64,000 bases of DNA from Cyanobacterium sp. T60_A2020_053. GTDB lineage: Bacteria > Cyanobacteriota > Cyanobacteriia > Cyanobacteriales > Cyanobacteriaceae. Every line of letters begins with the position of its first letter. Position 1 is the first letter of the stretch. The position numbers and the translations under genes were made by a program. The DNA is taken from contig JACYMF010000113.1 in assembly GCA_015272165.1 (NCBI GenBank), forward strand, positions 1 through 64,000. The letters run 5' to 3'. Shown piece by piece: positions 1 through 64,000 of the stretch. The notes under the pieces are model-generated. The model was not told the DNA's origin. It did not search any database and saw nothing but the letters and a program-made list of their open reading frames with translations.

Positions 1-220
1 AGCAGGGTGTTTTCAAAGTCAGGATCAAAATTGATTTGTTTTTGACAAGAAGACAATATAAGGATGATCCCCCCCAACCCCCCTTAAAAAGGGGGGAGAT
101 TCAGGGAGACAGGAGGATTTTTTACTATTAATTGATTTATTAGTAGTTAAAAACCTCTGAATTTCAGATTATTGGCTAGTTTGAGAAACTAACATTTTTG
201 AGAATGAAAACGCCCTGCTC
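1..220 (-). repeat. Dispersed repeat family A, copy A1 (cut by window edge)
   Basis: First of two tandem copies of a roughly 245-base element, running from the left window edge to the junction near 220. It contains the internal block with opposed C and G runs at 69-107 and ends with GAAAACGCCCTGCTCCC. Other copies lie at 24402-24650, 34825-35070 and 46610-46856 in the opposite orientation. The ends are imperfect inverted repeats (CCCCTCTCC...GCAGGG) and no protein is encoded, which fits a MITE-like element. Confidence 0.85.
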
Positions 221-223
221 CCA

Positions 224-420
224 ACCGCAGGGTGTTTTCAAAGTCAGGATCAAAATTGATTTGTTTTTGACAAGAAGACAGGTTGACAGGGAGACAGGAG
301 GATTTTTTACTATTAATTGATTTATTAGTAGTTAAAAACCTCTGAATTTCAGATTATTGGCTAGTTTGAGAAACTAACATTTTTGAGAATGAAAACGCCC
401 TGCTCCCACAGGAGAGGGGC
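224..420 (-). repeat. Dispersed repeat family A, copy A2 with internal deletion
   Basis: Second tandem copy of family A. It matches A1 on both sides, but the block containing the C and G runs is missing and is replaced by a short GACAGGTTGACAGGG junction near 279-293. It ends in CCCACAGGAGAGGGGC at 405-420, only 44 bases before the mutM start, so its end hairpin lies in the mutM leader. Confidence 0.85.
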
Positions 421-463
421 TTTTTCGTGTTAAGATTCCCTTCTAAATACTTGTAATGTAATT

Positions 464-1294
464 ATGCCAGAGTTACCAGAAGTTGAAACTGTCTGTCGTG
501 GATTAAATCAAGTAACATCAGGGTTAACGGTGAAGGGCGCCCTCCTCCTTTTACCGCGCACTTTGGCATATCCTCACGATAGCATTACTTTTGAAGAAGG
601 TATTAAGGATAAAAAAATTATTGCATGGCATCGGCGCGGAAAATATTTACTAGGAGAATTAAATGAGGGATGGTTAGGGATACATTTACGCATGACAGGG
701 CAGTTATTATGGGTAAATCAGCATAGTGAAATACAAAAACATACTCGTATCCGTTTATTTTTCCCTGACGATAAAGAATTGAGATTTGTGGATACCCGCA
801 CTTTTGGCAAATGGTGGTTTATTCATGATACCAGCGCCCTTCACACCATCATTACAGGGTTAGCAAAAATGGGAGTTGAGCCATTTTCCCCCCAATTCAC
901 TGGGGATTATTTAGCTCAAAAATTAGCAAAAACCCATCGTTGTATTAAAACAGTATTATTAGATCAAACCATCATCGCTGGAATCGGTAATATTTATGCT
1001 GATGAGGCTTTATTTAAAAGCGGTATCTTACCCCAAACCAAAGCCTGTGATTTAACCATTGTGCAAACGGAGGCATTGAGAAAAGCCATTATTGCCGTGT
1101 TAACCGATTCTATTAACGCTGGTGGCACTACCTTTAGCGATTTTTTGCAGGTGACTGGTGTTAATGGTAATTACGGGGGGATGGCGTGGGTTTACGGGCG
1201 CTATAATCAACCCTGCCGTATTTGTGGTAACTTGATTCAGAAAGTAAAATTACAAGGGCGCACTTCCCATTTTTGCACCCATTGTCAGAATTAA
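464..1294 (+). CDS. mutM: Formamidopyrimidine-DNA glycosylase
   Basis: Bifunctional DNA glycosylase/AP lyase that removes 8-oxoguanine and ring-opened purines in base-excision repair. The protein starts MPELPEVET, which places the catalytic N-terminal proline and the following glutamate exactly as in the Fpg/MutM family. A C-terminal zinc finger is complete (C251, C254, C271, C274). The 276-residue length is typical. It stands alone, with family A repeats directly upstream and a family B repeat downstream. The ATG start is fixed by the need for Pro2. Confidence 0.97.
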   Translation: MPELPEVETVCRGLNQVTSGLTVKGALLLLPRTLAYPHDSITFEEGIKDKKIIAWHRRGKYLLGELNEGWLGIHLRMTGQLLWVNQHSEIQKHTRIRLFFPDDKELRFVDTRTFGKWWFIHDTSALHTIITGLAKMGVEPFSPQFTGDYLAQKLAKTHRCIKTVLLDQTIIAGIGNIYADEALFKSGILPQTKACDLTIVQTEALRKAIIAVLTDSINAGGTTFSDFLQVTGVNGNYGGMAWVYGRYNQPCRICGNLIQKVKLQGRTSHFCTHCQN

Positions 1295-1370
1295 GTCAAA
1301 AGGGCAAAGGTAAATTTAAAGATAGCTTGGACTATTATTAAATTTTCTCACGTCTTAAAAGATGGGGTTT

Positions 1371-1549
1371 TATATCAAGTTTGTTTGATCAGCCGAAGGC
1401 TGCCGCTGCGCGATCACTTATAAATCAATTAAAGTAATCTTAGTTCAATTTATTGAACGATTGGGCTGTTGGTTCCGTGTAATTCATTACACGGTGGGTA
1501 AATTGCGAAGATGTAATCTATTTGTAACTAATTATCCGAACTTGATATA
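1371..1549 (-). repeat. Dispersed repeat family B, copy B1
   Basis: A complete copy of a roughly 180-base element with terminal inverted repeats TATATCAAGTTTG and CGAACTTGATATA. Inside are three inverted repeats: GATCAGCCGAAGGCTGCC..., GTTCAATTTATTGAAC, and CCGTGTAATTCATTACACGG. Related copies or fragments occur at 2486, 9059, 37575, 38279, 46919, 56147, 57426 and 60181. No ORF is present, and the structure is MITE-like with potential RNA hairpins. Confidence 0.88.
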
Positions 1550-1606
1550 ATTCATTACACGGTGGGTGTAAAGCGAAGATATTATCTATTTGTAACAGAT
1601 TATAAA
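1549..1606 (-). repeat. Family B partial copy abutting the next start codon
   Basis: Directly after B1, the end segment of family B is repeated (TTCATTACACGGTGGG, then a GCGAAGAT...TCTATTTGTAAC segment). It runs to within a base or so of the ATG at 1607, so the leader of the PabC-like gene is built from repeat DNA. A GTG within this fragment opens a longer in-frame reading, which I regard as spurious. Confidence 0.7.
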
Positions 1607-2398
1607 ATGTATTATTTTGATGGCAAATTGATTAACGATGATAACATCAGTTTATCGGTATATAGTCCAAGTTTGCTTTATGGCGCAAGTATTTTCACCA
1701 CTTTAAGGGTATATCATCAGAATTTAGATCATCCCTTAACCCAGTGGCAAGAACATCAGTTACGATTGAAAAATAGTATCATAGATTTTGAATGGGTTGA
1801 GCCTGATTGGCAACAAATTCGCCGAGAAGCAGAAAATTTAAGCGCCCTTCACCCCGTGCTGAGAATTGCCATTTTTCCAGACGGAAAAGAGTTGATTTTA
1901 ACTAGAGAATTACCACCGCAATTACAGTTAAAACAACAGAAAGGAATCAAAGGCAAAGTATTAATAGAAAATCAATATCAGCGCCCTCTACCACTACATA
2001 AAACGGGTAATTATTTAATCCCTTATTTAGCCCTAGAAAAAGTAAAAAAATTAGGATTTGGAGAAGGAATATTAACCGATAATCACAATAATTGGCTAGA
2101 AACTACCACCGGAAATTTATGGGGCTATCGTGATAATTGTTGGTTTACGCCGTCATTACCCCAAGGATTGTTACCCGGCATTGCTCGAAAATTTATCCTT
2201 GATAATGCTAATTTTACGGTAGCTGAAAATATTTGGCATGAAGATTTTATTCAGGGGTTACGGGCGCTGGGTTATAGTAATAGTGTTGTGGAATTTATTC
2301 CATTTCAACTCATTGAATTTTCAGGGAAATTAATTAATTTTGACGTTAATCATCATAGTATTAATTTAATCAAAAATCTTTTTTCAAACCAAAACTAA
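1607..2398 (+). CDS. pabC: Class IV aminotransferase, PabC-like (aminodeoxychorismate lyase)
   Basis: Fold-type IV PLP enzyme. The best guess is 4-amino-4-deoxychorismate lyase, which releases p-aminobenzoate for folate synthesis. Family hallmarks are SPSLLYGASIFTTLR near the start, the HKTGNYL segment that should carry the PLP lysine, the E-TTTGNLW cofactor loop and the QGLLPGIAR segment. I chose the ATG at 1607 because the 15 residues before it (from a GTG at 1562) are encoded by a family B repeat. A branched-chain or D-amino-acid aminotransferase role cannot be excluded. folC lies far away at 54 kb. Confidence 0.8.
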   Translation: MYYFDGKLINDDNISLSVYSPSLLYGASIFTTLRVYHQNLDHPLTQWQEHQLRLKNSIIDFEWVEPDWQQIRREAENLSALHPVLRIAIFPDGKELILTRELPPQLQLKQQKGIKGKVLIENQYQRPLPLHKTGNYLIPYLALEKVKKLGFGEGILTDNHNNWLETTTGNLWGYRDNCWFTPSLPQGLLPGIARKFILDNANFTVAENIWHEDFIQGLRALGYSNSVVEFIPFQLIEFSGKLINFDVNHHSINLIKNLFSNQN

Positions 2399-2871
2399 AT
2401 GTCATAAAAAAGTATTTTTTCATTGTATTTTGGGCTTCTACCCCGAATCCATAGCATTTCTGAATGATTCATGGCAATTTAAGAATAATCTTAGTTCAAT
2501 TCATTGAACGTGATCCTGTTAGGCGTGTAATTCATTACACGCTGGGTAAACTACGAAGGTGAAACTTTAACGTAATGTTGCGTAATTTAAGTAAAAATTG
2601 TTACAAAAGTTGACGGTAAAACTGAGCAATACATTGTATAACAGATTTGTCATAGTTCAAAAACTGAGACGTAAATCAAGTTACTTTGAACCCTGAGCAA
2701 AAAAGATAAAAACCCTACTATCAAAAGGTTTTAGTCTTTATGTAGCAATGATAAAGCTGATAATTAGGGTGTAAAAGGTTCATGGATAAATGAAAATTTT
2801 GTTACAAAAATCAAGATTTTGTCATAAAACTTAAAAATTTTCTTAATAAAAAAACCATAGGAGGACAATTA
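2399..2871 (+). promoter_or_regulatory. Long non-coding leader upstream of cpeC
   Basis: A 473-base gene-free stretch. Its first part holds a family B fragment (2486-2566). The remaining 300 bases are AT-rich and unique and presumably contain the cpeC promoter and 5' leader. A near-repeat GATTTGTCATA (2644-2654) and GATTTTGTCATA (2815-2826) could be a paired regulator site. A strong ribosome-binding site, AGGAGG, sits at 2860-2865, seven bases before the ATG. I could not identify -35/-10 boxes with confidence. Confidence 0.5.
2486..2566 (-). repeat. Family B fragment B2
   Basis: A partial family B copy. It has ATCTTAGTTCAAT, the GTTCAATTCATTGAAC inverted repeat and a GTGTAATTCATTACAC hairpin followed by GCTGGGTAAACTACGAAG. 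Both terminal repeats are missing. It lies in the cpeC upstream region. Confidence 0.75.
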
Positions 2872-3744
2872 ATGTCTCTAGCAAAAAGTGCCAGTTTAGG
2901 CTTAAGTTTCTACGAAGAAAATAACATCTTAGAAAGAAAACCTAATGATTCAGATGAGCGTATCACCCAAATTATCAATGCGGTGTATCGTCAAGTAGTA
3001 GGTAATTCCTACATCATGAAACAAGAAAGAGTAGTTAATGCTGAATCCCGTTTTCGTAATGGGCAATTAAGCGTCAGAGATTTTGTCAGACAAATTGCCA
3101 ATTCTGACTTATATCGTCGTCGTTTCTTTGAAAATTCTCCTCGTTATCGTTTTACAGAGTTAAATTTCAAACATTTACTAGGGCGCACTCCCGAAAACCA
3201 AGACGAAATGAGATTTCATAGTGACATTCTCGATACTTACGGTTATGAAGCGGATATTAACGCTTATGTGGATTCTGAAGAGTATTCCGAAGCCTTTGGC
3301 GATAATATCGTACCCTATTTCCGTGGCTATAAAACCACTAAAAATCGCACCATGGTAGAATTTACCCACAGTTTTGCTATGTTGCGCGGTGTAGCCAGTA
3401 GCGATTATGGTACTAATTTACGCTCCCCTGCCATTCATAAAAACGTTTTAACTCAAACCGCTGTGCCTATTGTGCCTCCTTCTGGCGGTGCTGTGGGCTA
3501 CGGTTGGGCGTTTCAAGGTAATGATGATTTTTCTTCCGCTACTCGTCAGGGGGTGGGCGCTGGAGACGACGGTCAAATTTTCCGAGTCGAAGTTACTGGC
3601 TATCGTGCTAAATCTTTCAATCGTCAACCTAAATTCCGTTGGTCTAATAAAGTTTATATGATTCCTTATAACCAGCTTTCGGATATTTACCAAAAAGTTC
3701 ATCAACAGGGGGGCGCTATTGCCTCTATTACTCCTGTTAACTAA
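2872..3744 (+). CDS. cpeC: Phycobilisome rod linker, CpeC-like
   Basis: Linker polypeptide that joins and terminates phycobiliprotein hexamers in phycobilisome rods. Residues about 1-180 form a phycobilisome linker domain (AVYRQVVGN, SVRDFVRQIA, ELNFKHLLGR, EEYSEAFG...PYFRGY). Residues about 235-290 form a CpcD-like capping domain (QIFRVEVTG...KVYMIPY...GGAIASI). The layout is shared by CpcC, PecC and CpeC. The ILDTYGYEADI and VEFTHSFAMLRG segments look closest to CpeC from memory, and the CpeR-like neighbour supports a phycoerythrin role. Start supported by AGGAGG. The family is certain; the subtype is inferred. Confidence 0.85.
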   Translation: MSLAKSASLGLSFYEENNILERKPNDSDERITQIINAVYRQVVGNSYIMKQERVVNAESRFRNGQLSVRDFVRQIANSDLYRRRFFENSPRYRFTELNFKHLLGRTPENQDEMRFHSDILDTYGYEADINAYVDSEEYSEAFGDNIVPYFRGYKTTKNRTMVEFTHSFAMLRGVASSDYGTNLRSPAIHKNVLTQTAVPIVPPSGGAVGYGWAFQGNDDFSSATRQGVGAGDDGQIFRVEVTGYRAKSFNRQPKFRWSNKVYMIPYNQLSDIYQKVHQQGGAIASITPVN

Positions 3745-3747
3745 TAT

Positions 3748-3846
3748 ACATCTCCAAAAATTATTTTTAATTGTTTTGTAGGGGTTGAATATTATTCAAC
3801 CCATGCACGGCTTTAGCCCTTAAAATCTTAATTAATGGAGAAGTCT
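3748..3846. repeat. Dispersed repeat family C, copy C1
   Basis: A roughly 100-base element between cpeC and cpeR with inverted ends (ACATCTCCA and TGGAGAAGTCT) and a central hairpin GGTTGAATATTATTCAACC. A second copy lies at 32077-32176. A separate GTGGGCATTGCCCAC hairpin follows at about 3871-3885. Together these could act as a partial terminator or RNA processing site between the two genes. Confidence 0.75.
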
Positions 3847-3931
3847 AATCGGTTTTAGGTATATATGTGGTGGGCATTGCCCACCCTACTATAAATAATT
3901 TTGGCTTTAATTAACCTGATCTTGGAAGATA

Positions 3932-4309
3932 ATGCAAACTTTTACTAAGGAGAAAAAAATTAGTCAATCTACTGCCATTCGCAAATTACAAACATGGATA
4001 AAAAGTAAGCATTTAATCTGTAACGGTAGCTTTTTTATCCTCGAAACAGTAGAGTATTCAATGATAGAAAGATTTGAATGTTACCTTGAGGTATTAGGTG
4101 GTACATTAATTAACGTCGATTCCAGTCGCAAAACTAATCGAGGGAATCATCGCCAAGTGATTCTTTATCAAGCCAAAGCAAGTTTACACACTCCTCACCA
4201 TGACTTGAAGGAATATTGGCAGGAAAACGGTTGTCATCATACCTATTTTGATGAGCGCCAAGGTTTAGGCGGTGAAAGAGAAGTTTTTTCCCAAAGTTGC
4301 TCAATATAG
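3932..4309 (+). CDS. cpeR: CpeR-like phycoerythrin gene activator
   Basis: Small soluble protein of 125 residues. The core LQTWIKSKHLICNGSFFILE followed by TVEYSMIERFE and the YQAKASLHTPHHDLKEYW segment match my memory of CpeR, the activator/accessory factor for phycoerythrin expression and lyase function. It follows cpeC by 187 bases on the same strand. In several cyanobacteria cpeC and cpeR share an operon under green/red light control. The last roughly 20 residues overlap the 3' end of an opposite-strand gene (4243-4488) and may be an extended, poorly conserved tail. Assignment is from recall and context, without a search. Confidence 0.62.
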   Translation: MQTFTKEKKISQSTAIRKLQTWIKSKHLICNGSFFILETVEYSMIERFECYLEVLGGTLINVDSSRKTNRGNHRQVILYQAKASLHTPHHDLKEYWQENGCHHTYFDERQGLGGEREVFSQSCSI

Positions 4310-4488
4310 TCGTATGCTTCTTTTGAAGATAGTTTCCCGTTAGTATGCAGGGCGGAAATATAACTAATTTTGTGCGTAAATTCTTGTAAATTATCATTAA
4401 AAAGTAACCCCCCCATATAATCTTGCCCGTGGTAGCGCGCTTTGGGGTACAAAAAATTGTGTTTATTGTTCTGAGTTATATTATCCAT
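4243..4488 (-). CDS. Small conserved cyanobacterial protein (DUF7219-like)
   Basis: An 81-residue protein of unknown function. The pattern FLYPKARYHGQ, then FNDNLQEFTHKISYIS and GKLSSKEAYDYIEQLW, matches a small cyanobacterial family I associate with DUF7219. The ATG is preceded by GAGGTAG, a plausible ribosome-binding site. It converges on the cpeR-like gene and their 3' ends overlap by 67 bases, so the two transcripts would be complementary there. No signal peptide or membrane segment is visible. Confidence 0.75.
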   Translation of the reverse strand: MDNITQNNKHNFLYPKARYHGQDYMGGLLFNDNLQEFTHKISYISALHTNGKLSSKEAYDYIEQLWEKTSLSPPKPWRSSK

Positions 4489-4636
4489 TTCTACCTCTCT
4501 ATTAGTGTTTTAAACAAAGTTTAACTTGTTCTTAACTTTATCTTAACCTAAATTTATTTGAGATTGTGAGGGTTGTTAATAAATGTTTTCGGAAAGTGAG
4601 CAAAGAGGTATGTTACTCAGAATTTGATCAATATGT

Positions 4637-4715
4637 TAGGACTTACGCAATCACAAGGATATTATGTCATTCCAAGGGGAGCGAAGGAATCTCAAAGCGT
4701 TGATTATAAGTCCTG
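4637..4715. repeat. Short element with inverted ends (family G)
   Basis: An 80-base block bounded by TAGGACTTA and TAAGTCCTGA, with TACGCAA-type sequence next to the left end. This resembles IS-derived non-autonomous elements common in cyanobacteria. I saw only this copy, so the call rests on the inverted ends. Confidence 0.45.
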
Positions 4716-4933
4716 AAAGTAAAAAGTGGCAGTTATGAGGTGAAGAGCAAAGGGTAAGAGGTAAAGGTTAAAATACTTAGATGGTGATAAAAAAGTATTT
4801 TGATGAGGGGAGGCTTCAGATGTCAGGTGAAATACTTATAGATTAAAGACCTTACCATAATAATTATTACCCACAAATTGCTATTTTATATCAATGATTT
4901 TCGATTAAGCTAGAGATTTCATTTTCAGAGTAA

Positions 4934-4976
4934 AAGGGGGTTTAAACCCCTTGCCTATATACAATTAACTTTACGT
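4934..4976. repeat. Family H fragment H4 with palindrome after frr
   Basis: Contains GGGGTTTAAACCCC followed by TTGCCTATATACAATTAA, identical in plan to the element at 8199-8310 and to a fragment at 57713. It lies just downstream of the pyrH-frr operon, where the palindrome could form a terminator-like hairpin, but no clear T run follows on the minus strand. Confidence 0.65.
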
Positions 4977-4986
4977 CAGGTAATAA

Positions 4987-5538
4987 TTAAATATTGGTTA
5001 ATTCCTTTTCTTTCACCCCTAAAAGGTCATCTATTTTAGCCGTAAAAGTATCAGTCACCTTCTGAATTTGATCCTGTAAATCTCTGGCTTCATCTTCAGA
5101 AATTTCGCTATTTTTTTCCTGTTTTCTTACCTTATCAATGGCATCACGGCGATGATTACGCACCGAGACTTTACCATCTTCAGCATATTTACCAGCTAAT
5201 TTAACAAATTCCTGACGACGCTCTGCCGTAAGGGGAGGAATATTTAAACGAATAACTTGCCCATCATTATTGGGAGTTAAACCAATGTCAGAAAGAGAAA
5301 TTGCCTTTTCAATTTGACTCATACTACTTCGATCAAAAGGTTGAATTAAAATAGTTGTAGCATCGGGAGTGCTAATCCCAGCAATAGTTTTTAAGGGAGT
5401 TTCTGAGCCGTAATAATCCACTGTAATTTTATCCAGTAAACTACCATTAGCGCGCCCCGTCCGAATAGTATTAAAATCTTGTTGTGTCCGTTCGACACTT
5501 TTTTGCATACTAGCTTTTAAATCATCAATTAACGTCAT
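4987..5538 (-). CDS. frr: Ribosome recycling factor
   Basis: Cytoplasmic factor that, with EF-G, splits post-termination ribosomes. The 183-residue length is normal. Family segments include [15 protein letters not shown], the YYGSETPL loop, [14 protein letters not shown] and the C-terminal [10 protein letters not shown]. The start overlaps the 3' end of pyrH by 14 bases, so the two are translationally linked, an order very common in bacteria. Confidence 0.97.
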
Positions 5539-6247
5539 AATTTTCTCCTATAATTGTCCCAATGGATTCGCCTTTAATGGCACGAATGATATTACCACGT
5601 TCTCCTAAATTAAAAACCACAATGGGGATGTTATTTTCTTTACAAAGGGCAATAGCTGTACCATCCATTACCCGCAAATCATGGGTTAATACATGACTGT
5701 AATTTAAACTTTGAAAGCGCTTGGCTTGAGGATTAGTCATAGGATCGCTGTCATAAACGCCATCCACCTTTGTTGCTTTAAAAATGACCTGAGCATCGAT
5801 TTCCGCCGCTCTCAGGGCTGCTGTGGTGTCAGTGGTAAAAAAAGGATTACCACTACCAGCCCCAAAAATTACCACTCTACCTAATTCAAGATGACGGATG
5901 GCACGTCGGCGAATATAAGGCTCGGCAACTTCTTGCATGGCAATGGCCGTTTGCACCCTAGTGGGAATATCCAGTCTTTCCAAGGCATCTTGTAAAGTCA
6001 TAGCATTCATCACAGTAGCAATCATACCCACATAATCCGCTGTAGCGCGATCCATCCCCGCAGCGGAGGCTTTTACCCCCCGAAAAATGTTACCACCACC
6101 AACGACAATGGCAAGTTCAACTTTTTCTTGGACTACTTCGGCAATATCTTCAGCTATGTCGGCAACGACTTTAGGATCGATTCCATAGCCTAAATTACCC
6201 ATTAGTGCTTCACCGCTTAACTTCAGTAAAACTCGTTGGTAAATCAT
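5525..6247 (-). CDS. pyrH: UMP kinase (uridylate kinase)
   Basis: Phosphorylates UMP to UDP in pyrimidine nucleotide synthesis; a hexameric amino-acid-kinase-fold enzyme regulated in other bacteria by UTP and GTP. Visible hallmarks: [11 protein letters not shown] at the N terminus, [27 protein letters not shown], the [17 protein letters not shown] loop and [10 protein letters not shown]. Length 240 is typical. It is the first gene of the pyrH-frr pair and diverges from psb27. Confidence 0.97.
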
Positions 6248-6409
6248 TGTCAGTTGTGCTTTGTTATTTTGATTAATTTTTCTTACGTTAAGATAGCAGT
6301 TTTCTGTTCATTGAGCAAAGATTTTCTCATCTCACCAACAGGATAGAAATGTATCAATCGTCTGATAAAATTTTAAGAACGTTTAAATACAAAAGTCTAA
6401 ATTAAATTT

Positions 6410-6817
6410 ATGAAGATAAAATCTTATTTATCAAGGTTATTTGCCCTTCTTTTAGTGGTTGTAGTGGGTTTATACGGTTGTGGTAGTACCACTGGTTTAA
6501 CTGGTAATTACACTCAGGATACTTTGACGGTATTGGAAAAAATGCAGTTAGCTATTGATTTACCTGCGGAAACTGGCATCGAGGAGAAAAAAGAAATTCA
6601 AAACGAAACCAGAAAACAAATTAACGATTATATTTCCCGTTACCGTAAAAATGCTAATTATGGTGGTTTAAAGTCTTTTACTACCATGCAAACGGCGCTT
6701 AATTCTCTCGCTGGTTATTATACTTCTTATGGTAATCGTCCTTTACCTGATAAGCTCAAAAAGCGTCTTTCTCAAGAGTTTAAGCAAGTGGAATTTGCGC
6801 TCAATAAAGGTTATTAG
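6410..6817 (+). CDS. psb27: Photosystem II assembly lipoprotein Psb27
   Basis: Thylakoid-lumen lipoprotein that binds CP43 during photosystem II assembly and repair. A signal peptide with hydrophobic core (LFALLLVVVVGL) ends in a lipobox YGC with the lipidated cysteine near residue 24. The mature part has the GNYTQDTL start, an IDLPAETG segment and a four-helix character typical of Psb27. Length 135 is normal. It is monocistronic and diverges from pyrH. Confidence 0.95.
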   Translation: MKIKSYLSRLFALLLVVVVGLYGCGSTTGLTGNYTQDTLTVLEKMQLAIDLPAETGIEEKKEIQNETRKQINDYISRYRKNANYGGLKSFTTMQTALNSLAGYYTSYGNRPLPDKLKKRLSQEFKQVEFALNKGY

Positions 6818-6904
6818 TTTGACAGTGGTAGAAAAGTTTTCCACAATGAAAAAAACTGGTGGGCATTGCCCCACCCAGTCCACTAAACTGCATTTATGCC
6901 ATTT

Positions 6905-7120
6905 TTAAGCACCAAGAAGTATTCTTGGTTTGGGAAGGGGTTGTTTTTCCTTAATGAGGATTTCGACTAAATTATCAATTACTTCTTCTCCATTTTTCGC
7001 TGCTTCCTCATAGGTTTTTCCATGGGTGTGAAATTCTTGCCATGGAAACTCTGGTAAGTGAACTAGGAAAAGTTGATCTTCTTGTGACCATTGAATCACC
7101 ATACTATATTTATGTGTCAT
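6905..7120 (-). CDS. hicB: HicB-type antitoxin
   Basis: A 71-residue HicB-family protein with partial RNase-H-like fold: YSMVIQWSQEDQLFLVHLPEFP, then HTHGKTYEEAAKNGEEVID. It lacks an obvious C-terminal DNA-binding domain, like many minimal HicB proteins. It lies directly downstream of the hicA toxin and shares one base with its end, so the two are co-translated. HicB would neutralise HicA. Confidence 0.9.
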   Translation of the reverse strand: MTHKYSMVIQWSQEDQLFLVHLPEFPWQEFHTHGKTYEEAAKNGEEVIDNLVEILIKEKQPLPKPRILLGA

Positions 7121-7341
7121 TATTTACCCTCTTCTGTATCTTTTAATTTTTTTAAGACTTTTTGAATTGCTTTTTCTAAGTATAATGGCGCATCATCACC
7201 GTCTTTTCCCGAAATAGTTAAAGGTTCTTGAGGCAATAAAGGATGTTTCCAAAAACTATGGCTTCCTTTACCTCGTTTTGGCTGAAGAACATAACCTGCT
7301 ACAGATACCATTGCTTTTAATTCTCTTATTTTTTTTGGCAT
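7120..7341 (-). CDS. hicA: HicA-type mRNA interferase toxin
   Basis: Small double-stranded-RNA-binding-fold toxin that cleaves mRNA. The hallmark is GKGSHSFWKHP with the catalytic histidine in GSH. Start chosen at the ATG at 7341, preceded by GAGAAGGAG; a GTG 21 bases upstream would place that ribosome-binding site inside the gene. The resulting 73-residue protein is the usual size. It is the first gene of the hicA-hicB pair and appears intact. Confidence 0.9.
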   Translation of the reverse strand: MPKKIRELKAMVSVAGYVLQPKRGKGSHSFWKHPLLPQEPLTISGKDGDDAPLYLEKAIQKVLKKLKDTEEGK

Positions 7342-7497
7342 TGCTCCTTCTCGATCTGCCACAATTTATTAACCATTGATTCATTTTTTATTCTTACACA
7401 AAAAATATTAAAACTAATAAAATTAATCATTTTTTCACATTGTCAATAGTTATTTTATGTGGTGTACAATGAAGGCAGTTTTTATTGACCTAAAAAT

Positions 7498-8161
7498 ATG
7501 ACGAAAATTACAGAAAAGTTAGTAAGTATTTCTACCCCCCTACAAATATAAGGCTTTGGGGTTAGCCGTCGGTGTTTTGGCTTCGCTGGTGACGATGACA
7601 GATGGGGCGGAGGGCGCTGTTTTAGTTAATGTTACTGGTACTCCGGGTTCAGGTGAAACTACTTGGACTTTTTCGGGATCAGCAACGGTAACAAATGCTC
7701 CTATTGATATTGATGATAATGACGGTGGCGTTAGCTGGGGATGGGTTGTTGGTTCGCCTTTCTATACCGGAACTAATACCAATCTCGACTTCACTAGCAC
7801 TTCTGCTACTTTGAGTGATGGCACTACCACCTATGATATTTTGGGGGTGGGCGCTGAGTTTACTAATCCAGATGAACTATTTGGCATTGCCATTGATGAT
7901 GCAACGGCTTCACAAGGTAATTATGGTTTCCCTGCTGGTACTAATCTGAGTTTTAGTGGTTTCGGTATTGCACCGGTGGATATTAATGAGTTTGCTTCTG
8001 GTACAACTACTACGAATCAGTGGGCGAGTAATTTATCTGATTTACAAGGTAATTTACCTGTAGAGTTTACAGTAGGAGATATTGCTACCACTCCTGAGCC
8101 TTCACTTTTATTTGCTTTAATTGGGTTGAGTGCGCTGGGTTTTCTGACTAAGAAAAAATAG
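7498..8161 (+). CDS. PEP-CTERM surface protein, frameshifted at a C tract
   Basis: Secreted protein of unknown function with a C-terminal PEP-CTERM sorting signal: TPEPS, a hydrophobic helix LLFALIGLSALGFL and TKKK, which predicts exosortase-dependent processing. The uninterrupted frame begins only at a TTG at 7556, inside a signal-like helix. An upstream ATG at 7498 gives MTKITEKLVSIST and then hits TAA at 7549. Removing one C from the six-C run at 7535-7540 joins them into a complete signal peptide (...STPYKYKALGLAVGVL). This may be a mutation, a phase-variable tract or a sequencing error. Confidence 0.75.
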
Positions 8162-8198
8162 TTTTATTGTCTCCCTCTCCTACAGGAGGGGGTAAACC

Positions 8199-8310
8199 CT
8201 TGTAAGTAGTTAAGCAAAATTAATTGTAATTTTTATTTTTCTCAAAGCTATAATAACAAGGGGTTTAAACCCCTTGCCTATATACAATTAATTTTGCACG
8301 ATAACTTATA
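8199..8310. repeat. Dispersed repeat family H, complete copy H1
   Basis: About 110 bases with inverted ends: GTAAGTAGTTAAGCAAAATT on the left and AATTTTGCACGATAACTTA on the right. In the middle is the palindrome AAGGGGTTTAAACCCCTT. Related copies lie at 4934, 37752 (reverse) and 57713. It fills the space between two convergent genes and could serve as a hairpin for both. Confidence 0.8.
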
Positions 8311-8604
8311 TTAAACATTCGGAAAAAAGATAACTTTACCAACAAAACCAAGTAAACCTGTCACTAAAACGCCAATAATACCAAATACTCCTAAAGTGAT
8401 AGTATTTAACCGAGTTTCAACACTGTTTAACCTTTGACTAAGTGCTTCTTTATTTTCCGTTATCCTGAGATTAATATTATTTTGTCCTTCTTTGAGGGTA
8501 GCTATATCAACTTTAATATTGGTTAAATCCTCAGACATTTTCTCAAATTTAAGATTGATTAAATCTTTTAACTCTTTTAAATCGTTGTCTGTTAGTGTAC
8601 TCAT
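8311..8604 (-). CDS. Small coiled-coil membrane-anchored protein
   Basis: A 97-residue protein I do not recognise by name. Residues about 5-65 are charged with heptad-like spacing (LKELKDLINLKFEKMSEDL, ETRLNTI), suggesting a coiled coil. Residues about 70-93 are a single hydrophobic helix (LGVFGIIGVLVTGLLGFVGKVI), so it is probably tail-anchored. Such proteins are common in cyanobacteria, some near toxin-antitoxin genes. The Phd-like antitoxin gene starts upstream on the same strand and ends 27 bases before it. Confidence 0.65.
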   Translation of the reverse strand: MSTLTDNDLKELKDLINLKFEKMSEDLTNIKVDIATLKEGQNNINLRITENKEALSQRLNSVETRLNTITLGVFGIIGVLVTGLLGFVGKVIFFPNV

Positions 8605-8631
8605 GATAAAACTTTTTAGCTAGTTAATTAC

Positions 8632-8910
8632 TTATTTTAATTGATCAGCGCCCTCCATAAATTGATTTAGACATTGAGTATCATTTTTTGCCATATCATC
8701 TAATCCTTTTTTTATCCCAATAATTGTTTCTAAATGTGTAATAGTATCGAGCAATTTTTGATAAGACATAGCATCTTGTACCACTAATTCTGCTTTGCCA
8801 TTAACCGTTAAAATAAGAGGATTGCCACTTTCTTTCATTTGAGCTATTAATTCATTAGTATTGCGCTTAAAAGTGGAAAGGGATTGAATATCTCGACTTA
8901 GATTAATCAT
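8632..8910 (-). CDS. Phd/YefM-family antitoxin (orphan)
   Basis: A 92-residue type II antitoxin-like protein: the N-terminal DNA-binding part INLSRDIQSLSTFKRNTNELI and the PLILTVNGKAELVVQDAMSYQKLLD block are typical of Phd/YefM. I took the internal ATG at 8910, because the 30 residues before it look non-native and the family starts at this point. No RelE/Doc-like toxin follows; the next gene is a coiled-coil membrane protein. It may be an orphan or may act with an unlinked toxin. Confidence 0.8.
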   Translation of the reverse strand: MINLSRDIQSLSTFKRNTNELIAQMKESGNPLILTVNGKAELVVQDAMSYQKLLDTITHLETIIGIKKGLDDMAKNDTQCLNQFMEGADQLK

Positions 8911-9058
8911 CGTTGAGTTACATCGCACTAAATTTGTATTGAATTTGATGCTAACATAAATAAAAGGAAATTCCATAATCCGCCAAAAAATAAATTTCAT
9001 GGCTTATAGCTGAAGTCTGCTAAAGCGACTAAAAATCAGCGCCCTCCACCGTTGCTAC

Positions 9059-9118
9059 TCCACCGTGTAATGAATTACACGGCTAATAAGTTATCGTTCA
9101 ATAAATTGAACTAAGATG
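9059..9118 (+). repeat. Family B fragment B3
   Basis: Partial copy holding the CCGTGTAATGAATTACACGG hairpin and the GTTCAATAAATTGAAC hairpin, then CTAAGATG. It lacks both ends and the third hairpin. It lies in the priA upstream region, 46 bases before the start. Confidence 0.75.
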
Positions 9119-9163
9119 TCATAGTAGTTAACTTGTTACTCTGTAGATAGAAAAATTAATATT

Positions 9164-11647
9164 ATGATCATGTATCCTTCTTCTACCTCATCTTATTCCA
9201 CTGTAGCGGAAATGAAAAAGCCTTACAGCGCCCCTCACCATTGGGTAGAAGTGTTGGTAGATTGCCCTTATGGAGAAGGTTTATATACTTATAATATTCC
9301 TGACGATTTAGAAGTAAAAATAGGTGACATTGTGAGTGTGCCTTTTGGTAATTCTATCCTGGGAGGCATTGCTTTAAAATTTACTAATCAATTACCGCCT
9401 GATTTATCTATTGAAGCAGTAAAAAATATTGAAGATGTCATCACTACAGGATTTTTTCCTCTCCATTATTGGCAAGTTTTAGAAAGAGTTGCGGAATATT
9501 ATTTAACTGATTTAATCTATGTAGTCAAAGTAGCTTTACCACCAAAATTATTAGGTAAATCTCAAAAAAGAATCAAACTTTTAACTAATAATATTCCCGA
9601 TGGTGTAGAAAACTTTTGTTCCGCTCAAACTTGGCGTATTTTACAATTATTACAAAGTAGTAAAACTGGTGATTATAGTTATAGTTTTCTTAATCAAAAG
9701 GTGAAGGGCGCTTCTCGTGGCATCAAGGATTTAATCAAACGGGGGTGGGCGCAAAGCTATCTTAATCCACCGCAAAAAGCCAAACCTAAATTTATTAAAG
9801 TTGTTACTTATATTGGTGAAGATCAAGAAGCTAAAATCACAGAAAAACAAAGAGATGTTTTAGTTATTCTCAAAAATAATGGCAGTGAATTACCTTTACA
9901 AGAATTGATGCAAAAGTGTCAACTAAATAGTAATTCAATTATCAATAGTTTAGCAAGAAAAGATTGTATTATTGTTCAAGAGCGTGAAAGTTTAAGATTA
10001 TTACAAACAGCGCCCGTCACCCAAGATTTACCGAAAAAATTAACTAAAGCGCAGGAAAGTGCAGTTAACTATATTCAAAATTTACAAGGATTTCAGCAAG
10101 TATTATTACATGGTATAACTGGCTCAGGAAAAACAGAAGTATATTTGCAAATAATTGCACCCATTTTAGAGCAAAAAAAATCAGCGTTGGTTTTAGTGCC
10201 AGAAATTGGTTTGACTCCCCAACTTACCCAAAGATTTCAAGCGCGCTTCGGTGATCAAGTATGCGTGTACCATAGCGCCCTCAGCGACGGCGAGAGATAT
10301 GATACTTGGCGACAAATGTTGACAGGGGAAGCACAAGTGGTAATTGGCACGAGAAGCGCCGTATTTGCACCCTTGCCCCATTTAGGTATTATCATTTTAG
10401 ATGAAGAACACGATACCAGTTTTAAACAAAGCCAACCAGCGCCCACCTACCACGCCAAAAAAATAGCTCAGTGGCGCTCAGAATTAACGGATTGCCCCTT
10501 AATTTTAGGCTCGGCTACCCCATCTCTGGAAACTTGGCAACAAGGGCAAGAAGGACATTATTTAGCCCTTCCAGAAAGGATTGAAGGGCGCCCTCTCCCC
10601 CCCGTAGAAATTGTCGATATGCGCCAAGAATTACGGCGCGGCAACCGCAGTATTTTTAGTCACTCTCTCACCAGCGCCCTCCACCGTTTAAAAGAGGATA
10701 ATAAACAGGCGATTTTATTTATTTCTCGGCGCGGTCATAGTACCTTTGTATCTTGTCGCAGTTGTGGTTATGTGATGGAATGTCCCCATTGTGACGTATC
10801 GTTATCCTATCACTATCCCAAGGAGGGCGCTACCCAATTATTGCGCTGTCATTATTGCAACCATAGCCAAATTCATCCCAAAGTCTGCCCTGACTGTGGT
10901 TCACCCTATCTTAAATTCTTCGGCACAGGCACTCAGAAGGTGCTATTGGAGCTAGAAAAAGCATTTCCTGACTTAAAAATCCTTCGTTTTGATAGTGACA
11001 CCACAGCCACAAAAAACGCCCATACACGCATTTTAAATGATTTTGCTGAAGGTAGGGCGGATGTCTTAATTGGTACACAAATGTTAACTAAAGGTATCGA
11101 TTTAGCGCGCGTCACCCTAGTTGGGGTGGTATCTGCTGACGGTTTACTATTTCATTCCGATTATCGTGCCAGTGAAAGGGCGTTTCAAACCTTAACCCAA
11201 GTGGCGGGAAGGGCAGGGCGCGGTGACAATGCGGGGCAGGTTATCATTCAAACTTATTCCCCTGAGCATCCTGTCATTAAAACCGTTCAACACCATGATT
11301 ATCATAGCTTTATCAAGGAAGAACTGCAAGGGCGGAGGGCGCTGGATTATCCCCCTTTTGGTTATTTAATTTTACTCAAATTTACGGGGGTTGATAGTCA
11401 CAAGGTGAGAGAGACGGCGGAAACTATTACCGATGTTTGCACAGAGATATTAGGGGATGAAGTGGAAATTTTAGGACCAGCACCAGCTAGTATTATGAGG
11501 GTTGGAGGGCGCTATCGGTGGCAAATTTTGCTCAAATCTCCTAAAATTTTCTCTACTGAAGTAAAAAATCGTTTACTAACACTGAGGGAATATTGTCCCT
11601 CCATGGTATCTTTTAGTATTGATGTTGATCCTTTGCGCATTGAATAA
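9164..11647 (+). CDS. priA: Primosomal replication helicase PriA
   Basis: Superfamily 2 3'-5' DNA helicase that reloads the replisome at stalled forks. The N-terminal DNA-binding part is followed by a Walker A motif GITGSGKTEVY (near residue 317), DEEH Walker B (near 412), GSATPS, and a zinc-binding insert with paired CxxC motifs (CRSCG, CPHC, CHYC, CPDCG; about residues 530-580). Downstream are GTQMLTKGID and QVAGRAGR. Length 827 is normal for cyanobacteria. An ATG two codons later is an equal alternative start. Its stop codon lies at the edge of a family E repeat. Confidence 0.96.
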   Translation: MIMYPSSTSSYSTVAEMKKPYSAPHHWVEVLVDCPYGEGLYTYNIPDDLEVKIGDIVSVPFGNSILGGIALKFTNQLPPDLSIEAVKNIEDVITTGFFPLHYWQVLERVAEYYLTDLIYVVKVALPPKLLGKSQKRIKLLTNNIPDGVENFCSAQTWRILQLLQSSKTGDYSYSFLNQKVKGASRGIKDLIKRGWAQSYLNPPQKAKPKFIKVVTYIGEDQEAKITEKQRDVLVILKNNGSELPLQELMQKCQLNSNSIINSLARKDCIIVQERESLRLLQTAPVTQDLPKKLTKAQESAVNYIQNLQGFQQVLLHGITGSGKTEVYLQIIAPILEQKKSALVLVPEIGLTPQLTQRFQARFGDQVCVYHSALSDGERYDTWRQMLTGEAQVVIGTRSAVFAPLPHLGIIILDEEHDTSFKQSQPAPTYHAKKIAQWRSELTDCPLILGSATPSLETWQQGQEGHYLALPERIEGRPLPPVEIVDMRQELRRGNRSIFSHSLTSALHRLKEDNKQAILFISRRGHSTFVSCRSCGYVMECPHCDVSLSYHYPKEGATQLLRCHYCNHSQIHPKVCPDCGSPYLKFFGTGTQKVLLELEKAFPDLKILRFDSDTTATKNAHTRILNDFAEGRADVLIGTQMLTKGIDLARVTLVGVVSADGLLFHSDYRASERAFQTLTQVAGRAGRGDNAGQVIIQTYSPEHPVIKTVQHHDYHSFIKEELQGRRALDYPPFGYLILLKFTGVDSHKVRETAETITDVCTEILGDEVEILGPAPASIMRVGGRYRWQILLKSPKIFSTEVKNRLLTLREYCPSMVSFSIDVDPLRIE

Positions 11648-11818
11648 TTAGGGTTTGCTGAATAAATCAAAACCCTTTTAAAACAAAGGTTTTAAGTACA
11701 GCTGTAAAGGTGTCAGGTATTAGGTATTAGGTTTGAAAATTACACCTGAAACCTGCAACCTGAAACCTGCTCACCTTTAAACCTTTGCCCTTTGCCCTTT
11801 TTCAGCAACCCCTAATTA
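11645..11818. repeat. Dispersed repeat family E, copy E1
   Basis: Element with inverted ends TAATTAGGGTTTGCTGAA and TTCAGCAACCCCTAATTA. Its core contains seven-base repeats of the AGGTGTC/AGGTTTC type, and similar cores lie at 51783 and 56005. It exactly fills the gap between the convergent priA and GlcE-like genes and supplies both stop codons (TAA at 11645-11647 and 11816-11818). Confidence 0.82.
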
Positions 11819-13105
11819 AAATAAGCGATTGGTAAAGACTGATTGAGGATCAAATTTTTCTTTTAATTTTTTCATCACAGTTAAGCCATTACCGATGTAA
11901 CCCCACTCATCAACTTGTTTTTTTAGAGAGTCAGGCGCCCTCAACACTGACAGATAACCTTCTCTTTCTTCACAATATGCTCTTATTTGTCTAATTTGGT
12001 GACTTCTAGTATCCGTTGCTAATCCTAAATAACCTACTCCACTACTAATATTAATTAATCCAAGACAAGAAAAAGTATGGTAAAAATCGCTGATTTCACT
12101 AGGTAAAATACCACATTTACATAATATCCCAGCGCCCTCCACCATTTCCTTAATTCCCCGCCAAAATTGCGTTTCTTTTTCCCCTTGTAATAATAAATAA
12201 TCATTATTCCATTGCTGAATTTGTTTTATTTGTTGCTCTACACTAGGAGTAATACTTTGAAATCTTAACGCCATACTAGGAGTATTTCCTAAGTTTAGCT
12301 TAGAGGTGAGGGGCGCTGATAACCAATCCGCCATGGTAGGAGTTAACCCCGAGTTGACTATCTTTTTTCTCAACTCAACCAAATTGTCACCGAAAACAAT
12401 GATAGTTTGCGAATCCGCCGGCATAGGATATAAACGAAAAGTAACATCAGCAATTACCCCAAGACTACCATAAGACCCCGTAAATAATTTCATCAAGTCA
12501 TAACCAGCAACATTTTTAACCACTTTTCCCCCAGCTTTGACGATTTCCCCATCACTACGCACCACCGAAATACCCAACACTAAATCACGGATTCCCCCAT
12601 AGCGTTGACGGTAACTTACCGTATTTGCCGTAGCTACCACTCCCCCCACCGTCGCTTCTTCCTCAAAAAAACCGTCAATAGGTAAAAATTGACCTCTTTG
12701 GGCTAAAAAGGCGTTTAAATCCTTAATCTTTAACCCTGATTGAACTTTGATAACCAAATCTTCTTCTTGAAAATCTAAAATTTTTGTTAAATTTTGGGTA
12801 CTGATGACAAAATCTATACCAGTGCGGAGGGCGCCCCAGCCCAATTTACTACCATTTCCAGTGAGGAAAACACACCTTTTAGTATCATAGGCAAAAGTAA
12901 CTAATTGTGATAGCATAGCGTAGGTATTCGGTAAAATAAGGTAGTTAGGACAACCATTCTCATCTACCATTGCCATTTTAATTTTATTCTGCCATTGTGT
13001 ATCTTGAGTTAATTCGATCAATTCGATATTATTAAGGTTACAAAAATCTAGGATTTCCTTGACTTGTCTTTGAGAAGGAGTGACAAAAGTTTGATTCATT
13101 TGCAA
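11816..13105 (-). CDS. glcE: FAD-binding oxidoreductase, glycolate oxidase subunit GlcE-like
   Basis: FAD-linked oxidase with the PCMH-type FAD domain: FLTGNGSKLGWG, the EEATVGGVVATANT segment, GIRDLVLGISVVRSDG and AGGKVVKNVAGYDLMKLFTGSYGSLG. The 429-residue length and the short, divergent C-terminal half fit GlcE, the small FAD subunit of glycolate dehydrogenase used in photorespiration, rather than GlcD. No glcD or glcF lies in the window, which is usual for cyanobacteria with scattered subunits. It converges on priA. Confidence 0.82.
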   Translation of the reverse strand: MQMNQTFVTPSQRQVKEILDFCNLNNIELIELTQDTQWQNKIKMAMVDENGCPNYLILPNTYAMLSQLVTFAYDTKRCVFLTGNGSKLGWGALRTGIDFVISTQNLTKILDFQEEDLVIKVQSGLKIKDLNAFLAQRGQFLPIDGFFEEEATVGGVVATANTVSYRQRYGGIRDLVLGISVVRSDGEIVKAGGKVVKNVAGYDLMKLFTGSYGSLGVIADVTFRLYPMPADSQTIIVFGDNLVELRKKIVNSGLTPTMADWLSAPLTSKLNLGNTPSMALRFQSITPSVEQQIKQIQQWNNDYLLLQGEKETQFWRGIKEMVEGAGILCKCGILPSEISDFYHTFSCLGLINISSGVGYLGLATDTRSHQIRQIRAYCEEREGYLSVLRAPDSLKKQVDEWGYIGNGLTVMKKLKEKFDPQSVFTNRLF

Positions 13106-13431
13106 AATAGTATGTAATATTTTTTGAACAATTTGTCTTAAACTTAAACTAATCAGGATTTGATCAATAAAAATAAAAAAATTGTCCTAATACATCATCG
13201 TGATTTATAATTCAATGGTATCATTTTCTGAGCTATGATTTAAGGTCATTAACAGTGATGTTAAAATCGCAAAATAGTTAAAAGTGGTAATCATACGCCA
13301 TGATATACACCTATTTTGTACTTGTCTTGTGTGTTTTATTGAAAGTTTAAAAATAAATTTTTTTCAAAACTTCTTCCCTTGACAAGATATAAAAAAAGAT
13401 AAATAAAGAATAGTCGAGTTTAAGCACAAAA
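13106..13431. other. Divergent spacer between glcE-like gene and desC
   Basis: A 326-base AT-rich spacer between divergent genes that must contain both promoters. A TTGACA-like TTGACAAG lies at 13379-13386, and the sequence TATAAAAAAAG follows within ten bases, too close for a standard pair. I see no repeat element or RNA gene here. Confidence 0.4.
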
Positions 13432-14268
13432 ATGACAGTTACAACTTCACAAGAAAAATTACCCCTAGATTGGAACGTAATTCTCTATATGGCTAGTATC
13501 CATATATTAGCCCTATTCGCATTGTTACCTAGCAACTTTAGCTGGGGTGCGCTGGGCATTTTCTTTGTACTCTATTGGTTAACCGCCTGTATTGGGATTA
13601 CCCTAGGTTTTCACCGCCTTGTGTCTCACCGCAGTTTTGAGACTCCTAAATGGTTAGAATACCTTTTAATCCTTTGTGGCTCTCTAGCTTGTCAGGGTGG
13701 ACCTATTCAGTGGGTTGGTTTACACCGAGTACACCATAAATTTTCCGACCATGATGGCGATCCCCATGATTCCAATAAAGGTTTTTGGTGGAGTCACATG
13801 GGTTGGATGTTTGTCAAAAATCCGGCGAATAAATTAGTTCCTAAATATACTAAAGATATTCAAAATGATCCTTTCTATAAATTTTGTGATAGCTATTTTA
13901 TCCCTATCCAAGTAGTCTTAGGTCTATTACTATTTGCGTTTGGAGGCTGGTCTTATGTTGTTTGGGGGATTTTCCTTCGTTTAGTGGTGGTTTTCCACGT
14001 TACTTGGTTTGTCAACAGCGCTACCCATAAATTTGGTTATCAGAGTCATGAATCCGATGATCACTCTCGTAATTGCTGGTGGGTGGCTATTTTAACTTTT
14101 GGAGAAGGTTGGCATAATAATCACCATGCCTATCAATACTCTGCTCGTCATGGTTTACAGTGGTGGGAAGTTGATTTAACTTGGGTTACCATTCAATTTT
14201 TGTCTTTGTTTGGTTTAGCTAAAAATATCAAACTAGCGCCCTCCAGACTACCCACAAAGGTTTCTTAA
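13432..14268 (+). CDS. desC: Acyl-lipid delta-9 fatty acid desaturase
   Basis: Membrane di-iron desaturase that introduces the first double bond into membrane-lipid acyl chains, important for cold adaptation. All three histidine boxes are present: H61RLVSH66, H98RVHH102 and H228NNHH232. Hydrophobic segments surround them (IHILALFALLPSNF, YWLTACIGITLGF, IPIQVVLGLLLFAF). Length 278 fits the DesC group. It is a single gene with a terminator-like hairpin about 30 bases downstream. Temperature regulation is plausible from the family but is not shown by the sequence. Confidence 0.95.
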   Translation: MTVTTSQEKLPLDWNVILYMASIHILALFALLPSNFSWGALGIFFVLYWLTACIGITLGFHRLVSHRSFETPKWLEYLLILCGSLACQGGPIQWVGLHRVHHKFSDHDGDPHDSNKGFWWSHMGWMFVKNPANKLVPKYTKDIQNDPFYKFCDSYFIPIQVVLGLLLFAFGGWSYVVWGIFLRLVVVFHVTWFVNSATHKFGYQSHESDDHSRNCWWVAILTFGEGWHNNHHAYQYSARHGLQWWEVDLTWVTIQFLSLFGLAKNIKLAPSRLPTKVS

Positions 14269-14296
14269 AGTTTAATTTTTATTAAACCTTTTCTAT

Positions 14297-14331
14297 AAAG
14301 CCCTTTTCAATAATTGAGAGGGGTTTTTTTA
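14297..14331 (+). terminator. Rho-independent terminator of desC
   Basis: The arm CCCTTTTCAA pairs with TTGAGAGGGG across a TAA loop and is followed by a run of seven T. It lies 30 bases after the desC stop. Confidence 0.8.
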
Positions 14332-14518
14332 TGAGATAATTAGGTGGTGCTGAAAAAATCGAGCCATGAGGACAAATTGACAATTGATAATGGAAGAAAT
14401 GCAGAATATAGAAGTAATTATTTTCTAAATTCTAAATTTTTGCTTCCCTTTCTCTCCTTTTCCTTCTTACTTTTTTCCTCTCTCAACCAGCAATTTATCA
14501 TAATAAGAGAGCCAAAAT

Positions 14519-15076
14519 ATGTTTATTTACAAAGCAGAAGAGTTAGAAGAAAACAGCATAATTGTTACTAAATCTAATGAGATAGTTTTTCAAGGAAAAA
14601 CATTAGTACCTAGTGTGGCAATGTCTAAAAAGTCAAGGGAAAATGTCTTACAGATTTGTCAAGAAGAACAAAATACTGGATGTTTATGTATTGCTATTGA
14701 AAATAACTATAACTTTATTTTGTGGAAAGAAAAAGTCACTCCCACACCAGAGGAAATAGAAAAACCAGCGCCCTTCACCCTACCAACGCCTTCTCCTGCG
14801 GATAAACCAGCGCCCTTCACCTCACCAGAAACCGCCAAATCAGAGCCAATTGAATCAGAGAAAAAAAACAAACCAAAACCTCTTATCGACCAAAACTTTA
14901 TCGTAGCTTGTGAAAAAAGATTAATCGAATATGTAGGACCTATTGGTAAAATGATTGTGGAAGATTTATACGAAGAAAATCCCCACCTTAGCAAAACAGA
15001 ATTAGTAGAGCTAATTTGTGAGGAGATTCCCAAACAAGAGCAAAAAGAAGAATTTAAACGATATTGTCGAGTTTAA
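14519..15076 (+). CDS. Hypothetical protein with C-terminal DUF8082-like domain
   Basis: A 185-residue soluble protein. Residues 1-75 form an unassigned N-terminal domain. Residues about 76-120 are a proline-rich linker in which KPAPFT occurs twice, each time encoded by the CAGCGCCC motif. Residues about 122-184 (FIVACEKRLIEYVGPIGKMIVED...SKTELVELICEEIP) resemble the small helical domain found at the end of cyanobacterial Ser/Thr kinases (DUF8082-like, from memory). It converges on the haem/HAMP gene and their stop codons overlap by four bases. Confidence 0.65.
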   Translation: MFIYKAEELEENSIIVTKSNEIVFQGKTLVPSVAMSKKSRENVLQICQEEQNTGCLCIAIENNYNFILWKEKVTPTPEEIEKPAPFTLPTPSPADKPAPFTSPETAKSEPIESEKKNKPKPLIDQNFIVACEKRLIEYVGPIGKMIVEDLYEENPHLSKTELVELICEEIPKQEQKEEFKRYCRV

Positions 15077-16014
15077 TCGCTGGAATATTTTTGTTTTAAA
15101 CGCTCTAATTTTTTCATGGCAAGTTGGAAACTGGTTTTCATTCGGCTAAAAGATTCCGCCAGTTGTCCAACTTCATCATTAGAACGTTGCTGAAATTCCG
15201 CCTCTAAATCCCCATGACTAACCACTTCCGCCACCTGTGTCATGCGAGTAATGGGAGTAACAACGGTTTTGCGTAACCAAAAATTCACCGCCACAATTAC
15301 CAACGCAAAAATGCCCACCACAATAGACATACTCAAGAAAAATGAACGACGGGCGCTGTCAATTACTATACTAGCAGGAACAAAAACCACCTGAGAGCCA
15401 ATAATTTCATTTAATTGCCAACCAAAACCCCCTTCAGAGCCATATTTTTCGATCATGGTGACGGGCGCTATATCAGGGGTAGAATGACATTGTAAACAAC
15501 TTTGCGCTCCTATTTTCAAAGGTTTAGCCGTATAAAAAATTTCCTGACCATCACTATTACGAAAACCCTGTAAAATATCTAAATCATTAGAATTTCTAAA
15601 TTGTTCAACAATTTGAGTTTCAAATTCGTCAGCTTGATCACGAGGATTAGTGGGATTTAGAGTAGCTTCCTTGTAAAAAAACTGTTCATAATTTTCATTA
15701 GTGCGAAAATGGTCAAATACTTCCGTTGCCGAGTAAGCCGGTACAGTTTGTGGTAAAAACTCCTCATCCAAACGATCCACCAACTCCGGTTGAATTTGAT
15801 TAGTTGTATAATTCCTCACGGAATTCATGGTATTCATCAAAATCAATGCTTGGGAAGCAATTTCCCGTTGGGCGCTTTGATTCAACAAACTCGATAAAGC
15901 CAAACCACTGAGGATACTTCCAGCAATGAAAATCCCTCCTAAAACAGCCGTTAATTTTTGCCCTAATTTTAAATTGGCGTAGTATTGCGAGGATAATATA
16001 TTTTTTGAACTCAT
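15073..16014 (-). CDS. Membrane haem-binding sensor-like protein (Tll0287-like domain + HAMP)
   Basis: A 313-residue two-helix membrane protein. A transmembrane helix at about residues 20-48 is followed by a periplasmic Tll0287/DUF3365-like domain with a c-type haem site C173LQCH177. A second helix follows at about 225-247 and a HAMP linker at about 248-302 (PITRMTQVAEVVSHGDLEAEF...DEVGQLAESFSRM). The chain stops soon after HAMP, with no kinase, cyclase or methyl-accepting domain, so it may signal through a partner. The next gene upstream is far away. Confidence 0.8.
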   Translation of the reverse strand: MSSKNILSSQYYANLKLGQKLTAVLGGIFIAGSILSGLALSSLLNQSAQREIASQALILMNTMNSVRNYTTNQIQPELVDRLDEEFLPQTVPAYSATEVFDHFRTNENYEQFFYKEATLNPTNPRDQADEFETQIVEQFRNSNDLDILQGFRNSDGQEIFYTAKPLKIGAQSCLQCHSTPDIAPVTMIEKYGSEGGFGWQLNEIIGSQVVFVPASIVIDSARRSFFLSMSIVVGIFALVIVAVNFWLRKTVVTPITRMTQVAEVVSHGDLEAEFQQRSNDEVGQLAESFSRMKTSFQLAMKKLERLKQKYSSD

Positions 16015-16221
16015 TTTTAGTTTAGTTAAGATACGCTATGTCTTACTAAATCTTATCTTTTAATTGTTTAAAATAACCTTTTTTTGATATTTGTTAATTT
16101 CGGCTCTTCATTACTTGGTATGCAAATTGCATTTTGAGAACGAGAGAGTAAGGCTTACAGTCTCGGTAGCATACTATCTAGTGAAGACCCTTAATTTCTT
16201 CATACCCTCATATTAATTTTA

Positions 16222-16337
16222 TTTACAGCAGTTTTCATTTCCTTAAACCACAGGATTATTACAAATATTATCTTTGCGTCTTTGCGCCTCTGCGAGAAAC
16301 AAAAAACGTGGTTTATTCATTTGAAATGCGCTGTAAT
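16222..16337 (+). repeat. Dispersed repeat family D, copy D1
   Basis: About 115 bases bounded by TTTACAGCAGTTTTCATTTC and GAAATGCGCTGTAAT. It contains the track TTTGCGTCTTTGCGCCTCTG. Copies occur at 40936-41048 (reverse) and 57539-57656. Inverted ends and the absence of an ORF suggest a MITE-like element. Confidence 0.82.
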
Positions 16338-16500
16338 ATTTTTCTACAAAAATAAAGGGCAATGGTAAAGATAGCTTGAATTGATGTGTTTGTTTGCTAA
16401 CCCATTAAAAAATCTAAAGGAAGCAGACGTAAAGGAGGTAATAATTCAGTGTTGCTTAATTGTTGCAAATATATAGCAACTGAGCTAAGGTAGTTATTAA

Positions 16501-16525
16501 GTTAACACTAATAATTAGTATTAAC
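16501..16525. promoter_or_regulatory. Palindromic operator candidate upstream of isiB
   Basis: A 25-base inverted repeat: arms GTTAA, then ACTAAT, a single central A, ATTAGT and TTAAC, with one odd base in each arm. It ends 26 bases before the isiB ATG. Position and AT-rich dyad symmetry suit a repressor such as Fur, but the match to the Fur consensus is only partial. Confidence 0.5.
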
Positions 16526-16551
16526 GATCAAATTAACAACAGATAAAGAAT

Positions 16552-17064
16552 ATGGCAAAAATTGGCTTATTTTATGGCACTCAAACCGGTAACACCGAAA
16601 CTCTCGCCGAATCAATTCAAAGCGCCCTTGGTGGTGATAGTATCGTTGATTTATATGATGTTGCTGATATTGAACCTAGTGATCTTGAAGGCTATGATTA
16701 TTTAATTATCGGTTGTCCTACTTGGAATGTAGGAGAATTACAGAGCGATTGGGAAGGTTTATACGAAGATTTGGACGATCTCAATTTTGAAGGCAAAAAG
16801 GTTGCTTATTTTGGTGCTGGAGACCAAATTGGCTATGGTGATAACTTCCAAGATGCCATGGGTTTATTAGAAGAAAAAATTTCCGCCAATGGTGGCAAAA
16901 CCGTTGGTTATTGGTCAACAGAAGGTTATGATTTTAATGAATCTAAAGCTGTTAAAAATGGCAAGTTCGTTGGTTTAGCCATTGATGAAGATAACCAATC
17001 TGACTTGACTGATGAGCGCATTCAGGCTTGGGTAAAACAAATTAAATCCGAGTTTGGATTGTAA
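16552..17064 (+). CDS. isiB: Flavodoxin (iron-stress electron carrier)
   Basis: FMN-containing electron carrier that replaces ferredoxin after photosystem I under iron limitation. The phosphate-binding loop FYGTQTGNTETLAE, the PTWNVGELQSDWEGLY loop and the GAGDQIGYGDNFQDAMG segment define a long-chain flavodoxin of 170 residues. It lies upstream of isiA with a 119-base gap, the reverse of the usual isiA-isiB order. A palindrome lies just upstream of the start. Confidence 0.96.
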   Translation: MAKIGLFYGTQTGNTETLAESIQSALGGDSIVDLYDVADIEPSDLEGYDYLIIGCPTWNVGELQSDWEGLYEDLDDLNFEGKKVAYFGAGDQIGYGDNFQDAMGLLEEKISANGGKTVGYWSTEGYDFNESKAVKNGKFVGLAIDEDNQSDLTDERIQAWVKQIKSEFGL

Positions 17065-17183
17065 TAAAACTTAACTTATTTTTATTGCATAAAATTATCA
17101 AGTAAGTTAATTTATGTACAGGCTTATTGAATAAAAATCTTAATAAGCCTGTAAAACAAAAAGAAGATAAACATAACTATTGT

Positions 17184-18212
17184 ATGCAAACTTACGATAA
17201 TCCGAACGTAAAATATGACTGGTGGGCAGGAAATGCCCGTTTTGCGGCCCTTAGCGGTTCATTTATTGCAGCGCACGTCGCTCAAGCGGCTTTAACTGTG
17301 TTTTGGGCGGGCGCTTTTACCTTGTTTGAAATTTCTCGTTTTGATGCCGGTTTACCGATGGGTGAACAAGGATTAATTTTGTTGCCTCATTTAGCTACCC
17401 TCGGTTGGGGGTTAGGTGACGGGGGGCAAGTAGTGGATACTTATCCTTATTTTGTCATTGGGGCAATTCATTTGATTTCGTCAGCATTTTTGGGCGCTGG
17501 GGCTTTATTCCATACCCTCAAAGCGCCCTCCGACCTGAGCGAAGCCTCTGGACAAGCTAAAAAATTTCATTTTGACTGGAATGATCCTAAGCAACTAGGA
17601 TTAATTTTAGGACACCATTTATTATTTTTAGGGGCAGGGGCGCTACTTTTAGCAGGAAAAGCCATGTATTGGGGCGGTTTATACGATTCCACCACCCAAA
17701 CCGTGCGCTTGATTACCAATCCTACCCTTGACATTGCCACCATTTACGGTTATCAAACCCACTTTGCTAGTATCAGCAGTTTAGAAGATTTGGTGGGCGG
17801 ACATATTTATGTCGGTATTATGTTGATTGGCGGAGGAATTTGGCATATTCTCGTACCGCCTTTGAAATGGGCAAAGCAGGTGTTAGTTTTCTCAGGAGAA
17901 GCAATTTTATCCTACTCTTTAGGAGGAATTGCCTTAGCTGGTTTCGTTGCTGCCTATTTCTGTGCCGTGAATACCCTCGCTTATCCCCCTGAGTTTTATG
18001 GTCCTGTTTTGGAAGTTAAGCTGGGTATCATGCCCTATTTTGCCGATACCATCGATTTACCCTACGGACAAAATACTTCTCGTGCGTGGTTAGCAAATGC
18101 GCATTTCTTCCTCGCTTTCTTCTTCTTACAAGGTCATCTTTGGCACGCCATTCGCGCTTTAGGCTTTGATTTTCGCCGAGTAGAAAAAGCCTTTGAGTCT
18201 CTGGAAGCCTAG
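17184..18212 (+). CDS. isiA: Iron-stress chlorophyll-binding protein IsiA (CP43')
   Basis: Six-helix chlorophyll a antenna of the CP43/Pcb family that rings photosystem I under iron stress. Start set at the ATG 17184 ([21 protein letters not shown]), the conserved IsiA N terminus; a TTG 57 bases upstream adds an unrelated extension. The 342-residue length and the absence of the long CP43 lumenal loop separate it from PsbC. Histidine-containing helices are visible ([55 protein letters not shown]). It follows flavodoxin and probably shares its transcript. Confidence 0.95.
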
Positions 18213-18220
18213 AAAAAGTA

Positions 18221-18267
18221 TAGTGAGAAAGGACTACTACATTTGACAAATACTGCCTTTCTCACTA
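18221..18267 (+). terminator. Hairpin directly after isiA
   Basis: A perfect 12-base stem, TAGTGAGAAAGG with CCTTTCTCACTA, starts nine bases after the isiA stop and encloses a 23-base loop. No T run follows, so it may stabilise the mRNA end rather than terminate alone. Confidence 0.65.
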
Positions 18268-18319
18268 TTGACGGACAATTTGGGAAATTTGTCCATAGCT
18301 TATTTATCTATATTTTTAT

Positions 18320-18358
18320 AGTAGCTGATTTGGTTTAATCCAGATCGCTACTTTTTTA
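18320..18358 (+). terminator. Rho-independent terminator of the isi operon
   Basis: AGTAGCTGATTTGG pairs imperfectly with CCAGATCGCTACT and is followed by TTTTTT. It is the second hairpin after isiA and the more classic terminator. A short fragment of the family E end (AGGGTTTGCTGAATAAA) follows at 18362. Confidence 0.75.
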
Positions 18359-18402
18359 ATTAGGGTTTGCTGAATAAATAGTTTTTAATATAATTATTAT
18401 CA

Positions 18403-18720
18403 TTATTCTTTATTTAAAATAGTTTCAATATCACGGTTTCCCTGAATGATTCTCACAATAATCAGCAAATCATCAGTATAAAAATAAAAAATTAACAATT
18501 TGTTAAAATCTTTCACTCGATATTGAGGTAAACCTTTTCATTTAGGATTATTAATTTGGCAAGATTTACCAAGATTTGGCATTTTAGCAAGTAAAGCAAT
18601 GGTTTCTCTGGAGGAATCAAAAAACTTCAAAGCAATATTTTCATTTTCTCGTATTAAATAGTTAAATAAATCCTCTAAATCTTGACTTGCTTTAGTTAAT
18701 ATTTTAATTAATAAGCTCAT
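18403..18720 (-). pseudogene. parE: ParE/RelE-family toxin broken by an in-frame stop
   Basis: The N-terminal 60 residues (ILTKASQDLEDLFNYLIREN...FFDSSRETIALLAKMPNLGKSC) look like a ParE toxin. A TGA at 18538-18540 stops the frame. Reading on in the same frame gives 44 more residues (KGLPQYRVKDFNKLLIFYF...DDLLIIVRIIQGNRDIETIL), which is the expected ParE C-terminal half including the RxIxGxRDIE segment, then TAA at 18403. One substitution, not a frameshift, separates it from a full toxin. The start overlaps the parD stop by four bases. Confidence 0.85.
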
Positions 18721-18974
18721 AAAATTTTACTACTAACTTGATTTTTTAATTTGAGTTTTTTTTCCTCCCACCATTGATCATTTGCTTCAATAAATTCAGG
18801 GCTTTCTAATCCTTCTAAAAGTAATTCTTCTAAATACTTTTCTGCTTGTTTTTCCCTATCGTTTTGAATTAAATAATTAATGTATTCACTGAGGTTACTA
18901 TAACCTTTTGTTTGGATTTGTTCATCAATAAAATCTTGTAAATCTTCAGCAACAGAAATATTTAATTGATTCAT
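18717..18974 (-). CDS. parD: ParD-like antitoxin
   Basis: An 85-residue ribbon-helix-helix antitoxin: LNISVAEDLQDFIDEQIQTKGYSNLSEYINYLIQND is the classic ParD DNA-binding region, followed by an acidic toxin-binding tail (LLLEGLESPEFIEANDQWWEE). It overlaps the parE remnant by four bases. The antitoxin is intact while its toxin carries a premature stop, so it may now act only as a DNA-binding protein or against a related toxin elsewhere. Confidence 0.88.
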   Translation of the reverse strand: MNQLNISVAEDLQDFIDEQIQTKGYSNLSEYINYLIQNDREKQAEKYLEELLLEGLESPEFIEANDQWWEEKKLKLKNQVSSKIL

Positions 18975-19068
18975 GGCTTAATGTCTAATTAATTAATAAT
19001 TTATTTTATCTTAAATCAAATACAACCCTGCTCCAGCGCCCTCAACCCCAAAAATGAACCCTCCACCC

Positions 19069-19317
19069 TCAAACAGCCATAGAATAACTAAAATATTGAG
19101 AAGCGGTTAACTTGTCAGAGTCTGAAAAAGGTAAATCATCAACGGTTAAACCTTTTTCTACTTTTTTCTTAAAATCAATTATTTCAATTCCCACAATTTT
19201 ATCTTCTTTATCATAGTCTATGATTATGCCTTCATTAATTTCGTCAGAATCATAAGATGGTATATCAATTAAATCAAAGTAAATAGCGTCTATATCACTA
19301 TCATATCTAATGTTCAT
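19069..19317 (-). CDS. DUF2283 family protein
   Basis: An 82-residue protein that starts MNIRYDSDIDAIYFDL and has EGIIIDYDKEDKIVGIEII, the pattern of DUF2283. These small proteins are commonly found in pairs with DUF4258-like genes and are suspected antitoxins. The start overlaps the stop of the upstream 84-residue gene by four bases, suggesting co-translation. It ends within a stretch containing the iterated GCGCCC word. Confidence 0.85.
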   Translation of the reverse strand: MNIRYDSDIDAIYFDLIDIPSYDSDEINEGIIIDYDKEDKIVGIEIIDFKKKVEKGLTVDDLPFSDSDKLTASQYFSYSMAV

Positions 19318-19568
19318 ATTTTTCCTTTTAAACCTCTGTGAAAGTGAAATGTAATAATTCTTGGTGGTGTGGTGTGTGATACAACAACTTTTAAAACTCG
19401 ATCATCAAAATCTGCTATGGTTTTATAGTAATAGATTTTTTCCGTAATGAAATCAGTACGGTCGGGATAATTGAGTGTTAGAAATATCCACAACGGTTTG
19501 ATTTCTAACCTTTTTTGTAAATTTTCTAATGGATGTAATGTCCAAAAAAAATCTTTATCTAAAGTCAT
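19314..19568 (-). CDS. Small protein paired with DUF2283 (DUF4258-like, putative toxin)
   Basis: An 84-residue protein: WTLHPLENLQKRLEIKPLWIFLTLNYPDRTDFI, then ADFDDRVLKVVVSHTTPPRIITFHFHRGLKGK. The layout (HP..H-like N terminus, RVLKVVV... strand, RIITFHFHR) resembles DUF4258, a RelE-like fold. Family assignment is from memory and context. It forms a two-gene unit with the DUF2283 gene that follows. The pair would fit a toxin-antitoxin module but this is inference. Confidence 0.65.
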   Translation of the reverse strand: MTLDKDFFWTLHPLENLQKRLEIKPLWIFLTLNYPDRTDFITEKIYYYKTIADFDDRVLKVVVSHTTPPRIITFHFHRGLKGKI

Positions 19569-19686
19569 CTAAAATGCGGTTATTGATAGGATGTTTAATC
19601 ATCAATATTAGTTTATTTTCAGCGCCCTCCACCCCACACCAAAACCTCTTACTTTTTACTTCTTACTTAAAAAGCGCCCTCCACCA

Positions 19687-20493
19687 TTACAGCAAATATA
19701 AACCCTGTTCAGCACCCTCCGACGGTAATAAATCCTTACTACTCTTAACCCCTTGATCTTCGCATAACTGAGCAAAATATTGTAAGCTGTCGAGGCGCGC
19801 GCCTAACTCGCTTAAAGTGTCTAAATATCCCGCAATGGCGATTTGTTGATGTAGCCAAATTTGATTATATCTTTCGGGCGCGTAAGACATCTCAAATTCC
19901 ACCTCAATTTCATTTTTTTGACGGCGAATTTTGTCATCATTTAACCTTAAATCTGCTTCTGAAATTTGCGTAATTCTTTTGACTCTTTCCTCTGTGATAT
20001 ATTCCCGAAAAGGCAATGCCGAAAAGCGATAAGCCGTTGCTAAAGCAGAATTATCATTCCTAAACATATCAACACTAATTAATGCTTTCCCCCAATTCTG
20101 CGTCACTTGCTGAAATTTTGGCACTTCTTGCGCTAATAAATCTCTTGCTTCTGCAAATTCTCCTAATTCTAATAATAAATTAGCTTCCGTTGCTGTTGCC
20201 ACTGCCCAACCTTGAATGGCAATATCCGTATTTAACATCAATTCCGCTTCTAATTCTGGGGTGCATTGCATGGCTTGACTACTAAGAAATAAGCGCACCG
20301 CCGAAACTGTTTTTAATGCTTGTCTTGGGAATCCATTAGGAAAGCGTTTTAAGTCGTTTAATTCTGCTTGTAAATGGGCAATTTCTTTGATTAATATGGC
20401 TTTATGAATGTTAGAAATTGCTTTGGCTAAACTGTTTTGTTTGTCTCTACTATCTTCTACTAATAAGTATAAATAAGCCAGTTGTCCAGACAT
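19687..20493 (-). CDS. Unrecognised 268-residue helical protein
   Basis: I do not recognise this protein. It is predominantly helical and rich in Leu, Ala and Glu, with a TPR-like stretch (GWAVATATEANLLLELGEFAEARDLLAQEV) and a long charged middle (RQKNEIEVEFEMSYAPERYNQIW). No signal peptide or membrane segment is visible. The frame stays open for 12 codons upstream of the ATG (GFNAVNNRLDK) and no clear ribosome-binding site is present, so it may be the 3' part of a longer gene. It lies beyond the restriction-modification pair from the dynamin remnant; the two could be parts of one disrupted locus. Confidence 0.6.
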   Translation of the reverse strand: MSGQLAYLYLLVEDSRDKQNSLAKAISNIHKAILIKEIAHLQAELNDLKRFPNGFPRQALKTVSAVRLFLSSQAMQCTPELEAELMLNTDIAIQGWAVATATEANLLLELGEFAEARDLLAQEVPKFQQVTQNWGKALISVDMFRNDNSALATAYRFSALPFREYITEERVKRITQISEADLRLNDDKIRRQKNEIEVEFEMSYAPERYNQIWLHQQIAIAGYLDTLSELGARLDSLQYFAQLCEDQGVKSSKDLLPSEGAEQGLYLL

Positions 20494-20559
20494 TTTGTCA
20501 AGGCGATTATTAACCGCATTAAAGCCTTATTCTAAGGTTTTTTGTACATGAGCTTATTT

Positions 20560-21462
20560 TTATTTTATATCTATTAATTGAGTAAGTATTTTAGTTACTT
20601 TAGTGTCTAAATCTTCACTTAAAGAATGATGAGGAATCTTTAATTTTTCTAAAATTTTGGCAAATTTCATAAATCCATTTTCTCCTCTTAATTCTATCCA
20701 ATTTACGCCTAAAATATTCGCTTGTTGTTTGTTTAAATCAGATAGTTTATCGGCAACAAAAATATTGGTTTCTCTGGCAAAGATTGCATCAGCACTTTCT
20801 GGATTGCCTTTACCCATTAATTTCACTTCACAACGATAATAGTTTTCATTATTTATTAAATAAAAATCAACTTCTCTCATACTTTCAGGAATATTAGTTT
20901 GATCAAAATGAACCAAAGGAACATCAAATAAATAACATAAAGAAGCCATTAAATATTTTTCTACTTTTTTCCCTGCCGTACTCCATAATCCTCCTCTTAA
21001 AGCTGCCCTTTTTACCGCTAAAGTATTAATAACAATTAGACTTTCATTTATATTCAAATCAACGCTAACACCCCTAAATTTAATAGTGAGAGTTAAATCA
21101 ATCTCATTTTCATTCTCTATTAAGTTACTAATTGATTCATATAAAACGTCATAATGTTCATTAGAAGCATTGATAACTATTTGTTTAGAGGCTGAATTAT
21201 ACATATTAGTAATGGTTTTTGTATTTAAACCAGAATTAATTGCTATTTCCTTTGACGTTAATTTCGTATCTAAAAAATAGTTTTTATACCAATCTTGAGT
21301 TAAATCTTTATTTTTGAGTTTAGCATCAACAATTTGTTTGAAAAATTCTATAGCAAACTGTAAAAATTCAGCATTAATTAAAGCAATAACTTCTATTCTA
21401 TAGTCCTGTCCTTTTATTAAACGTTTAATAATATTTTTAATAACTTGGTCTGTTAATGTCAT
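20560..21462 (-). CDS. Type II restriction endonuclease, CfrBI-like
   Basis: A 300-residue protein. A PD-(D/E)xK-like site is visible in REVDFYL followed by YRCEVKLMGKGNPESADA (residues about 195-225), a segment I associate with CfrBI-family enzymes, which cut CCWWGG. An HTH-like stretch (LTSKEIAINSGLNTKTITNMYN) lies near residues 70-90. It starts four bases after the methyltransferase stop, so the two form an operon. Specificity is inferred only from resemblance. Confidence 0.8.
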   Translation of the reverse strand: MTLTDQVIKNIIKRLIKGQDYRIEVIALINAEFLQFAIEFFKQIVDAKLKNKDLTQDWYKNYFLDTKLTSKEIAINSGLNTKTITNMYNSASKQIVINASNEHYDVLYESISNLIENENEIDLTLTIKFRGVSVDLNINESLIVINTLAVKRAALRGGLWSTAGKKVEKYLMASLCYLFDVPLVHFDQTNIPESMREVDFYLINNENYYRCEVKLMGKGNPESADAIFARETNIFVADKLSDLNKQQANILGVNWIELRGENGFMKFAKILEKLKIPHHSLSEDLDTKVTKILTQLIDIK

Positions 21463-21466
21463 TTTC

Positions 21467-22909
21467 TTAGAAAGAAATATTTTGAAACTCAGTGAAAGTT
21501 AAAAATTTTGTTTTTCTCTTTTGAAATAAAGAAGGAGTAGATTCTTGACTTTGAATATAATTAAAATATTCTACATTTTGTTCTGTTAAAAAAAATAGTC
21601 TATCTAATGCTTTTGCTACTTTTCCAACAGTACCACTACCACCAAAAGGATCGAAAACCAAATCTCCCTTATAAGAATAATATTGTATCACTTTGCGACA
21701 AAGTTCTTGAGGAAAAACTGCTGAATGTACCTTATCAAAACATGGATCAATTTTCCAAACGTTAGATGTTTCATAATCTCCAGTAACTTTACTCTCCGTT
21801 ACAATCTCCTCTGAATATTGTCTAATATTCCAATCTAATAATTTAGTTGTTTCTTTTCGATAAACCATTAAATATTCAGTCACTGGATTAGGCTTATACC
21901 CTAATGGTTTTTTATGTTGCATAAATCCACCAATTCTATTTTTGACGCTAGTTTCAGGTTTTAACCAAATAATATCATCGATAAATTCCCAACCATTTTT
22001 AACTAAAAAATAATGAAGATCAAACGGAATACCATATCTTTTACTACTATGCGCTCGGCTTATTCTCGGAATAATAATAGGGGAAGTATTAACAATTAAA
22101 AATCTACCTTCTTTTGTTGTGCGATGAATTTGTTGAAAAACTTGATTTAAAAATTCTAAATATGATTCGTAACTAGGATAAATCGAATAATCTCTCGCAT
22201 TATAATAAGGTGGAGAAGTAAAGGTTAAATGAATACTATCATCTGGTACATATTCTAATATTTTTAAAACATCTCCATTAACAACTACATTTTTAAGAAA
22301 TTCATAAGTTTTAGTATGAGGTAATTTACTTTTATTATTTTCTTCGGTAGAAAAATATTTTATATATATAGCAGTTCTTACCATTTCATTAGGATGATTA
22401 ATTAATTTTTTTAGTTCTTGAGATACTTTTTTAATGTCATCAAAAATCATCAAACTACGGATTGCTTGACATACAATTTTTGGATCTTCATCTTCTAAAA
22501 CAGATAAAAGAAAATCAACGTTTTTAAAATCTCTTTGTCTTCCTATTGTTGAAATTATTTCTCTCTTAACAATAGTTTCTTTTTCCTCTTTAAAAAGTTG
22601 TTTTAAGCTGTCTAAGTTATATTTATAAACAAGTTTTCCAATAGCTTTAATTGCATTGACTCTAACTTGTTTATGAGAATGATTTAATAAATTAAATAAA
22701 AATTTTCCATCAAAATTTGAAGGTAGTTTCCCTAAATTTTCAAGAATAAAATTAATGGTTGATACATCATTTTGTTTAGAAATTAAATTACCTATTTCAT
22801 TACTATTTTCAATTTTTAAACTAGAAATTAACTCTTTACTAATGACCATAAGTTGATTTATATTGCTTAGTACCAAACTTGATTGTAGCTTATTTTCTGA
22901 TAGCGACAA
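21467..22909 (-). CDS. HEAT-repeat/DNA methyltransferase fusion (probably N4-cytosine)
   Basis: The C-terminal roughly 280 residues are a DNA methyltransferase: motif IV TSPPY near residue 230 comes before the SAM-binding motif DPFGGSGT near 419, a beta-class order found in N4-cytosine and some N6-adenine enzymes. The first roughly 200 residues look like HEAT repeats (LLNHSHKQVRVNAIKAIGKL, REIISTIGRQRDFKNVDFLL, EDEDPKIVCQAIRSLM). It should protect the host from the adjacent CfrBI-like nuclease. The listed start is TTG; an ATG at 22846 is an alternative. The coding sequence is conspicuously AT-rich. Confidence 0.85.
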   Translation of the reverse strand: MSLSENKLQSSLVLSNINQLMVISKELISSLKIENSNEIGNLISKQNDVSTINFILENLGKLPSNFDGKFLFNLLNHSHKQVRVNAIKAIGKLVYKYNLDSLKQLFKEEKETIVKREIISTIGRQRDFKNVDFLLSVLEDEDPKIVCQAIRSLMIFDDIKKVSQELKKLINHPNEMVRTAIYIKYFSTEENNKSKLPHTKTYEFLKNVVVNGDVLKILEYVPDDSIHLTFTSPPYYNARDYSIYPSYESYLEFLNQVFQQIHRTTKEGRFLIVNTSPIIIPRISRAHSSKRYGIPFDLHYFLVKNGWEFIDDIIWLKPETSVKNRIGGFMQHKKPLGYKPNPVTEYLMVYRKETTKLLDWNIRQYSEEIVTESKVTGDYETSNVWKIDPCFDKVHSAVFPQELCRKVIQYYSYKGDLVFDPFGGSGTVGKVAKALDRLFFLTEQNVEYFNYIQSQESTPSLFQKRKTKFLTFTEFQNISF

Positions 22910-22918
22910 AAATCAAGA

Positions 22919-23523
22919 TTAACAAAGATTGATTACTTTTAAATTATCTCTGTCTTGTATGGATTTTAGTCCGGGTAAGTCTAAAAATTCAACTCCGATA
23001 CCTTGAGGAAGCCTGATAAACCTAATTCATTGGCAGGGAAAAGAGGAGCAAAAGCCTGAATTTTAGGGGCAATTAGTTCTTTTTTCTTCCTTCTTTCATG
23101 GTAACTGTGCATTACCACTTGAATTTTATTATAAAGCTCGTCATCACTTAAATTTGTCCATTCTCCCGTTTCCCAAACTGCATCGGGAGTAGGCTCGATG
23201 ATTAATCTACGCTCATCAGAATGTCTTAATGTCAATACACCGCCACTCATTTCCCCTGCTTCGATGGGCGCTATACTTCTTCCCATCAAAGCGTTAACTG
23301 CTGTTGATTTTCCTGATGAAGTTGTGCCGATAGTGGCAATGGATAAGGTGGGGTGTGACAGGCGCTGGGTTGCTTCGGCGTGCGCTGTGCGGAAGTCGTC
23401 TAAATTATTTTTGATGGTTTCATCTTCAAACACTTCAGGGGAGAAGTTAACAAGGTTAGAAACTGCATTCCCTAATTCGCTGAGGATGTTTCGAGTATTT
23501 TCTAGTTTGTTGTCAATATTCAT
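22919..23523 (-). pseudogene. Dynamin-like GTPase, frameshifted and truncated
   Basis: The N-terminal 180 residues have a dynamin-type G1 loop GTTSSGKST and a switch region EMSGGVLTLRH. The frame then ends at TAG (22981). A one-base shift near 23000-23015 restores LPQGIGVEFLDLPGLKSIQDRDNLKVIN, including the G3 motif DLPG, before another stop at 22919. The remaining GTPase and stalk domains are missing; ten bases further on the methyltransferase gene begins. This looks like a gene cut off by arrival of the restriction-modification pair and later frameshifted. Confidence 0.82.
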
Positions 23524-23631
23524 GAACTTGATTGATTCTCCGTAGTAATTAAAATTATATGTTGCTATTTATTTATCAGTAAAAAAATACAGATTTATGC
23601 AATATTTACTGAAATTAAAATTTTTCCGTTG

Positions 23632-24294
23632 TTAATGGGGAAAGGATGCTCGAAAAAATAATCTGGAGAAACTATTGATAATAAAGGTAATAAGATCAAT
23701 AATCGAACCTAACCAACCTCCTACTTCGAGAAATAAACCTAAAACATAAAGAAAGGCAATAGTTAAAATAACTAAAACGCCAAATGTTACAGTCATTACC
23801 TCGCCAAATGTCATTGGTATGGGTTCATATTGTTTAAAAAATCTGCCCATGAATTTAGCGCCCTTCCATGCCTTTTTCCCAGCGCCCTTCGCCTTGTTTG
23901 AAGGGGATAATCTTTGTCGCCAACTTTTCTTGACTTTTATATCTTCACCTTCAACATTTTCCGTTTCAATGGTTTCCGTGTTACCACCATCAACACTTTT
24001 TGACTCAATCATTTCCGTTTCTATCTTGTCAGTGTTGATATTATCAATGGTTTCTGTTTTAACAACTTCCGTTTCTACCTTGTCAGTGTTGATATTCTCG
24101 GAGGTTTCTGTTTTAACAACTTCCGTTTCTATCTTGTCAGTGTTGATATTATCGGATGTTTCTGGTTGAAGATTCTCCGTTGTGATAGTTTCTATGGTGT
24201 TAGTGTCAGCAAAGGTGTTAGTATCAGCAAATTTCCCTTGCTGTTGTGATAACGCTTGTTTTGCTACCCCCAGCGCCCTCCGCCATTTTGCCAT
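23632..24294 (-). CDS. Membrane protein with 18-residue tandem repeats
   Basis: A 220-residue protein of unknown function. Residues about 45-116 are four degenerate 18-residue repeats of the form NINTDKIETEVVKTETS. Then come a basic segment (KVKKSWRQRLSPSNKAKGAGKKAWKG) and two hydrophobic helices (MTFGEVMTVTFGVLVILTIAFL and VGGWLGSIIDLITFIINSF) near the C terminus. The long acidic N-terminal tail is probably cytoplasmic. It precedes the broken dynamin gene on the same strand, with a spacer of about 108 bases, and may have worked with it at membranes. Confidence 0.7.
   Translation of the reverse strand: MAKWRRALGVAKQALSQQQGKFADTNTFADTNTIETITTENLQPETSDNINTDKIETEVVKTETSENINTDKVETEVVKTETIDNINTDKIETEMIESKSVDGGNTETIETENVEGEDIKVKKSWRQRLSPSNKAKGAGKKAWKGAKFMGRFFKQYEPIPMTFGEVMTVTFGVLVILTIAFLYVLGLFLEVGGWLGSIIDLITFIINSFSRLFFRASFPH
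23947..24162 (-). repeat. 54-base tandem repeats in the membrane-protein gene
   Basis: Four degenerate 54-base units encode the 18-residue NTDKxETE repeats. The second and third are nearly identical at the DNA level, which suggests recent unit duplication. Confidence 0.75.
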
Positions 24295-24401
24295 GATTTT
24301 ATTTTTAATTTCGACATTTTTATTATAATCTCAGTTATCAGAGAATGTCAATACATGAGATAAGATTTTTTAAATGAGGTTACAACGAATAAACAACATT
24401 A

Positions 24402-24650
24402 GCCCCTCTCCTGTGGGAGCAGGGCGTTTTCATTCTCAAAAATGTTAGTTTCTCAAACTAGCCAATAATCTGAAATTCAGAGGTTTTTAACTACTAATAA
24501 ATCAATTAATAGTAAAAAATCCTCCTGTCTCCCTGAATCTCCCCCCTTTTTAAGGGGGGTTGGGGGGGATCATCCTTATATTGTCTTCTTGTCAAAAACA
24601 AATCAATTTTGATCCTGACTTTGAAAATCCCCTGCTGTGGGAGAGGGGTT
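24402..24650 (+). repeat. Dispersed repeat family A, copy A3
   Basis: A full-length copy of family A with ends CCCCTCTCCTGTGGGAGCAG and CCTGCTGTGGGAGAGGGG and the internal opposed C/G runs. It lies between divergent genes and may carry part of their promoter regions. Confidence 0.88.
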
Positions 24651-24739
24651 GGGCAAATTTTAAGGGTGAGGAGGTGAGGGTGGAGGGCGCTGTATCATCA
24701 TCTATAATGAATAATAATTAATAGTCAATTAATGAAATT

Positions 24740-24964
24740 ATGCTAATTACCGTAACCTACGATGGAAAAGTATTAAAACCCAAAGATAAATTAAACTTAG
24801 ATACAGATAAAGAATATCAAATTCAAGTAATTGATGAATCTTCGCAATTTTACTTAATCAATGAATTAAAAAAATCTGCCGATTTATACGCTGAAATTTA
24901 TCAAGAAGATTTAGATTTACAACAGTTAACGGAGATAGCTTGTGAGGATTTTATCGAAGAATGA
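24740..24964 (+). CDS. Antitoxin of a MazF-type pair (AF2212/DUF104-like)
   Basis: A 74-residue protein: LITVTYDGKVLKPKDKLNL at the N terminus resembles AF2212-like (DUF104) antitoxins, followed by an acidic helical tail (AEIYQEDLDLQQLTEIACEDFIEE) suited to blocking a toxin. Its stop overlaps the start of the MazF/PemK-type gene by four bases, the typical antitoxin-first order. A family A repeat lies 90 bases upstream. Confidence 0.75.
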   Translation: MLITVTYDGKVLKPKDKLNLDTDKEYQIQVIDESSQFYLINELKKSADLYAEIYQEDLDLQQLTEIACEDFIEE

Positions 24965-25314
24965 TTTTAACTAGAGGTATGATTATCAATGTCAATCTTA
25001 ATCCGACTTTAGGTTCAGAAACAGGAAAAATAAGACCATGTGTCATAGTAACAAATAATATTTATAATCAACGAGTTCCAGTAATTCAAGTCGTCCCCAT
25101 AACAAATTGGACTGAAAAAAAAGCTAAAATAAAAACTAACATTGAAATTACCCCTTCTTTAGTAAATAATTTAGATAAAAAATCTATTGCTGACTGTTTA
25201 CAAACTCGCCCCATTGATTATAATTCTCGATTTGTCAGTTTCAGAGGAGAATTAGAAAATGATTTTATTCAACAAATAGATAATGCCTTAAAAATTGTTT
25301 TTTCTTTAACTTAA
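24961..25314 (+). CDS. mazF: MazF/PemK-family mRNA interferase toxin
   Basis: A 117-residue endoribonuclease toxin. Family segments: RGMIINVNLNPTLGSETGKIRPCVIVTNN (with GxExGKxRP), VPVIQVVPITNW and SIADCLQTRPID. The loop arginine in RP and the Thr/Ser-rich sheet are in place and the frame is intact. It overlaps the upstream antitoxin by four bases and is one of at least three toxin-antitoxin-like modules in the 18-26 kb island. Confidence 0.9.
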   Translation: MILTRGMIINVNLNPTLGSETGKIRPCVIVTNNIYNQRVPVIQVVPITNWTEKKAKIKTNIEITPSLVNNLDKKSIADCLQTRPIDYNSRFVSFRGELENDFIQQIDNALKIVFSLT

Positions 25315-25412
25315 TTATTTATAGAAAAATATTCCTCCTCTCCCGCAGGAGTGGAGGGCGCAGGGTTTGGTGTGAGGGGGAGGGCGCTGATTACAAACAA
25401 AATAAATAAAAA

Positions 25413-26354
25413 ATGATACCCAAAAAATTTTTACAGAACATAACCAAACCTTTTGGCATCACCGAAGGAGAATCAGAAGTATTATCAAGGGCGATTCAAG
25501 GGGAATCCCTCGACGACATCGCCCAAGAATTAGGCATTTCCAGAGATGCCTTGCAAAAAAGACTAGGGGAAGTTTATAAAAAATTCAAAATTCTCGGTTT
25601 TGGACCGGGAAAATTAGCTAAATTACAACAGCGATTAGTGGAGGAATATCAAAAATATCGCCAAAATGAATCTCAGAAGGCTGAGATGGATATAAGCATA
25701 GAAAGTGAAGATATTAGTTTATCTTATTTATCTAAGCAAGAGATGCAATTACTTTATGTTTTACTGCTGAATAAATCAGGAATTGATTTAACAGTAATTC
25801 AAAAGGATATTTTCCCTAGTGTCAGCTTGGGGGAAATATTGATTATGGTGGGGGAAATGCTGAAACAAGGTTTATTACAAGAGACAAAAATTGATGGTGA
25901 AAATAAATTTATTTTAGGGGATGATCTTAAAATTTCTTTGGCACAACAGTTAAAAATTCAAAGTAAGTTAATTATAGAAAGTTTTAATTTTGAAGAATTA
26001 ACTTTAAGTGATTTATGGCAAAAATTAGGTTTAATTAATGATGAAAAAACCTTGCTTAATGAGCATATTTTAAATAAATATTTAGCAATTTATTTTAATG
26101 ATTGTGGTTATGATGCTTATGAAATTTGGGAATTAAATACGGCTCAAAAATACCTGTTTACTGCTTTAAAGTTTGCTGATAATTTAGACAATATTTATTA
26201 TAATTTAGGCTTAGTTTATGAAAAAATGCAAGACTGGCAATCAGCATTAAATTATTTTAAAGAAGCATGGGAAAGAAATCAAGATAATAACACTTCCCTT
26301 AAAATCGCTGATATGCAAAAAAAATTAAATAGTAACATTATCAATAATTCTTGA
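25413..26354 (+). CDS. HTH-TPR regulatory protein
   Basis: A 313-residue protein. Residues about 10-65 are a LuxR-like helix-turn-helix (GITEGESEVLSRAIQGESLDDIAQELGIS) followed by KRLGEVYKKF and GPGKLAKLQQ. I recall that N-terminal block from cyanobacterial STAND/NB-ARC and pentapeptide proteins. A middle region (about 100-215) may hold winged-helix elements. Residues about 235-300 form one or two TPR units (NIYYNLGLVYEKMQDWQSALNYFKEAW). No ATPase domain is present. It lies 98 bases downstream of the MazF-type gene; a link to it is possible but unproven. Confidence 0.7.
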   Translation: MIPKKFLQNITKPFGITEGESEVLSRAIQGESLDDIAQELGISRDALQKRLGEVYKKFKILGFGPGKLAKLQQRLVEEYQKYRQNESQKAEMDISIESEDISLSYLSKQEMQLLYVLLLNKSGIDLTVIQKDIFPSVSLGEILIMVGEMLKQGLLQETKIDGENKFILGDDLKISLAQQLKIQSKLIIESFNFEELTLSDLWQKLGLINDEKTLLNEHILNKYLAIYFNDCGYDAYEIWELNTAQKYLFTALKFADNLDNIYYNLGLVYEKMQDWQSALNYFKEAWERNQDNNTSLKIADMQKKLNSNIINNS

Positions 26355-26808
26355 AATTGTGTGAAGGGCGCTGGCATTTGAGGAAAAGTCATCCTCAATG
26401 AAGGGAATTTAGGATGATTAGGAATTTTAAAAATAAGTTCTCAAAAAGCAGGATTTTAAAAAATTACTTTATTGAAAGGATTGAATAAGATTAAAGCCCG
26501 ATGAGCCAAAACTGTCAAGCAAAACCAAATAATCTCAAATCCTTGATTTTGGGAACAAGGAGAAAGCTGTGACATTACCTTATAAGTCTTATCAAACAAA
26601 GATTATAAGCCAAACTGATAACCTAATAAGCCTTTAATACTATTCCTGATTGCCTATTTTTTGCTTACCTTTACCATTAAAACACTTTTTACTTAAAGCC
26701 TAATTGTAAAAATATAGAAATAATTGCAGAATGAAATCAGATAATTTGTTATGGTAAAATCTGATAGCATTTTAGATGCCCATATAGTTTAGCTAAGGAA
26801 TAAATAAG
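26355..26808 (+). promoter_or_regulatory. Upstream region of trxA
   Basis: A 454-base gene-free stretch. A small inverted pair ATCCTCAATGAAGG...AGGATGAT lies near 26388-26417. The rest is AT-rich with a TATGGTAAAAT-type segment at about 26750. The trxA promoter must lie here, but I see no recognisable RNA gene or dispersed repeat. Confidence 0.4.
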
Positions 26809-27132
26809 ATGTCAGAAGTGACAGAAGTAAAAGAAGCAGATTTTAAAGCAGAAGTTTTAGATAATGAACTTCCTGTGTTGGTTGATTTCTGGGCGCCTTG
26901 GTGTGGCCCTTGTCGCATGGTAGCGCCCGTCGTGGAAGAAATCGCGCAACAATATGAAGGTAAAGTCAAGGTTGTTAAACTAAACACCGATGAAAACCCT
27001 CAAATCGCTAGTCAGTATGGTATTCGTAGCATCCCTACCCTAATGGTGTTTAAAGGCGGAGAGAAAAAGGATATGTTGGTGGGCGCTGTGCCTAAAACTA
27101 GCCTCGCTAAAACCTTGGAACAACATCTATAG
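26809..27132 (+). CDS. trxA: Thioredoxin
   Basis: Disulfide reductase of 107 residues with the active site WCGPC in [22 protein letters not shown], the cis-proline segment [12 protein letters not shown] and a typical C terminus. This is an m-type thioredoxin that in cyanobacteria links ferredoxin-thioredoxin reductase to target enzymes. It is monocistronic, with a strong terminator 25 bases downstream. Confidence 0.97.
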
Positions 27133-27156
27133 GATTTTTTCTCGTGATGCCGTAAT

Positions 27157-27195
27157 CTTCCCACCTTGTTGGAGTGTGGGAAGTTTTTTATTTTT
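27157..27195 (+). terminator. Rho-independent terminator of trxA
   Basis: Stem CTTCCCAC with GTGGGAAG followed by TTTTTTATTTTT. It ends just before the start of the LOG-family gene and shows that an upstream GTG (27176) is not that gene's start. Confidence 0.85.
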
Positions 27196-27214
27196 ATATT
27201 TTGAGGTTATTGTT

Positions 27215-28297
27215 TTGTCAAAAAAGTTAGATTTAAACTCTTTTTATCGTTCTAGTTACCTTGATAATTTACTCACTAATTTACCTCCTTATTCTCATAA
27301 TAAATGGTTAAAAAAGTCTCTTAAATCCCTCGCTAAAATTGTAAAAAAAAATCAAATTGACCGTTTAGAATGGAAAATTCTCGTTTCTACCCTCAAGGAT
27401 TTAGAAAAAGGTTTTCGGGTATTTGCTAATTATCGTCATACTCGCAAAGTCACTGTTTTTGGTTCTGCTAGAACCCCTTGCGATGCTCCAGAATATGGTT
27501 TAGCGGTAGAATTTGCGAAAAAGATCAGTCAACTAGGTTTTATGGTGTTGACGGGCGCTGGAGGAGGGATAATGGAAGCGGGGAATAAGGGCGCTGGGAC
27601 TGACAATTCCTTTGGTTTAAATGTTAAATTACCCTTTGAACAAAGCGCCAATGATTTTATTGAAAATGATCACAAATTAGTTAAGTTTAAATACTTTTTT
27701 ACCCGTAAATTATTTTTCTTGAAAGAAACCGATGCCATTGCTCTTTTTCCGGGGGGATTCGGCACTCAAGATGAGGCTTTTGAAACCATAACTCTTTGTC
27801 AAACAGGAAGACAACCGCCTATACCTTTAATTTTGATTGATAAACCGGACGGAAATTACTGGCATAATTGGCATAACTATCTCTGTGAAAATTTAGTCGC
27901 AGAAGGTTATATTAACCCAGAAGATACAGAAATTTATACGATTACTGATACGGTGGAGGGCGCTTGTAAAATTATTACAGACTTTTATCGGGTTTATCAT
28001 TCGAGTATGTATGTTAAAGACTTTTTCTTAATGAGGTTAAATTGTCAATTAAAAGATGAACAAATTGAGTTATTAAATGATAAATTTAGTGATATTTTAA
28101 CCAAAGGAAAAATTATTAGCGTTGATAGTAATACCATAAACAGTGAGTTGAGCCATGATCCTTATTTACTCAATGATTTACCTTGTATTGGGTTTTATTT
28201 CAATGAGCGTAAATTCAGTCGTATTTACCAAATGATTAAGATGATTAATAGTTTTGATGCAGATACTTTTGTCTGTCATCAGCCTTCTATTCGATAA
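27215..28297 (+). CDS. LOG family protein (nucleotide 5'-monophosphate phosphoribohydrolase-like)
   Basis: Rossmann-fold enzyme with the hallmark PGGFGTQDEAFE (PGGxGTxxE) and VFGSARTP...TGAGGGIMEAGNKGA. Relatives release cytokinin bases from nucleoside monophosphates or hydrolyse other nucleotides. The protein has extra N- and C-terminal parts compared with the 200-residue minimal family. I chose the TTG at 27215 because an earlier GTG lies within the trxA terminator. The start is therefore less certain than the family. Confidence 0.85.
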   Translation: MSKKLDLNSFYRSSYLDNLLTNLPPYSHNKWLKKSLKSLAKIVKKNQIDRLEWKILVSTLKDLEKGFRVFANYRHTRKVTVFGSARTPCDAPEYGLAVEFAKKISQLGFMVLTGAGGGIMEAGNKGAGTDNSFGLNVKLPFEQSANDFIENDHKLVKFKYFFTRKLFFLKETDAIALFPGGFGTQDEAFETITLCQTGRQPPIPLILIDKPDGNYWHNWHNYLCENLVAEGYINPEDTEIYTITDTVEGACKIITDFYRVYHSSMYVKDFFLMRLNCQLKDEQIELLNDKFSDILTKGKIISVDSNTINSELSHDPYLLNDLPCIGFYFNERKFSRIYQMIKMINSFDADTFVCHQPSIR

Positions 28298-28560
28298 GTT
28301 TATTCGCAGTTTTCCCTATAATTGTCAATCTACCTTCTTCTAAATCAACAATTATTCATGAAAACTAGGAATTTCTAAAAATCTCTAGTTATGCTAATAT
28401 CTTTGATTTATAAGCACCTTGCCCTTGCAACTTTGCCCTTTTTTAACCTTTGCCCTTTTCCCTTCACTTCACGACTACACTTTTTATCGAACCTTAAATA
28501 ATTGATCTTTTTGATAAGTACATTGCTATGATTTGATCAATTTAACCACTTAAATAGTGT

Positions 28561-28917
28561 ATGAACTCGTCTGCCAATCAAAAAACAACCCTCGATACCG
28601 CTAACCCTTATTTAGTGTTAAGTAGTCATGGTGCAACTCTTGCCCCTATGGAGTTACATAAAATGGAGCACCGTCTTGGTAGAAATCCACAATTTGCTGA
28701 TTTGACTGTACCCCAAGATGATGAGGTTTGGGGTTTAGTTAGTGGTTTTCAAGCGTTGTTAGTAGAACATGGTCAAAGCTATTATATTTTTGATGGGGAT
28801 GGACAAAAACGCAGTTCTAATGGTATTTTTCTGAATAATCGCTTAATTCCTGCAGAAGGTCATTTATTAAGGGCTGGTGATCGTCTTTATTTGGTCAAAA
28901 TCCCAAAGATTGGGTGA
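28561..28917 (+). CDS. FHA domain protein
   Basis: A 118-residue protein that is almost entirely a forkhead-associated domain: HRLGRNPQFADLTVP, a serine-containing loop (SGFQALLVEHG), the SSNGIFLNNRLI strand and LLRAGDRLYL. FHA domains bind phosphothreonine. The gene overlaps the next one (an FHA-ABC exporter) by four bases, so the two products probably form one complex responding to Ser/Thr phosphorylation. Confidence 0.85.
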   Translation: MNSSANQKTTLDTANPYLVLSSHGATLAPMELHKMEHRLGRNPQFADLTVPQDDEVWGLVSGFQALLVEHGQSYYIFDGDGQKRSSNGIFLNNRLIPAEGHLLRAGDRLYLVKIPKIG

Positions 28918-30992
28918 TGATCGAGTATCATTCCATGGATGTGAGTACGGGTTTCAACCCTCCACCTCTACAGTCTATCTCGTTGAAAAATAAATCGGTA
29001 GTCTTAGGTCGGGATGAGGGCGCTAATTTACGGTTAGATGCGCCCACCGTCTCTCGCCAACACGCCACTATTGATACTAACAATGACGGGCGCTATGTTT
29101 TAACAGATACTAGCGTTAATGGTGTTTTTGTCGATGGTCAAAAAGTTAGTGGTTCTACTGTACTAGCTGATAATTCTACCATCAAAATTGGTCCTTACAC
29201 CCTAATAATTCAGGGTGATAAGTTAGTGGTGGCGGATTTGGGTGATAATATTCGCCTTGATGCCTTTGATTTATTGCGAGTGGTGAAGGATGAAACGGGT
29301 AAAAATCGTACTATCATCAATGATATTTCTTTACCCACTGAACCGGGGCAGTTTGTCGCTTTGGTGGGGGGGAGTGGCGCTGGAAAATCTACTTTAATGC
29401 GTACTCTTTTGGGCATTGAACCGACTACGGAAGGTAAAGTATATCTTAATGGGCAGGATTTGCACAAAAATTTTAATATCTATCGTAGCCAAATTGGTTA
29501 TGTTCCACAACAGGATATTATTCATAAAGATTTGACTGTGGCTGAGGCGCTTTTGTATGCTGCTAAATTACGTTTACCTCCTGATATTAATTTGTTAGAA
29601 ATTGTCGATAAAACTCTTCAACAAATTGAGTTAACCGATTATAAAGATATTTTGGTAAAAAAGTTGAGCGGAGGGCAGTTAAAACGAGTTAGTATTGGGG
29701 TGGAATTGTTAGCTGATCCTAAGTTATTTTTCTTGGATGAACCAACATCAGGATTAGATCCGGGCTTGGATAAGAAAATGATGGAGTTATTGCTCCGTTT
29801 AGCGGATGAGGGGCGCACGATCATTCTTGTTACCCATGCTACCAGTAATGTTAGCTTATGTGATCGTTTAGTTTTTCTAGGTCGAGGCGGTAATCTTTGT
29901 TATTATGGAGAGCCAGAGTCGGCGGTTAAGTTTTTTAATATTGCTAGTAATAATTTTGCCGATATTTATATTAGTTTAGAAACCACTGATGCGGTAATTA
30001 ATAAAACTCAAGAGTTTAAACAATCGGAGTTGTACAAAAAAAATGTTACTGACCGATTATTTGAGTTGCAAAATGACAAATCTAGTTCGCAAAAAATTTC
30101 CCCAGCGCCCTCCACCTCATCAAAAAATGATAATCCTCAACAAGTTAAAGCATCTGTTTTTAAACAAATTTTAACTTTAATTGAACGTTACAAAAAAATA
30201 GTTTTAAGGGATAAAATTAATTTATTAATTGCTTTACTAACAGCGCCCGTCGGTATCTCTTTAATCAGTTTTGCCATTAATGATTTAGACCCTTTAATTA
30301 TTCCAACAAAAGACAATCCAGAACTAGCTTCTATCGCTTTGAGTGTAGTTTTCGTCTTTACCTGTGCTAATTTATGGGTAGGTTTATCCGGTTCATTACA
30401 AGAAATAGTCAAAGAAGCAGATATTTATTTTCGAGAAAGGTTAGTTAATTTAAGTATTTTTTCTTATTTATTATCTAAAATATCTGTGTTAGGAATCATT
30501 GCTTTATTACAGAGTATTTTAGTAGTAATAGTAGTTTTAATTGGTTTTAAATCTCCTGAGCCAGAAATGTTTTCTTGGATATTAGGGGTAGGAATTACCA
30601 GTTTTTTGACCATTTTTGCTAGTAACAATTTTGGCATGATGGTTTCTTCTGCCGTAAGTAATAGTACCCAAGCCAACAGCGCCCTCCCCCTTTTACTGAT
30701 ACCGCAAATTATTTTTTCAGGGGTATTATTTAAAATGGAAGGGATTGCCAAATTTTTGTCATGGCTGATGATTAGTCGCTGGTCGGTGGGCGCTTATGGT
30801 ACATTAGTGGATATTAATGGTATGATTCCAGAGCCTATCAAAACCCCAGACGGTAAGGAAATTGCCCAAGGCATAGAAGCATCCCTAAGTTATGAACCAA
30901 TTTTGTCCAATTTAACCTTAAACTGGGGCATTTTAGGCGCACATATTGCTGTTTATTTGATTGTGACTTTTATTAAGGGAGGTTTCAGGTAG
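28914..30992 (+). CDS. FHA-ABC exporter (ABCG-type, ATPase plus permease)
   Basis: A 692-residue half-transporter. Residues about 25-105 are an FHA domain (VVLGRDEGANLRLDAPTVSRQHATID). Residues about 120-340 are the ABC ATPase with Walker A GGSGAGKST, signature LSGGQLKRVSIGVEL and Walker B LFFLDEPTSGLD. From about 420 onward comes an ABC2-type permease with six predicted helices (IALLTAPVGISLISFAI, ASIALSVVFVFTCANLWVGL, SILVVIVVLIGF). This is the ABCG/WHITE layout. The last codons and TAG fall in a seven-base repeat array. Substrate unknown. Confidence 0.9.
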   Translation: MMIEYHSMDVSTGFNPPPLQSISLKNKSVVLGRDEGANLRLDAPTVSRQHATIDTNNDGRYVLTDTSVNGVFVDGQKVSGSTVLADNSTIKIGPYTLIIQGDKLVVADLGDNIRLDAFDLLRVVKDETGKNRTIINDISLPTEPGQFVALVGGSGAGKSTLMRTLLGIEPTTEGKVYLNGQDLHKNFNIYRSQIGYVPQQDIIHKDLTVAEALLYAAKLRLPPDINLLEIVDKTLQQIELTDYKDILVKKLSGGQLKRVSIGVELLADPKLFFLDEPTSGLDPGLDKKMMELLLRLADEGRTIILVTHATSNVSLCDRLVFLGRGGNLCYYGEPESAVKFFNIASNNFADIYISLETTDAVINKTQEFKQSELYKKNVTDRLFELQNDKSSSQKISPAPSTSSKNDNPQQVKASVFKQILTLIERYKKIVLRDKINLLIALLTAPVGISLISFAINDLDPLIIPTKDNPELASIALSVVFVFTCANLWVGLSGSLQEIVKEADIYFRERLVNLSIFSYLLSKISVLGIIALLQSILVVIVVLIGFKSPEPEMFSWILGVGITSFLTIFASNNFGMMVSSAVSNSTQANSALPLLLIPQIIFSGVLFKMEGIAKFLSWLMISRWSVGAYGTLVDINGMIPEPIKTPDGKEIAQGIEASLSYEPILSNLTLNWGILGAHIAVYLIVTFIKGGFR

Positions 30993-31013
30993 CAGGTAGC
31001 AGGTTTCAGGTTT
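30980..31013. repeat. Seven-base repeat array (AGGTTTC/AGGTAGC)
   Basis: Consecutive seven-base units AGGTTTC, AGGTAGC, AGGTAGC, AGGTTTC, AGGTTTA span the 3' end of the ABC exporter gene. Its final Gly-Phe-Arg codons and stop codon lie within the array. Confidence 0.75.
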
Positions 31014-31113
31014 AAAACCCTTCCCTCCATAGACTCTTGTACAAGAAAAAGATCAATAAAGATAAGTTTCTTGTCAATTCTCTAACCTAACACCGCGACA
31101 CCAACAATTAATT

Positions 31114-31923
31114 CTAGTTTTTACCAACCTCAATGGTTAAAAACTTGTCCAAAGCATCTACCATACTAGGAGGCCACCGTCTGATTTCCCTTAACCAATC
31201 CAAATCCTTATAACGGCTATCCATGCCGATGGTTGCCACCCAATTACTTTCCGCTTCCCCTTGTTTACCCACTTCCCAAAGGGCGGCGGTTAAAGCGGCG
31301 CGCATATCAGGAAACATGGGATATTTTCGCACAATGTTACGCATTTGTTTCAGCGCCCCTGCCTTATCCCCCAGTTGATACATGGCGAGGGATTCATTGG
31401 CGCGCGCAAAAGCAAAATTAGGAGCGATTTCCGTGGCTTTGTGATAATATTCCACCGCTAAATCCCAATTATTTAAACCAGCGTTAGCATTACCTAAATT
31501 ATTGTATGCCATGGCATCTTGAGGATCAATAGCTAAGACTTGATTATAGTCAGTGATGGCTTTTTCATATTCCCCTAAACCCTCGTAAGCAGTGCCACGA
31601 TTGAGATATGGATCAGGGGCGGAGGGCGCTAGAACAATAGCTTGGTTATAATCAGCAATAGCTTCCGTCAATTTATTTTGACTGACAAGCGCATTTCCCC
31701 GATTACTCCACACCGCCGGATTACTAGGAAAAGCCTCAATTAACTGACTCCAATAGGCTTCAGCCGTAACGAAATCCCCTTGTTGGGTAGCATCAAGCGC
31801 CTGTTGCGTCAGCGCCTCTCCCCTAGCCAAATCATCTGGCGTAATAATCGTTTCCGTTGCCATTGCCGGTGATACCACCAAACAAAAAAAGGCAATGAGA
31901 ATAGTAAAGATAGATTTAATCAT
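31114..31923 (-). CDS. Secreted or lumenal TPR protein
   Basis: A 269-residue protein with an N-terminal signal peptide (IFTILIAFFCLVVSPAMA, cleavage probably after AMA). It has at least four tandem TPR units: EAYWSQLIEAFPSNPAVWSNRGNAL, a LTEAIADYNQAIVLAP unit, a YEKAITDYNQVLAIDP unit and a WDLAVEYYHKATEIAP unit. TPR arrays are protein-binding scaffolds; several lumenal ones assist photosystem assembly. The client is unknown. It converges on the FHA-ABC gene. Confidence 0.85.
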   Translation of the reverse strand: MIKSIFTILIAFFCLVVSPAMATETIITPDDLARGEALTQQALDATQQGDFVTAEAYWSQLIEAFPSNPAVWSNRGNALVSQNKLTEAIADYNQAIVLAPSAPDPYLNRGTAYEGLGEYEKAITDYNQVLAIDPQDAMAYNNLGNANAGLNNWDLAVEYYHKATEIAPNFAFARANESLAMYQLGDKAGALKQMRNIVRKYPMFPDMRAALTAALWEVGKQGEAESNWVATIGMDSRYKDLDWLREIRRWPPSMVDALDKFLTIEVGKN

Positions 31924-32076
31924 AATTACTTGAAAAATAGAACTATAAACAAGCCTAAACTATTATAGGATTGTCATACAATGATTTTTGAAGAGCAAAG
32001 GTGAATTAAAAGATGAGTTAGACTACCATTAAATTTGCTCACTTCTCTAAATAGGAGATTGAAACCCTTTATTATT

Positions 32077-32176
32077 ATAGGTCTCCAGAAATTATTTTTT
32101 ATTTTTGGTAGGGGTTGAATATTATTCAACCCTTACAGGGCTTCATAGTTTAAAATAGCTATTGTGGGAGATGTCT
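32077..32176. repeat. Dispersed repeat family C, copy C2
   Basis: About 100 bases closely matching 3748-3846: left end GTCTCCAGAAATTATTTTTT, the central hairpin GGTTGAATATTATTCAACC, right end TGGGAGATGTCT. It ends in the leader of the ferredoxin-like gene. Confidence 0.8.
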
Positions 32177-32198
32177 ATTGGATAAGTCAAAACAAATA

Positions 32199-32582
32199 AT
32201 GAGTGAAAATATACAGCAGATTGTCCAAAAACTACACTTAGACAAAATTGAGCGCCATATTTTTCTCTGTTGCGATCAAGCTAAACCTAAATGTTGTTCT
32301 CGTGAAGATAGTTTAGAGTCGTGGCAATACCTGAAACAAAGGTTAAAAGAATTGGGCATCCATCAACCCTCTTCTGAATATAATACTTGTGTATTTAGAA
32401 CTAAGGCAGATTGTTTGAGAGTCTGTTGTGATGGTCCTATTTTATTAGTATATCCTGATGGAGTTTGGTATCGTCACGCCACCCCCGAAGTAATAGAATT
32501 GATTATTCAACAACATTTACTAAAGAATGAAGTGGTAGAAGAATATTTGTTTCATAGTCATTCTTTGCCTTCTCCGAAGTGA
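32199..32582 (+). CDS. Thioredoxin-like [2Fe-2S] ferredoxin
   Basis: A 127-residue soluble protein of the thioredoxin-like ferredoxin family. Cluster ligands are supplied by IFLCCDQAKPKCC in the N-terminal half and DCLRVCCDGPILLVYPDG in the second half. The electron partner is unknown. I took the ATG at 32199; a TTG at 32178, at the edge of a family C repeat and preceded by GGGAGA, is the alternative. It stands alone upstream of the rre1-like gene. Confidence 0.85.
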   Translation: MSENIQQIVQKLHLDKIERHIFLCCDQAKPKCCSREDSLESWQYLKQRLKELGIHQPSSEYNTCVFRTKADCLRVCCDGPILLVYPDGVWYRHATPEVIELIIQQHLLKNEVVEEYLFHSHSLPSPK

Positions 32583-32764
32583 AGTGTTTTGCCATAAGTG
32601 TTAACAATAAGTTAAACCCGTTTATCGACCTTTACTTAAAGGTTTTGCATTCTCCAACCTATAAAAATAAACTACTTTTGCGTTAAAATGGGATGACTGT
32701 TATTTGTTTACAGATAGAGGCTTTTCTGCACCAATCAGCAAGAATTTTTAAACCCTGAAAAACC

Positions 32765-33412
32765 ATGACCAGCAAAAAAAACCCCCTTCATGCTAAGTTA
32801 CTTTTAATTGATGATGATCCTAATCTTATTCTTTTGGTGAAAGATTATCTGGAATTTAGTGGTTATGAGGTTGCCACAGCAAGTCATGGGCGAGAGGCAT
32901 TGACAGTTTTAGGGCGGGAAATTCCTGATTTAATCATTTGTGATGTCATGATGCCGGAAATGGATGGTTATGCTTTTGTGGAGGAAGTGAGAAATAACGC
33001 CCAATGGAATCTCATTCCCGTTATTTTTCTTTCTGCTAAAGGTCAAAGTAAGGATAAAATTAAGGGATTGACGACGGGCGCTGATGTTTATATGGTTAAG
33101 CCTTTCGAGCCTGAAGAGTTAGTGGCACAAGTACAATCAACCCTAAATCAAACTCATCGATTGATGGGTAGTAATCCTATTATTAGTGATAATCGCATTC
33201 GCATTCAAGTACCAAAATCCGTTGAGTTAACTCCTACAGAGACGAGGGTAGTTAATTTAGTGGCACAAGGATTATCTAATCGAGAAATTTCTACGGAGTT
33301 AGGGGTAAGTCAGCGCACCATAGAAAGTCATGTTTCTAATATGCTTAATAAAACTGGACTTCATAACCGCACTGAGTTATCGAGATGGGCAATACAAGCA
33401 CAATTAGTTTAA
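32765..33412 (+). CDS. rre1: NarL-type response regulator, Rre1/Ycf29-like
   Basis: A 215-residue regulator. The receiver domain has the acidic pocket LIDDDPN, phospho-acceptor D60 in CDVMMPEMDGY, and the lysine in MVKPFEPEEL. The output is a LuxR-type helix-turn-helix (LTPTETRVVNLVAQGLSNREISTELGVS, TIESHVSNML). Overall pattern matches Rre1/Ycf29, an orphan-like regulator of stress genes conserved in cyanobacteria and red-algal plastids. The name is from recall. It is followed 65 bases later by tRNA-Thr. Confidence 0.85.
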   Translation: MTSKKNPLHAKLLLIDDDPNLILLVKDYLEFSGYEVATASHGREALTVLGREIPDLIICDVMMPEMDGYAFVEEVRNNAQWNLIPVIFLSAKGQSKDKIKGLTTGADVYMVKPFEPEELVAQVQSTLNQTHRLMGSNPIISDNRIRIQVPKSVELTPTETRVVNLVAQGLSNREISTELGVSQRTIESHVSNMLNKTGLHNRTELSRWAIQAQLV

Positions 33413-33419
33413 ATCAGTC

Positions 33420-33450
33420 TTGACAAATCCCCAATCACCTAAGTTATAAT
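33420..33450 (+). promoter_or_regulatory. Promoter of tRNA-Thr
   Basis: Perfect TTGACA (33420-33425) and TATAAT (33445-33450) separated by 19 bases, slightly longer than ideal. The predicted start is about 20 bases before the mature tRNA. Confidence 0.65.
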
Positions 33451-33477
33451 AGTTTCTGCGTGTTAGTTTGACACCTT

Positions 33478-33550
33478 GCCGCCTTAGCTCAATTGGCAGA
33501 GCGCGTGATTTGTAATCTCGAGGTTGTCGGTTCAAGTCCGATAGGCGGCT
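33478..33550 (+). tRNA. trnT: tRNA-Thr (anticodon TGT)
   Basis: A 73-base cloverleaf: acceptor arms GCCGCCT and AGGCGGC, D-arm GCTC..GAGC, anticodon loop TTTGTAA with anticodon TGT, and T-arm GTCGGTTCAAGTCCGAT. No CCA is encoded. A run of nine T follows and would terminate transcription. Confidence 0.97.
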
Positions 33551-33590
33551 TTTTTTTCAAGGGGAGAAGGGGAAGCAGAGAGAGATAAAG

Positions 33591-33624
33591 TTTAGAATGT
33601 AGAATTTAGAATGTAGAATTTAGA
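33591..33624. repeat. Seven-base repeat array (TAGAATG/TAGAATT)
   Basis: Alternating seven-base units TAGAATG and TAGAATT occur four times between tRNA-Thr and ruvB. Confidence 0.75.
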
Positions 33625-33684
33625 AAACAATTACTTCTACATTTTGCATTTCTGCAATTATCCATTATCAATTGTCCATTATTT

Positions 33685-34773
33685 ATGGCTATTAAAAGAT
33701 CGTCTTCTGAGGGTAAAAATGAAAAACTACCCCAACAAAGAAAAAATAAATCAGGTATAAAAATCCCTACTACTCAAGATGCTGAGATTCTCTTGCCCAG
33801 CGCCCTCCCCGATGATTTAGAACAAAATGAGGAGAAAATTCGCCCCCACCGTTTTGCGGATTATATCGGACAAAAAGACTTAAAAGAAGTGTTAACCATC
33901 GCTATTACGGCAGCCAAACAGCGTCAGGAAGCGCTAGACCATCTTTTATTTTATGGACCACCGGGGTTAGGTAAAACTACCATGTCTTTAATTTTAGCAG
34001 AGGAAATGGGGGTTAAATGTAAGATTACCAGCGCCCCCGCCCTCGAACGTCCAAGGGATATAATTGGCTTACTGGTTGGGTTACAGGCTCAGGATATTTT
34101 ATTTGTGGACGAAATCCACCGCCTTAATCGTGTCACGGAAGAATTATTGTATCCTGCCATGGAAGACGGGCGCTTGGATATTACCATCGGTAAAGGGCAA
34201 TCAGCAAAAATCCGCAGTATTCCCCTAAAACCCTTTACCCTCATTGGTGCTACCACTAAAGTTGGCTCTCTTACTTCTCCTTTGCGAGACCGTTTTGGCT
34301 TAATCCAAAGGCTAAAATTTTATGAGTGGGATGAATTAACACAAATTGTATTACGTTCTGCCATAATTCTCAACCTTGATATTGACGAGGGAGGGGCGCT
34401 GGAAATTGCCAAACGCTCTCGTGGCACACCTCGTATTACCAATAGATTACTGCGCCGAGTGCGAGATTATGCCCAAGTGAAAGGGGAAACAAAAATCGAT
34501 CAAGAGTTGGTGGGGAGGGCGCTGGATTTACATAATGTTGACCCTATGGGCTTAGATTGGGCAGACCGTTTGATCTTATCAACTATCATAGAACAGTTTA
34601 ACGGTGGTCCTGTGGGTTTGGAAGCGGTGGCTTCTGCCACGGGAGAAGATGTGAAAACCATTGAGGAAGTTTATGAGCCTTATTTGCTACAAATTGGCTT
34701 TCTTAATCGCACGAAACGGGGGCGAGTTACTACAGAAAAAGCCCAACAACATTTAAATACCTGTGGAAGATAA
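33685..34773 (+). CDS. ruvB: Holliday junction branch migration helicase RuvB
   Basis: AAA+ motor that drives branch migration with RuvA. After a divergent 45-residue N-terminal tail come [14 protein letters not shown], Walker [10 protein letters not shown], Walker B FVDEIHR, sensor GATTKVGSL, the DRFG arginine finger region and the C-terminal winged helix ([17 protein letters not shown]). Length 362 is normal for cyanobacteria. The iterated AGCGCCC word encodes SAL and SAP in this protein. No ruvA or ruvC lies nearby. Confidence 0.97.
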
Positions 34774-34824
34774 TGGATAATGGATGATTAATTATTGACC
34801 TAGCTATTAATTCATAATTCATAA

Positions 34825-35070
34825 CTCTCCTGCTTTGAGGGGCAGGGCGTTTTCATTCTCAAAAATGTTAGTTTCTCAAACTAGCCAATAATCTGAAATT
34901 CAGAGGTTTTTAACTACTAATAAATCAATTAATAGTAAAAAATCCTCCTGTCTCCCTGAATCTCCCCCCTTTTTAAGGGGGGTTGGGGGGGATCATCCTT
35001 ATATTGTCTTCTTGTCAAAAACAAATCAATTTTGATCCTGACTTTGAAAATACCCTGCTTTGAGTGGAGG
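34825..35070 (+). repeat. Dispersed repeat family A, copy A4
   Basis: Full copy with ends CTCTCCTGCTTTGAGGGGCA and CCTGCTTTGAGTGGAGGG. Its right end overlaps the 3' end of the membrane-protein gene on the minus strand, so the element provides that gene's last dozen codons and stop. Confidence 0.88.
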
Positions 35071-35691
35071 GCGCGCGCAAAGATAAACCAGCGCCCCTAG
35101 CAATGGTATAAAGCTAATCCACCATAACCAATTATGCTGGTTTTCTTGACTTCTTAAGGCTAAATCATCTTTGATAATGATGGGAAAAAGTAAGCATAAA
35201 CAGAAGAAATCGAGACTCATTATATTAATAAACTTGCTATTTTGCCATTGGTAAATAAAATCAGAAAAGTTACCATTTGTTAGTCCAAAAAACAATAAGA
35301 TTATCGCTCCTATGGATAAGATTATGGCTAAGAAACGGCTATCTAAAAATTTAATTAATTTTGTTTTTTCTCCTGTAAAATTATCTTGAGATTCCCTTAG
35401 AGCAAAATAAGGCAATAAAGCAAATGCACCGACAAAAAAACTGGCAACGACGAAGGGCGCTGAATTTATTTTTTGACCTTTACCATCAATAATTAGCATA
35501 GTGGCATAAAGCATTGGTAAAATTCCCATGAGATTAAATAAACTAACAATTAAGGGGTTAATACCTTCTACTTTACCAGAAGAAAGATTGATAATTAGAT
35601 TCAAAGTTTCTGGATCATCTGCAGGAGAAAAGAAAAATCCATAGGTTAAAAAAATTAACCAAATTCCGAAAAATATAATTTTTTTGGTCAT
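35026..35691 (-). CDS. Polytopic membrane protein, C terminus rewritten by a repeat
   Basis: A 221-residue integral membrane protein with about six hydrophobic segments (IFFGIWLIFLTYGFFF, LFNLMGILPMLYATMLII, FVVASFFVGAFALLPYFAL, FLAIILSIGAIILLFFGL, LDFFCLCLLFPIII, WWISFIPLLGALVYL). I do not recognise the family; relatives probably occur in cyanobacteria and plastids. The last residues (GYFQSQDQN) are encoded by the end of a family A element, so the native C terminus has been replaced. Confidence 0.7.
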   Translation of the reverse strand: MTKKIIFFGIWLIFLTYGFFFSPADDPETLNLIINLSSGKVEGINPLIVSLFNLMGILPMLYATMLIIDGKGQKINSAPFVVASFFVGAFALLPYFALRESQDNFTGEKTKLIKFLDSRFLAIILSIGAIILLFFGLTNGNFSDFIYQWQNSKFINIMSLDFFCLCLLFPIIIKDDLALRSQENQHNWLWWISFIPLLGALVYLCARPPLKAGYFQSQDQN

Positions 35692-35937
35692 ATTATCTTA
35701 TTGTAGGCATTGCCCATTATTTATTTTCAAATTTAGTAAGTTCTCGCTCAAAATTAATTGTATATAAGCCAGGGCTATTTCATTCTAACGGTACTTAAAC
35801 AAAGAAATAAGATAAACTAAAGTATAAACTATTTATAGTGATCATTTTAGGTCGCTATGAAAGAAACAGCCAAGTTGTTTTGAATATTATGATTTTGACT
35901 ATTATGATAAAGACGAAGTAAATTATCTAAAATCAAT

Positions 35938-37512
35938 ATGATTATTGCCTCATCTTTAGCAGAAGTTACCATAGAGCAAAACTTAGAACAGTTTTTGATT
36001 GTTTTGTCCGTATCTTTAGCGGTAGCAACCATTTCAAGGGTTTTTAGTTGGTTTCGACAAATCCCCTACACATTATTATTAGTAATTGTCGGTTCAGGTT
36101 TAGCTTTCGTCAATATTCGTTTAGTTAACCTCTCCCCTGAGTTGATTTTAGAAATATTTTTACCTCCTTTACTATTTGAAGCAGCGTGGAATATCAAATG
36201 GAAGGAATTGAAAGCTAGTCTTACTCCCATCATCCTACTGGCTATTGTCGGAGTGATTATCTCTGTAACTGGAGTTTCTTTTGCCCTCAGTCATTTTACT
36301 AACCTTTCCTTGGCAACTGCTTTGTTGGTGGGCGCTAGTTTATCAGCAAGTGATCCAGTTTCTGTCATCGCTTTGTTTAGGGAGTTGGGCGCTGGGAAAA
36401 AATTAACCACCGTCATGGAAGGAGAAAGTTTATTTAATGACGGTGTGGCAGTAGTTGCTTTTTTACTTTTAGTGGGAATTCCCCTCGGAGAAGAACAATT
36501 TTCCATCACTGATTCCATTATCGAATTTTTTACCTTCACTGGGGTAGGGGTTGCTGTTGGTTTACTGGTCGGTTTTGGCATTTCCTATCTAACTCAACGC
36601 TTTGATTTACCCTTAGTAGAACAATCTTTGACTTTAGTTTCTGCCTATGGTACTTATTTAATTACCGAAAATTTAGGCGGTTCAGGGGTTATTGGTGTGG
36701 TAATGGTAGGGTTAGTTCTGGGAAATTTTGGCTCAAGAATTGGCATGAATCCTCGCACCCGTTTAAGTGTGTCTGAATTTTGGGATTTTTTAGCTTTTTT
36801 TGTCAATTCCATTGTTTTTCTACTCATTGGCGACCAAATTATTTTTTCCAGCTTTATTACTAACTGGAATTTAATTTTAGTAGCGATTGTTTCTTTGTTA
36901 ATTAGTCGTTTTGTCGCAGTATTTATACTTTGTTATATCAGTAATTTAATTACAGTTATTGATCTTAGTTGGCGTGAACAACTTATTCTCTGGTGGGGAG
37001 GTTTGAGAGGCTCTGTTTCTGTGGCTTTAGCTTTAAGTGTGCCTGTAATTTTAACTGATCGTTCGGTAGTTATTGAAACGGTTTTTGGAGTTGTTTTATT
37101 TACACTTTTAGTACAGGGTTTGACTACTAAATATTTGTTACAGGCATTGAATTTAGTGGGCGATCAAGATGTCAAGCAGGGATATTCTGAATTACTCGCA
37201 AGGCGCACGGCTTTGAATAATGTGCTTGATTATTTAACATCAATGCCTCCTAGTAAAATTCCTGAAATTGAGCCTGATTTTTATTCCTATGAAACCAAAT
37301 TAATTGAAGGGCAATTACATACTATTGAGGAAAAAATTATCGATTTGCAAAAGGTTAATCCTGATTTAAAAACTATTTCTATGAAGAAATTGCGGGAAAA
37401 TTTACTAACTATTGAAGCTGATACTTATGCCGATTTAATTCTCAAGGGGGAATTAGGTAATGATTTATCGCCTATTATTCAAGAAATTCTGGTTATGGAA
37501 AAAGACGATTAG
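35938..37512 (+). CDS. Na+/H+ antiporter, CPA1/NhaP family
   Basis: A 524-residue monovalent cation/proton antiporter of the plasma or thylakoid membrane. It has 12-13 hydrophobic segments over residues 15-410 and the CPA1 core motifs ASDPVSVIALFRELG and MEGESLFNDGVAVVAF, with the ND pair that binds the ion. A soluble tail of about 110 residues follows, rich in charged helices (DFYSYETKLIEGQLHTIEEKI). It most resembles the cyanobacterial NhaS1/NhaS2 type. It diverges from the upstream membrane protein. Confidence 0.92.
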   Translation: MIIASSLAEVTIEQNLEQFLIVLSVSLAVATISRVFSWFRQIPYTLLLVIVGSGLAFVNIRLVNLSPELILEIFLPPLLFEAAWNIKWKELKASLTPIILLAIVGVIISVTGVSFALSHFTNLSLATALLVGASLSASDPVSVIALFRELGAGKKLTTVMEGESLFNDGVAVVAFLLLVGIPLGEEQFSITDSIIEFFTFTGVGVAVGLLVGFGISYLTQRFDLPLVEQSLTLVSAYGTYLITENLGGSGVIGVVMVGLVLGNFGSRIGMNPRTRLSVSEFWDFLAFFVNSIVFLLIGDQIIFSSFITNWNLILVAIVSLLISRFVAVFILCYISNLITVIDLSWREQLILWWGGLRGSVSVALALSVPVILTDRSVVIETVFGVVLFTLLVQGLTTKYLLQALNLVGDQDVKQGYSELLARRTALNNVLDYLTSMPPSKIPEIEPDFYSYETKLIEGQLHTIEEKIIDLQKVNPDLKTISMKKLRENLLTIEADTYADLILKGELGNDLSPIIQEILVMEKDD

Positions 37513-37514
37513 GA

Positions 37515-37550
37515 AAATGGACAATGGACAATGGATAATTGACAATTATG
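37515..37550. repeat. Seven-base repeat array (TGGACAA type)
   Basis: Units TGGACAA, TGGACAA, TGGATAA, TTGACAA follow one another directly after the antiporter stop. Confidence 0.7.
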
Positions 37551-37574
37551 AGGTTTATCATTTCACCGCAGTAT

Positions 37575-37752
37575 TTATCAAGTTCTGATAATTAGTTACA
37601 AATAGATTATCTCTTCGCACTTTACCCACCGTGTAATGAATTACACGGAACCAACAGGTTTACGTTCAATAAATTGAACTAAGATACTGATATTACTAAT
37701 TTGTAAGTGATCGCGCAGCGGCAGCCTTCGGCTGATCAAACGGACTTGATAT
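37575..37752 (+). repeat. Dispersed repeat family B, copy B4
   Basis: Complete copy from TATCAAGTTCTG to GGACTTGATAT with all three inner hairpins, including the GCGCAGCGGCAGCCTTCGGC segment. Confidence 0.85.
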
Positions 37753-37832
37753 TAGCCCCTTGCCTTCCTCTGTTATCATAGCTTTGAGAAAAATAAAAAT
37801 CACAATTAATTTTGCTTACTTACTTAGATTAT
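37752..37832 (-). repeat. Dispersed repeat family H, reverse copy H2
   Basis: Reverse-oriented copy. Shared sequence includes GCTTTGAGAAAAATAAAAAT and CAATTAATTTTGCTTACTTA. The central palindrome is degraded to CCCCTTGCC. Confidence 0.65.
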
Positions 37833-37891
37833 GCCATCGCTAATCTAACCTACAGATTTATTAATTATCAATAATTCAAGGAGATGTTTTG

Positions 37892-38278
37892 ATGCGTTTA
37901 TTACACACAATGCTTAGGGTTGGTAACTTGGAAGAATCTATCAAGTTTTACTGTGATGTGTTGGGAATGAAGTTATTAAGGAAAAAAGACTATCCGGGAG
38001 GAGAATTTACTCTGGCTTTTGTGGGTTATGGTGATGAGTCGGATAATTCGGTGATTGAGTTAACCCACAACTGGGGGCAAGATAGTTATAATTTAGGCGA
38101 TGGTTATGGTCATATTGCTTTAGGTGTTGATGATATTTATGGTACTTGTGACAAAATTAAGGATTTGGGTGGTAAAGTAGTGAGAGAACCGGGTCCAATG
38201 AAGCATGGTTCAACAGTGATCGCTTTTGTGGAAGACCCTACTGGCTATAAAATTGAGCTAATTCAAACAAAAAACTAA
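37892..38278 (+). CDS. gloA: Glyoxalase I (lactoylglutathione lyase)
   Basis: Metal-dependent enzyme that converts the methylglyoxal-glutathione adduct to S-lactoylglutathione. The 128-residue protein begins [26 protein letters not shown], with the metal ligand His in LLHTMLRV, and has [16 protein letters not shown] and [14 protein letters not shown] with the catalytic Glu. Start at the ATG 37892, spaced correctly from AAGGAG; a TTG one codon earlier is unlikely. It is flanked by family B repeats on both sides. Confidence 0.93.
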
Positions 38279-38431
38279 ATTCAAGTTGGGGTAATTTGTT
38301 CTGAAAAGATTCTATCTTCGCAATTTACCCACCGTGTGATGAATTACACGGAACCAACAACCCGATCGTTCAATAAATTGAACTAAGATTATTGTTAATT
38401 GATTTGTAAGTAATCAAGCGGACTTGATATA
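38279..38431 (+). repeat. Dispersed repeat family B, copy B5
   Basis: From TTCAAGTTGGGG to GGACTTGATATA. The CCGTGTGATGAATTACACGG and GTTCAATAAATTGAAC hairpins are present; the GC-rich third hairpin is deleted. Confidence 0.82.
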
Positions 38432-38489
38432 AATTCAGAAAAATTATGGTTGGATTAGCGACAGCATAACCCAACCTACACACTACCAA

Positions 38490-39425
38490 TTAATTAATCA
38501 TCGATTTAGTGGGAATCTCTACGCCACGATCAACGAGTGAACCAATACCTTCTAAGGTAGATACTATACTGCTAGGGTCCATAAACATCACTTTACTACT
38601 GCTACTGCTACCAATGACTTTACCCATTTCTAGGTACTGCTGAGTTAGCAAGAATTGTAATGCTTTTTCGGCTAAGGTATCACCTCGTAATTGATTGACT
38701 ACAATTTGTAGCGCCTCTGCCGTGGCTTGGGCTTGTAAGATTTGTTGTTGTTTATGGGCTTCTGCTTCTAGGATGGCAGCTTTTTTCAGGGATTCTGCTT
38801 CTAATAATTTGGCTTCTGCTTTACCTTGGGCGGAGTTGACGGCGGAGTCTCTTTCTCCTTCTGAGTTGAGAATGGCGGCACGTTTTTTTCTTTCGGCTGC
38901 CATTTGTTGTTCCATGGATTGTTGTACGGCAGTAGAAGGGGTAATATCTTTTAATTCTACTCTCAAGACTTTAACACCCCACGGATCGGTGGCAACGTCT
39001 AATTCTCGCAATAATACGTTGTTGATTTCGGCGCGCGCCACAAAGGTTTCATCTAGTTCTAATTTACCAATTTCCGAGCGAATTTGGGTTAAAACTAAGT
39101 TTTCCATTGCCAATTGTAAATTTTCAATTTTATAGTAGGCTTTTTCCATGTCCACAATGCGCCAGTAGACGACGGCATCGGCACTGATAGCCACATTATC
39201 TTTGGTAATACAGGATTGAGGAGTTACATCTAAAATTTTATCTCTGGTGGTATCCTTGTAAACTATTTTATCGAGGAAAGGGACAACAAAATTTAAACCA
39301 GAAGAAAGTTTTTTGTTATAACTGCCTAAACGTTCTACTAAATATTCGTTTTTTTCGTTAACAATCTTAACACTACCAAACATTGCTGAACCGGCTAGGG
39401 CAACGATAATAAATAATTGTTCCAT
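38490..39425 (-). CDS. SPFH-domain protein (stomatin/paraslipin-like)
   Basis: A 311-residue membrane-microdomain protein. A short N-terminal hydrophobic segment ([15 protein letters not shown]) is followed by the SPFH domain ([46 protein letters not shown]). Next is a long Ala/Glu-rich coiled coil ([21 protein letters not shown]) and a tail. It follows an NfeD-like gene with an 18-base gap, the usual NfeD-stomatin operon that organises membrane domains. Confidence 0.92.
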
Positions 39426-39443
39426 GACTAAGATTCTCTAATT

Positions 39444-39866
39444 TTATAATAGTTTTTGGGGTAACACTAATAAGGTGTTACCGTTTCTACTGACAATATA
39501 AACCTTTTCTTCTGGTTCTATATCAATGTTTTCATCAGCGCACTTCGCCATCCATGAAGTACCTTCATAAAGTACCCTTCCTGTTTTTCCTGCTTCAACG
39601 GTAGTGATGGTAACGGCTTCGTCTTCTTCTAGGAGCAATGAGTTTTGACGTTTGGGAGTAAAATATTTTTTAGCAAGTAAAATTAATAAGAAGGAAATAA
39701 CCATCCAAAGGACAATCAAAATATTATGGTAAGGGATGATTAACGCCAAAATAGCCACTATCAGCGCCCCTAACCCCATCATCAACTCCACGAAGGCGCT
39801 GGGGAATACTAATTCCATAAAACAAAAAATAGCACCGACAATCAACCAAAGAAATACAGGGGACAT
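39444..39866 (-). CDS. NfeD-like membrane protein
   Basis: A 140-residue protein. Three hydrophobic helices (LWLIVGAIFCFMELVFPSAF, GLGALIVAILALIIP, ILIVLWMVISFLLILLAKKYF) precede a C-terminal OB-fold domain (AGKTGRVLYEGTSWMAKCADENIDIEPEEKVYIV). This is the short NfeD form without a protease domain. It is the first gene of the pair with the SPFH protein, its likely partner, and diverges from gpsA. Confidence 0.9.
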   Translation of the reverse strand: MSPVFLWLIVGAIFCFMELVFPSAFVELMMGLGALIVAILALIIPYHNILIVLWMVISFLLILLAKKYFTPKRQNSLLLEEDEAVTITTVEAGKTGRVLYEGTSWMAKCADENIDIEPEEKVYIVSRNGNTLLVLPQKLL

Positions 39867-39935
39867 AACATCACAATGGACAGTAGAAGGAATGAAGAAT
39901 GTAGAATGAAGAGTGTAGAATCTGAAGAAATTATT

Positions 39936-40874
39936 ATGGGTGAAAATCTAAAAACTGTGGTGTTGGGCGCTGGTGCATGGGGTTCGAGTTTAGCCTTTTT
40001 GTTAAATCATGCTTGTTCTAAGTGTACCATTTGGAGTCGCCGTTCAGACATCTCCCTCACCGAAGCCATTAAGGATGCGGATGTGATTGTATCTGCTATT
40101 TCCATGAAAGGGGTTATACCTATCATACAGCAGTTAAAGGAAATCGGCATCAAAGAAAAAGCCATGATTATTACCGCTACCAAGGGCTTAGATTTTGATA
40201 CTATTCGCACTCCTTCGCAGATTTGGCAAGAGTCTTTTCCAGATCATACTATTGTGGTGTTATCAGGTCCTAATTTATCGAAGGAAATTGACCGAAGTTT
40301 ACCTGCCGCCACGGTGGTTTCTAGTAATGTGGTGGAGGGCGCTGAGTTAGCACAATCCATGTTTGCTTCCGATATTTTTAGAGTATATGTCAATAGCGAT
40401 CCCATTGGTACAGAGTTGGGTGGAACTTTGAAAAATGTCATGGCTATTGCTTCTGGGGTATGTGATGGTTTAAAATTGGGTACTAACGCTAAGGCGGCGC
40501 TGTTGACACGGGCGCTACCAGAAATGATTAGAATTGGTACTCATTTAGGTGCATCTATTGAAACATTTTTCGGTTTATCAGGGTTAGGAGATTTACTGGC
40601 AACCTGCGATAGCCCTTTATCTCGTAATTATCAGGTGGGCGCTGGATTAGCTGAAGGTAAGAGTTTGGATGATATTTTAGCGCACCTCGAAGGCACAGCA
40701 GAGGGGGTAAATACGGCTAATGTCGTCATTAAATTAGCTAGTAAAGAGAAAATTCCAGCGCCCATCGCCTATCAAGTATATTTATTACTGAAAGGGAAAA
40801 TTACTGCTCAAGAAGCGGTAGAAAATTTGATGGCTAGGGAATTAAAAGAGGAATTTTGGTATTTAGAATTTTAA
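39936..40874 (+). CDS. gpsA: Glycerol-3-phosphate dehydrogenase [NAD(P)+]
   Basis: Makes sn-glycerol 3-phosphate from dihydroxyacetone phosphate for membrane lipids. Visible: the dinucleotide fold VVLGAGAWGSSLA, the SGPNLSKEI loop, GGTLKNVMAIASG with the catalytic lysine, and GLSGLGDLLATC. I start at the ATG 39936; the 20 residues upstream (from 39876) are encoded by seven-base repeat-like DNA and look non-native. Length 312 is slightly short of the E. coli enzyme. Confidence 0.93.
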   Translation: MGENLKTVVLGAGAWGSSLAFLLNHACSKCTIWSRRSDISLTEAIKDADVIVSAISMKGVIPIIQQLKEIGIKEKAMIITATKGLDFDTIRTPSQIWQESFPDHTIVVLSGPNLSKEIDRSLPAATVVSSNVVEGAELAQSMFASDIFRVYVNSDPIGTELGGTLKNVMAIASGVCDGLKLGTNAKAALLTRALPEMIRIGTHLGASIETFFGLSGLGDLLATCDSPLSRNYQVGAGLAEGKSLDDILAHLEGTAEGVNTANVVIKLASKEKIPAPIAYQVYLLLKGKITAQEAVENLMARELKEEFWYLEF

Positions 40875-40935
40875 CGCAACGGATAAAGCAAAATTTGGCA
40901 ACAAGGGGTTTAAACTGTCATCTCAAAAGATAGTT

Positions 40936-41048
40936 TACAGCGCATTTCAAATGAATAAACCACGTTTTTTGTTTCTCGCAGAGGCGCAAAGACGCAAAGA
41001 TATATTTGTAATAATCCTGTGGTTTAAGGAAATGAAAACTGCTGTAGT
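40936..41048 (-). repeat. Dispersed repeat family D, copy D2
   Basis: Reverse copy of the 16222 element: TTACAGCGCATTTCAAATGA at one end, GAAAACTGCTGTAG at the other, with CGCAGAGGCGCAAAGACGCA inside. It is directly followed by a family H-like GGGGTTTAAACCCC at 41083-41098. Confidence 0.82.
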
Positions 41049-41136
41049 AAGCAATATTATTAGCAAAGTAAAATTTGGCAACAAGGGGTTTAAACCCCTC
41101 CCCTCTTCACTTTTCTCTCTTCCCTCCCCCCTGATA

Positions 41137-42366
41137 TTACTTTTTCAGCACCTCGTAACTATTATTTAATGATGAAGTTTTTTCCATAACAAAACGAGCT
41201 AAAAAAGGACTTAAACAAAGGATTAAAAACATTCTCATCATCTGCATAGTTAAGACAATACTAACATCAGCGTTTAATTCGATGGCGGTAGCCGTCATGA
41301 CATTTAACCCCCCCGGAGTTGTGCCGAGGAGGGCGCTGACAATATCAACTCCGGTTAATAAATGAAATTCATAACCAATAATTAAGCAAATAATAATTAA
41401 AATTATTACTAAAATCACCTCAATTATGACCATTTTAATTAAATCCCCAATGGATTGGTGATCAAATTTAATCCCGATGGCTAAACCTAATAAAAATAAG
41501 CCTAGGGAAACAATAGCTGGAGGCATATGAACCGAAAAAATATTAAGATTAAAGAGAATTAAACATCCGAAAAAAGACCCTAAAAATAGTTTAGAAGGTA
41601 AATTAATTTTTTCAGCTAACTTTATACCTAAAAAAGATACAAAAATAATTAGCAAAACTTGCCAAGAAACATTTAACCAATGGTGTAAAGAAAATATTTC
41701 TCTACTAATTTTATCAATAAAATTCACCATGAAATAGTCAACCAGCGCCCTTCCCTGTATGCCCAACCATGTTAACTTAATAGTAGAAAGATGAAAGCCA
41801 AAATCAGGAGAAATGGATACAAAATGAGGAGAAAGGGAAGCGACATTAATTGTAGAAGGAAAATAAAAACCAATAAAATTAGGCACAGTAAAAGCAATAA
41901 GAATGAGACGAAGATATTGTAAAACAGTTACCGCTACCGTATTTGCTCCTAAATCTTCACTAATGGCAACTAAACTAGCACTAGCACCCGGTATTGAACC
42001 TAAAAAGCTAGAAAAAAAATCAATATTAGTAAATTTAGCAATTAATAAAGCATTAATTAAACTAAAAAAACTGGTAAAAAATATACAAATTAAAACAGGA
42101 AAAATATAGCTTTTCATTAATAAAAAATTATCAAAAGAAAAACTACTAGCAGTAGCAATACCAAGAATAATTTGACCAAAAATAGAGAAAAAAGGATGTA
42201 AATTAAAAGAATCTTTTGTTTTTAAACTAAATAAAATAGCTATAAATAAGGGAGTTATAAACCAAGATGCAGGTAAATTTAAATTAACAGCGAAAAAAGT
42301 AGTAAATAAAGCAAATATGACTAAGGTAACAGTTAAAGAAAAGTTGTTCGATTCATGGTGATTCAT
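41137..42366 (-). CDS. AbrB-family membrane transporter
   Basis: A 409-residue polytopic protein with about 10-11 helices and the AbrB duplication: LGSIPGASASLVAISEDLGANTVAVTVLQYLRLILI in the first half and LLGTTPGGLNVMTATAIELNADVSIVLTMQMMRMF in the second. This membrane AbrB family (once called ammonia monooxygenase-like) is unrelated to the DNA-binding AbrB. The substrate is unknown. The two G-x-x-PGG/S repeats probably form the transport core. Confidence 0.88.
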   Translation of the reverse strand: MNHHESNNFSLTVTLVIFALFTTFFAVNLNLPASWFITPLFIAILFSLKTKDSFNLHPFFSIFGQIILGIATASSFSFDNFLLMKSYIFPVLICIFFTSFFSLINALLIAKFTNIDFFSSFLGSIPGASASLVAISEDLGANTVAVTVLQYLRLILIAFTVPNFIGFYFPSTINVASLSPHFVSISPDFGFHLSTIKLTWLGIQGRALVDYFMVNFIDKISREIFSLHHWLNVSWQVLLIIFVSFLGIKLAEKINLPSKLFLGSFFGCLILFNLNIFSVHMPPAIVSLGLFLLGLAIGIKFDHQSIGDLIKMVIIEVILVIILIIICLIIGYEFHLLTGVDIVSALLGTTPGGLNVMTATAIELNADVSIVLTMQMMRMFLILCLSPFLARFVMEKTSSLNNSYEVLKK

Positions 42367-42505
42367 GCTGTTATGGGTAAGGAAACTAAAGTTATGATAA
42401 CTTGAAAAAGTCAGGGAAAATACTTACCTATTAATACTAGAATAAATTAGAGGAAATTAGTAAAATTAATTACCTGACATCACTGATTATTAAATAGTAA
42501 ATCAA

Positions 42506-44305
42506 ATGGGAAATTTAGATTCTTGGATTTGTGACGGCATTCCCAAAAACGGCTTAGAATATCCTCAAGCAAAAGGGCAACACTACCCCTGTGAGAATTT
42601 TAGCTCAGTTTGCCCCATTTGTAATTTACCGCAAGAAGCATCGTTATTAACGCCTTATACAGGCGCTACTCGTATTTCTTCCCCTAACAATGATGCCACA
42701 AGAGTTTCTCCTCCCAGTAATGATGCCACAAGGGTTTCTCCCCCTAATAATGATGCCACAAGAGTTTCTCCAGCGCCCTCCAACTATCATAAAACAAATA
42801 TACCGCCCCCGCCTTTTTTAGATGATGATAGCCAGAAAACTGGCATTTCAGGGGGGAAAGTTGAGGAAAAACAGCCACCAAAAAAAGGGAATAACTTATT
42901 AAATCTTGGCATTGGTATAGGTATAGGCGTAATAATTTCAGGTGCTTTTGGAGTTGTGGGTTATCAGTTGTTAAATAAAAATAGTGCCAGTGATAACGGT
43001 AATAATATCACCGCAGTGAAAAATCCCAATAAAGCACAAATTATCTCCCTAGAGTCAGAATTGCCAGAATTTATCAGTCAAGGGGAAAAGATTTTATTTG
43101 AATCAGGGGATGTCAAACAACAAGCTGTGGAAGCCTTTACTCAAAAAAACTGGGCTGAAGCTGTAACTTTATTGGAGCAGTACATAGCAACTAACTCTAC
43201 TGATCCAGAAGCAAAAATTTATTTACAAAATGCTAAAGCCAATCAAAACGGCAATCCCATGACAATAGCCGTAGCCCTAGAAGTCAACAGCGATAATAAT
43301 TCCGCTTTGGAAATACTACGGGGAGTAGCCAGTTATCAGGAAGATTTTAACAAGCCTAGAGTTGCTCCAGAAGATAGACTATTAGAAGTGGTAATTATTG
43401 ATAGTAGTGACTACAATCAAGCCGAAGCCCTTGCCCAAGAAATGATTAGGGCGACAAAAGTGTTAGGAGTCATGGGTTACGGTGTGGATATTGGTAGTCA
43501 ACAGGCGCTGGATAAGTATAATGACAGTGATTTAGTGGTACTTTCTCCCCTCACCAGTAGCGTAACGGAAGAGGATAATATTTCTATACTGAAAAGAATC
43601 TCACCCCAAGAGAAATCTAATGAATTATTAGGAGATTATTTAGCATCGGTTAGTGACACATTGCTGACATTTGCTAATGATTTTAACTCTCCTCCCCGTG
43701 TGATGTTATTTTATCACTCTGATAATCCCTATGGAATGCAGTTACGAGAGAAAATGTTAGATGCTTTACCTAATTTTCAGGGAGAATTAGTCAAGGAAAT
43801 TGATCTTAAAACTAATAGTAATCCCCAAGAGGCTTTAAATGATCCGGGAGATACTAATACTATTTTTCTCGCTTTAGGGCAAAATGAGCTTACTCCTGCC
43901 ATTGAAATTTTAAAGGTAAATAATCATTTCTTGACGGCGGTAGGTAGTGACGAGTTGTTTCATCCTAATACTTTAACGCAAGGAAAAGAAGCGGTGGATC
44001 AGTTAGTATTAGCTGTGCCTTGGAGTTTTAATCCTGATGACGAATTTGCGCAAGAGGCGGAAAAAAATTGGCGTGGGCGAGTTAGTTGGCGCACCGCCAC
44101 CGCTTATGATACTACTAAAGCCTTAGTATATGCCATTGCTTCTAATCCTGAGCGCCGGGCTATTGCTAAAGCCTTTAAGGATGGTATTCGTTTACCTGAT
44201 ACTACTACGAAGTTTCAGGTTTTTTCGGAAGTGCCTTTGGTACAAGTAGTGCCGGGCAAAAGTGGGTCGGGGGGCGCTGGTTTTCAGTTTGAATCCATTG
44301 ATTAA
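42506..44305 (+). CDS. Membrane-anchored type 1 periplasmic-binding-like protein with zinc ribbon
   Basis: A 599-residue mosaic. The N terminus has a cysteine-rich ribbon (WICDG, YPCENF, CPICN) as in cyanobacterial kinase-linked proteins. Next is a repetitive linker with NDATRVSPP units, then a single helix (LNLGIGIGIGVIISGAFGVVGYQLL). A TPR-like segment (AVEAFTQKNWAEAVTLLEQYI) follows, and from about residue 240 a type 1 periplasmic-binding fold (MTIAVALEVNSDNNSALEIL, VMLFYHSDNPYG, AVGSDELF). It probably senses a ligand rather than transporting it; no permease is nearby. Confidence 0.8.
   Translation: MGNLDSWICDGIPKNGLEYPQAKGQHYPCENFSSVCPICNLPQEASLLTPYTGATRISSPNNDATRVSPPSNDATRVSPPNNDATRVSPAPSNYHKTNIPPPPFLDDDSQKTGISGGKVEEKQPPKKGNNLLNLGIGIGIGVIISGAFGVVGYQLLNKNSASDNGNNITAVKNPNKAQIISLESELPEFISQGEKILFESGDVKQQAVEAFTQKNWAEAVTLLEQYIATNSTDPEAKIYLQNAKANQNGNPMTIAVALEVNSDNNSALEILRGVASYQEDFNKPRVAPEDRLLEVVIIDSSDYNQAEALAQEMIRATKVLGVMGYGVDIGSQQALDKYNDSDLVVLSPLTSSVTEEDNISILKRISPQEKSNELLGDYLASVSDTLLTFANDFNSPPRVMLFYHSDNPYGMQLREKMLDALPNFQGELVKEIDLKTNSNPQEALNDPGDTNTIFLALGQNELTPAIEILKVNNHFLTAVGSDELFHPNTLTQGKEAVDQLVLAVPWSFNPDDEFAQEAEKNWRGRVSWRTATAYDTTKALVYAIASNPERRAIAKAFKDGIRLPDTTTKFQVFSEVPLVQVVPGKSGSGGAGFQFESID
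42664..42772 (+). repeat. 27-base tandem repeats (NDATRVSPP)
   Basis: Three close copies of a 27-base unit plus a degenerate first unit encode NDATRVSPP repeats in the linker. The array ends in the iterated word at 42772. Confidence 0.8.
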
Positions 44306-44409
44306 TGAGGCTTTACTATCGTATCTGCGATATCAAGTTCAGGTAATCTGTGATAGAAACCATATTATTTTTGTCAAGGAGAAGGAAAACTTTTTTCAAA
44401 ACATTGTTA

Positions 44410-46137
44410 TCAATGATTTTTACTAAGATTAGCTTTAGCCAAGAGAGAATCAGCAAAAGCGATGGCTTCCGTGGCAGAATGCCCACCAGTTAACTCCGCT
44501 AACTCATTGCGCCGTAAATTTTGGTCATCAAGAGATGTTACCTTAACAATAGTCCTAATATCCTTTTCACCGTTTAAATTAGATTCTATCAAATGTTTAC
44601 TAACTCGGAAATGATGATCTGCCATAGCCGCCACGAGGGGTTGATGGGTGACACATAAAACTTGATGCTGTTGGCTTAATTGGTGCAGTTTTTCCGCAAT
44701 GGCTTGGGCGACTTTCCCCGAAACTCCAGCGTCAATTTCATCAAAAATTAACGTTTTAGCATCGGTTTTGGTTTGGCTAAAACAAGATTTGAGGGCGAGA
44801 AGAAAACGGCTCATTTCCCCTCCTGATGCTGTCATGGCGAGGGGTTGTAATTCTTCCCCCGGATTGGGGCTAAAGTAGTAATCCACTTGATCAGCGCCCG
44901 TCACCGTAGGGTTAATGGGGGTAAGACGACATTCAAAGATCACTTTCTCCATGCCCAAAGGTTTTAATTGTGCCGTTAATTGACTCTCCAGATTACTACT
45001 GGCATGGTGGCGCATTTGGCTTAATTTTTCACACAGAGCAAGGGTTTCCGTTTTAATTTCCTCATATTCTTGCTCTAAATCCTCGATGGAGCGTTCATTT
45101 TTTTCTAAATCTAATAATTCCTGTTGCAAACCGTGATGATAATTAATTACTTCCGCTAAACTAGGTCCATATTTGCGACAAATACGCTTTAGTGTCCTAA
45201 TTCTTTCCTCTACCTCCACCAATCGCTCTGGATCGCCTTCTAACGCTGAACCATAACTATGAATTTGATGTCCAGCTTCGACGATTTGATTCAGCGCCCC
45301 TTGCACCATTTCTAAAATACTGGTTAATTCCTTATCATAGTTTGCCATATCTGTCAAGACTTTTTCCGCTTCTCCCAAAATGTCAGCCCCTGCCTTCTCT
45401 TCCCCTTCCCCCTGATAAAGCAAGTTATAGGCTTGATAACTGAGTTGTTGCAACTCTACCACATGGGTAAGGCGATCGCTTTCCGTTTCGAGGGTGTCTA
45501 ATTCATCAGCATCCTGAAGCCTCATGCTATTTAATTCTTTGATTTGATGCTTTAGTAAATCGAGACGTTGTAACCTTTGTTGCTCAGATTGTCGGCGCGA
45601 AATTAACGCTTCTTCCGCGCTGTGCATTTTGCTAAATGCCACTGCCACTAATTTTCTTTGTTGTAAGATTTCTTGCCCCCCATAGGCATCTAATAAGTCT
45701 CGTTGAGGGGCGCTGGAAAACAATTCCCCTGTTTCTCCCTGCACGGTAATTTCTAATAAAAGCTCTCGTAAAGCATTAATTACCTGCTTATTAACTAATA
45801 CGCCATTTACTCGACAACGGGAACGAAAATTCCCATTTTTATAAGTTAACTCCCGACTACAAATTACAGTACCATCATGGAAAGACTCTAATTGTTGTAA
45901 TTCTAACCATTCTTCCAAATTAGGATAACAAAGAAAAGTACCTTCAATTACCGCCTTAGTTTCGCCGTGACGAATCATGCGATTACTGGCTTTTCCCCCC
46001 AATACCACATCAATCGCATCAAGAATAATTGATTTACCAGCGCCCGTCTCCCCAGTTAAAACATTCAAACCTTTTCCCAATTCCAGATCAATATGATCCA
46101 CCAAGGCAAAATTATCAATACGAATAGTAGTTAACAT
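44410..46137 (-). CDS. recN: DNA repair protein RecN
   Basis: SMC-like ATPase that helps join broken DNA ends. Walker A GETGAGKSIILDAIDVVLGG at the N terminus, two long coiled-coil arms, and the C-terminal signature SGGEMSRFLLALK with Walker B IFDEIDAGVSG and VTHQPLVAA. Start at the ATG 46137 (MLTTIRIDNFALVDHI), the conserved RecN N terminus; 15 residues further upstream are non-native. Length 575 is typical. Confidence 0.96.
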   Translation of the reverse strand: MLTTIRIDNFALVDHIDLELGKGLNVLTGETGAGKSIILDAIDVVLGGKASNRMIRHGETKAVIEGTFLCYPNLEEWLELQQLESFHDGTVICSRELTYKNGNFRSRCRVNGVLVNKQVINALRELLLEITVQGETGELFSSAPQRDLLDAYGGQEILQQRKLVAVAFSKMHSAEEALISRRQSEQQRLQRLDLLKHQIKELNSMRLQDADELDTLETESDRLTHVVELQQLSYQAYNLLYQGEGEEKAGADILGEAEKVLTDMANYDKELTSILEMVQGALNQIVEAGHQIHSYGSALEGDPERLVEVEERIRTLKRICRKYGPSLAEVINYHHGLQQELLDLEKNERSIEDLEQEYEEIKTETLALCEKLSQMRHHASSNLESQLTAQLKPLGMEKVIFECRLTPINPTVTGADQVDYYFSPNPGEELQPLAMTASGGEMSRFLLALKSCFSQTKTDAKTLIFDEIDAGVSGKVAQAIAEKLHQLSQQHQVLCVTHQPLVAAMADHHFRVSKHLIESNLNGEKDIRTIVKVTSLDDQNLRRNELAELTGGHSATEAIAFADSLLAKANLSKNH

Positions 46138-46165
46138 CAATTTACGGATACATGGATAATTACTC

Positions 46166-46190
46166 AAAAGGGCAAAGGGCAAAGGGCAAT
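46166..46190. repeat. Seven-base repeat array (GGGCAAA)
   Basis: Three units of GGGCAAA upstream of recN. The same word recurs as TTTGCCC near 11785, 28440 and 51890. Confidence 0.7.
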
Positions 46191-46305
46191 TTACGCACCG
46201 ATGATAAGTATTAAAAGTTCATAACCCATAATTCATAATTCTTACTTCCCTTTTGATTACCGATTATGGTTATGATAAGTGAAGATAAAATATGGTTAAA
46301 AGATG

Positions 46306-46587
46306 ATGGTACAAGCAACTTGGAATGGTACGATTTTAGCGCAAAGTAATCAATGTGAAGTAGTGGAGGGTAATTATTATTTTCCCCCTGACAGCATCAA
46401 TGAGGAATATTTTAAACCTAGTGATACCCATACTACTTGCGGTTGGAAAGGGGTTGCCAGTTACTATACTGTTGAAGTTGATGGTCAACAAAATCCTGAT
46501 TGTGCTTGGTATTATCCCGATCCCAAACCAAAAGCCAGTAATATTAAAGGTTATATTGCTTTTTGGAAGGGTGTTAAAGTTAGTTGA
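46306..46587 (+). CDS. DUF427 family protein
   Basis: A 93-residue single-domain protein that is nearly a textbook DUF427: ATWNGTILAQSNQCEVVEGNYYFP, then HTTCGWKGVASYY, DCAWYYPDPK and GYIAFWKGV. The biochemical role is unknown. Two adjacent ATG codons (46303 and 46306) are possible starts; MVQATWNG is the likelier. A family A element begins 23 bases after the stop. Confidence 0.9.
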   Translation: MVQATWNGTILAQSNQCEVVEGNYYFPPDSINEEYFKPSDTHTTCGWKGVASYYTVEVDGQQNPDCAWYYPDPKPKASNIKGYIAFWKGVKVS

Positions 46588-46609
46588 TTAGTTATTTTCA
46601 AATATTACT

Positions 46610-46856
46610 CCCCTCTCCTGTGGGAGCAGGGCGTTTTCATTCTCAAAAATGTTAGTTTCTCAAACTAGCCAATAATCTGAAATTCAGAGGTTTTTAACTA
46701 CTAATAAATCAATTAATAGTAAAAAATCCTCCTGTCTCCCTGAATCTCCCCCCTTTTTAAGGGGGGTTGGGGGGGATCATCCTTATATTGTCTTCTTGTC
46801 AAAAACAAATCAATTTTGATCCTGACTTTGAAAACACCCTGCTGTGGGAGAGGAGT
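46610..46856 (+). repeat. Dispersed repeat family A, copy A5
   Basis: Full-length copy, almost identical to A3 over its whole length, with ends CCCCTCTCCTGTGGGAGCAG and CCTGCTGTGGGAGAGG. Confidence 0.88.
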
Positions 46857-46918
46857 TGGGGGTGAGGGCAAAGCATTTTGAGGCTTACTTACTTATTGCC
46901 TATCTTCACTTGACGACT

Positions 46919-47093
46919 TATGTCAAGTTCGGATAATTATTTACAAATAGATTATCTCTTCGCCTTACACCCACCGTGTAATGAATTACACGGCTAATAT
47001 ATCCCGTTCAATAAATTGAACTAAGATTATTTTTAATTGATTTATAAGTGATCGCGCAGCGGCAGCCTTCGGCTGATCAAACGAACTTGATAT
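46919..47093 (+). repeat. Dispersed repeat family B, copy B6
   Basis: Full copy from TATGTCAAGTTCGG to CGAACTTGATAT with all three inner hairpins, including CCGTGTAATGAATTACACGG. Confidence 0.87.
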
Positions 47094-47100
47094 TAAAGCC

Positions 47101-47140
47101 TTACCTATTGCCTCTTGCCTGTTGCCTCTTGCCTACCTCT
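47101..47140. repeat. Seven-base repeat array (CTTGCCT type)
   Basis: Units ATTGCCT, CTTGCCT, GTTGCCT, CTTGCCT are consecutive; only the first base varies. Confidence 0.75.
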
Positions 47141-47176
47141 ACCAATAAACTTAGATACAAACTAACTTAATACATC

Positions 47177-48085
47177 ATGACTGAGGTTATTTCTGGGGTT
47201 GAGTTATTTAATTGGTATCAAGATGCACGGCGACGGGCGCTTTTTTTGGCTATTTCGCCCCTAGAAATTGACCTTTTTTTGCAATTTTATACTAACCTTA
47301 GTAATCTTGATCTTAAACTTAAAAATTATCAAAATTATCATACTATTGAGTTATTAATTAGTTTTGAAGAATTAAAAGCAAAATGGGATTTAAGAATAGA
47401 AAAAAGAGTCCCTATTCAGTATTTAATTGGTAGTTGTTTTTGGCGAGATTTAACTTTAAAAGTATCTCCAGATGTATTAATCCCTCGACCAGAAACGGAG
47501 TTAATTATCGATATAGTTTTAGACCTTATCTCTGAAAATCCTTCTTTAAGAGCAGGAAACTGGCTTGATCTGGGAACTGGTAGCGGCGCCCTCGCCCTCA
47601 GTTTAGCAAAGCATCTTGTCAATAGTAATATTTTTGCGGTGGATAAAAGTCGAGGGGCGCTGTCTATTGCTCAAGAAAATAGTCATCTTTTAAACATTAC
47701 CAAAAATATTTATTTTCGTCTCGGCAATTGGTTTGAACCAATTACGGATTTACAAGGGAAAGTAAGCGGTATTGTGACAAATCCCCCTTATATTCCCAGT
47801 GAAATCATCGGAGAATTGCAACCAGAAGTAGCAAATCATGAACCGAGAAGGGCGCTAGATGGTGGAGAAGACGGTTTAAGAGATATACGTCATTTAATCA
47901 CTACAGCGCCCTCCTACCTCATTCCTAATGGTATCTTAATAATTGAGATCATGGCAGGACAAGCACCCATGGTGATGGACTTATTTAAACAAGAAAATCA
48001 ATATGATGATGTTACTACTTATCATGATTTGAGCGGTGAAGGGCGCTTTGTCATGGGAAAAAAAAGTAAAAGTATTATTAGTTAG
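47177..48085 (+). CDS. prmC: Release factor glutamine methyltransferase PrmC
   Basis: Methylates the GGQ glutamine of release factors RF1/RF2. It has the helical N-terminal domain, the PVQYLIG-like PIQYLIGSCFWRDL, IPRPETELI, SAM-binding LDLGTGSGALALSLA and the catalytic NPPYIP motif (TNPPYIPSEI). Length 302 is normal. The iterated word appears four or five times in this gene, for example in GSGAL and RRALDGG. Its 3' end meets a family E repeat. Confidence 0.95.
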   Translation: MTEVISGVELFNWYQDARRRALFLAISPLEIDLFLQFYTNLSNLDLKLKNYQNYHTIELLISFEELKAKWDLRIEKRVPIQYLIGSCFWRDLTLKVSPDVLIPRPETELIIDIVLDLISENPSLRAGNWLDLGTGSGALALSLAKHLVNSNIFAVDKSRGALSIAQENSHLLNITKNIYFRLGNWFEPITDLQGKVSGIVTNPPYIPSEIIGELQPEVANHEPRRALDGGEDGLRDIRHLITTAPSYLIPNGILIIEIMAGQAPMVMDLFKQENQYDDVTTYHDLSGEGRFVMGKKSKSIIS

Positions 48086-48238
48086 GGGTTGCTGAAAAAG
48101 TGGTGTCGTTAGGGGAGTGGGAAGTGGATAGTGAAAAGGGTTATCAATTAAAGACTTTAGATTTACTCGTAAAATCAATCTTCAAAGTCTTTACACTTCT
48201 CTGATTATGTTTAGTTTAAAATTTTTCAGCATAACCTA
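48080..48238. repeat. Family E element E4 between prmC and egtD
   Basis: Inverted ends TTAGTTAGGGGTTGCTGAAA and TTTTTCAGCATAACCTA bound a core different from E1. As with E1 it fills a convergent gap and its ends supply the stop codons of both neighbours (TAG at 48083-48085 and 48236-48238). Confidence 0.7.
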
Positions 48239-49225
48239 TTTACGAAATAAAATTAAGCCAAACCAATTATTTGTATCAGTCCAATATTTAACTGTTTTTA
48301 AATTAAATAATTCAAGATTTTTAGTTATATTTTCTAATTGAAATTTACGAGAAATTTCCGTTAATATAAAATCATTAGCTGTAAAAATAACTTCAAAATC
48401 TAACTTTTTGAAATTTACCCTATGAGGTTTTTGGCATTTTAAATACATCTCAATTTGACTTTTTTGTTGATTAAAAATCGCTTCATGATGCCATAAATCA
48501 AGATCAAAATTACCTAAAAAACGATCATTCAAGTGAGATAACATATTGAGGTTAAATTTTGCTGTAATACCCTGAGAATCATTGTAAGCCTTCTCTAAAG
48601 TATCCACTGATTTCACCAAATCGACTCCTAGCAAAAAATAATCTCCCTCTTGAAGAATCATATCAAGTTGATGAAAAAACGAATCACATTCTTGAGGAGT
48701 AAAATTGCCTAAACTACTACCCAAAAAAATAATTAATCGATGGGGTAAAGAATGGTAAGGTAACTGCTTTAGGGCTTGTTCATAAGTTCCAACTAAGCCG
48801 ATAATGGAAAGGTAAGAATAGTCTTTCTGTAATTGAAAAGCCGTTTTTTCTAACATTGTACCACTGACATCGATAGGCACATATTGCCATGGATTACTTA
48901 ATTTCTCGTAAGCGTTTAACAGTAAACGGGTTTTAGTGGAGCTTCCGCTACCTAATTCTACCAGTTGACATACTCCCGTCAGAGAAGCAATTTCTGTGGC
49001 TACATTTGAGAGAATGGCAGTTTCGGTGCGAGTGGGATAATATTCGGGTAGTTGGCAAATCTGCTCAAACAATTGAGAACCAAGATGGTCATAAAAGTAT
49101 TTTGGGGGTAAACTTTTGATGGTATTGCTTAACCCCTCTCTGATTTCTTTCCCTTCATCAACCATCAGGGAATTATGTGCTAGTCGTCTAATTTCGACTG
49201 GTTTTTGTTGATTAGCTAATGCCAT
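48236..49225 (-). CDS. egtD: Histidine N-alpha-methyltransferase EgtD
   Basis: SAM-dependent enzyme that trimethylates histidine to hercynine, the first step of ergothioneine synthesis. Family segments: KSLPPKYFYDHLGSQLFEQIC, PEYYPTRTETAIL, SAM loop VELGSGSSTKTRLLL, and GSSLGNFTPQEC. The 329-residue length fits. The partner sulfoxide synthase gene egtB is not in the window. Its stop codon lies in a family E element. Confidence 0.93.
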   Translation of the reverse strand: MALANQQKPVEIRRLAHNSLMVDEGKEIREGLSNTIKSLPPKYFYDHLGSQLFEQICQLPEYYPTRTETAILSNVATEIASLTGVCQLVELGSGSSTKTRLLLNAYEKLSNPWQYVPIDVSGTMLEKTAFQLQKDYSYLSIIGLVGTYEQALKQLPYHSLPHRLIIFLGSSLGNFTPQECDSFFHQLDMILQEGDYFLLGVDLVKSVDTLEKAYNDSQGITAKFNLNMLSHLNDRFLGNFDLDLWHHEAIFNQQKSQIEMYLKCQKPHRVNFKKLDFEVIFTANDFILTEISRKFQLENITKNLELFNLKTVKYWTDTNNWFGLILFRK

Positions 49226-49277
49226 CAGTTTTATTTCTGTTTAAAATTAACGTCTTGGGGTTAATTTTACCAGATGG

Positions 49278-49751
49278 TTAGAGTTGGCGAGTAATTTCTT
49301 TTAAACGGTTTTTTAATTCGTCACTTTCTCTGACTTGTTGGGTAATTTGATTAAATTGATTAATACTCAAGCCGTTTTTACGGACGATACTTTCTGAGAT
49401 TTGACAGTAATCTGTTACCATGGTGCGGGCGCTGGTAGGTAACTGGGTGATGTTTTCCTGTTGATGACAGGCTAATTGATTAGTTTGCCCTTTCCCTACA
49501 ATGCCTTCTACTTTAGCAAATGTTGCTTGTCTTAATCGCTCAATTTCTACGGCGGCGCGCGCATATCTCTGTAATTCATCATTACTTATATTTTGTGCTA
49601 AAACTTCATTCTCTTGGGTGAGTTGATGATTAAGGCTATCATATTGGGGGGTTACTCCTGTGAAGACTCCCAGCGCACTCAACCCTATTACCAAGAGGAT
49701 TTGAGGAGAGGATATTTTTATTTTCTGCCAACTATTCAATTTAGTAACCAT
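49278..49751 (-). CDS. DUF4168-like exported protein
   Basis: A 157-residue protein with an N-terminal hydrophobic segment (ILLVIGLSALGVFTGV), probably a signal or anchor. The rest is helical: ISNDELQRYARAAVEIERLRQATFAKV and a C-terminal NQFNQITQQVRESDELKNRL, the two halves typical of DUF4168. Two cysteines (LACHQQE, DYCQIS) may pair. The function is unknown. It lies 52 bases upstream of egtD on the same strand, so co-transcription is possible. Confidence 0.75.
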   Translation of the reverse strand: MVTKLNSWQKIKISSPQILLVIGLSALGVFTGVTPQYDSLNHQLTQENEVLAQNISNDELQRYARAAVEIERLRQATFAKVEGIVGKGQTNQLACHQQENITQLPTSARTMVTDYCQISESIVRKNGLSINQFNQITQQVRESDELKNRLKEITRQL

Positions 49752-50111
49752 AATATATGTGGATAAATAATCAATAATAAGATAATTTGAGCTTGATAGA
49801 ACTGTTTTTTGGTGAGAATATTCAGCTTATTTCTTGGCTATGTTACTATCATAGATTGATTTATTAAATTTTAGTTCCCTTCTTTTCTTCAGGTGTCAGG
49901 TGTCAGGTGTCAGGTGTTAGGTATCAGGTGTCAAGCACTTTACTGTTTTAGGTTTCGTGTTACATAGTTTAATCGAAAAACTAAGTCAAGAGAAAAAAAT
50001 TAAAATTTAAACTCAGCAAAGCCAAAATTACTAATTTGCCGATGTCCACCATTTGCTATCTTGGAAGGGATATAACTTTAGTAACATATTTGAGGGGAAA
50101 CAGCTATCAGT
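49752..50111. other. Divergent spacer with seven-base repeats
   Basis: A 360-base spacer between divergent genes. A seven-base array (49890-49934) sits in the middle. Both promoters must be here; none is obvious. No RNA gene was seen. Confidence 0.5.
49890..49934. repeat. Seven-base repeat array (CAGGTGT)
   Basis: CAGGTGT occurs four times in a row, followed by TAGGTAT and CAGGTGT. This is the cleanest of the heptanucleotide arrays in the window. Confidence 0.88.
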
Positions 50112-51767
50112 ATGAGTAAAAACTCCACCATTAAAAAATTTCTACCTATTGTTGTGGCTTTTGTGCTAATTGCCATCACTGCGTTAGTGTTTATTAATCA
50201 AACTTTTAATAATTATCTTGCCAGTGGTGGAGTGAAAAAAAATCCTGATAGCACTATTTTCATCTCTCGACAGTCTCCCTTCATGGTATCCCTTTTAGTT
50301 AATCCTGAAAAAATCAATCTTTTACCTAATTTTTTACCTACTAAAAGTGATCAAAAAAAAGTCCTTCAAGCCGTAGAGCAAATTAGAACAAAATTACTAA
50401 ATAAAGTTAAAATTGATGATCCCGAAGCCTTAAAAGACTGGTTAGGAGATGAGATAACTTTAGCAGTAACATCCCTTGATTTAGATCATAACCGAGATAA
50501 CGGCGTTCAAACGGGATATTTATTAGTAGTAAAAAATAATAATCCTAGTTTAGCTAGGGAATTTTTGCGGGATTATTACGCTAAACAGGCAGTATCCACG
50601 GAAGCTAAATTAATTTTTGACACCTATCAAGGGGTTAATCTAATTTATCAAAAACCCAAAACTGCTGATATTCCCCAAGTTGCCGCCGCCGTTATCGCCA
50701 ATTATACTCTTTTTGCGAATGACTTACTGGTATTAAAGGATGCTATCAATAACGCCCAAGCCATTAATCTTAATTTATCTCATTATCAACCTTATGGGAG
50801 GGCGCTGGAAACCATCACGCAACCTAAAGTTAGTCTAGCTTATCTTAATTTACCGGCTACTTCTGCTTGGATTACGAGTCAACCTTTACCAGAAAATCAA
50901 CCCATCGAACAAAATTTAATAATTTCTCTCGCTGTCAGTGAAAATGGCTTAATAGCGCACTCCGCTTTATCAGGAGTAACAGGAAATGAAAATCAACCAC
51001 CGGCATTAAACCATCCCCCCAGCGCCCTTCAATATATCCCTGATGATAGTATTTTTGCTACCAGTGGGGTTAACTTGCAAGGGTTGTGGGCGCTGATTAA
51101 ACAAGGATTACCTGAAAATAGCCCTTTGCAACAACTTATCACCCAAAGCCTGAAACCCTTACAATCTTCTCTCAATTTAAATTTTGCAGAAGATGTTTTT
51201 CCTTTAGTAACAGGAGAATATGGGTTATCCCTGTCGATAGATAAAATGACTCAAGAATTAGACTGGCTATTTGTCAACGAAAATCTAGGACAATCATTAG
51301 GAGAAAACTTTGATCTAATTGCTCAAAATAGAGGTTTAAGTGTTGGCAAATTACCATTAGAAAATACCACCATTACCGCTTGGACAAAATTAGTTACTAC
51401 AGCTGAAAATAACTTTGCAAAACTAGAAGCTCAAGTTAAAGGAGTTCATACCCAAAAAGACACTTACGAAATTATTACAAACTCCGTGGACACTTTAAGC
51501 GATCTTTTAGCAGAACCGGAAAAAAATCTTTTAAATAACGAAATATTTAAGGAAACTATTGCTGATATGCCTGTAGAAAATAATGGTTATTTTTATTTAC
51601 AATGGCAGGAAATAGAACCTTATTTAATTAAGGAATTTCCTATTTTAAAAGTAGCTAAATTAAGTTTTAAACCACTATTTGATAACCTAAAATCTCTGAC
51701 TATTACCAGTGAAGGCACAGAAAATGGAGTAACACAAGCCACTATTTTTCTTGACCTCTTAAAATAG
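50112..51767 (+). CDS. DUF3352 family protein
   Basis: A 551-residue exported or membrane-anchored protein. An N-terminal helix (FLPIVVAFVLIAITALVFI) precedes a large extracytoplasmic domain with DUF3352 features (FISRQSPFMVSLLVNPEKINLL, LKDWLGDEITLAVTSLDLD, TGYLLVVKNNNPSLAREFL, QYIPDDSIFATSGVNL). The role is unknown; the family is widespread in cyanobacteria. It stands alone. Confidence 0.85.
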   Translation: MSKNSTIKKFLPIVVAFVLIAITALVFINQTFNNYLASGGVKKNPDSTIFISRQSPFMVSLLVNPEKINLLPNFLPTKSDQKKVLQAVEQIRTKLLNKVKIDDPEALKDWLGDEITLAVTSLDLDHNRDNGVQTGYLLVVKNNNPSLAREFLRDYYAKQAVSTEAKLIFDTYQGVNLIYQKPKTADIPQVAAAVIANYTLFANDLLVLKDAINNAQAINLNLSHYQPYGRALETITQPKVSLAYLNLPATSAWITSQPLPENQPIEQNLIISLAVSENGLIAHSALSGVTGNENQPPALNHPPSALQYIPDDSIFATSGVNLQGLWALIKQGLPENSPLQQLITQSLKPLQSSLNLNFAEDVFPLVTGEYGLSLSIDKMTQELDWLFVNENLGQSLGENFDLIAQNRGLSVGKLPLENTTITAWTKLVTTAENNFAKLEAQVKGVHTQKDTYEIITNSVDTLSDLLAEPEKNLLNNEIFKETIADMPVENNGYFYLQWQEIEPYLIKEFPILKVAKLSFKPLFDNLKSLTITSEGTENGVTQATIFLDLLK

Positions 51768-51782
51768 TTTAACGTCTCTTTT

Positions 51783-51900
51783 AAGCATAGCTGTAAAGGT
51801 GTCAGGTATCAGGTGTTAGGTATTAGGTTTGAAAATTACCCCTGAAACCTGCAATCTGAAGCCTGAAACCTAGTCATCTTTTAACCTTTGCCCTTTTTTA
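51783..51900. repeat. Family E core, copy E2
   Basis: Contains AGCTGTAAAGGTGTCAGG and CTGAAACCTAGTCATC with the same sequence of seven-base units as E1 but without the TTAGGGGTTGCTGAA ends. It fills the convergent gap between the DUF3352 and Psb32-like genes. Confidence 0.75.
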
Positions 51901-51903
51901 TCT

Positions 51904-52710
51904 TTAAGTTTCAGAAGGGGATTCTTGATTGAGTAGAGGGGAAAAATAAGCCACCAGCGCCCCTAACACAAACCCCATCACATTCCGAAAAAGAGGAAGC
52001 CAGTCGCTAGTACGAGTAACCACAGGTCCCATCCCGAAAGCAATAAACAAAATACCCCACAAAGGAGAAATAATTAGCACCCATTGCCATGCGAAAACTT
52101 GTCCTTTTTTGCGAGGAAGCGCCGCTAAACCAAAAATAACGCCACCAACTACAGAAGTAATCAAAGTTAAAATCCATTGCTCTTGAGGTAATCCCGGTAC
52201 AACCAAACAACCACCATCAGCTAAACAAGTTTTAACAGTGCCAAGTGCAGTGACGATGGAATTATTTTCACCATTTTCTCGTACATAATACATATTACCG
52301 AAACGAGTTTGTAATTCAATCCAAAAAGTACGAGGTAAAAGAGGGTAAACATTATCACCAACACTAAAAGCTAGTAGATTTCCTCCTCTGCCGTCAGCCA
52401 CCAATAACACACTTTGATCATCTAAATTCCAAAAAGGAATTACCGCTCGTCCCGGAGATTGATCATATTGAGTCAAAACCCTTAATTTCCAACCTGTTTC
52501 CTGTTCAAAGGTTTCGATTTGTTCAATTAATGATTGTTCTTGTAAATCAGGTAAATAATTGGCTAAATCTACCACAGGAGTGACTTCTGCCGGTAACAGT
52601 TCAGGATTATTCACTGCCGAAGCAGGATCGGGGTTAACCAACCAAGTAGCCAAAGATAAGATACTAACAATCAAGACAAGGGTAATTTTCTGGAAGGGGT
52701 GATTTTGCAT
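51904..52710 (-). CDS. psb32: TPM-domain protein, Psb32-like
   Basis: A 268-residue protein. It has a signal peptide or anchor (ITLVLIVSILSLATWLV), then a TPM domain (VVDLANYLPDLQEQSLIEQIETFEQETGWKLRVLTQ, SVLLVADGRGGNLLAFSVG) and two or three C-terminal helices (LTLITSVVGGVIFGLAAL, WVLIISPLWGILFIAFGMG). This is the layout of Psb32, a thylakoid protein that protects photosystem II from photodamage. The NTF2-like gene lies 88 bases upstream on the same strand. Confidence 0.85.
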   Translation of the reverse strand: MQNHPFQKITLVLIVSILSLATWLVNPDPASAVNNPELLPAEVTPVVDLANYLPDLQEQSLIEQIETFEQETGWKLRVLTQYDQSPGRAVIPFWNLDDQSVLLVADGRGGNLLAFSVGDNVYPLLPRTFWIELQTRFGNMYYVRENGENNSIVTALGTVKTCLADGGCLVVPGLPQEQWILTLITSVVGGVIFGLAALPRKKGQVFAWQWVLIISPLWGILFIAFGMGPVVTRTSDWLPLFRNVMGFVLGALVAYFSPLLNQESPSET

Positions 52711-52798
52711 AGTTATTCAGGAAGTATTACTTTTTTTATTTTTTTCTTTAAGATTCTTTACAAATCTTAACTTTAATTTTAACAAAAATTACTCAATT

Positions 52799-53278
52799 TT
52801 AAGGGTTTTGAGTTGGAGACATATTGCGGATGGCACTAATTTGCCATTCATTATTCTGACGTACAACAATAAAGGTACTCCACAAATTTCTGATGGTATT
52901 ATTATTAAGTTCTATCTGATAGCGCGCATCTACAATGGCTACACTGGCATCCAATAATCTAACTTTTTCGATGGTAATTGTTCGTTTACCTTGATTTTGA
53001 TTAGAACTGCGTAACATACCATTTATCGAACTTTCTATACCCCTTCGCCATTCTCCCGAAGAAGCTAATTGGTCAATATCACTGGTTAAAATTTTCTCTA
53101 ATTCAGTAACATCTTTATTTTCTCTGGCTCGGTTATACTGCTCTATTAGTAAGTAAATGTCTTCTTGTTGAGGAGTTAATGTTTGTGCATCTTGAGCTAC
53201 TGCTGATGAAATAGATGAGACAAAGGTAAAGAGAATCAGGAAAATATTAATAGTAAGACTTTTATTTTGCTTTTTCAT
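52799..53278 (-). CDS. Exported NTF2/SnoaL-like protein
   Basis: A 159-residue protein with a signal peptide (LTINIFLILFTFVSSISSAVA, cleavage near AVA-QD). The mature part fits a cone-shaped NTF2/SnoaL-like fold: IYLLIEQYNRARENKDVTELEKIL, a strand-rich middle (RTITIEKVRLLDASVAIVDARY) and WSTFIVVRQNNEWQISAIRN. Function unknown. It may be co-transcribed with the Psb32-like gene downstream. Confidence 0.75.
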   Translation of the reverse strand: MKKQNKSLTINIFLILFTFVSSISSAVAQDAQTLTPQQEDIYLLIEQYNRARENKDVTELEKILTSDIDQLASSGEWRRGIESSINGMLRSSNQNQGKRTITIEKVRLLDASVAIVDARYQIELNNNTIRNLWSTFIVVRQNNEWQISAIRNMSPTQNP

Positions 53279-53412
53279 AAAATATTGAAGTAGGCTTTGC
53301 TGAATTTTGATATTATCACCTTAGCTTTAAATTCCACTGTAGCTTAAAAAATAGCAAAAATATACCGATGTATGATTAAATAAAAACCGTATCAATCAAG
53401 GAGTTTACAGTC

Positions 53413-53922
53413 ATGGATTTATCTCGCATTCCCGCACAACCTAAACCCGGTATCATTAATGTTTTAATCGAAATCCCCGGTGGTAGCAAAAATAAATATG
53501 AATTTGATAAGGATATGAATGCTTTTATCCTCGATAGAGTGTTATTCTCTTCCGTCAAATATCCTTATGATTATGGCTTTGTACCTAATACCCTCGCTGA
53601 TGATGGCGATCCTTTAGATGGTATGGTACTTATGGATGAGCCTACCTTCCCCGGTTGTGTCATCGCTTCTCGTCCTGTGTGTATGTTAGAAATGATAGAC
53701 GGTGGCGATCGTGATGAGAAAATTCTTTGCGTTCCTGCTGATGATCCTCGCTACAATCATGTTAAATCTTTAAAAGATATTGCTCCTCATCGTTTGGAGG
53801 AAATCGCTGAATTTTTCCGCAGTTATAAAAATTTGGAGAAAAAGGAAACTAAAATTTTAGGTTGGCAGGATATTGATAAGGTAGCGCCCCTCGTCGCAGA
53901 ATGTGTTAAAGCCTATCAATAG
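53413..53922 (+). CDS. ppa: Inorganic pyrophosphatase
   Basis: Soluble type I pyrophosphatase (169 residues) that hydrolyses pyrophosphate to drive biosynthesis. Family residues: [39 protein letters not shown] with the metal-binding DxDPxD-type aspartates, [12 protein letters not shown] and HFF-like [12 protein letters not shown]. The start is preceded by a CAAGGAG ribosome-binding site. Monocistronic. Confidence 0.96.
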
Positions 53923-54022
53923 GTAATTTGGGGAAAGGGAGAGGGGGAAGATTATGAATTATGAATTATGAATTTCCTTTGCCCTTTTAACTTATTATCA
54001 ATTACCCATTGTCTATTATTAA

Positions 54023-55315
54023 ATGTTCGACCAAGAAGCAAAAATTAACGATTTATTACAACCTTTTCAAAAGTTTGGGATTAATCTGGGTTTAAGTCGT
54101 ATTAAAACACTACTAAAAGACTTAGATAATCCTGAACAAAAAGTGCCATTTATTCATGTGGCCGGTACTAATGGCAAAGGTTCTGTTTGTGCTTATTTAT
54201 CTTCAATTCTCACGGAAGCAGGGTATAAAACAGCGCGCTTCACCTCACCCCATCTCGTTAGTTGGACTGAAAGAATTACCATTAATAATCAACCTATTAG
54301 TTATGAAAAATTAGCAGAATTATTAATGCTAATTAATGATAAAATTAAGCAAAGAATTGCGGAAAATGATCCTAATTATGAAATTCCTACTCAGTTTGAA
54401 ATAATAACCGCCGTAGCATGGCTCTATTTTGCTCAGAGTAAGGTGGATATAGCCGTTATGGAAGTGGGTTTAGGAGGGCGCTTGGATGCAACTAACGTTA
54501 ATGATAACCCCCTCGTCAGCGTGATTACATCCATCAGTCGAGAGCATTGGCAAAGATTAGGGGATACGTTAGGGAAAATTGCGGGAGAAAAAGCCGGAGT
54601 GATTAAAGCCCAGCGCCCGATAGTAGCTGGAAAATTACCAGCGGAAGCCGAAGCGGTGGTAAAAGAAAAATCCAGCGCCCTCCACTCTCCCTGTCGGTGG
54701 GTTGAACCAGCACAAATGATCTCCCTTGCACCACGACGCGCCATTTATCAAGGTTTTGAGTATCCTTTGATGTTGCAAGGTGATATACAGTTGCAAAATT
54801 CTGCCTTGGCGTTGGAAGTAATCAAGGTTTTGCAATCACAAGGCTGGGGGATTTCTACGGAAGCGATAAGAAAAGGAATGGAGGAAGTGCGCTGGGCAGG
54901 GCGCATGGAGTGGCGACAATGGCAAGGAGTGGATATTCTCATCGATGGGGCGCATAATGTGGCTTCGGCTGAAGTGTTACGCCACTATGTGGATAGTTTA
55001 CCGAATCCCATTATTTGGGTGATGGGAATGTTATCAACAAAGGATCATCAAGGCATATTTGAGGCAATTTTGCAACCCCAAAACCATTTAATTTTAGTAC
55101 CAGTACCTGACCATAGTAGCGCCCTTCCCCTCGATTTAGCGCCCCTCGCCTCACAGATATGCCCTAATTTAGCAACCGTTGAGACTAAAGACGATTTATT
55201 TTTAGGGTTGCGGAGGGCGCTGGATTTAAAACAAAAAACACAAGGTACGATTGTACTATGTGGTTCATTGTATTTATTGGGTCATTTTTTAAAAATACAG
55301 GGAGTGAAATCATGA
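54023..55315 (+). CDS. folC: Folylpolyglutamate/dihydrofolate synthase
   Basis: Mur-ligase-type enzyme that adds glutamate to folates. Hallmarks: P-loop HVAGTNGKGSVCAYLSSIL, FTSPHLVSWTERI, MEVGLGGRLDATN, SREHWQRLGDTLGKIAGEKAGVIK and the C-terminal DGAHNVASAEVL. Length 430 is normal. The gene carries many copies of the iterated word (for example encoding SALHSP, SALPLDLAP, RRALDLK). Confidence 0.95.
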   Translation: MFDQEAKINDLLQPFQKFGINLGLSRIKTLLKDLDNPEQKVPFIHVAGTNGKGSVCAYLSSILTEAGYKTARFTSPHLVSWTERITINNQPISYEKLAELLMLINDKIKQRIAENDPNYEIPTQFEIITAVAWLYFAQSKVDIAVMEVGLGGRLDATNVNDNPLVSVITSISREHWQRLGDTLGKIAGEKAGVIKAQRPIVAGKLPAEAEAVVKEKSSALHSPCRWVEPAQMISLAPRRAIYQGFEYPLMLQGDIQLQNSALALEVIKVLQSQGWGISTEAIRKGMEEVRWAGRMEWRQWQGVDILIDGAHNVASAEVLRHYVDSLPNPIIWVMGMLSTKDHQGIFEAILQPQNHLILVPVPDHSSALPLDLAPLASQICPNLATVETKDDLFLGLRRALDLKQKTQGTIVLCGSLYLLGHFLKIQGVKS

Positions 55316-55393
55316 CATGGATAATTAATTGTCAATTATCCAATCTATTCTCAATTATCCATTACCTTCACGATTCCACTCTTTCATCAACGG

Positions 55394-55942
55394 CTATTTA
55401 ATTCCTAATAATTCCACATCAAAAATAAGAGTAGCATTAGGAGGAATAGCGCCACCAGCGCCCCTCGCCCCATAACCTAAATCGGGGGGAATAATCAAAG
55501 TGGCATTACTACCGACATTCATTTTTGCCACACCCTCATCCCAACCTTTAATGACTTGCCCTACCCCAATGGTAAAGCTAAAAGGTTGACCACGATCTTT
55601 TGAGCTATCAAATTTTTTGCCTCGTTTAAAACCTTCTTCGGCAAGATAGCCGGTGTAATGCACCGTTACTTTTTGCCCTCTAGTGGGGAATTCTCCCTCT
55701 CCAGCTTGGGTTTCCAAATACATTAAGCCAGTGGCTGTGGTTTGTGCTTGTGATAAATCGATGTCCATATTTCCTTGGGGCATAAGTTGACTAGCAGAAG
55801 CTACCGTGATGGGCGCTTCCTTGGTGGTTGGCATAGTTTGAGGGGCGCTGGCATTTACTTTGGGATTACTAAAAATCGTGCTAAAAATTAATAGTACCGC
55901 ACATACCAAAATCACACTTAAACTAACTACAATGGGTTTCAT
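55394..55942 (-). CDS. FKBP-type peptidyl-prolyl isomerase, exported
   Basis: A 182-residue prolyl isomerase. An N-terminal hydrophobic segment ([21 protein letters not shown]) targets it across or to a membrane, followed by a Ser/Pro-rich linker and one FKBP domain ([60 protein letters not shown]). Active-site residues are conserved. Cyanobacterial relatives are lumenal or periplasmic. It converges on folC. Confidence 0.93.
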
Positions 55943-56004
55943 ATACGATAAAATATCTTGAAATCAGTTACATTATCCTTGATTTTTGTTCTAATGTCAC
56001 TCTT

Positions 56005-56144
56005 TCTAAGGGCAAAGTTGAAAGGTTAAAAGATGACTAGGTTTCAGGCTTCAGGTTGCAGGTTTCAGGTGTAATTTTCAAACCTAATACCTAAAACCTT
56101 TATTTGACAAGGGTTTTGATTTATTCAGCCCACCCACCCTAATT
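56005..56144 (-). repeat. Dispersed repeat family E, reverse copy E3
   Basis: Reverse-oriented E core, including TTCAGGTTGCAGGTTTCAGG and GGGTTTTGATTTATTCAGCC, the latter matching the left part of E1. One terminal repeat is degraded. Confidence 0.72.
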
Positions 56145-56146
56145 AA

Positions 56147-56232
56147 AAATAATCTTAGTTCAATTTATTGAACGAAATACCATTGGTTCCGTGTAATTCA
56201 TTACACAGTGGGGAAATTACGAAGATAAAATA
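56147..56232 (-). repeat. Family B fragment B7
   Basis: Partial copy with GTTCAATTTATTGAAC and CCGTGTAATTCATTACAC followed by AGTGGGGAAATTACGAAGAT. It directly abuts the family E copy. Confidence 0.75.
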
Positions 56233-56241
56233 TTTTTATAT

Positions 56242-57339
56242 TTAAACTAAAGTTAATGTAGCTTGATTGTCAATAAATTGAGGAATACCATTAATTTTAT
56301 TCACGCCAAATTGTTGAAAATATTGATTAACTAAAAAAGGTAATTCAGGATAATTAAACTCACTATCACCCTTAGCTATATCACCCCAAAAATTACGCAT
56401 TATTATTGCATATTCACAAGCATTATCCTCACTCAAATTAAGAGGAGGGGATGTTAATAACTTCATGATAAAAGGAAAAGAGCGCCCTCCCATCCACTCT
56501 CGGCAAAATAACTGATAATCTTCTTTTTCTGGTAAACTTTCTACATGGTGAGAGGTAAAACTTAAACATAATTCCCCATGATTATCTTGTAACTCTAACA
56601 CTCGATAAGGACTAGGATAAGTAATTAATGAACCTGTGGTAATTTCATAAATATTGTGATATTTACTAACATCTTGAATGTGTAAATGTCCCGTGAAAAT
56701 TAATTTTACGTTATATTTTTCTAAAATATCTAACAATTCCCAGCAATTATCTAACATATAACGTCTGCCGAGAGGATGTTTTGATTGATGGGGTAAATGC
56801 TCAATGACGTTATGATGAATCATCACCATTACCACTTTATCCGCTAATGATGACAGGGTATCTTCTAACCATATCAGTTGAGAAGGTAATAATCCCCCTT
56901 GTTGTTTGCCTTCTTCATCAAAATAATTAGAATTTAACGCCACTAATTGCAAATGGGGCGCTATTTCGACAGTGTAGTCCAGAGTATCGGTATAATTTTG
57001 ATAACCACATTGTGAATAATAGTCGGCAAATTCCCTAAATTTAATTACTTCAGCTGGAGGATTTAGGAAAGGAATATCATGATTACCCGGTATGACATAA
57101 ACGGGATAGGGTAAAGAAGTTAATTTTTTTTGTAACCATTGATGATTGACTGCTTCACCATCTTGAGTCAAATCGCCGGGTAACAGTAAAAAATCGAGGT
57201 GGAGATTGTTAAGGTGATTTAAGACTGCATCTAATGCGGAGGTGCTATACTGCGTTAAGTGGAAACGGTTGGGCTTGTCTTCGATGGTTTCTGGTAAGGC
57301 AATATGCAAATCAGAAGCGATGGCAAAGCGAATATTCAT
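56242..57339 (-). CDS. Calcineurin-like metallophosphoesterase
   Basis: A 365-residue enzyme with the full set of metallophosphoesterase motifs: ASDLHIA (D and H ligands), LPGDLTQDGE, VIPGNHDIP, MIHHNV and FTGHLHIQD. The C-terminal roughly 120 residues are not part of the catalytic fold. The substrate is unknown; relatives include cyclic-nucleotide and phospholipid phosphodiesterases. It stands alone amid repeats. Confidence 0.9.
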   Translation of the reverse strand: MNIRFAIASDLHIALPETIEDKPNRFHLTQYSTSALDAVLNHLNNLHLDFLLLPGDLTQDGEAVNHQWLQKKLTSLPYPVYVIPGNHDIPFLNPPAEVIKFREFADYYSQCGYQNYTDTLDYTVEIAPHLQLVALNSNYFDEEGKQQGGLLPSQLIWLEDTLSSLADKVVMVMIHHNVIEHLPHQSKHPLGRRYMLDNCWELLDILEKYNVKLIFTGHLHIQDVSKYHNIYEITTGSLITYPSPYRVLELQDNHGELCLSFTSHHVESLPEKEDYQLFCREWMGGRSFPFIMKLLTSPPLNLSEDNACEYAIIMRNFWGDIAKGDSEFNYPELPFLVNQYFQQFGVNKINGIPQFIDNQATLTLV

Positions 57340-57425
57340 CGTAAAATTACTTTTCTGACGGTTTCATTTTTCAGTTTAACTTAGGCTTTGGATTATTTGC
57401 CTCTAATTTTATTCATTTTTAAGTC

Positions 57426-57684
57426 TATATCAAGTTCTGTAAATCTTTTATAAAAAGATTGTGTCTTCGCAATTTACCCACCGTGTAATGAATTGCTAAC
57501 GGTGTTTCGTTCAATAAATTGAACTAAGATTATTTTTAATTACAGCATTTTTCATGTCATTAAACTACACTTTTAATTGTCATAAAGATTCTCTTTGCGC
57601 CTTTGCGCCTTTGCGAGAAAAAAAACGTGGTTGATTCATTTGAAATGCGCTGTAATTTATAAATGATCAAATGGACTTGATATA
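57426..57684 (+). repeat. Dispersed repeat family B, copy B8, split by family D
   Basis: Ends TATATCAAGTTCTG and GGACTTGATATA are intact. The left half carries the usual hairpins (the CCGTGTAATG one is damaged). After ATTTTTAATT the sequence switches to family D and returns at TTATAAATGATCAAATGGAC. Confidence 0.82.
57539..57656 (+). repeat. Dispersed repeat family D, copy D3, inserted in B8
   Basis: From ATTACAGCATTTTTCATG to GAAATGCGCTGTAAT, with GCGCCTTTGCGCCTTTGCG inside. AATT at both flanks may be a target duplication. The insertion shows that D moved after B was in place. Confidence 0.82.
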
Positions 57685-57712
57685 GGCTAAGTTACATTTA
57701 ATTTACTGTTTT

Positions 57713-57770
57713 TATTAACAAGGGGTTTAAACCCCTTGACTATATACAATTAATTTTGCACGATAACTTA
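57713..57770. repeat. Family H fragment H3
   Basis: AAGGGGTTTAAACCCCTTGA followed by CAATTAATTTTGCACGATAA, identical in plan to the right half of H1. It ends at the dciA stop codon. Confidence 0.75.
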
Positions 57771-58307
57771 CTACTGTTTAGCACTGTAACAGATAGCACA
57801 GACTCCCCAGCGCCCGATTTCTCCGGCTGGAGTGGGTGCGTGACAACAAGGACATTGAGGGAGGAAGGGCGCTTGTGTTTTAATATTATTTAACCACTGT
57901 TTTAGTGCTTCTTGGGCATTTTCTGACACGGGAATATCCTCATCTAAGGAAACAGGGGAAATCAAACTAGGATGGTTAGGGTTGGTATCTGCTTCTGGTT
58001 CGGAGGGCGCTTTTTGATACCATTGAATAGTAGTAAATCTTATATCATCGAGGCATTCATCAAGACGGCGATTAATTTTTTTAAGCAGGGTATAGCGTTG
58101 TAGAGTAAGATTTTGAGCATAAACAGAGCTAGAAGTTGCCACTAAGAGAGTATTATCTTTTAAACCGATAGGTTTAGTATTTTCCGCCACTGATTGATTA
58201 ACCACTGCAAACCATGCCTTTACAAATTGATGGTATCTTCTTTGTTTTTCCCATTGAGGTTGATTAAGGATTTGTTGTAATAACTTATCAATAGATTGAA
58301 AGGACAT
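57771..58307 (-). CDS. dciA: DciA-family helicase loader with zinc ribbon
   Basis: A 178-residue protein. Residues about 1-95 are a DUF721/DciA domain (IDKLLQQILNQPQWEKQRRYHQFVKAW, IGLKDNTLLVATSSSVYAQNLTLQRYTLL), which in many bacteria loads the DnaB replicative helicase. After a variable acidic linker comes a C-terminal zinc ribbon (CPCCHAPTPAG...CAICYS). Start taken at ATG 58307 (MSFQSIDKLL), preceded by GAGAGA; an ATG further upstream is less likely. It lies 34 bases or more downstream of no other gene on its strand except gltX, which begins further upstream. Confidence 0.8.
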   Translation of the reverse strand: MSFQSIDKLLQQILNQPQWEKQRRYHQFVKAWFAVVNQSVAENTKPIGLKDNTLLVATSSSVYAQNLTLQRYTLLKKINRRLDECLDDIRFTTIQWYQKAPSEPEADTNPNHPSLISPVSLDEDIPVSENAQEALKQWLNNIKTQAPFLPQCPCCHAPTPAGEIGRWGVCAICYSAKQ

Positions 58308-58397
58308 TTTTTCTCTCAGATTATCGGTTATGTAGGTTGGGTTAGCCATAGTGTAACCCAACAATAATTTTATCTAACTGATTGACAAATAATATTC

Positions 58398-59837
58398 TTA
58401 AATAAAATGATTAAGAGTATTATTTAAGCGACTTAAAGCAATATTTTTTTGATGTAATAAAACTAAAGTTTGAACTAAGTCAGGTCCATGTAATTCTCCA
58501 GTTAAACCTACTCTTAATGAGCGCATAACTAAACCTTTTTTAACCTTTAAATCTTTAGTAATTTGTTTAATTAAATCATTAGCATTTTCACTATTTAAAT
58601 CTTCAGGTAAATTCGCCACAACCTTTTGTAAAACTTCCTTAATTCCCTCTTGATTCAAAAATTCTTCAGCTTCTGCTGATAAATTTACGTCAGTTGCAAA
58701 AAATAAACTAGCTTCTTTTACCGCATCCGTTAAACGAGTTAAAGTAGGTGTAATTAAAGTAGTTAAACTAAGTAACCAATCCTTATCGGTATGGAGGTTA
58801 AATTGATAACCAGCGCCCTCCCACTGACATAATAAATCAGGTAATAAATCTTCAGCAGACATTTGATGTAAATACTGACTATTAAGCCAATCTAACTTAT
58901 CCCAATCGAACTTTGCACCGGCTTTATTCACCCTTTCTAAACTAAATTTTGTCGATGCTTCCGTGAGAGTAAAAATTTCCTCCCCATCCGGAGAAGTCCA
59001 GCCCAATAAAGTCATATAATTAACTAAAGCAGGGGCAACAAAACCCATACTACGAAAATCATCAATAGATGTTACACCATCTCGTTTAGAAAGTTTTTTC
59101 CCTTCACTATTTAAGATTAAAGGAGTATGGGCAAAAATGGGGACAGGGGCGCTGAGTGCTTCATAAAGTAAAATTTGTTTAGCAGTATTAGCAATATGAT
59201 CTTCTCCTCTAATAACATGGGAGATATTCATGTCAATATCATCCACCACTACCGCTAAATTATACAACGGTTGACCCACTTGATCCCCTTGGGCGGTGCG
59301 CGCTATTACCATATCACCACCTAAATCACTACCCTGCCACGTCACCTTACCCCTTACCATGTCATGCCAAGTGATTACCCGACTATCATCGATTTTAAAA
59401 CGAATTACCGCTTTTCTTCCTTGCGCTTCAAACTCGGAAATTTGAGCAGGAGTTAAATTACGATGACGGTTATCATAACGTGGCGCTTGGTTATTAACTT
59501 TTTGTTTCTCTCTCATCTCTTCTAATTCTTCTGGGGTACAATAGCAACGGTAAGCATAACCCCCAGCTAATAATTTTTTGATTGCCTGAGTGTATAAATC
59601 CATTCTTTGGGTTTGGAAAAAAGGTCCTTCATCCCAAACTAAACCAAGCCATTGTAAACCACTGGTAATATTATCAGTATATTCCGCCTTCGAGCGCTCC
59701 ATGTCTGTATCTTCTACCCGTAAAATAAACTTACCGCCTTGATTATGGGCAAATAACCAATTAAAAACGGCGGTGCGCGCTGTGCCAATGTGAAGGTTTC
59801 CCGTAGGAGAAGGTGCAATTCTGACTCTAACCGACAT
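58398..59837 (-). CDS. gltX: Glutamate-tRNA ligase
   Basis: Class I aminoacyl-tRNA synthetase, here probably non-discriminating as in most cyanobacteria; its product also feeds chlorophyll synthesis through glutamyl-tRNA. Motifs: [22 protein letters not shown] (HIGH version), [24 protein letters not shown] and KKLSKRDG (KMSKS version). Length 479 is normal. It precedes the dciA-like gene on the same strand. Confidence 0.97.
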
Positions 59838-59962
59838 AATAATATATTTTTTTTAAATAACTACTGTTTTTTCTACAGTCTCTTATTTTAACCTCTTTCT
59901 CCTCTTCTTCCCCTTCCTCCCTTTTCTCCCTTTCTCCCTTTCTCCCTTTCTCCTTGTCATCC

Positions 59963-59991
59963 TTGCGAAAAAAAAAGAGATCAGCTATAAT
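59963..59991 (+). promoter_or_regulatory. Promoter of tRNA-Ser
   Basis: TTGCGA (59963-59968), a 17-base spacer and a perfect TATAAT (59986-59991). The predicted start is about 10 bases before the tRNA. Confidence 0.65.
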
Positions 59992-60009
59992 GATTAACTG
60001 TGTCATCTT

Positions 60010-60096
60010 GGAGAGGTGGCCGAGCGGTTGAAGGCGCAGCACTGGAAATGCTGTTTGGGGGTAACTTCAACGAGGGTTCGAATCCCTCCCTCTCCG
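60010..60096 (+). tRNA. trnS: tRNA-Ser (anticodon GGA)
   Basis: An 87-base class II tRNA: acceptor arms GGAGAGG and CCTCTCC, anticodon loop CTGGAAA with anticodon GGA, a long variable arm (TTTGGGGGTAACTTCAACG region), and T-arm AGGGTTCGAATCCCT. No encoded CCA. Confidence 0.97.
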
Positions 60097-60180
60097 TTCT
60101 TTTTAAGTCTTTTATGATACAACAATTAGTGGTAGAGACGTAATATATTACGTCTCTATCATTGTTTTGAGGCAAATTTT

Positions 60181-60340
60181 TATGTTCGGATAATTTGTTA
60201 TCTTCGCACTTTCCCCACCGTGTAATGAACTACACGGCTAATAATATTTCGTTCAATAAATTGAACTAAGATGTTAATATTGCTAATTTGTAAGTGATCG
60301 CGCAGCGGCAGCCTTCGGCTGATCAAACAGACTTGATATT
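60181..60340 (+). repeat. Dispersed repeat family B, copy B9
   Basis: Nearly full copy with a degraded left end (TATGTTCGGATAATTTG) and the right end AGACTTGATATT. All three hairpins are present; one is CCGTGTAATGAACTACACGG. Confidence 0.85.
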
Positions 60341-60401
60341 AGCCATACTATACGGGGATAGTCAAATCTAATAATTATCCATTATCAATTGTCAATTATC
60401 A

Positions 60402-62294
60402 CTATCGATTTTGCATTTCTAAGTAAACCAATAAGGCATTAACATCCGCAGGATTTACTCCTCCAATACGAGTAGCTTGTCCAATGGTTAAAGGTTTAAC
60501 TTTTGTTAATTTTTCCCGTGCTTCCATTGACAAAGTTTCAATTTTCATGTAGTCGAGATTTTCATTTAATTTACGATTACTATGGCGCGCCACTTGTTCG
60601 ATTTGAGTTTGTTGTCTTTTGATGTAACCGGAGTATTTGATCTCAATTTCAGCGCCCTTCGCCTCATCCTCAGTCAAATCGGCATTATGCAAACCGTAAT
60701 GAGCGAGATTTTCGTAATGGAAACCCGGGCGCCGTAACAAATCAGCGAGGGTAATTGAGCCTTTGATTTTTTGCTCAGTATCCGTCACAATTTGCACCGC
60801 AACGCCATCTTTTTCCTTGATACGAGTTTCGTATAGGCGCTCCTGTTCAGCGATAATATTAGTTTGTTTCTGTTGATATAATGCCCAGCGCCTGTCATCA
60901 ATTAAGCCAATTTCGCGCCCTAGAGGCGTTAAACGTTGATCTGCATTGTCAGAGCGTAAAATCAAGCGATATTCCGAACGAGATGTTAACATCCGATAAG
61001 GTTCACGCAAATCCTTGGTACATAAATCATCAATTAAAGTTCCTAAGTAACTTTGTTCTCTCGGAAAAACGATCATTTCCTTGCCTTGGGTGAAGCGCGC
61101 TGCATTAATTCCAGCTACAATCCCCTGCGCTGCCGCTTCTTCATAACCAGTGGTGCCGTTAACTTGCCCTGCGGAAAATAAACCCTCAATTTTTTTCGTC
61201 ATTAGGGTAGGATAACATTGGGTAGCTGGTAAAAAGTCATATTCCACCGCATAAGCCGGGCGCAACATCACACAATTTTCCAAACCGGGTAAAGTGTGCA
61301 ACATTGCCAGTTGGATATTTTCAGGTAAACCAGTGGAAAATCCTTGGATATATAACTCAGGAATATCCCGCCCTTCCGGTTCGATAAAAATTTGGTGGGA
61401 ATCCTTATCCGCAAAGCGCACGATTTTATCTTCAATACTAGGACAATAACGAGGTCCTTTGGAGTCGATAAAACCGCCGTAAATAGGTGATAAATGCAAA
61501 TTATCTTTAATTAATTGATGGGTGGCTAAAGTAGTGCGAGTAAGATAGCAGTTCATTTGTTCTCTCTCGACCCAAACTTCTGGGTCAAAACTAAACCAGC
61601 GCACGTCACCGTCAGGGGGTTGTACTTCCATTTTGCTATAATCTACGGTGCGCTTATCGACGCGCGCTGGAGTACCAGTTTTCAGCCTTCCCGTTTCAAA
61701 ACCTAAATCGTTAAGAGTCTCAGTCAAACCGATAGAAGCAAATTCCCCCGCCCTACCGGCACTCATGGATTTACCACCAATCCAAATTTGACCATGTAAA
61801 AAAGTTCCTGTAGTCATTACCACAGTTTTAGCTTTAAAACAAGTGCCAAAATAGGTTTGTACTCCCACAATTTCATCATTTTTGCCTAAAATTAAATCCG
61901 TTACCATGGCTTCACGGATGGATAAATTAGGCTCATTTTCGACAATATTTTTCATAACATGGGCGTATTCGCGCTTATCCGTCTGCGCCCGTAAAGCCCA
62001 CACAGCAGGACCACGAGAGTTATTTAAGAGCCTTTTTTGTAAATAGGTGCGATCCGCCATTTTGCCGATTTCACCCCCCAATGCGTCCACTTCATGGGTA
62101 AGCTGAGATTTTGCCGGGCCACCCACCGCAGGATTACAAGGTTGCCACGCAATTTTATCTAAATTCAAGGTTAACATCATGGTACGACAACCGAGACGGG
62201 CAGAAGCTAGGGCTGCCTCACATCCTGAATGGCCACCACCAATGATAATTACGTCAAATTCATCTTGATATTCTACGGGGGTTTTAATGGTCAT
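60402..62294 (-). CDS. mnmG: tRNA uridine-34 carboxymethylaminomethyl-modifying enzyme MnmG
   Basis: FAD-dependent subunit of the MnmE-MnmG complex that modifies wobble uridine-34 in several tRNAs. FAD fold [46 protein letters not shown], the [12 protein letters not shown] and [12 protein letters not shown] segments and the C-terminal [14 protein letters not shown]. The 630-residue length is standard. Start just after an AAAGGTGAT leader. No mnmE in the window. Confidence 0.97.
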
Positions 62295-62393
62295 ATCACC
62301 TTTCGTTCTGCAAATCTTATACTCTTTATTATGATAACCTGAACCTAAGATAAGTAGGCTTTACAAGGAGTTTAAAATCCTAATTCCCATAAA

Positions 62394-62879
62394 TTATTTG
62401 GGATTGTCACATCTTAATTGTGTAAACCAAGATGTCAATAACTGGCGACATTCTCTCTCTTTGATACCGGCAATGACTTCTAAGTGATGATTAGAGGCAT
62501 GGCTATCGGGTAAGTTTAACACAGTACGAATAGCGCCCGTCTTCTCGTCATCTACCGCATAAACTAGCGTTTTGAGACGACTATGGAGGAGGGCGCCAGC
62601 GCACATCGCACAAGGTTCAAGAGTAACATATAAAGTACAATCATCTAAACGCCATCGGTGGAGTGCGCTACAAGCCCGACGAATGGCTATAATTTCGGCG
62701 TGCGCCGTACAATCTTGATTAGTTTCTTTCAGATTAATCCCCTCAGCTATGATGTTATTGTTAACATCTATAATCAGCGCCCCCACGGGAATTTCACCCA
62801 TTTCTCCAGCTTTTTTAGCTAAATCATAGGCTTGATTCATCCAATATAAATGTTGTTGATAAACTGATTCAAAAGACAT
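62394..62879 (-). CDS. tadA: tRNA-specific adenosine deaminase
   Basis: Zinc enzyme that converts wobble adenosine-34 of tRNA-Arg(ACG) to inosine. The zinc/catalytic motifs are intact: CTAHAEIIAIRRAC and LEPCAMCAGALLHSRL. The 161-residue protein starts at the ATG 62879 (MSFESVYQQHLYWMNQAYDLA); the 15 residues upstream come from repeat-like spacer DNA. Two tRNA-modifying enzymes (MnmG, TadA) lie side by side on this strand. Confidence 0.94.
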   Translation of the reverse strand: MSFESVYQQHLYWMNQAYDLAKKAGEMGEIPVGALIIDVNNNIIAEGINLKETNQDCTAHAEIIAIRRACSALHRWRLDDCTLYVTLEPCAMCAGALLHSRLKTLVYAVDDEKTGAIRTVLNLPDSHASNHHLEVIAGIKERECRQLLTSWFTQLRCDNPK

Positions 62880-62934
62880 TAACTTAATTGATAATTGATA
62901 ATGGCTCAAAAAGGCAAAGGGCAAAGGAAATTAT

Positions 62935-62985
62935 TAATTCATAATTCATAATTCATAATTCATAATTCATCATTCATAATTCATT
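62935..62985. repeat. Seven-base repeat array (CATAATT)
   Basis: CATAATT is repeated about six times with one variant unit (CATCATT), between tadA and the flavoprotein gene. The same word recurs at 34811, 46218 and 53955. Confidence 0.85.
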
Positions 62986-64000
62986 CTTTCCCCAGCGCCC
63001 TCCCCGCTAACCATCCCGTAGTCCAAGCATTTTGAAAGTTAAATCCCCCTGTCACCCCGTCTATGTCTAATATTTCCCCAGCAAAAAATAATCCTTGACA
63101 AATTTTACTTTCCATATTGTTAAAATTAACTTCTTTTAAACTAACGCCACCACAAGTAACAAATTCCTCTTTAAATACGCCCTTGCCTGAAATTTTATAA
63201 ACTCCCTTTGTTAACTCTAAGGCTAATTTATTAAGTTCTTTTTTATTAATTTCTGCCCAAATTTTTTCATTATTTTCAACAACGTATTTAACAATACTTT
63301 GCCATAATCTTTTTGGTAAGTTGAAGCCATTAAAATTAGTTACTTTTTGTTTAGCAAAATCAATTTTTATTTGTTCTAATTCTTCCTTAACTATTTCAGT
63401 GTTACCATAATTTAACCAGTTAATAATTAAATTCATTTGGTAATTATGATCAAATAAAAGCCTTGCTCCCCATGCTGAAGTTTTTAGAATCGCTGGACCA
63501 CTTAAACCCCAGTGAGTAACTAATAATGCACCATTTTGAGTGATTTTTTCCACTTTTTTTTCTCCTAATTGTATTTGAGCATTCGTGACGCTTACTCCTG
63601 CTAAATTTTCGAGACGAATATCTTTAATTTTAAAAGTGAATAAAGAAGGAATAGGTTTAATTATAGTATGTCCTAATTTTTCTGCCCATTGATAGCCTGA
63701 CGGGTTACTACCCGTTGCTAATAAAATTTTATCAGCGTTGATAATTTCTTCTGATTTTAGCTTAATAAAAAATTGTTTATTTTCTTTACTAATATCTTTA
63801 ACTAATGTTTTAGTATGAATTTTAATGCCATGGTGAAGGGCGCTGGTAAGTAAACAATCGATAATAGTTTGAGAATCATCGGTAACAGGGAAAATGCGCC
63901 CGTCACCCTCAGTTTTTAATTTTACACCTCTCGACTCAAACCAATTAATGGTATCTTGTGGTTGAAAACGAGAAAAAGCGCCCCTCAACTCTTTGCCACC
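62981..64000 (-). CDS. HI0933-family flavoprotein (partial, 5' end outside window)
   Basis: NAD(P)/FAD-dependent oxidoreductase-like protein of the HI0933/YhiN family. The frame stays open to the right edge (GGKELRGAFSRFQPQDT), so the N-terminal FAD-binding fold lies outside the window. Visible parts: WFESRGVKLKTEGDGRIFPVTDDSQ, ILLATGSNPSGYQWAEKLGH, HWGLSGPAILK and the C-terminal FAGEILDIDGVTGGFNFQNAW. The biochemical role of the family is not settled. Confidence 0.9.
   Translation of the reverse strand, partial: GGKELRGAFSRFQPQDTINWFESRGVKLKTEGDGRIFPVTDDSQTIIDCLLTSALHHGIKIHTKTLVKDISKENKQFFIKLKSEEIINADKILLATGSNPSGYQWAEKLGHTIIKPIPSLFTFKIKDIRLENLAGVSVTNAQIQLGEKKVEKITQNGALLVTHWGLSGPAILKTSAWGARLLFDHNYQMNLIINWLNYGNTEIVKEELEQIKIDFAKQKVTNFNGFNLPKRLWQSIVKYVVENNEKIWAEINKKELNKLALELTKGVYKISGKGVFKEEFVTCGGVSLKEVNFNNMESKICQGLFFAGEILDIDGVTGGFNFQNAWTTGWLAGRALGKE

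Follow-up and report, generated by a model that had tools for sequence, protein, structure and literature searches.

A foreign type II restriction-modification cassette has probably replaced the interior of a probable anti-phage operon, and the evidence makes it likely that this operon is a recurrent target for replacement by defence genes. The locus occupies positions 19,687-23,523 of the window, i.e. the whole stretch of 64,000 nt that was analysed (JACYMF010000113.1, assembly GCA_015272165.1), and its genes lie on the minus strand: a cut GTPase (frame 22981-23523), a methyltransferase (21467-22909), an endonuclease (20560-21462) and a further frame (19687-20493). The initial annotation had recognised a restriction-modification pair beside a truncated GTPase, a description that Pfam and tblastn searches bear out. 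The features referred to below are:

23524-23605, minus strand: GTPase leader, partly conserved by eye (TTGCATAAAT...TACTGATAA) among the leader sequences of nine loci
22932-23523, minus strand: 5′ remnant of the GTPase gene, residues 1 to ~204 of ~832 (Pfam Dynamin_N; tblastn to the intact GTPase of genome G003, 66-70% identity)
20556-22931, minus strand: restriction-modification cassette of 2376 bp, 26.3% G+C (blastn to genome G013; composition)
22882-22909, minus strand: promoter-like TTGTCG-16-TACAAT within the cassette, upstream of ATG 22846
21467-22846, minus strand: DNA methyltransferase with N-terminal HEAT repeats, TSPPYY and DPFGGSGT (Pfam N6_N4_Mtase 3e-35, HEAT_2)
20560-21462, minus strand: restriction endonuclease of the CfrBI family, full length (Pfam RE_CfrBI; PADLOC REase_II 7.5e-106)
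19687-20547, minus strand: 3′ remnant of the third operon gene, JukB-like in intact relatives (64-65% identity to full-length proteins; junction)

A restriction-modification cassette between two gene remnants

On the upstream side, the frame 22981-23523 matches positions 1-70 of the 168-position Dynamin_N profile, i.e. about half of the domain is kept, and similarity to the intact 832-aa GTPase stops at about residue 204. The G1 motif GTTSSGKST is preserved and, as first described, the G3 motif DLPGLKSIQDRDNL follows after a one-base shift near 23008; the shifted frame then runs to a stop at 22919-22921. In relatives, homology reaches ~97 bp upstream of the GTPase start, beyond which the flanks differ. 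The GTPase had been said to be lost exactly where the methyltransferase begins. The 10-base gap between the stop and TTG 22909 is indeed present, but this TTG is probably not the methyltransferase start because a homologue aligns only from residue 22, corresponding to ATG 22846, which is therefore probably the likelier start. TTG 22909 also coincides with the -35-like TTGTCG. Since promoter-like sites are no more numerous in the region than expected by chance, a promoter inside the cassette is put forward as a suggestion only.

Both enzymes are complete: the N6_N4_Mtase match spans positions 1-220 of 221, making the methyltransferase full length, and the RE_CfrBI match (1.3e-24) covers positions 2-256 of 257. 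They most likely form an ordinary type II system, in which the methyltransferase is predicted to mark host sites and the CfrBI-type nuclease to cut unmarked DNA. The endonuclease is rare, occurring in three of 293 genomes of the order, and its two close copies, in the window and in G013, both reside in this operon. Its nearest relative in the contig scan belongs to a Falkowbacteria genome (77% protein identity), where similar stretches lie on either side of the pair as if they were direct repeats (L069, 7140-7448 and 9911-10327; seen in translations only). Carriage by plasmids or phages was also considered and rejected, as no plasmid was found to encode the endonuclease and viral contigs held no relatives of it or of the third gene. 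Neither of these two proteins matched a solved structure.

On the downstream side, the frame 19687-20493 is open for 11 codons above its ATG, to 20526, rather than for the 12 initially counted; the remnant contains one in-frame stop (20527-20529), after which 279 codons are open. These correspond to the 3′ part of a 448-aa gene in G003 (65% identity). The 268-residue product had been proposed for a search against the C-termini of dynamin-like proteins, but its match is this separate third operon gene, which rules it out as the lost end of the GTPase. The JukB-matching part of the third gene is absent from the window, and the surviving C-terminal part lies outside the JukB match.

Compared with G003, the window lacks the operon stretch from about residue 204 of the GTPase to about residue 140 of the third protein, which amounts to ~3.3 kb by coordinates, and 2376 bp stand in its place. 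The suggestion that a mobile restriction-modification cassette had entered a membrane-GTPase locus is thus supported by the intact operon in G003, by the recurrence of the cassette and by its foreign G+C content (as against 36.5% in the window, 41% in the GTPase remnant and 37.8% in the third-gene remnant). What does not hold is plain insertion: with so much operon DNA missing, the event in its present form amounts to a replacement. The remnants show no more divergence than intact homologues do, so the break is probably recent. An assembly artefact can be dismissed because the independent genome G013 shows the same arrangement. A search via conserved neighbours, with isiA at 25413-26354, found no close strain whose site is empty at the chromosomal position that it has in the window, and gene order near isiA differs within the genus.

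Toxin-antitoxin-like genes flank the locus on both sides (18538-19568 and 24740-25314), comprising a ParD-like gene with a short partner, a DUF2283 gene and an AF2212-like gene with PemK/MazF. Between the GTPase leader and the second of these groups, 23632-24294 encodes a protein of 220 aa that contains imperfect repeats (SENINTDKVETEVVKTET), has a hydrophobic stretch at its C-terminus and lacks a Pfam match.

The intact operon and its mosaic alleles

The intact locus that the initial annotation proposed to look for exists within the same genus. In G003 (L021), the 832-aa GTPase is followed by a 307-aa protein and the 448-aa protein of which the 268-residue frame is the 3′ part, all in one operon. 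The same three genes occur in the same order in G137, G275, G030, G175, G282, G194, G046, G280, G291 and G209, so the GTPase and the third gene, whose lack of linkage would have spoken against a common locus, are linked in relatives. Across these, the operon encodes an 832-aa dynamin-like GTPase, a protein of ~300 aa without a known family and a protein of ~450 aa with a JukB-matching N-terminus; in G275, coordinates place the operon on a conjugative Nostoc plasmid.

The intact G003 GTPase matches Dynamin_N over positions 1-167 of 168 (4e-14). Its other matches are weak and mostly part-length, namely LeoA (4.2e-7 over 74 residues), LeoBC (1.1e-6) and the bacterial dynamin-like protein BDLP (PDB 2j68; 9e-5). 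The middle protein is probably a membrane protein, given a likely membrane segment judged from its sequence, and the third protein matches JukB over residues 8-144 (8.3e-13, PADLOC). Neither the GTPase nor the middle protein of G003 matched JukA in PADLOC. Because a JukB match and a weak LeoA match come without a JukA-like partner, we regard the operon as a probable membrane-acting anti-phage defence system and not as a member of Juk. The JukB-like third gene (PADLOC E=8e-13) also lends weight to the earlier thought that the interrupted locus might itself be a defence gene.

JukB pores form on the early vesicle of nucleus-forming phages, according to PMC13282480, which cites Cell 2025. The ~140 N-terminal residues of the third protein resemble JukB, whereas its total length of ~450 aa and its partners, a dynamin-like GTPase and a protein without a known family in place of a JukA match, do not fit Juk. 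Likewise, the GTPase domain is related in sequence to those of Eleos (LeoA-LeoBC) and BDLP, but the similarity to LeoA/LeoBC is weak and mostly partial rather than strong and full-length, and the operon partners are different.

Intact copies of the operon are themselves mosaic, with conserved ends and a diverged interior. Between G003 and G007, identity at 4-fold sites of the GTPase gene is 0.83 for residues 1-198, 0.79 for 271-350 and 0.39 for 371-832; it is 0.23 in the middle gene, where sites are few, and 0.70 in the third gene. G011 displays the same drop near GTPase residue 340. The interior appears to have been exchanged against conserved ends even without a foreign cassette.

Recurrent replacement between the operon ends

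In G013 (L032), a member of another genus, the same cassette sits between the same two operon genes. Its first 649 bp are 94% and its last 302 bp 92% identical to the window (blastn), as opposed to ~67-70% for the GTPase and third-gene flanks. At 4-fold sites, identity reaches 0.84 and 0.57 in the cassette against 0.37 and 0.27 in the flanks, so the cassette is far younger than the divergence between the two operon copies. Its right end falls on the same base in both genomes (the cassette ending in ATAAAATAAAAAT), and its left end agrees within ~12 bp (starting with AAAGTAATYAAT), a motif that could derive from the GTPase (DNLKVI) and thereby blur this end by ~12 bp. The breakpoints in the operon differ: the GTPase is cut at residue 204 in the window and at 285 in G013, the third-gene cut points differ as well, and the window keeps less operon DNA on both sides. 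G013 therefore provides a second occurrence of a mobile unit with defined ends, yet the two sites are the same operon. By eye, neither target duplications nor terminal repeats were seen at the junctions in the window and G013.

The G013 copy is interrupted in turn: two other genes stand in for the 3′ portion of the methyltransferase gene and the 5′ portion of the endonuclease gene, which makes it a replacement within a replacement; the window's is the only genome with an uninterrupted cassette. The replacing genes (L032, 10119-11296) encode a REase_II-like protein of 320 aa and a 72-aa frame.

Other interiors have been acquired elsewhere. A second cassette, composed of a C5-methyltransferase fragment and an HNH gene, is common to G002 (L023) and G014 (L033; 92% over 1029 bp). 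It joins the GTPase leader in G014, where an endonuclease fragment and third-gene residues ~250-448 follow, and GTPase codon 47 in G002. Since the arms of these two loci resemble each other about as closely as their cassettes do, they may go back to one acquisition with later rearrangement. In G001, GTPase codons 1-53 lead into a DrmD-like helicase gene (PADLOC E=3e-298). The initial annotation had counted a GTPase truncated beside a different flank as evidence against its picture. Such truncation is found in G001 and G002, but as both GTPases are cut beside other restriction or helicase genes, the picture is extended rather than refuted. G036 combines GTPase residues 1-53, two genes (DUF2971 and CoiA-like) and third-gene residues 339-445, followed further on by a peptidase, a type ISP restriction enzyme and a second 3′ piece of the third gene.

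The interior can also be lost without replacement, as in G180 and G082, where it is cleanly deleted with no cargo. Transposases or insertion sequences have entered the operon in G274 and G058, and third-gene 3′ remnants lie beside ordinary genes in G056, G098, G114 and others. The notion that all such remnants adjoin defence genes had to be abandoned, given that several, from other families, have as neighbours a transposase next to glutamate synthase, CobN or glycosyltransferase genes. Decay on its own is thus common as well, and the tally of replaced loci is not that of a designed census.

Several further observations concern these loci. In L022 (6991-12783), the DrmD-like helicase behind the 53-codon GTPase remnant is accompanied by 513-aa and 203-aa proteins without known families, possibly as an unrecognised defence operon, and an upstream gene (1234-3018) with a PLD domain matches MkoB. 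Three contigs of G180 (L049, L050, L051) each carry a separate 5′ GTPase remnant. In G250 (L088, 3048-4632), a different JukB-like gene lies directly upstream of a third-gene 3′ remnant. At the left end of the G002 cassette, ATAATTAGATAG is identical to part of the G011 GTPase leader; this piece and AAAGTAATYAAT in G013 may be relics of earlier junctions, a lead noted by eye.

Competing histories and their meaning

The reading we favour starts from an operon of a dynamin-like GTPase, a probable membrane protein and a JukB-like protein, probably acting against phages at membranes. In this reading, the cassette took the place of its interior, between codon ~204 of the GTPase gene and codon ~140 or so of the third, and so destroyed the old system while bringing in a new, complete one that reads the same way. 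Three points are inferences: each system has or had a defensive role, the pair is active, and the cassette entered diverged copies of the operon in separate events. With the same pair present in a diverged operon copy of another genus, the operon looks like a site at which defence genes are exchanged.

A single older insertion, after which the locus spread between genera and individual lineages lost the dead flanks up to a cassette protected by selection, would account for the shared operon and relative position in the window and G013, as well as for the smaller amount of operon DNA on both sides in the window. We regard this as quite improbable: silent sites are near saturation in the flanks but not in the cassette, so the two share no single recent history, and deletions in separate lineages would have had to stop at identical bases of the cassette at either end. 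Pseudogene decay, in which an operon frequently lost in cyanobacteria leaves only its conserved ends recognisable and the pair merely happened to land in DNA that was already dead, draws on the clean deletions and insertion sequences described above, on the remnants beside ordinary genes and on the fact that detection favours conserved ends. It is nonetheless unlikely, because two genera carry the same rare cassette in this operon and because a second cassette, the DrmD-like helicase and the two-gene insert of G036 also occupy this operon.

Alternatively, the operon ends might serve as homology arms, with interiors swapped by homologous recombination and restriction cassettes being alternative interiors. 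The mosaic alleles fit this better than the window does, since identity between G003 and G007 is high in the GTPase 5′ part and the third gene but low in between, and G011 changes at the same place. We consider this explanation rather unlikely: the window's arms share ~67% identity with those of G013 all the way to the cassette, a divergence too great for homologous exchange of the ordinary kind, and the breakpoints are not the same. Beyond the replacement that we favour, we only tentatively raise the broader idea that the operon is an integrase-free site of defence exchange, whose conserved ends persist while the interior is swapped for diverged alleles or other defence systems behind the old promoter.

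Restriction-modification systems are known as mobile units that insert with long target duplications or accompany related rearrangements, according to the portion of PMC3031569 that draws on Nobusato (2000) and Furuta (2010). The present cassette resembles them as a compact pair without its own recombinase, inside another gene and associated with rearrangement. It differs in the missing operon DNA, in the lack of a target duplication visible by eye and in its target, which is a further probable defence operon and has received at least two different restriction cassettes. Core defence hotspots, as in Pseudomonas aeruginosa (PMC10250203), similarly hold alternative defence genes at one place between conserved flanks; here, however, the role of the flanks falls to the two ends of a probable defence operon itself, not to core genes around an island. 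What is new is therefore not the mobility of restriction systems but the recurrent interior replacement of one Juk/dynamin-like operon.

The locus captures defence turnover inside a probable defence operon at near base resolution, and this turnover has happened more than once, with different cassettes. It also draws attention to an uncharacterised dynamin and JukB-like operon in cyanobacteria, one copy of which is on a conjugative plasmid. If the operon does act as an exchange site, its ends could be used as bait for further defence genes, and its mosaic alleles would make the movement of integrase-free defence genes directly testable.

Follow-up and report, generated by a model that had tools for sequence, protein, structure and literature searches.

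A widespread HEAT-repeat-bearing form of CfrBI-like type II restriction-modification systems, with a candidate DNA-gripping face on its methyltransferase

What does a domain of helical repeats do at the front of a restriction-modification methyltransferase? The question is raised by two adjacent minus-strand genes in a 64,000-nucleotide stretch of DNA (the window, by which we mean the whole stretch analyzed). A preliminary description, made from the sequence alone, had read them as a CfrBI-like system in which HEAT-like repeats precede a TSPPY...DPFGGSGT methyltransferase and may bind DNA or control the nuclease. DNA-gripping HEAT repeats are familiar chiefly from glycosylases and from complexes that organise chromosomes. 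Were such a module to serve a sequence-specific methyltransferase, its role would be testable within a single 460-aa protein, and it would represent a new DNA-recognition module for a well-studied enzyme class, conserved across many phyla and also in viral copies.

The two open frames (21467-22909, 480 codons, and 20560-21462, 300 codons, both on the minus strand and spaced by 4 nt) lie where they had originally been placed. The longer frame opens with TTG, and an ATG at 22849 corresponds to its residue 21. Given that the methyltransferase of a Microcystis relative (L008) starts at the equivalent ATG and that the remaining relatives align from about that point, the ATG at 22849 appears better supported as the start than the TTG at 22909, and the protein is numbered from it here (Table 1). 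Outside the window, the 20 residues preceding this ATG were seen only in a decayed copy in genome G119; some open frame lies upstream of the methyltransferase in 14 relatives. The locus is a type II restriction-modification operon in the order methyltransferase, then nuclease.

Table 1. Features of the locus, with positions in the window and residues numbered from the ATG at 22849 for the methyltransferase.
Feature	Position	Strand	Remarks
HEAT-methyltransferase gene	21467..22849	-	460 aa, ATG start; alternative TTG at 22909 gives 480 aa
HEAT alpha-solenoid (predicted)	22346..22849	-	residues 1-168; Pfam HEAT_2/HEAT, AlphaFold2 helices, VIA-align alphaRep match
Candidate concave-face core R96, E97, S100, G103, R104	22538..22564	-	residues 96-104
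Candidate concave face, second part K124, Q128, R131	22457..22480	-	residues 124-131; 75/75 members
Beta-class DNA methyltransferase domain	21545..22294	-	residues 186-435; Pfam N6_N4_Mtase
Motif IV TSPPY	22205..22219	-	residues 211-215; invariant across alignment A2
Motif I DPFGGSGT	21629..21652	-	residues 400-407; nearly all invariant in A2
RE_CfrBI-family restriction endonuclease gene	20560..21462	-	300 aa; begins 4 nt past the methyltransferase stop
Putative PD-(D/E)XK active site D199 ... E212-x-K214	20821..20868	-	invariant in 65/65 aligned nucleases
Truncated dynamin-like GTPase gene	22981..23523	-	Dynamin_N 5.1e-9; flank, outside the system

Pfam searches detected HEAT_2 (6.4e-14; 52.5 bits against a cut-off of 27.7), HEAT (1.2e-8) and N6_N4_Mtase (3.1e-35) in the methyltransferase, and both HEAT_2 and N6_N4_Mtase in all 75 aligned members at E 0.001. 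These members are the 75 methyltransferase rows of alignment A2, from which eight of 82 (L040, L042, L075, L083, L084, L085, L088 and L097) were omitted as fused, extended, frameshifted, cut or second-copy sequences. Within the N6_N4_Mtase domain, motif IV lies ahead of motif I, the order that marks beta-class amino-DNA methyltransferases; together with the Pfam matches, this bears out the joining of a HEAT N-terminus to a beta-class enzyme. TSPPY favours N4-cytosine as the methylated base, which is probably the base modified here.

AlphaFold2, run with the 75-row alignment, predicted eleven helices across residues 5-165, mostly with high confidence (pLDDT of 77-95 per 10-residue block over residues 1-160), and VIA-align matched residues 12-168 to an artificial HEAT-like alphaRep (Z 16.7, rmsd 2.4, 152 residues). 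Both results support an alpha-solenoid, the structure anticipated for the N-terminus; the repeats themselves thus stood, but not the length of about 200 residues first given for them, which comes down to about 165 residues, or five to five and a half repeats. The model of the whole methyltransferase (mean pLDDT 68, pTM 0.41) does not permit the domain arrangement to be read because its methyltransferase half is poorly predicted.

How common is this layout? A scan of contigs from genomes revealed at least 519 relatives among the stretches examined, and the best 80 of these, which were examined further, all match across the HEAT part and the methyltransferase at 58-71% identity. A rare one-off fusion is thereby ruled out. 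A phylum label was available for 76 of the 80 best loci and names 16 phyla, one of them an archaeal candidate phylum, although single labels may be wrong because many loci come from metagenome bins. The type is sparse in Cyanobacteriota, where eight of 292 sampled genomes match: the window's genome and G253 carry full-length copies, G119 (only residues 1-212 of the 480-residue frame) and G095 (which stops inside) carry decayed ones, and the other four match in the catalytic part only. In the phylum of locus L027, 10 of 395 genomes match, that of L027 included, with six full-length copies, two partial or short, one decayed and one catalytic part only. The bacterium Raineya orbicola (G293) has two HEAT methyltransferases (L049 and L085) and no matching nuclease.

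This distribution bears on whether the HEAT part could be a dispensable passenger, acquired by accidental fusion with a cyanobacterial NblB-like HEAT protein. An NCBIfam match to such a protein (1.1e-8) points that way but falls far under its cut-off, whereas the same fusion recurs in 16 named phyla with invariant surface residues, and we consider the passenger reading highly improbable. An NblB origin was rejected as the main reading because most members, 43 of the 80 best loci, belong to Bacteroidota. A tree of 28 rows without an outgroup (14 of the 75 A2 rows) separated its 17 HEAT-bearing rows from the others by a branch supported at 90/76, which also speaks against a passenger but is not decisive. 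In a quick tree of 58 rows (38 of the 75 A2 rows), two viral copies with a short HEAT part were unplaced and the outgroups were overly long.

The preliminary description knew of no standard account of this layout, and allowed that it might prove both common and described. It is common, and falls partly within a PADLOC profile (PDLC03276, below), but no published description was found in the largely open-access literature that we searched, REBASE being outside its scope; the CoCoNuT papers appear to concern type IV systems. The system is thus ordinary type II in kind and a widespread HEAT-bearing form that is undescribed as far as searched.

We assigned repeat positions by registering the HEAT repeats on the alphaRep alignment (PMC3754942, Table 3), in which the variable positions 18, 19, 22, 23, 26 and 30 are described as forming the concave-face surface that binds the target. 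K68, K72, R96, E97, S100, R104, P123, K124, Q128, R131 and E155 fall at these positions. In the core of the face, R96, E97, G103 and R104 are identical in 75 of 75 members and S100 in 74. Basic and polar residues make up most of this nearly invariant inner face. Among residues 45-168, identity reached at least 95% at 11 of the 24 alphaRep-variable positions versus 20 of the 100 others (Fisher p 0.011; 75 members), and the mean identity of the variable positions was reached by 7 of 20,000 random position draws. The signal is best read as an unusually conserved candidate binding face that does not stand out from the helix itself, because the hydrophobic core positions in these helices are about as conserved (0.81, against 0.83 for the concave positions) and positions 2, 6 and 10 are more so (0.89).

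To what might such a face bind? Beta-class enzymes often form dimers, and the solenoid could be an intramolecular or protein-protein dock that rests against the catalytic domain or joins two subunits into such a dimer. Among the 50 structural matches listed by VIA-align, the closest folds to the HEAT part are protein-binding alphaReps and armadillo proteins, which would suit a dock, though this ranking may reflect only a general likeness among solenoids. Neither AlkD nor any other natural DNA-binding HEAT protein occurs in that list of 50, an absence that excludes nothing. E97, which lies in the face alongside the basic residues, also fits a dock, as does the general picture of HEAT repeats as more commonly protein binders than nucleic-acid binders, as discussed in PMC4081403. 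Charge argues otherwise: the net charge over the 16 ladder positions (3, 4, 7 and 11 of four repeats) lies between +4 and +6 in each of the 75 members, and related catalytic domains exist without any HEAT part. On balance we find docking doubtful. The HEAT repeats of AlkD form a concave cleft for DNA, which their second helices line and furnish with positive residues (PMC4081403).

The partner gene product matches Pfam RE_CfrBI (1.3e-24; 87.3 bits against a cut-off of 25), so the naming of the system as CfrBI-like holds for its nuclease, and matches PADLOC REase_II PDLC03496 at 7.5e-106. Its model is good (pLDDT 87, pTM 0.80). The fold matches listed include BsoBI and Can2/Cdn1, the best being BsoBI (1dc1; Z 10.8, rmsd 3.7, 219 residues), whose sequence identity to the window nuclease is 12% and whose specificity is not transferable. 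On this core fold D199, E212 and K214 are invariant in all 65 nucleases of alignment A3 (the window's and 64 of the 65 listed, L030 being omitted), a D ... E-x-K pattern that we take to be the PD-(D/E)XK catalytic motif. A helix-turn-helix-like stretch, EIAINSGLNTKTITNMYNSASK, occupies residues 70-90 of the same protein (21193-21255, minus strand), with G78, N80, K82, I84 and N86 invariant in A3.

A homologous nuclease lies directly downstream on the same strand at 70 of the 80 best loci, at 64 of them as a frame of at least 290 aa. The two genes overlap at 55 of the 70, by exactly 4 nt at 42, and the nuclease is probably translationally coupled to the methyltransferase in most relatives. The remaining ten loci lack a downstream nuclease (L036, L040, L049, L053, L067, L071, L084, L085, L088 and L097), of which L084 and L085 stand on records that end too near, with 560 and 114 bases left, to judge its absence. 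Two methyltransferases are extended: that of L042 has about 110 additional C-terminal residues ahead of an intact nuclease gene, and that of L040 continues past its usual end for about 300 residues that show no similarity to the nuclease.

Copies without a partner allow the second half of the original proposal, control of the nuclease, to be weighed. A search with the nuclease profile gave no match in any of the eight genomes or records that hold six nuclease-less bacterial copies (L008, L036, L049, L053, L067 and L071) and two viral ones (L102 and L111), and matched all eight control genomes known to carry the nuclease. All six bacterial copies keep K68, K72, R96, E97, S100, R104, K124, Q128 and R131. 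The viral copies are solitary methyltransferases, and the records that hold them (118 and 115 kb) may be fragmentary; their N-terminus is shortened and gives no Pfam HEAT match, so that their HEAT part is recognised from the alignment, where they agree at R96, E97, S100, G103, R104, Q128, R131, N154 and E155, with K124 lost in both. Across all eight copies, R96, E97, S100, R104, Q128 and R131 persist. A comparable short form that has a nuclease, L187, lies just under the HEAT_2 cut-off (27.6 against 27.7 bits) and keeps the R96-R104 core, Q128, R131 and N154, with K124 lost and D in place of E155. Nucleases that are not homologous may still accompany the partnerless copies: at L067 an unnamed 354-aa gene overlaps the methyltransferase end.

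A HEAT part that touches the partner nuclease, holds it in check or governs its expression would be in keeping with the tight gene pair at 70 of the 80 loci and with known methyltransferases that regulate nuclease genes, as by promoter methylation in CfrBI (PMC12707154). We nevertheless judge such control unlikely, as the face residues are kept where the genome or record holds no matching nuclease, including the two possibly fragmentary viral copies; a role as nuclease interface only was disfavoured on the same ground (0/8, against 8/8 in the control). The alternative originally posed between DNA binding and nuclease control is therefore narrowed, with DNA binding fitting the conserved concave face best. 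Retention of the face without a recognisable nuclease makes it most likely that the HEAT domain acts for the methyltransferase, probably as a grip on DNA, and not as a control on the nuclease.

The explanation that we rate best, and hold at slightly better than even, is that the inner face of the HEAT solenoid grips DNA for the methyltransferase of this type II operon. The curved solenoid would lie on the DNA beside the catalytic domain, and its inner, second helices would grip the backbone or read bases through basic and amide side chains (K68, K72, R96, S100, R104, K124, Q128 and R131). This grip may steady or bend the DNA as the beta-class domain flips out the target base and methylates it, and the PD-(D/E)XK nuclease of the RE_CfrBI family would cut sites left unmethylated. 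The chemistry of methylation itself needs no HEAT part, since catalytic relatives lack one and some viral relatives lack any N-terminal domain. Only tentatively do we consider that the solenoid might be a new DNA-recognition arm, whose invariant R-E-x2-S-x2-G-R ... Q-x2-R face would read or clamp DNA beside the target site and set part of the specificity, and which CfrBI-like enzymes without HEAT would replace by another N-terminal domain.

The surroundings of the system were inspected as well. The flanking dynamin-like gene (within 22850-23523, minus strand) is broken and has a frameshift: its match to an 832-residue relative in genome G693 extends only over about the initial 204 residues. 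In G119, a decayed copy of the system, 91% identical in its HEAT part, lies beside the same kind of gene, which is broken at about residue 285, and this suggests that the system arrived in, or shares history at, the dynamin-like GTPase gene. In that copy (L009/L018) the HEAT part persists as a 227-aa frame, the methyltransferase domain is gone, and the nuclease is left as fragments of 72 and 86 aa. A PemK/MazF-like toxin gene (24961-25311, plus strand; 2.2e-25) lies near the system. Elsewhere in the window, at 16552-18212 (plus strand), a flavodoxin gene precedes one of the PSII family (CP43-like); the pair resembles iron-stress isiB/isiA, but with flavodoxin first.

The site recognised by CfrBI is C^CWWGG, and the methylome at CCWWGG sites had been proposed as a check. 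For the HEAT branch this specificity is an unsupported assumption, and one that should not be made because the HEAT and CfrBI types diverge at many positions in the target-recognition region between the catalytic motifs. In six genomes with the HEAT methyltransferase, sampled at 100-400 kb each (five also with the nuclease, G293 without), CCWWGG ranked 61 of 438 palindromic patterns in site counts and so gained no support; the top avoidance ranks, GGCC, GATC, CTAG, TATA and CATG, seem to be general or attributable to other systems.

Comparison with known systems places the locus as follows. With AlkD-type glycosylases, which are a different enzyme, the likeness noted is in the HEAT fold, a solenoid with basic residues on its concave second helices (PMC4081403). 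PADLOC profile MTase_II PDLC03276 matches residues 84-449 of the 480-residue query, covering part of the HEAT domain and the catalytic domain, and REase_II PDLC03496 matches 65 of 65 nucleases, but these are profiles only, with no named architecture, function or specificity for the HEAT part. The catalytic domain, and only that domain, is about 48% identical to the methyltransferase of a CfrBI-annotated Klebsiella plasmid system, and the window nuclease falls in Pfam RE_CfrBI; the two nucleases themselves gave no phmmer match at 1e-3. The Klebsiella plasmid methyltransferase differs in having another N-terminus, of about 110 residues and not HEAT. This type of N-terminus, which has no Pfam name, occurs in L019 and its kin and in cyanobacterial and viral copies such as L011, L014 and L106, and viral L101, L105, L107, L110 and L113 have the catalytic domain without an N-terminal domain. 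Gene order differs too: in CfrBI the genes are divergent with overlapping promoters, as reported in PMC12707154, and they are divergent in the Klebsiella plasmid and L019, whereas they are tandem with the methyltransferase first in the window and in all 70 nuclease-bearing loci. Three arrangements of the CfrBI-like catalytic domain thus exist, one preceded by HEAT repeats, one by a different N-terminus and one by no such domain, and the present system belongs to a HEAT-bearing branch of the CfrBI-like type II systems.
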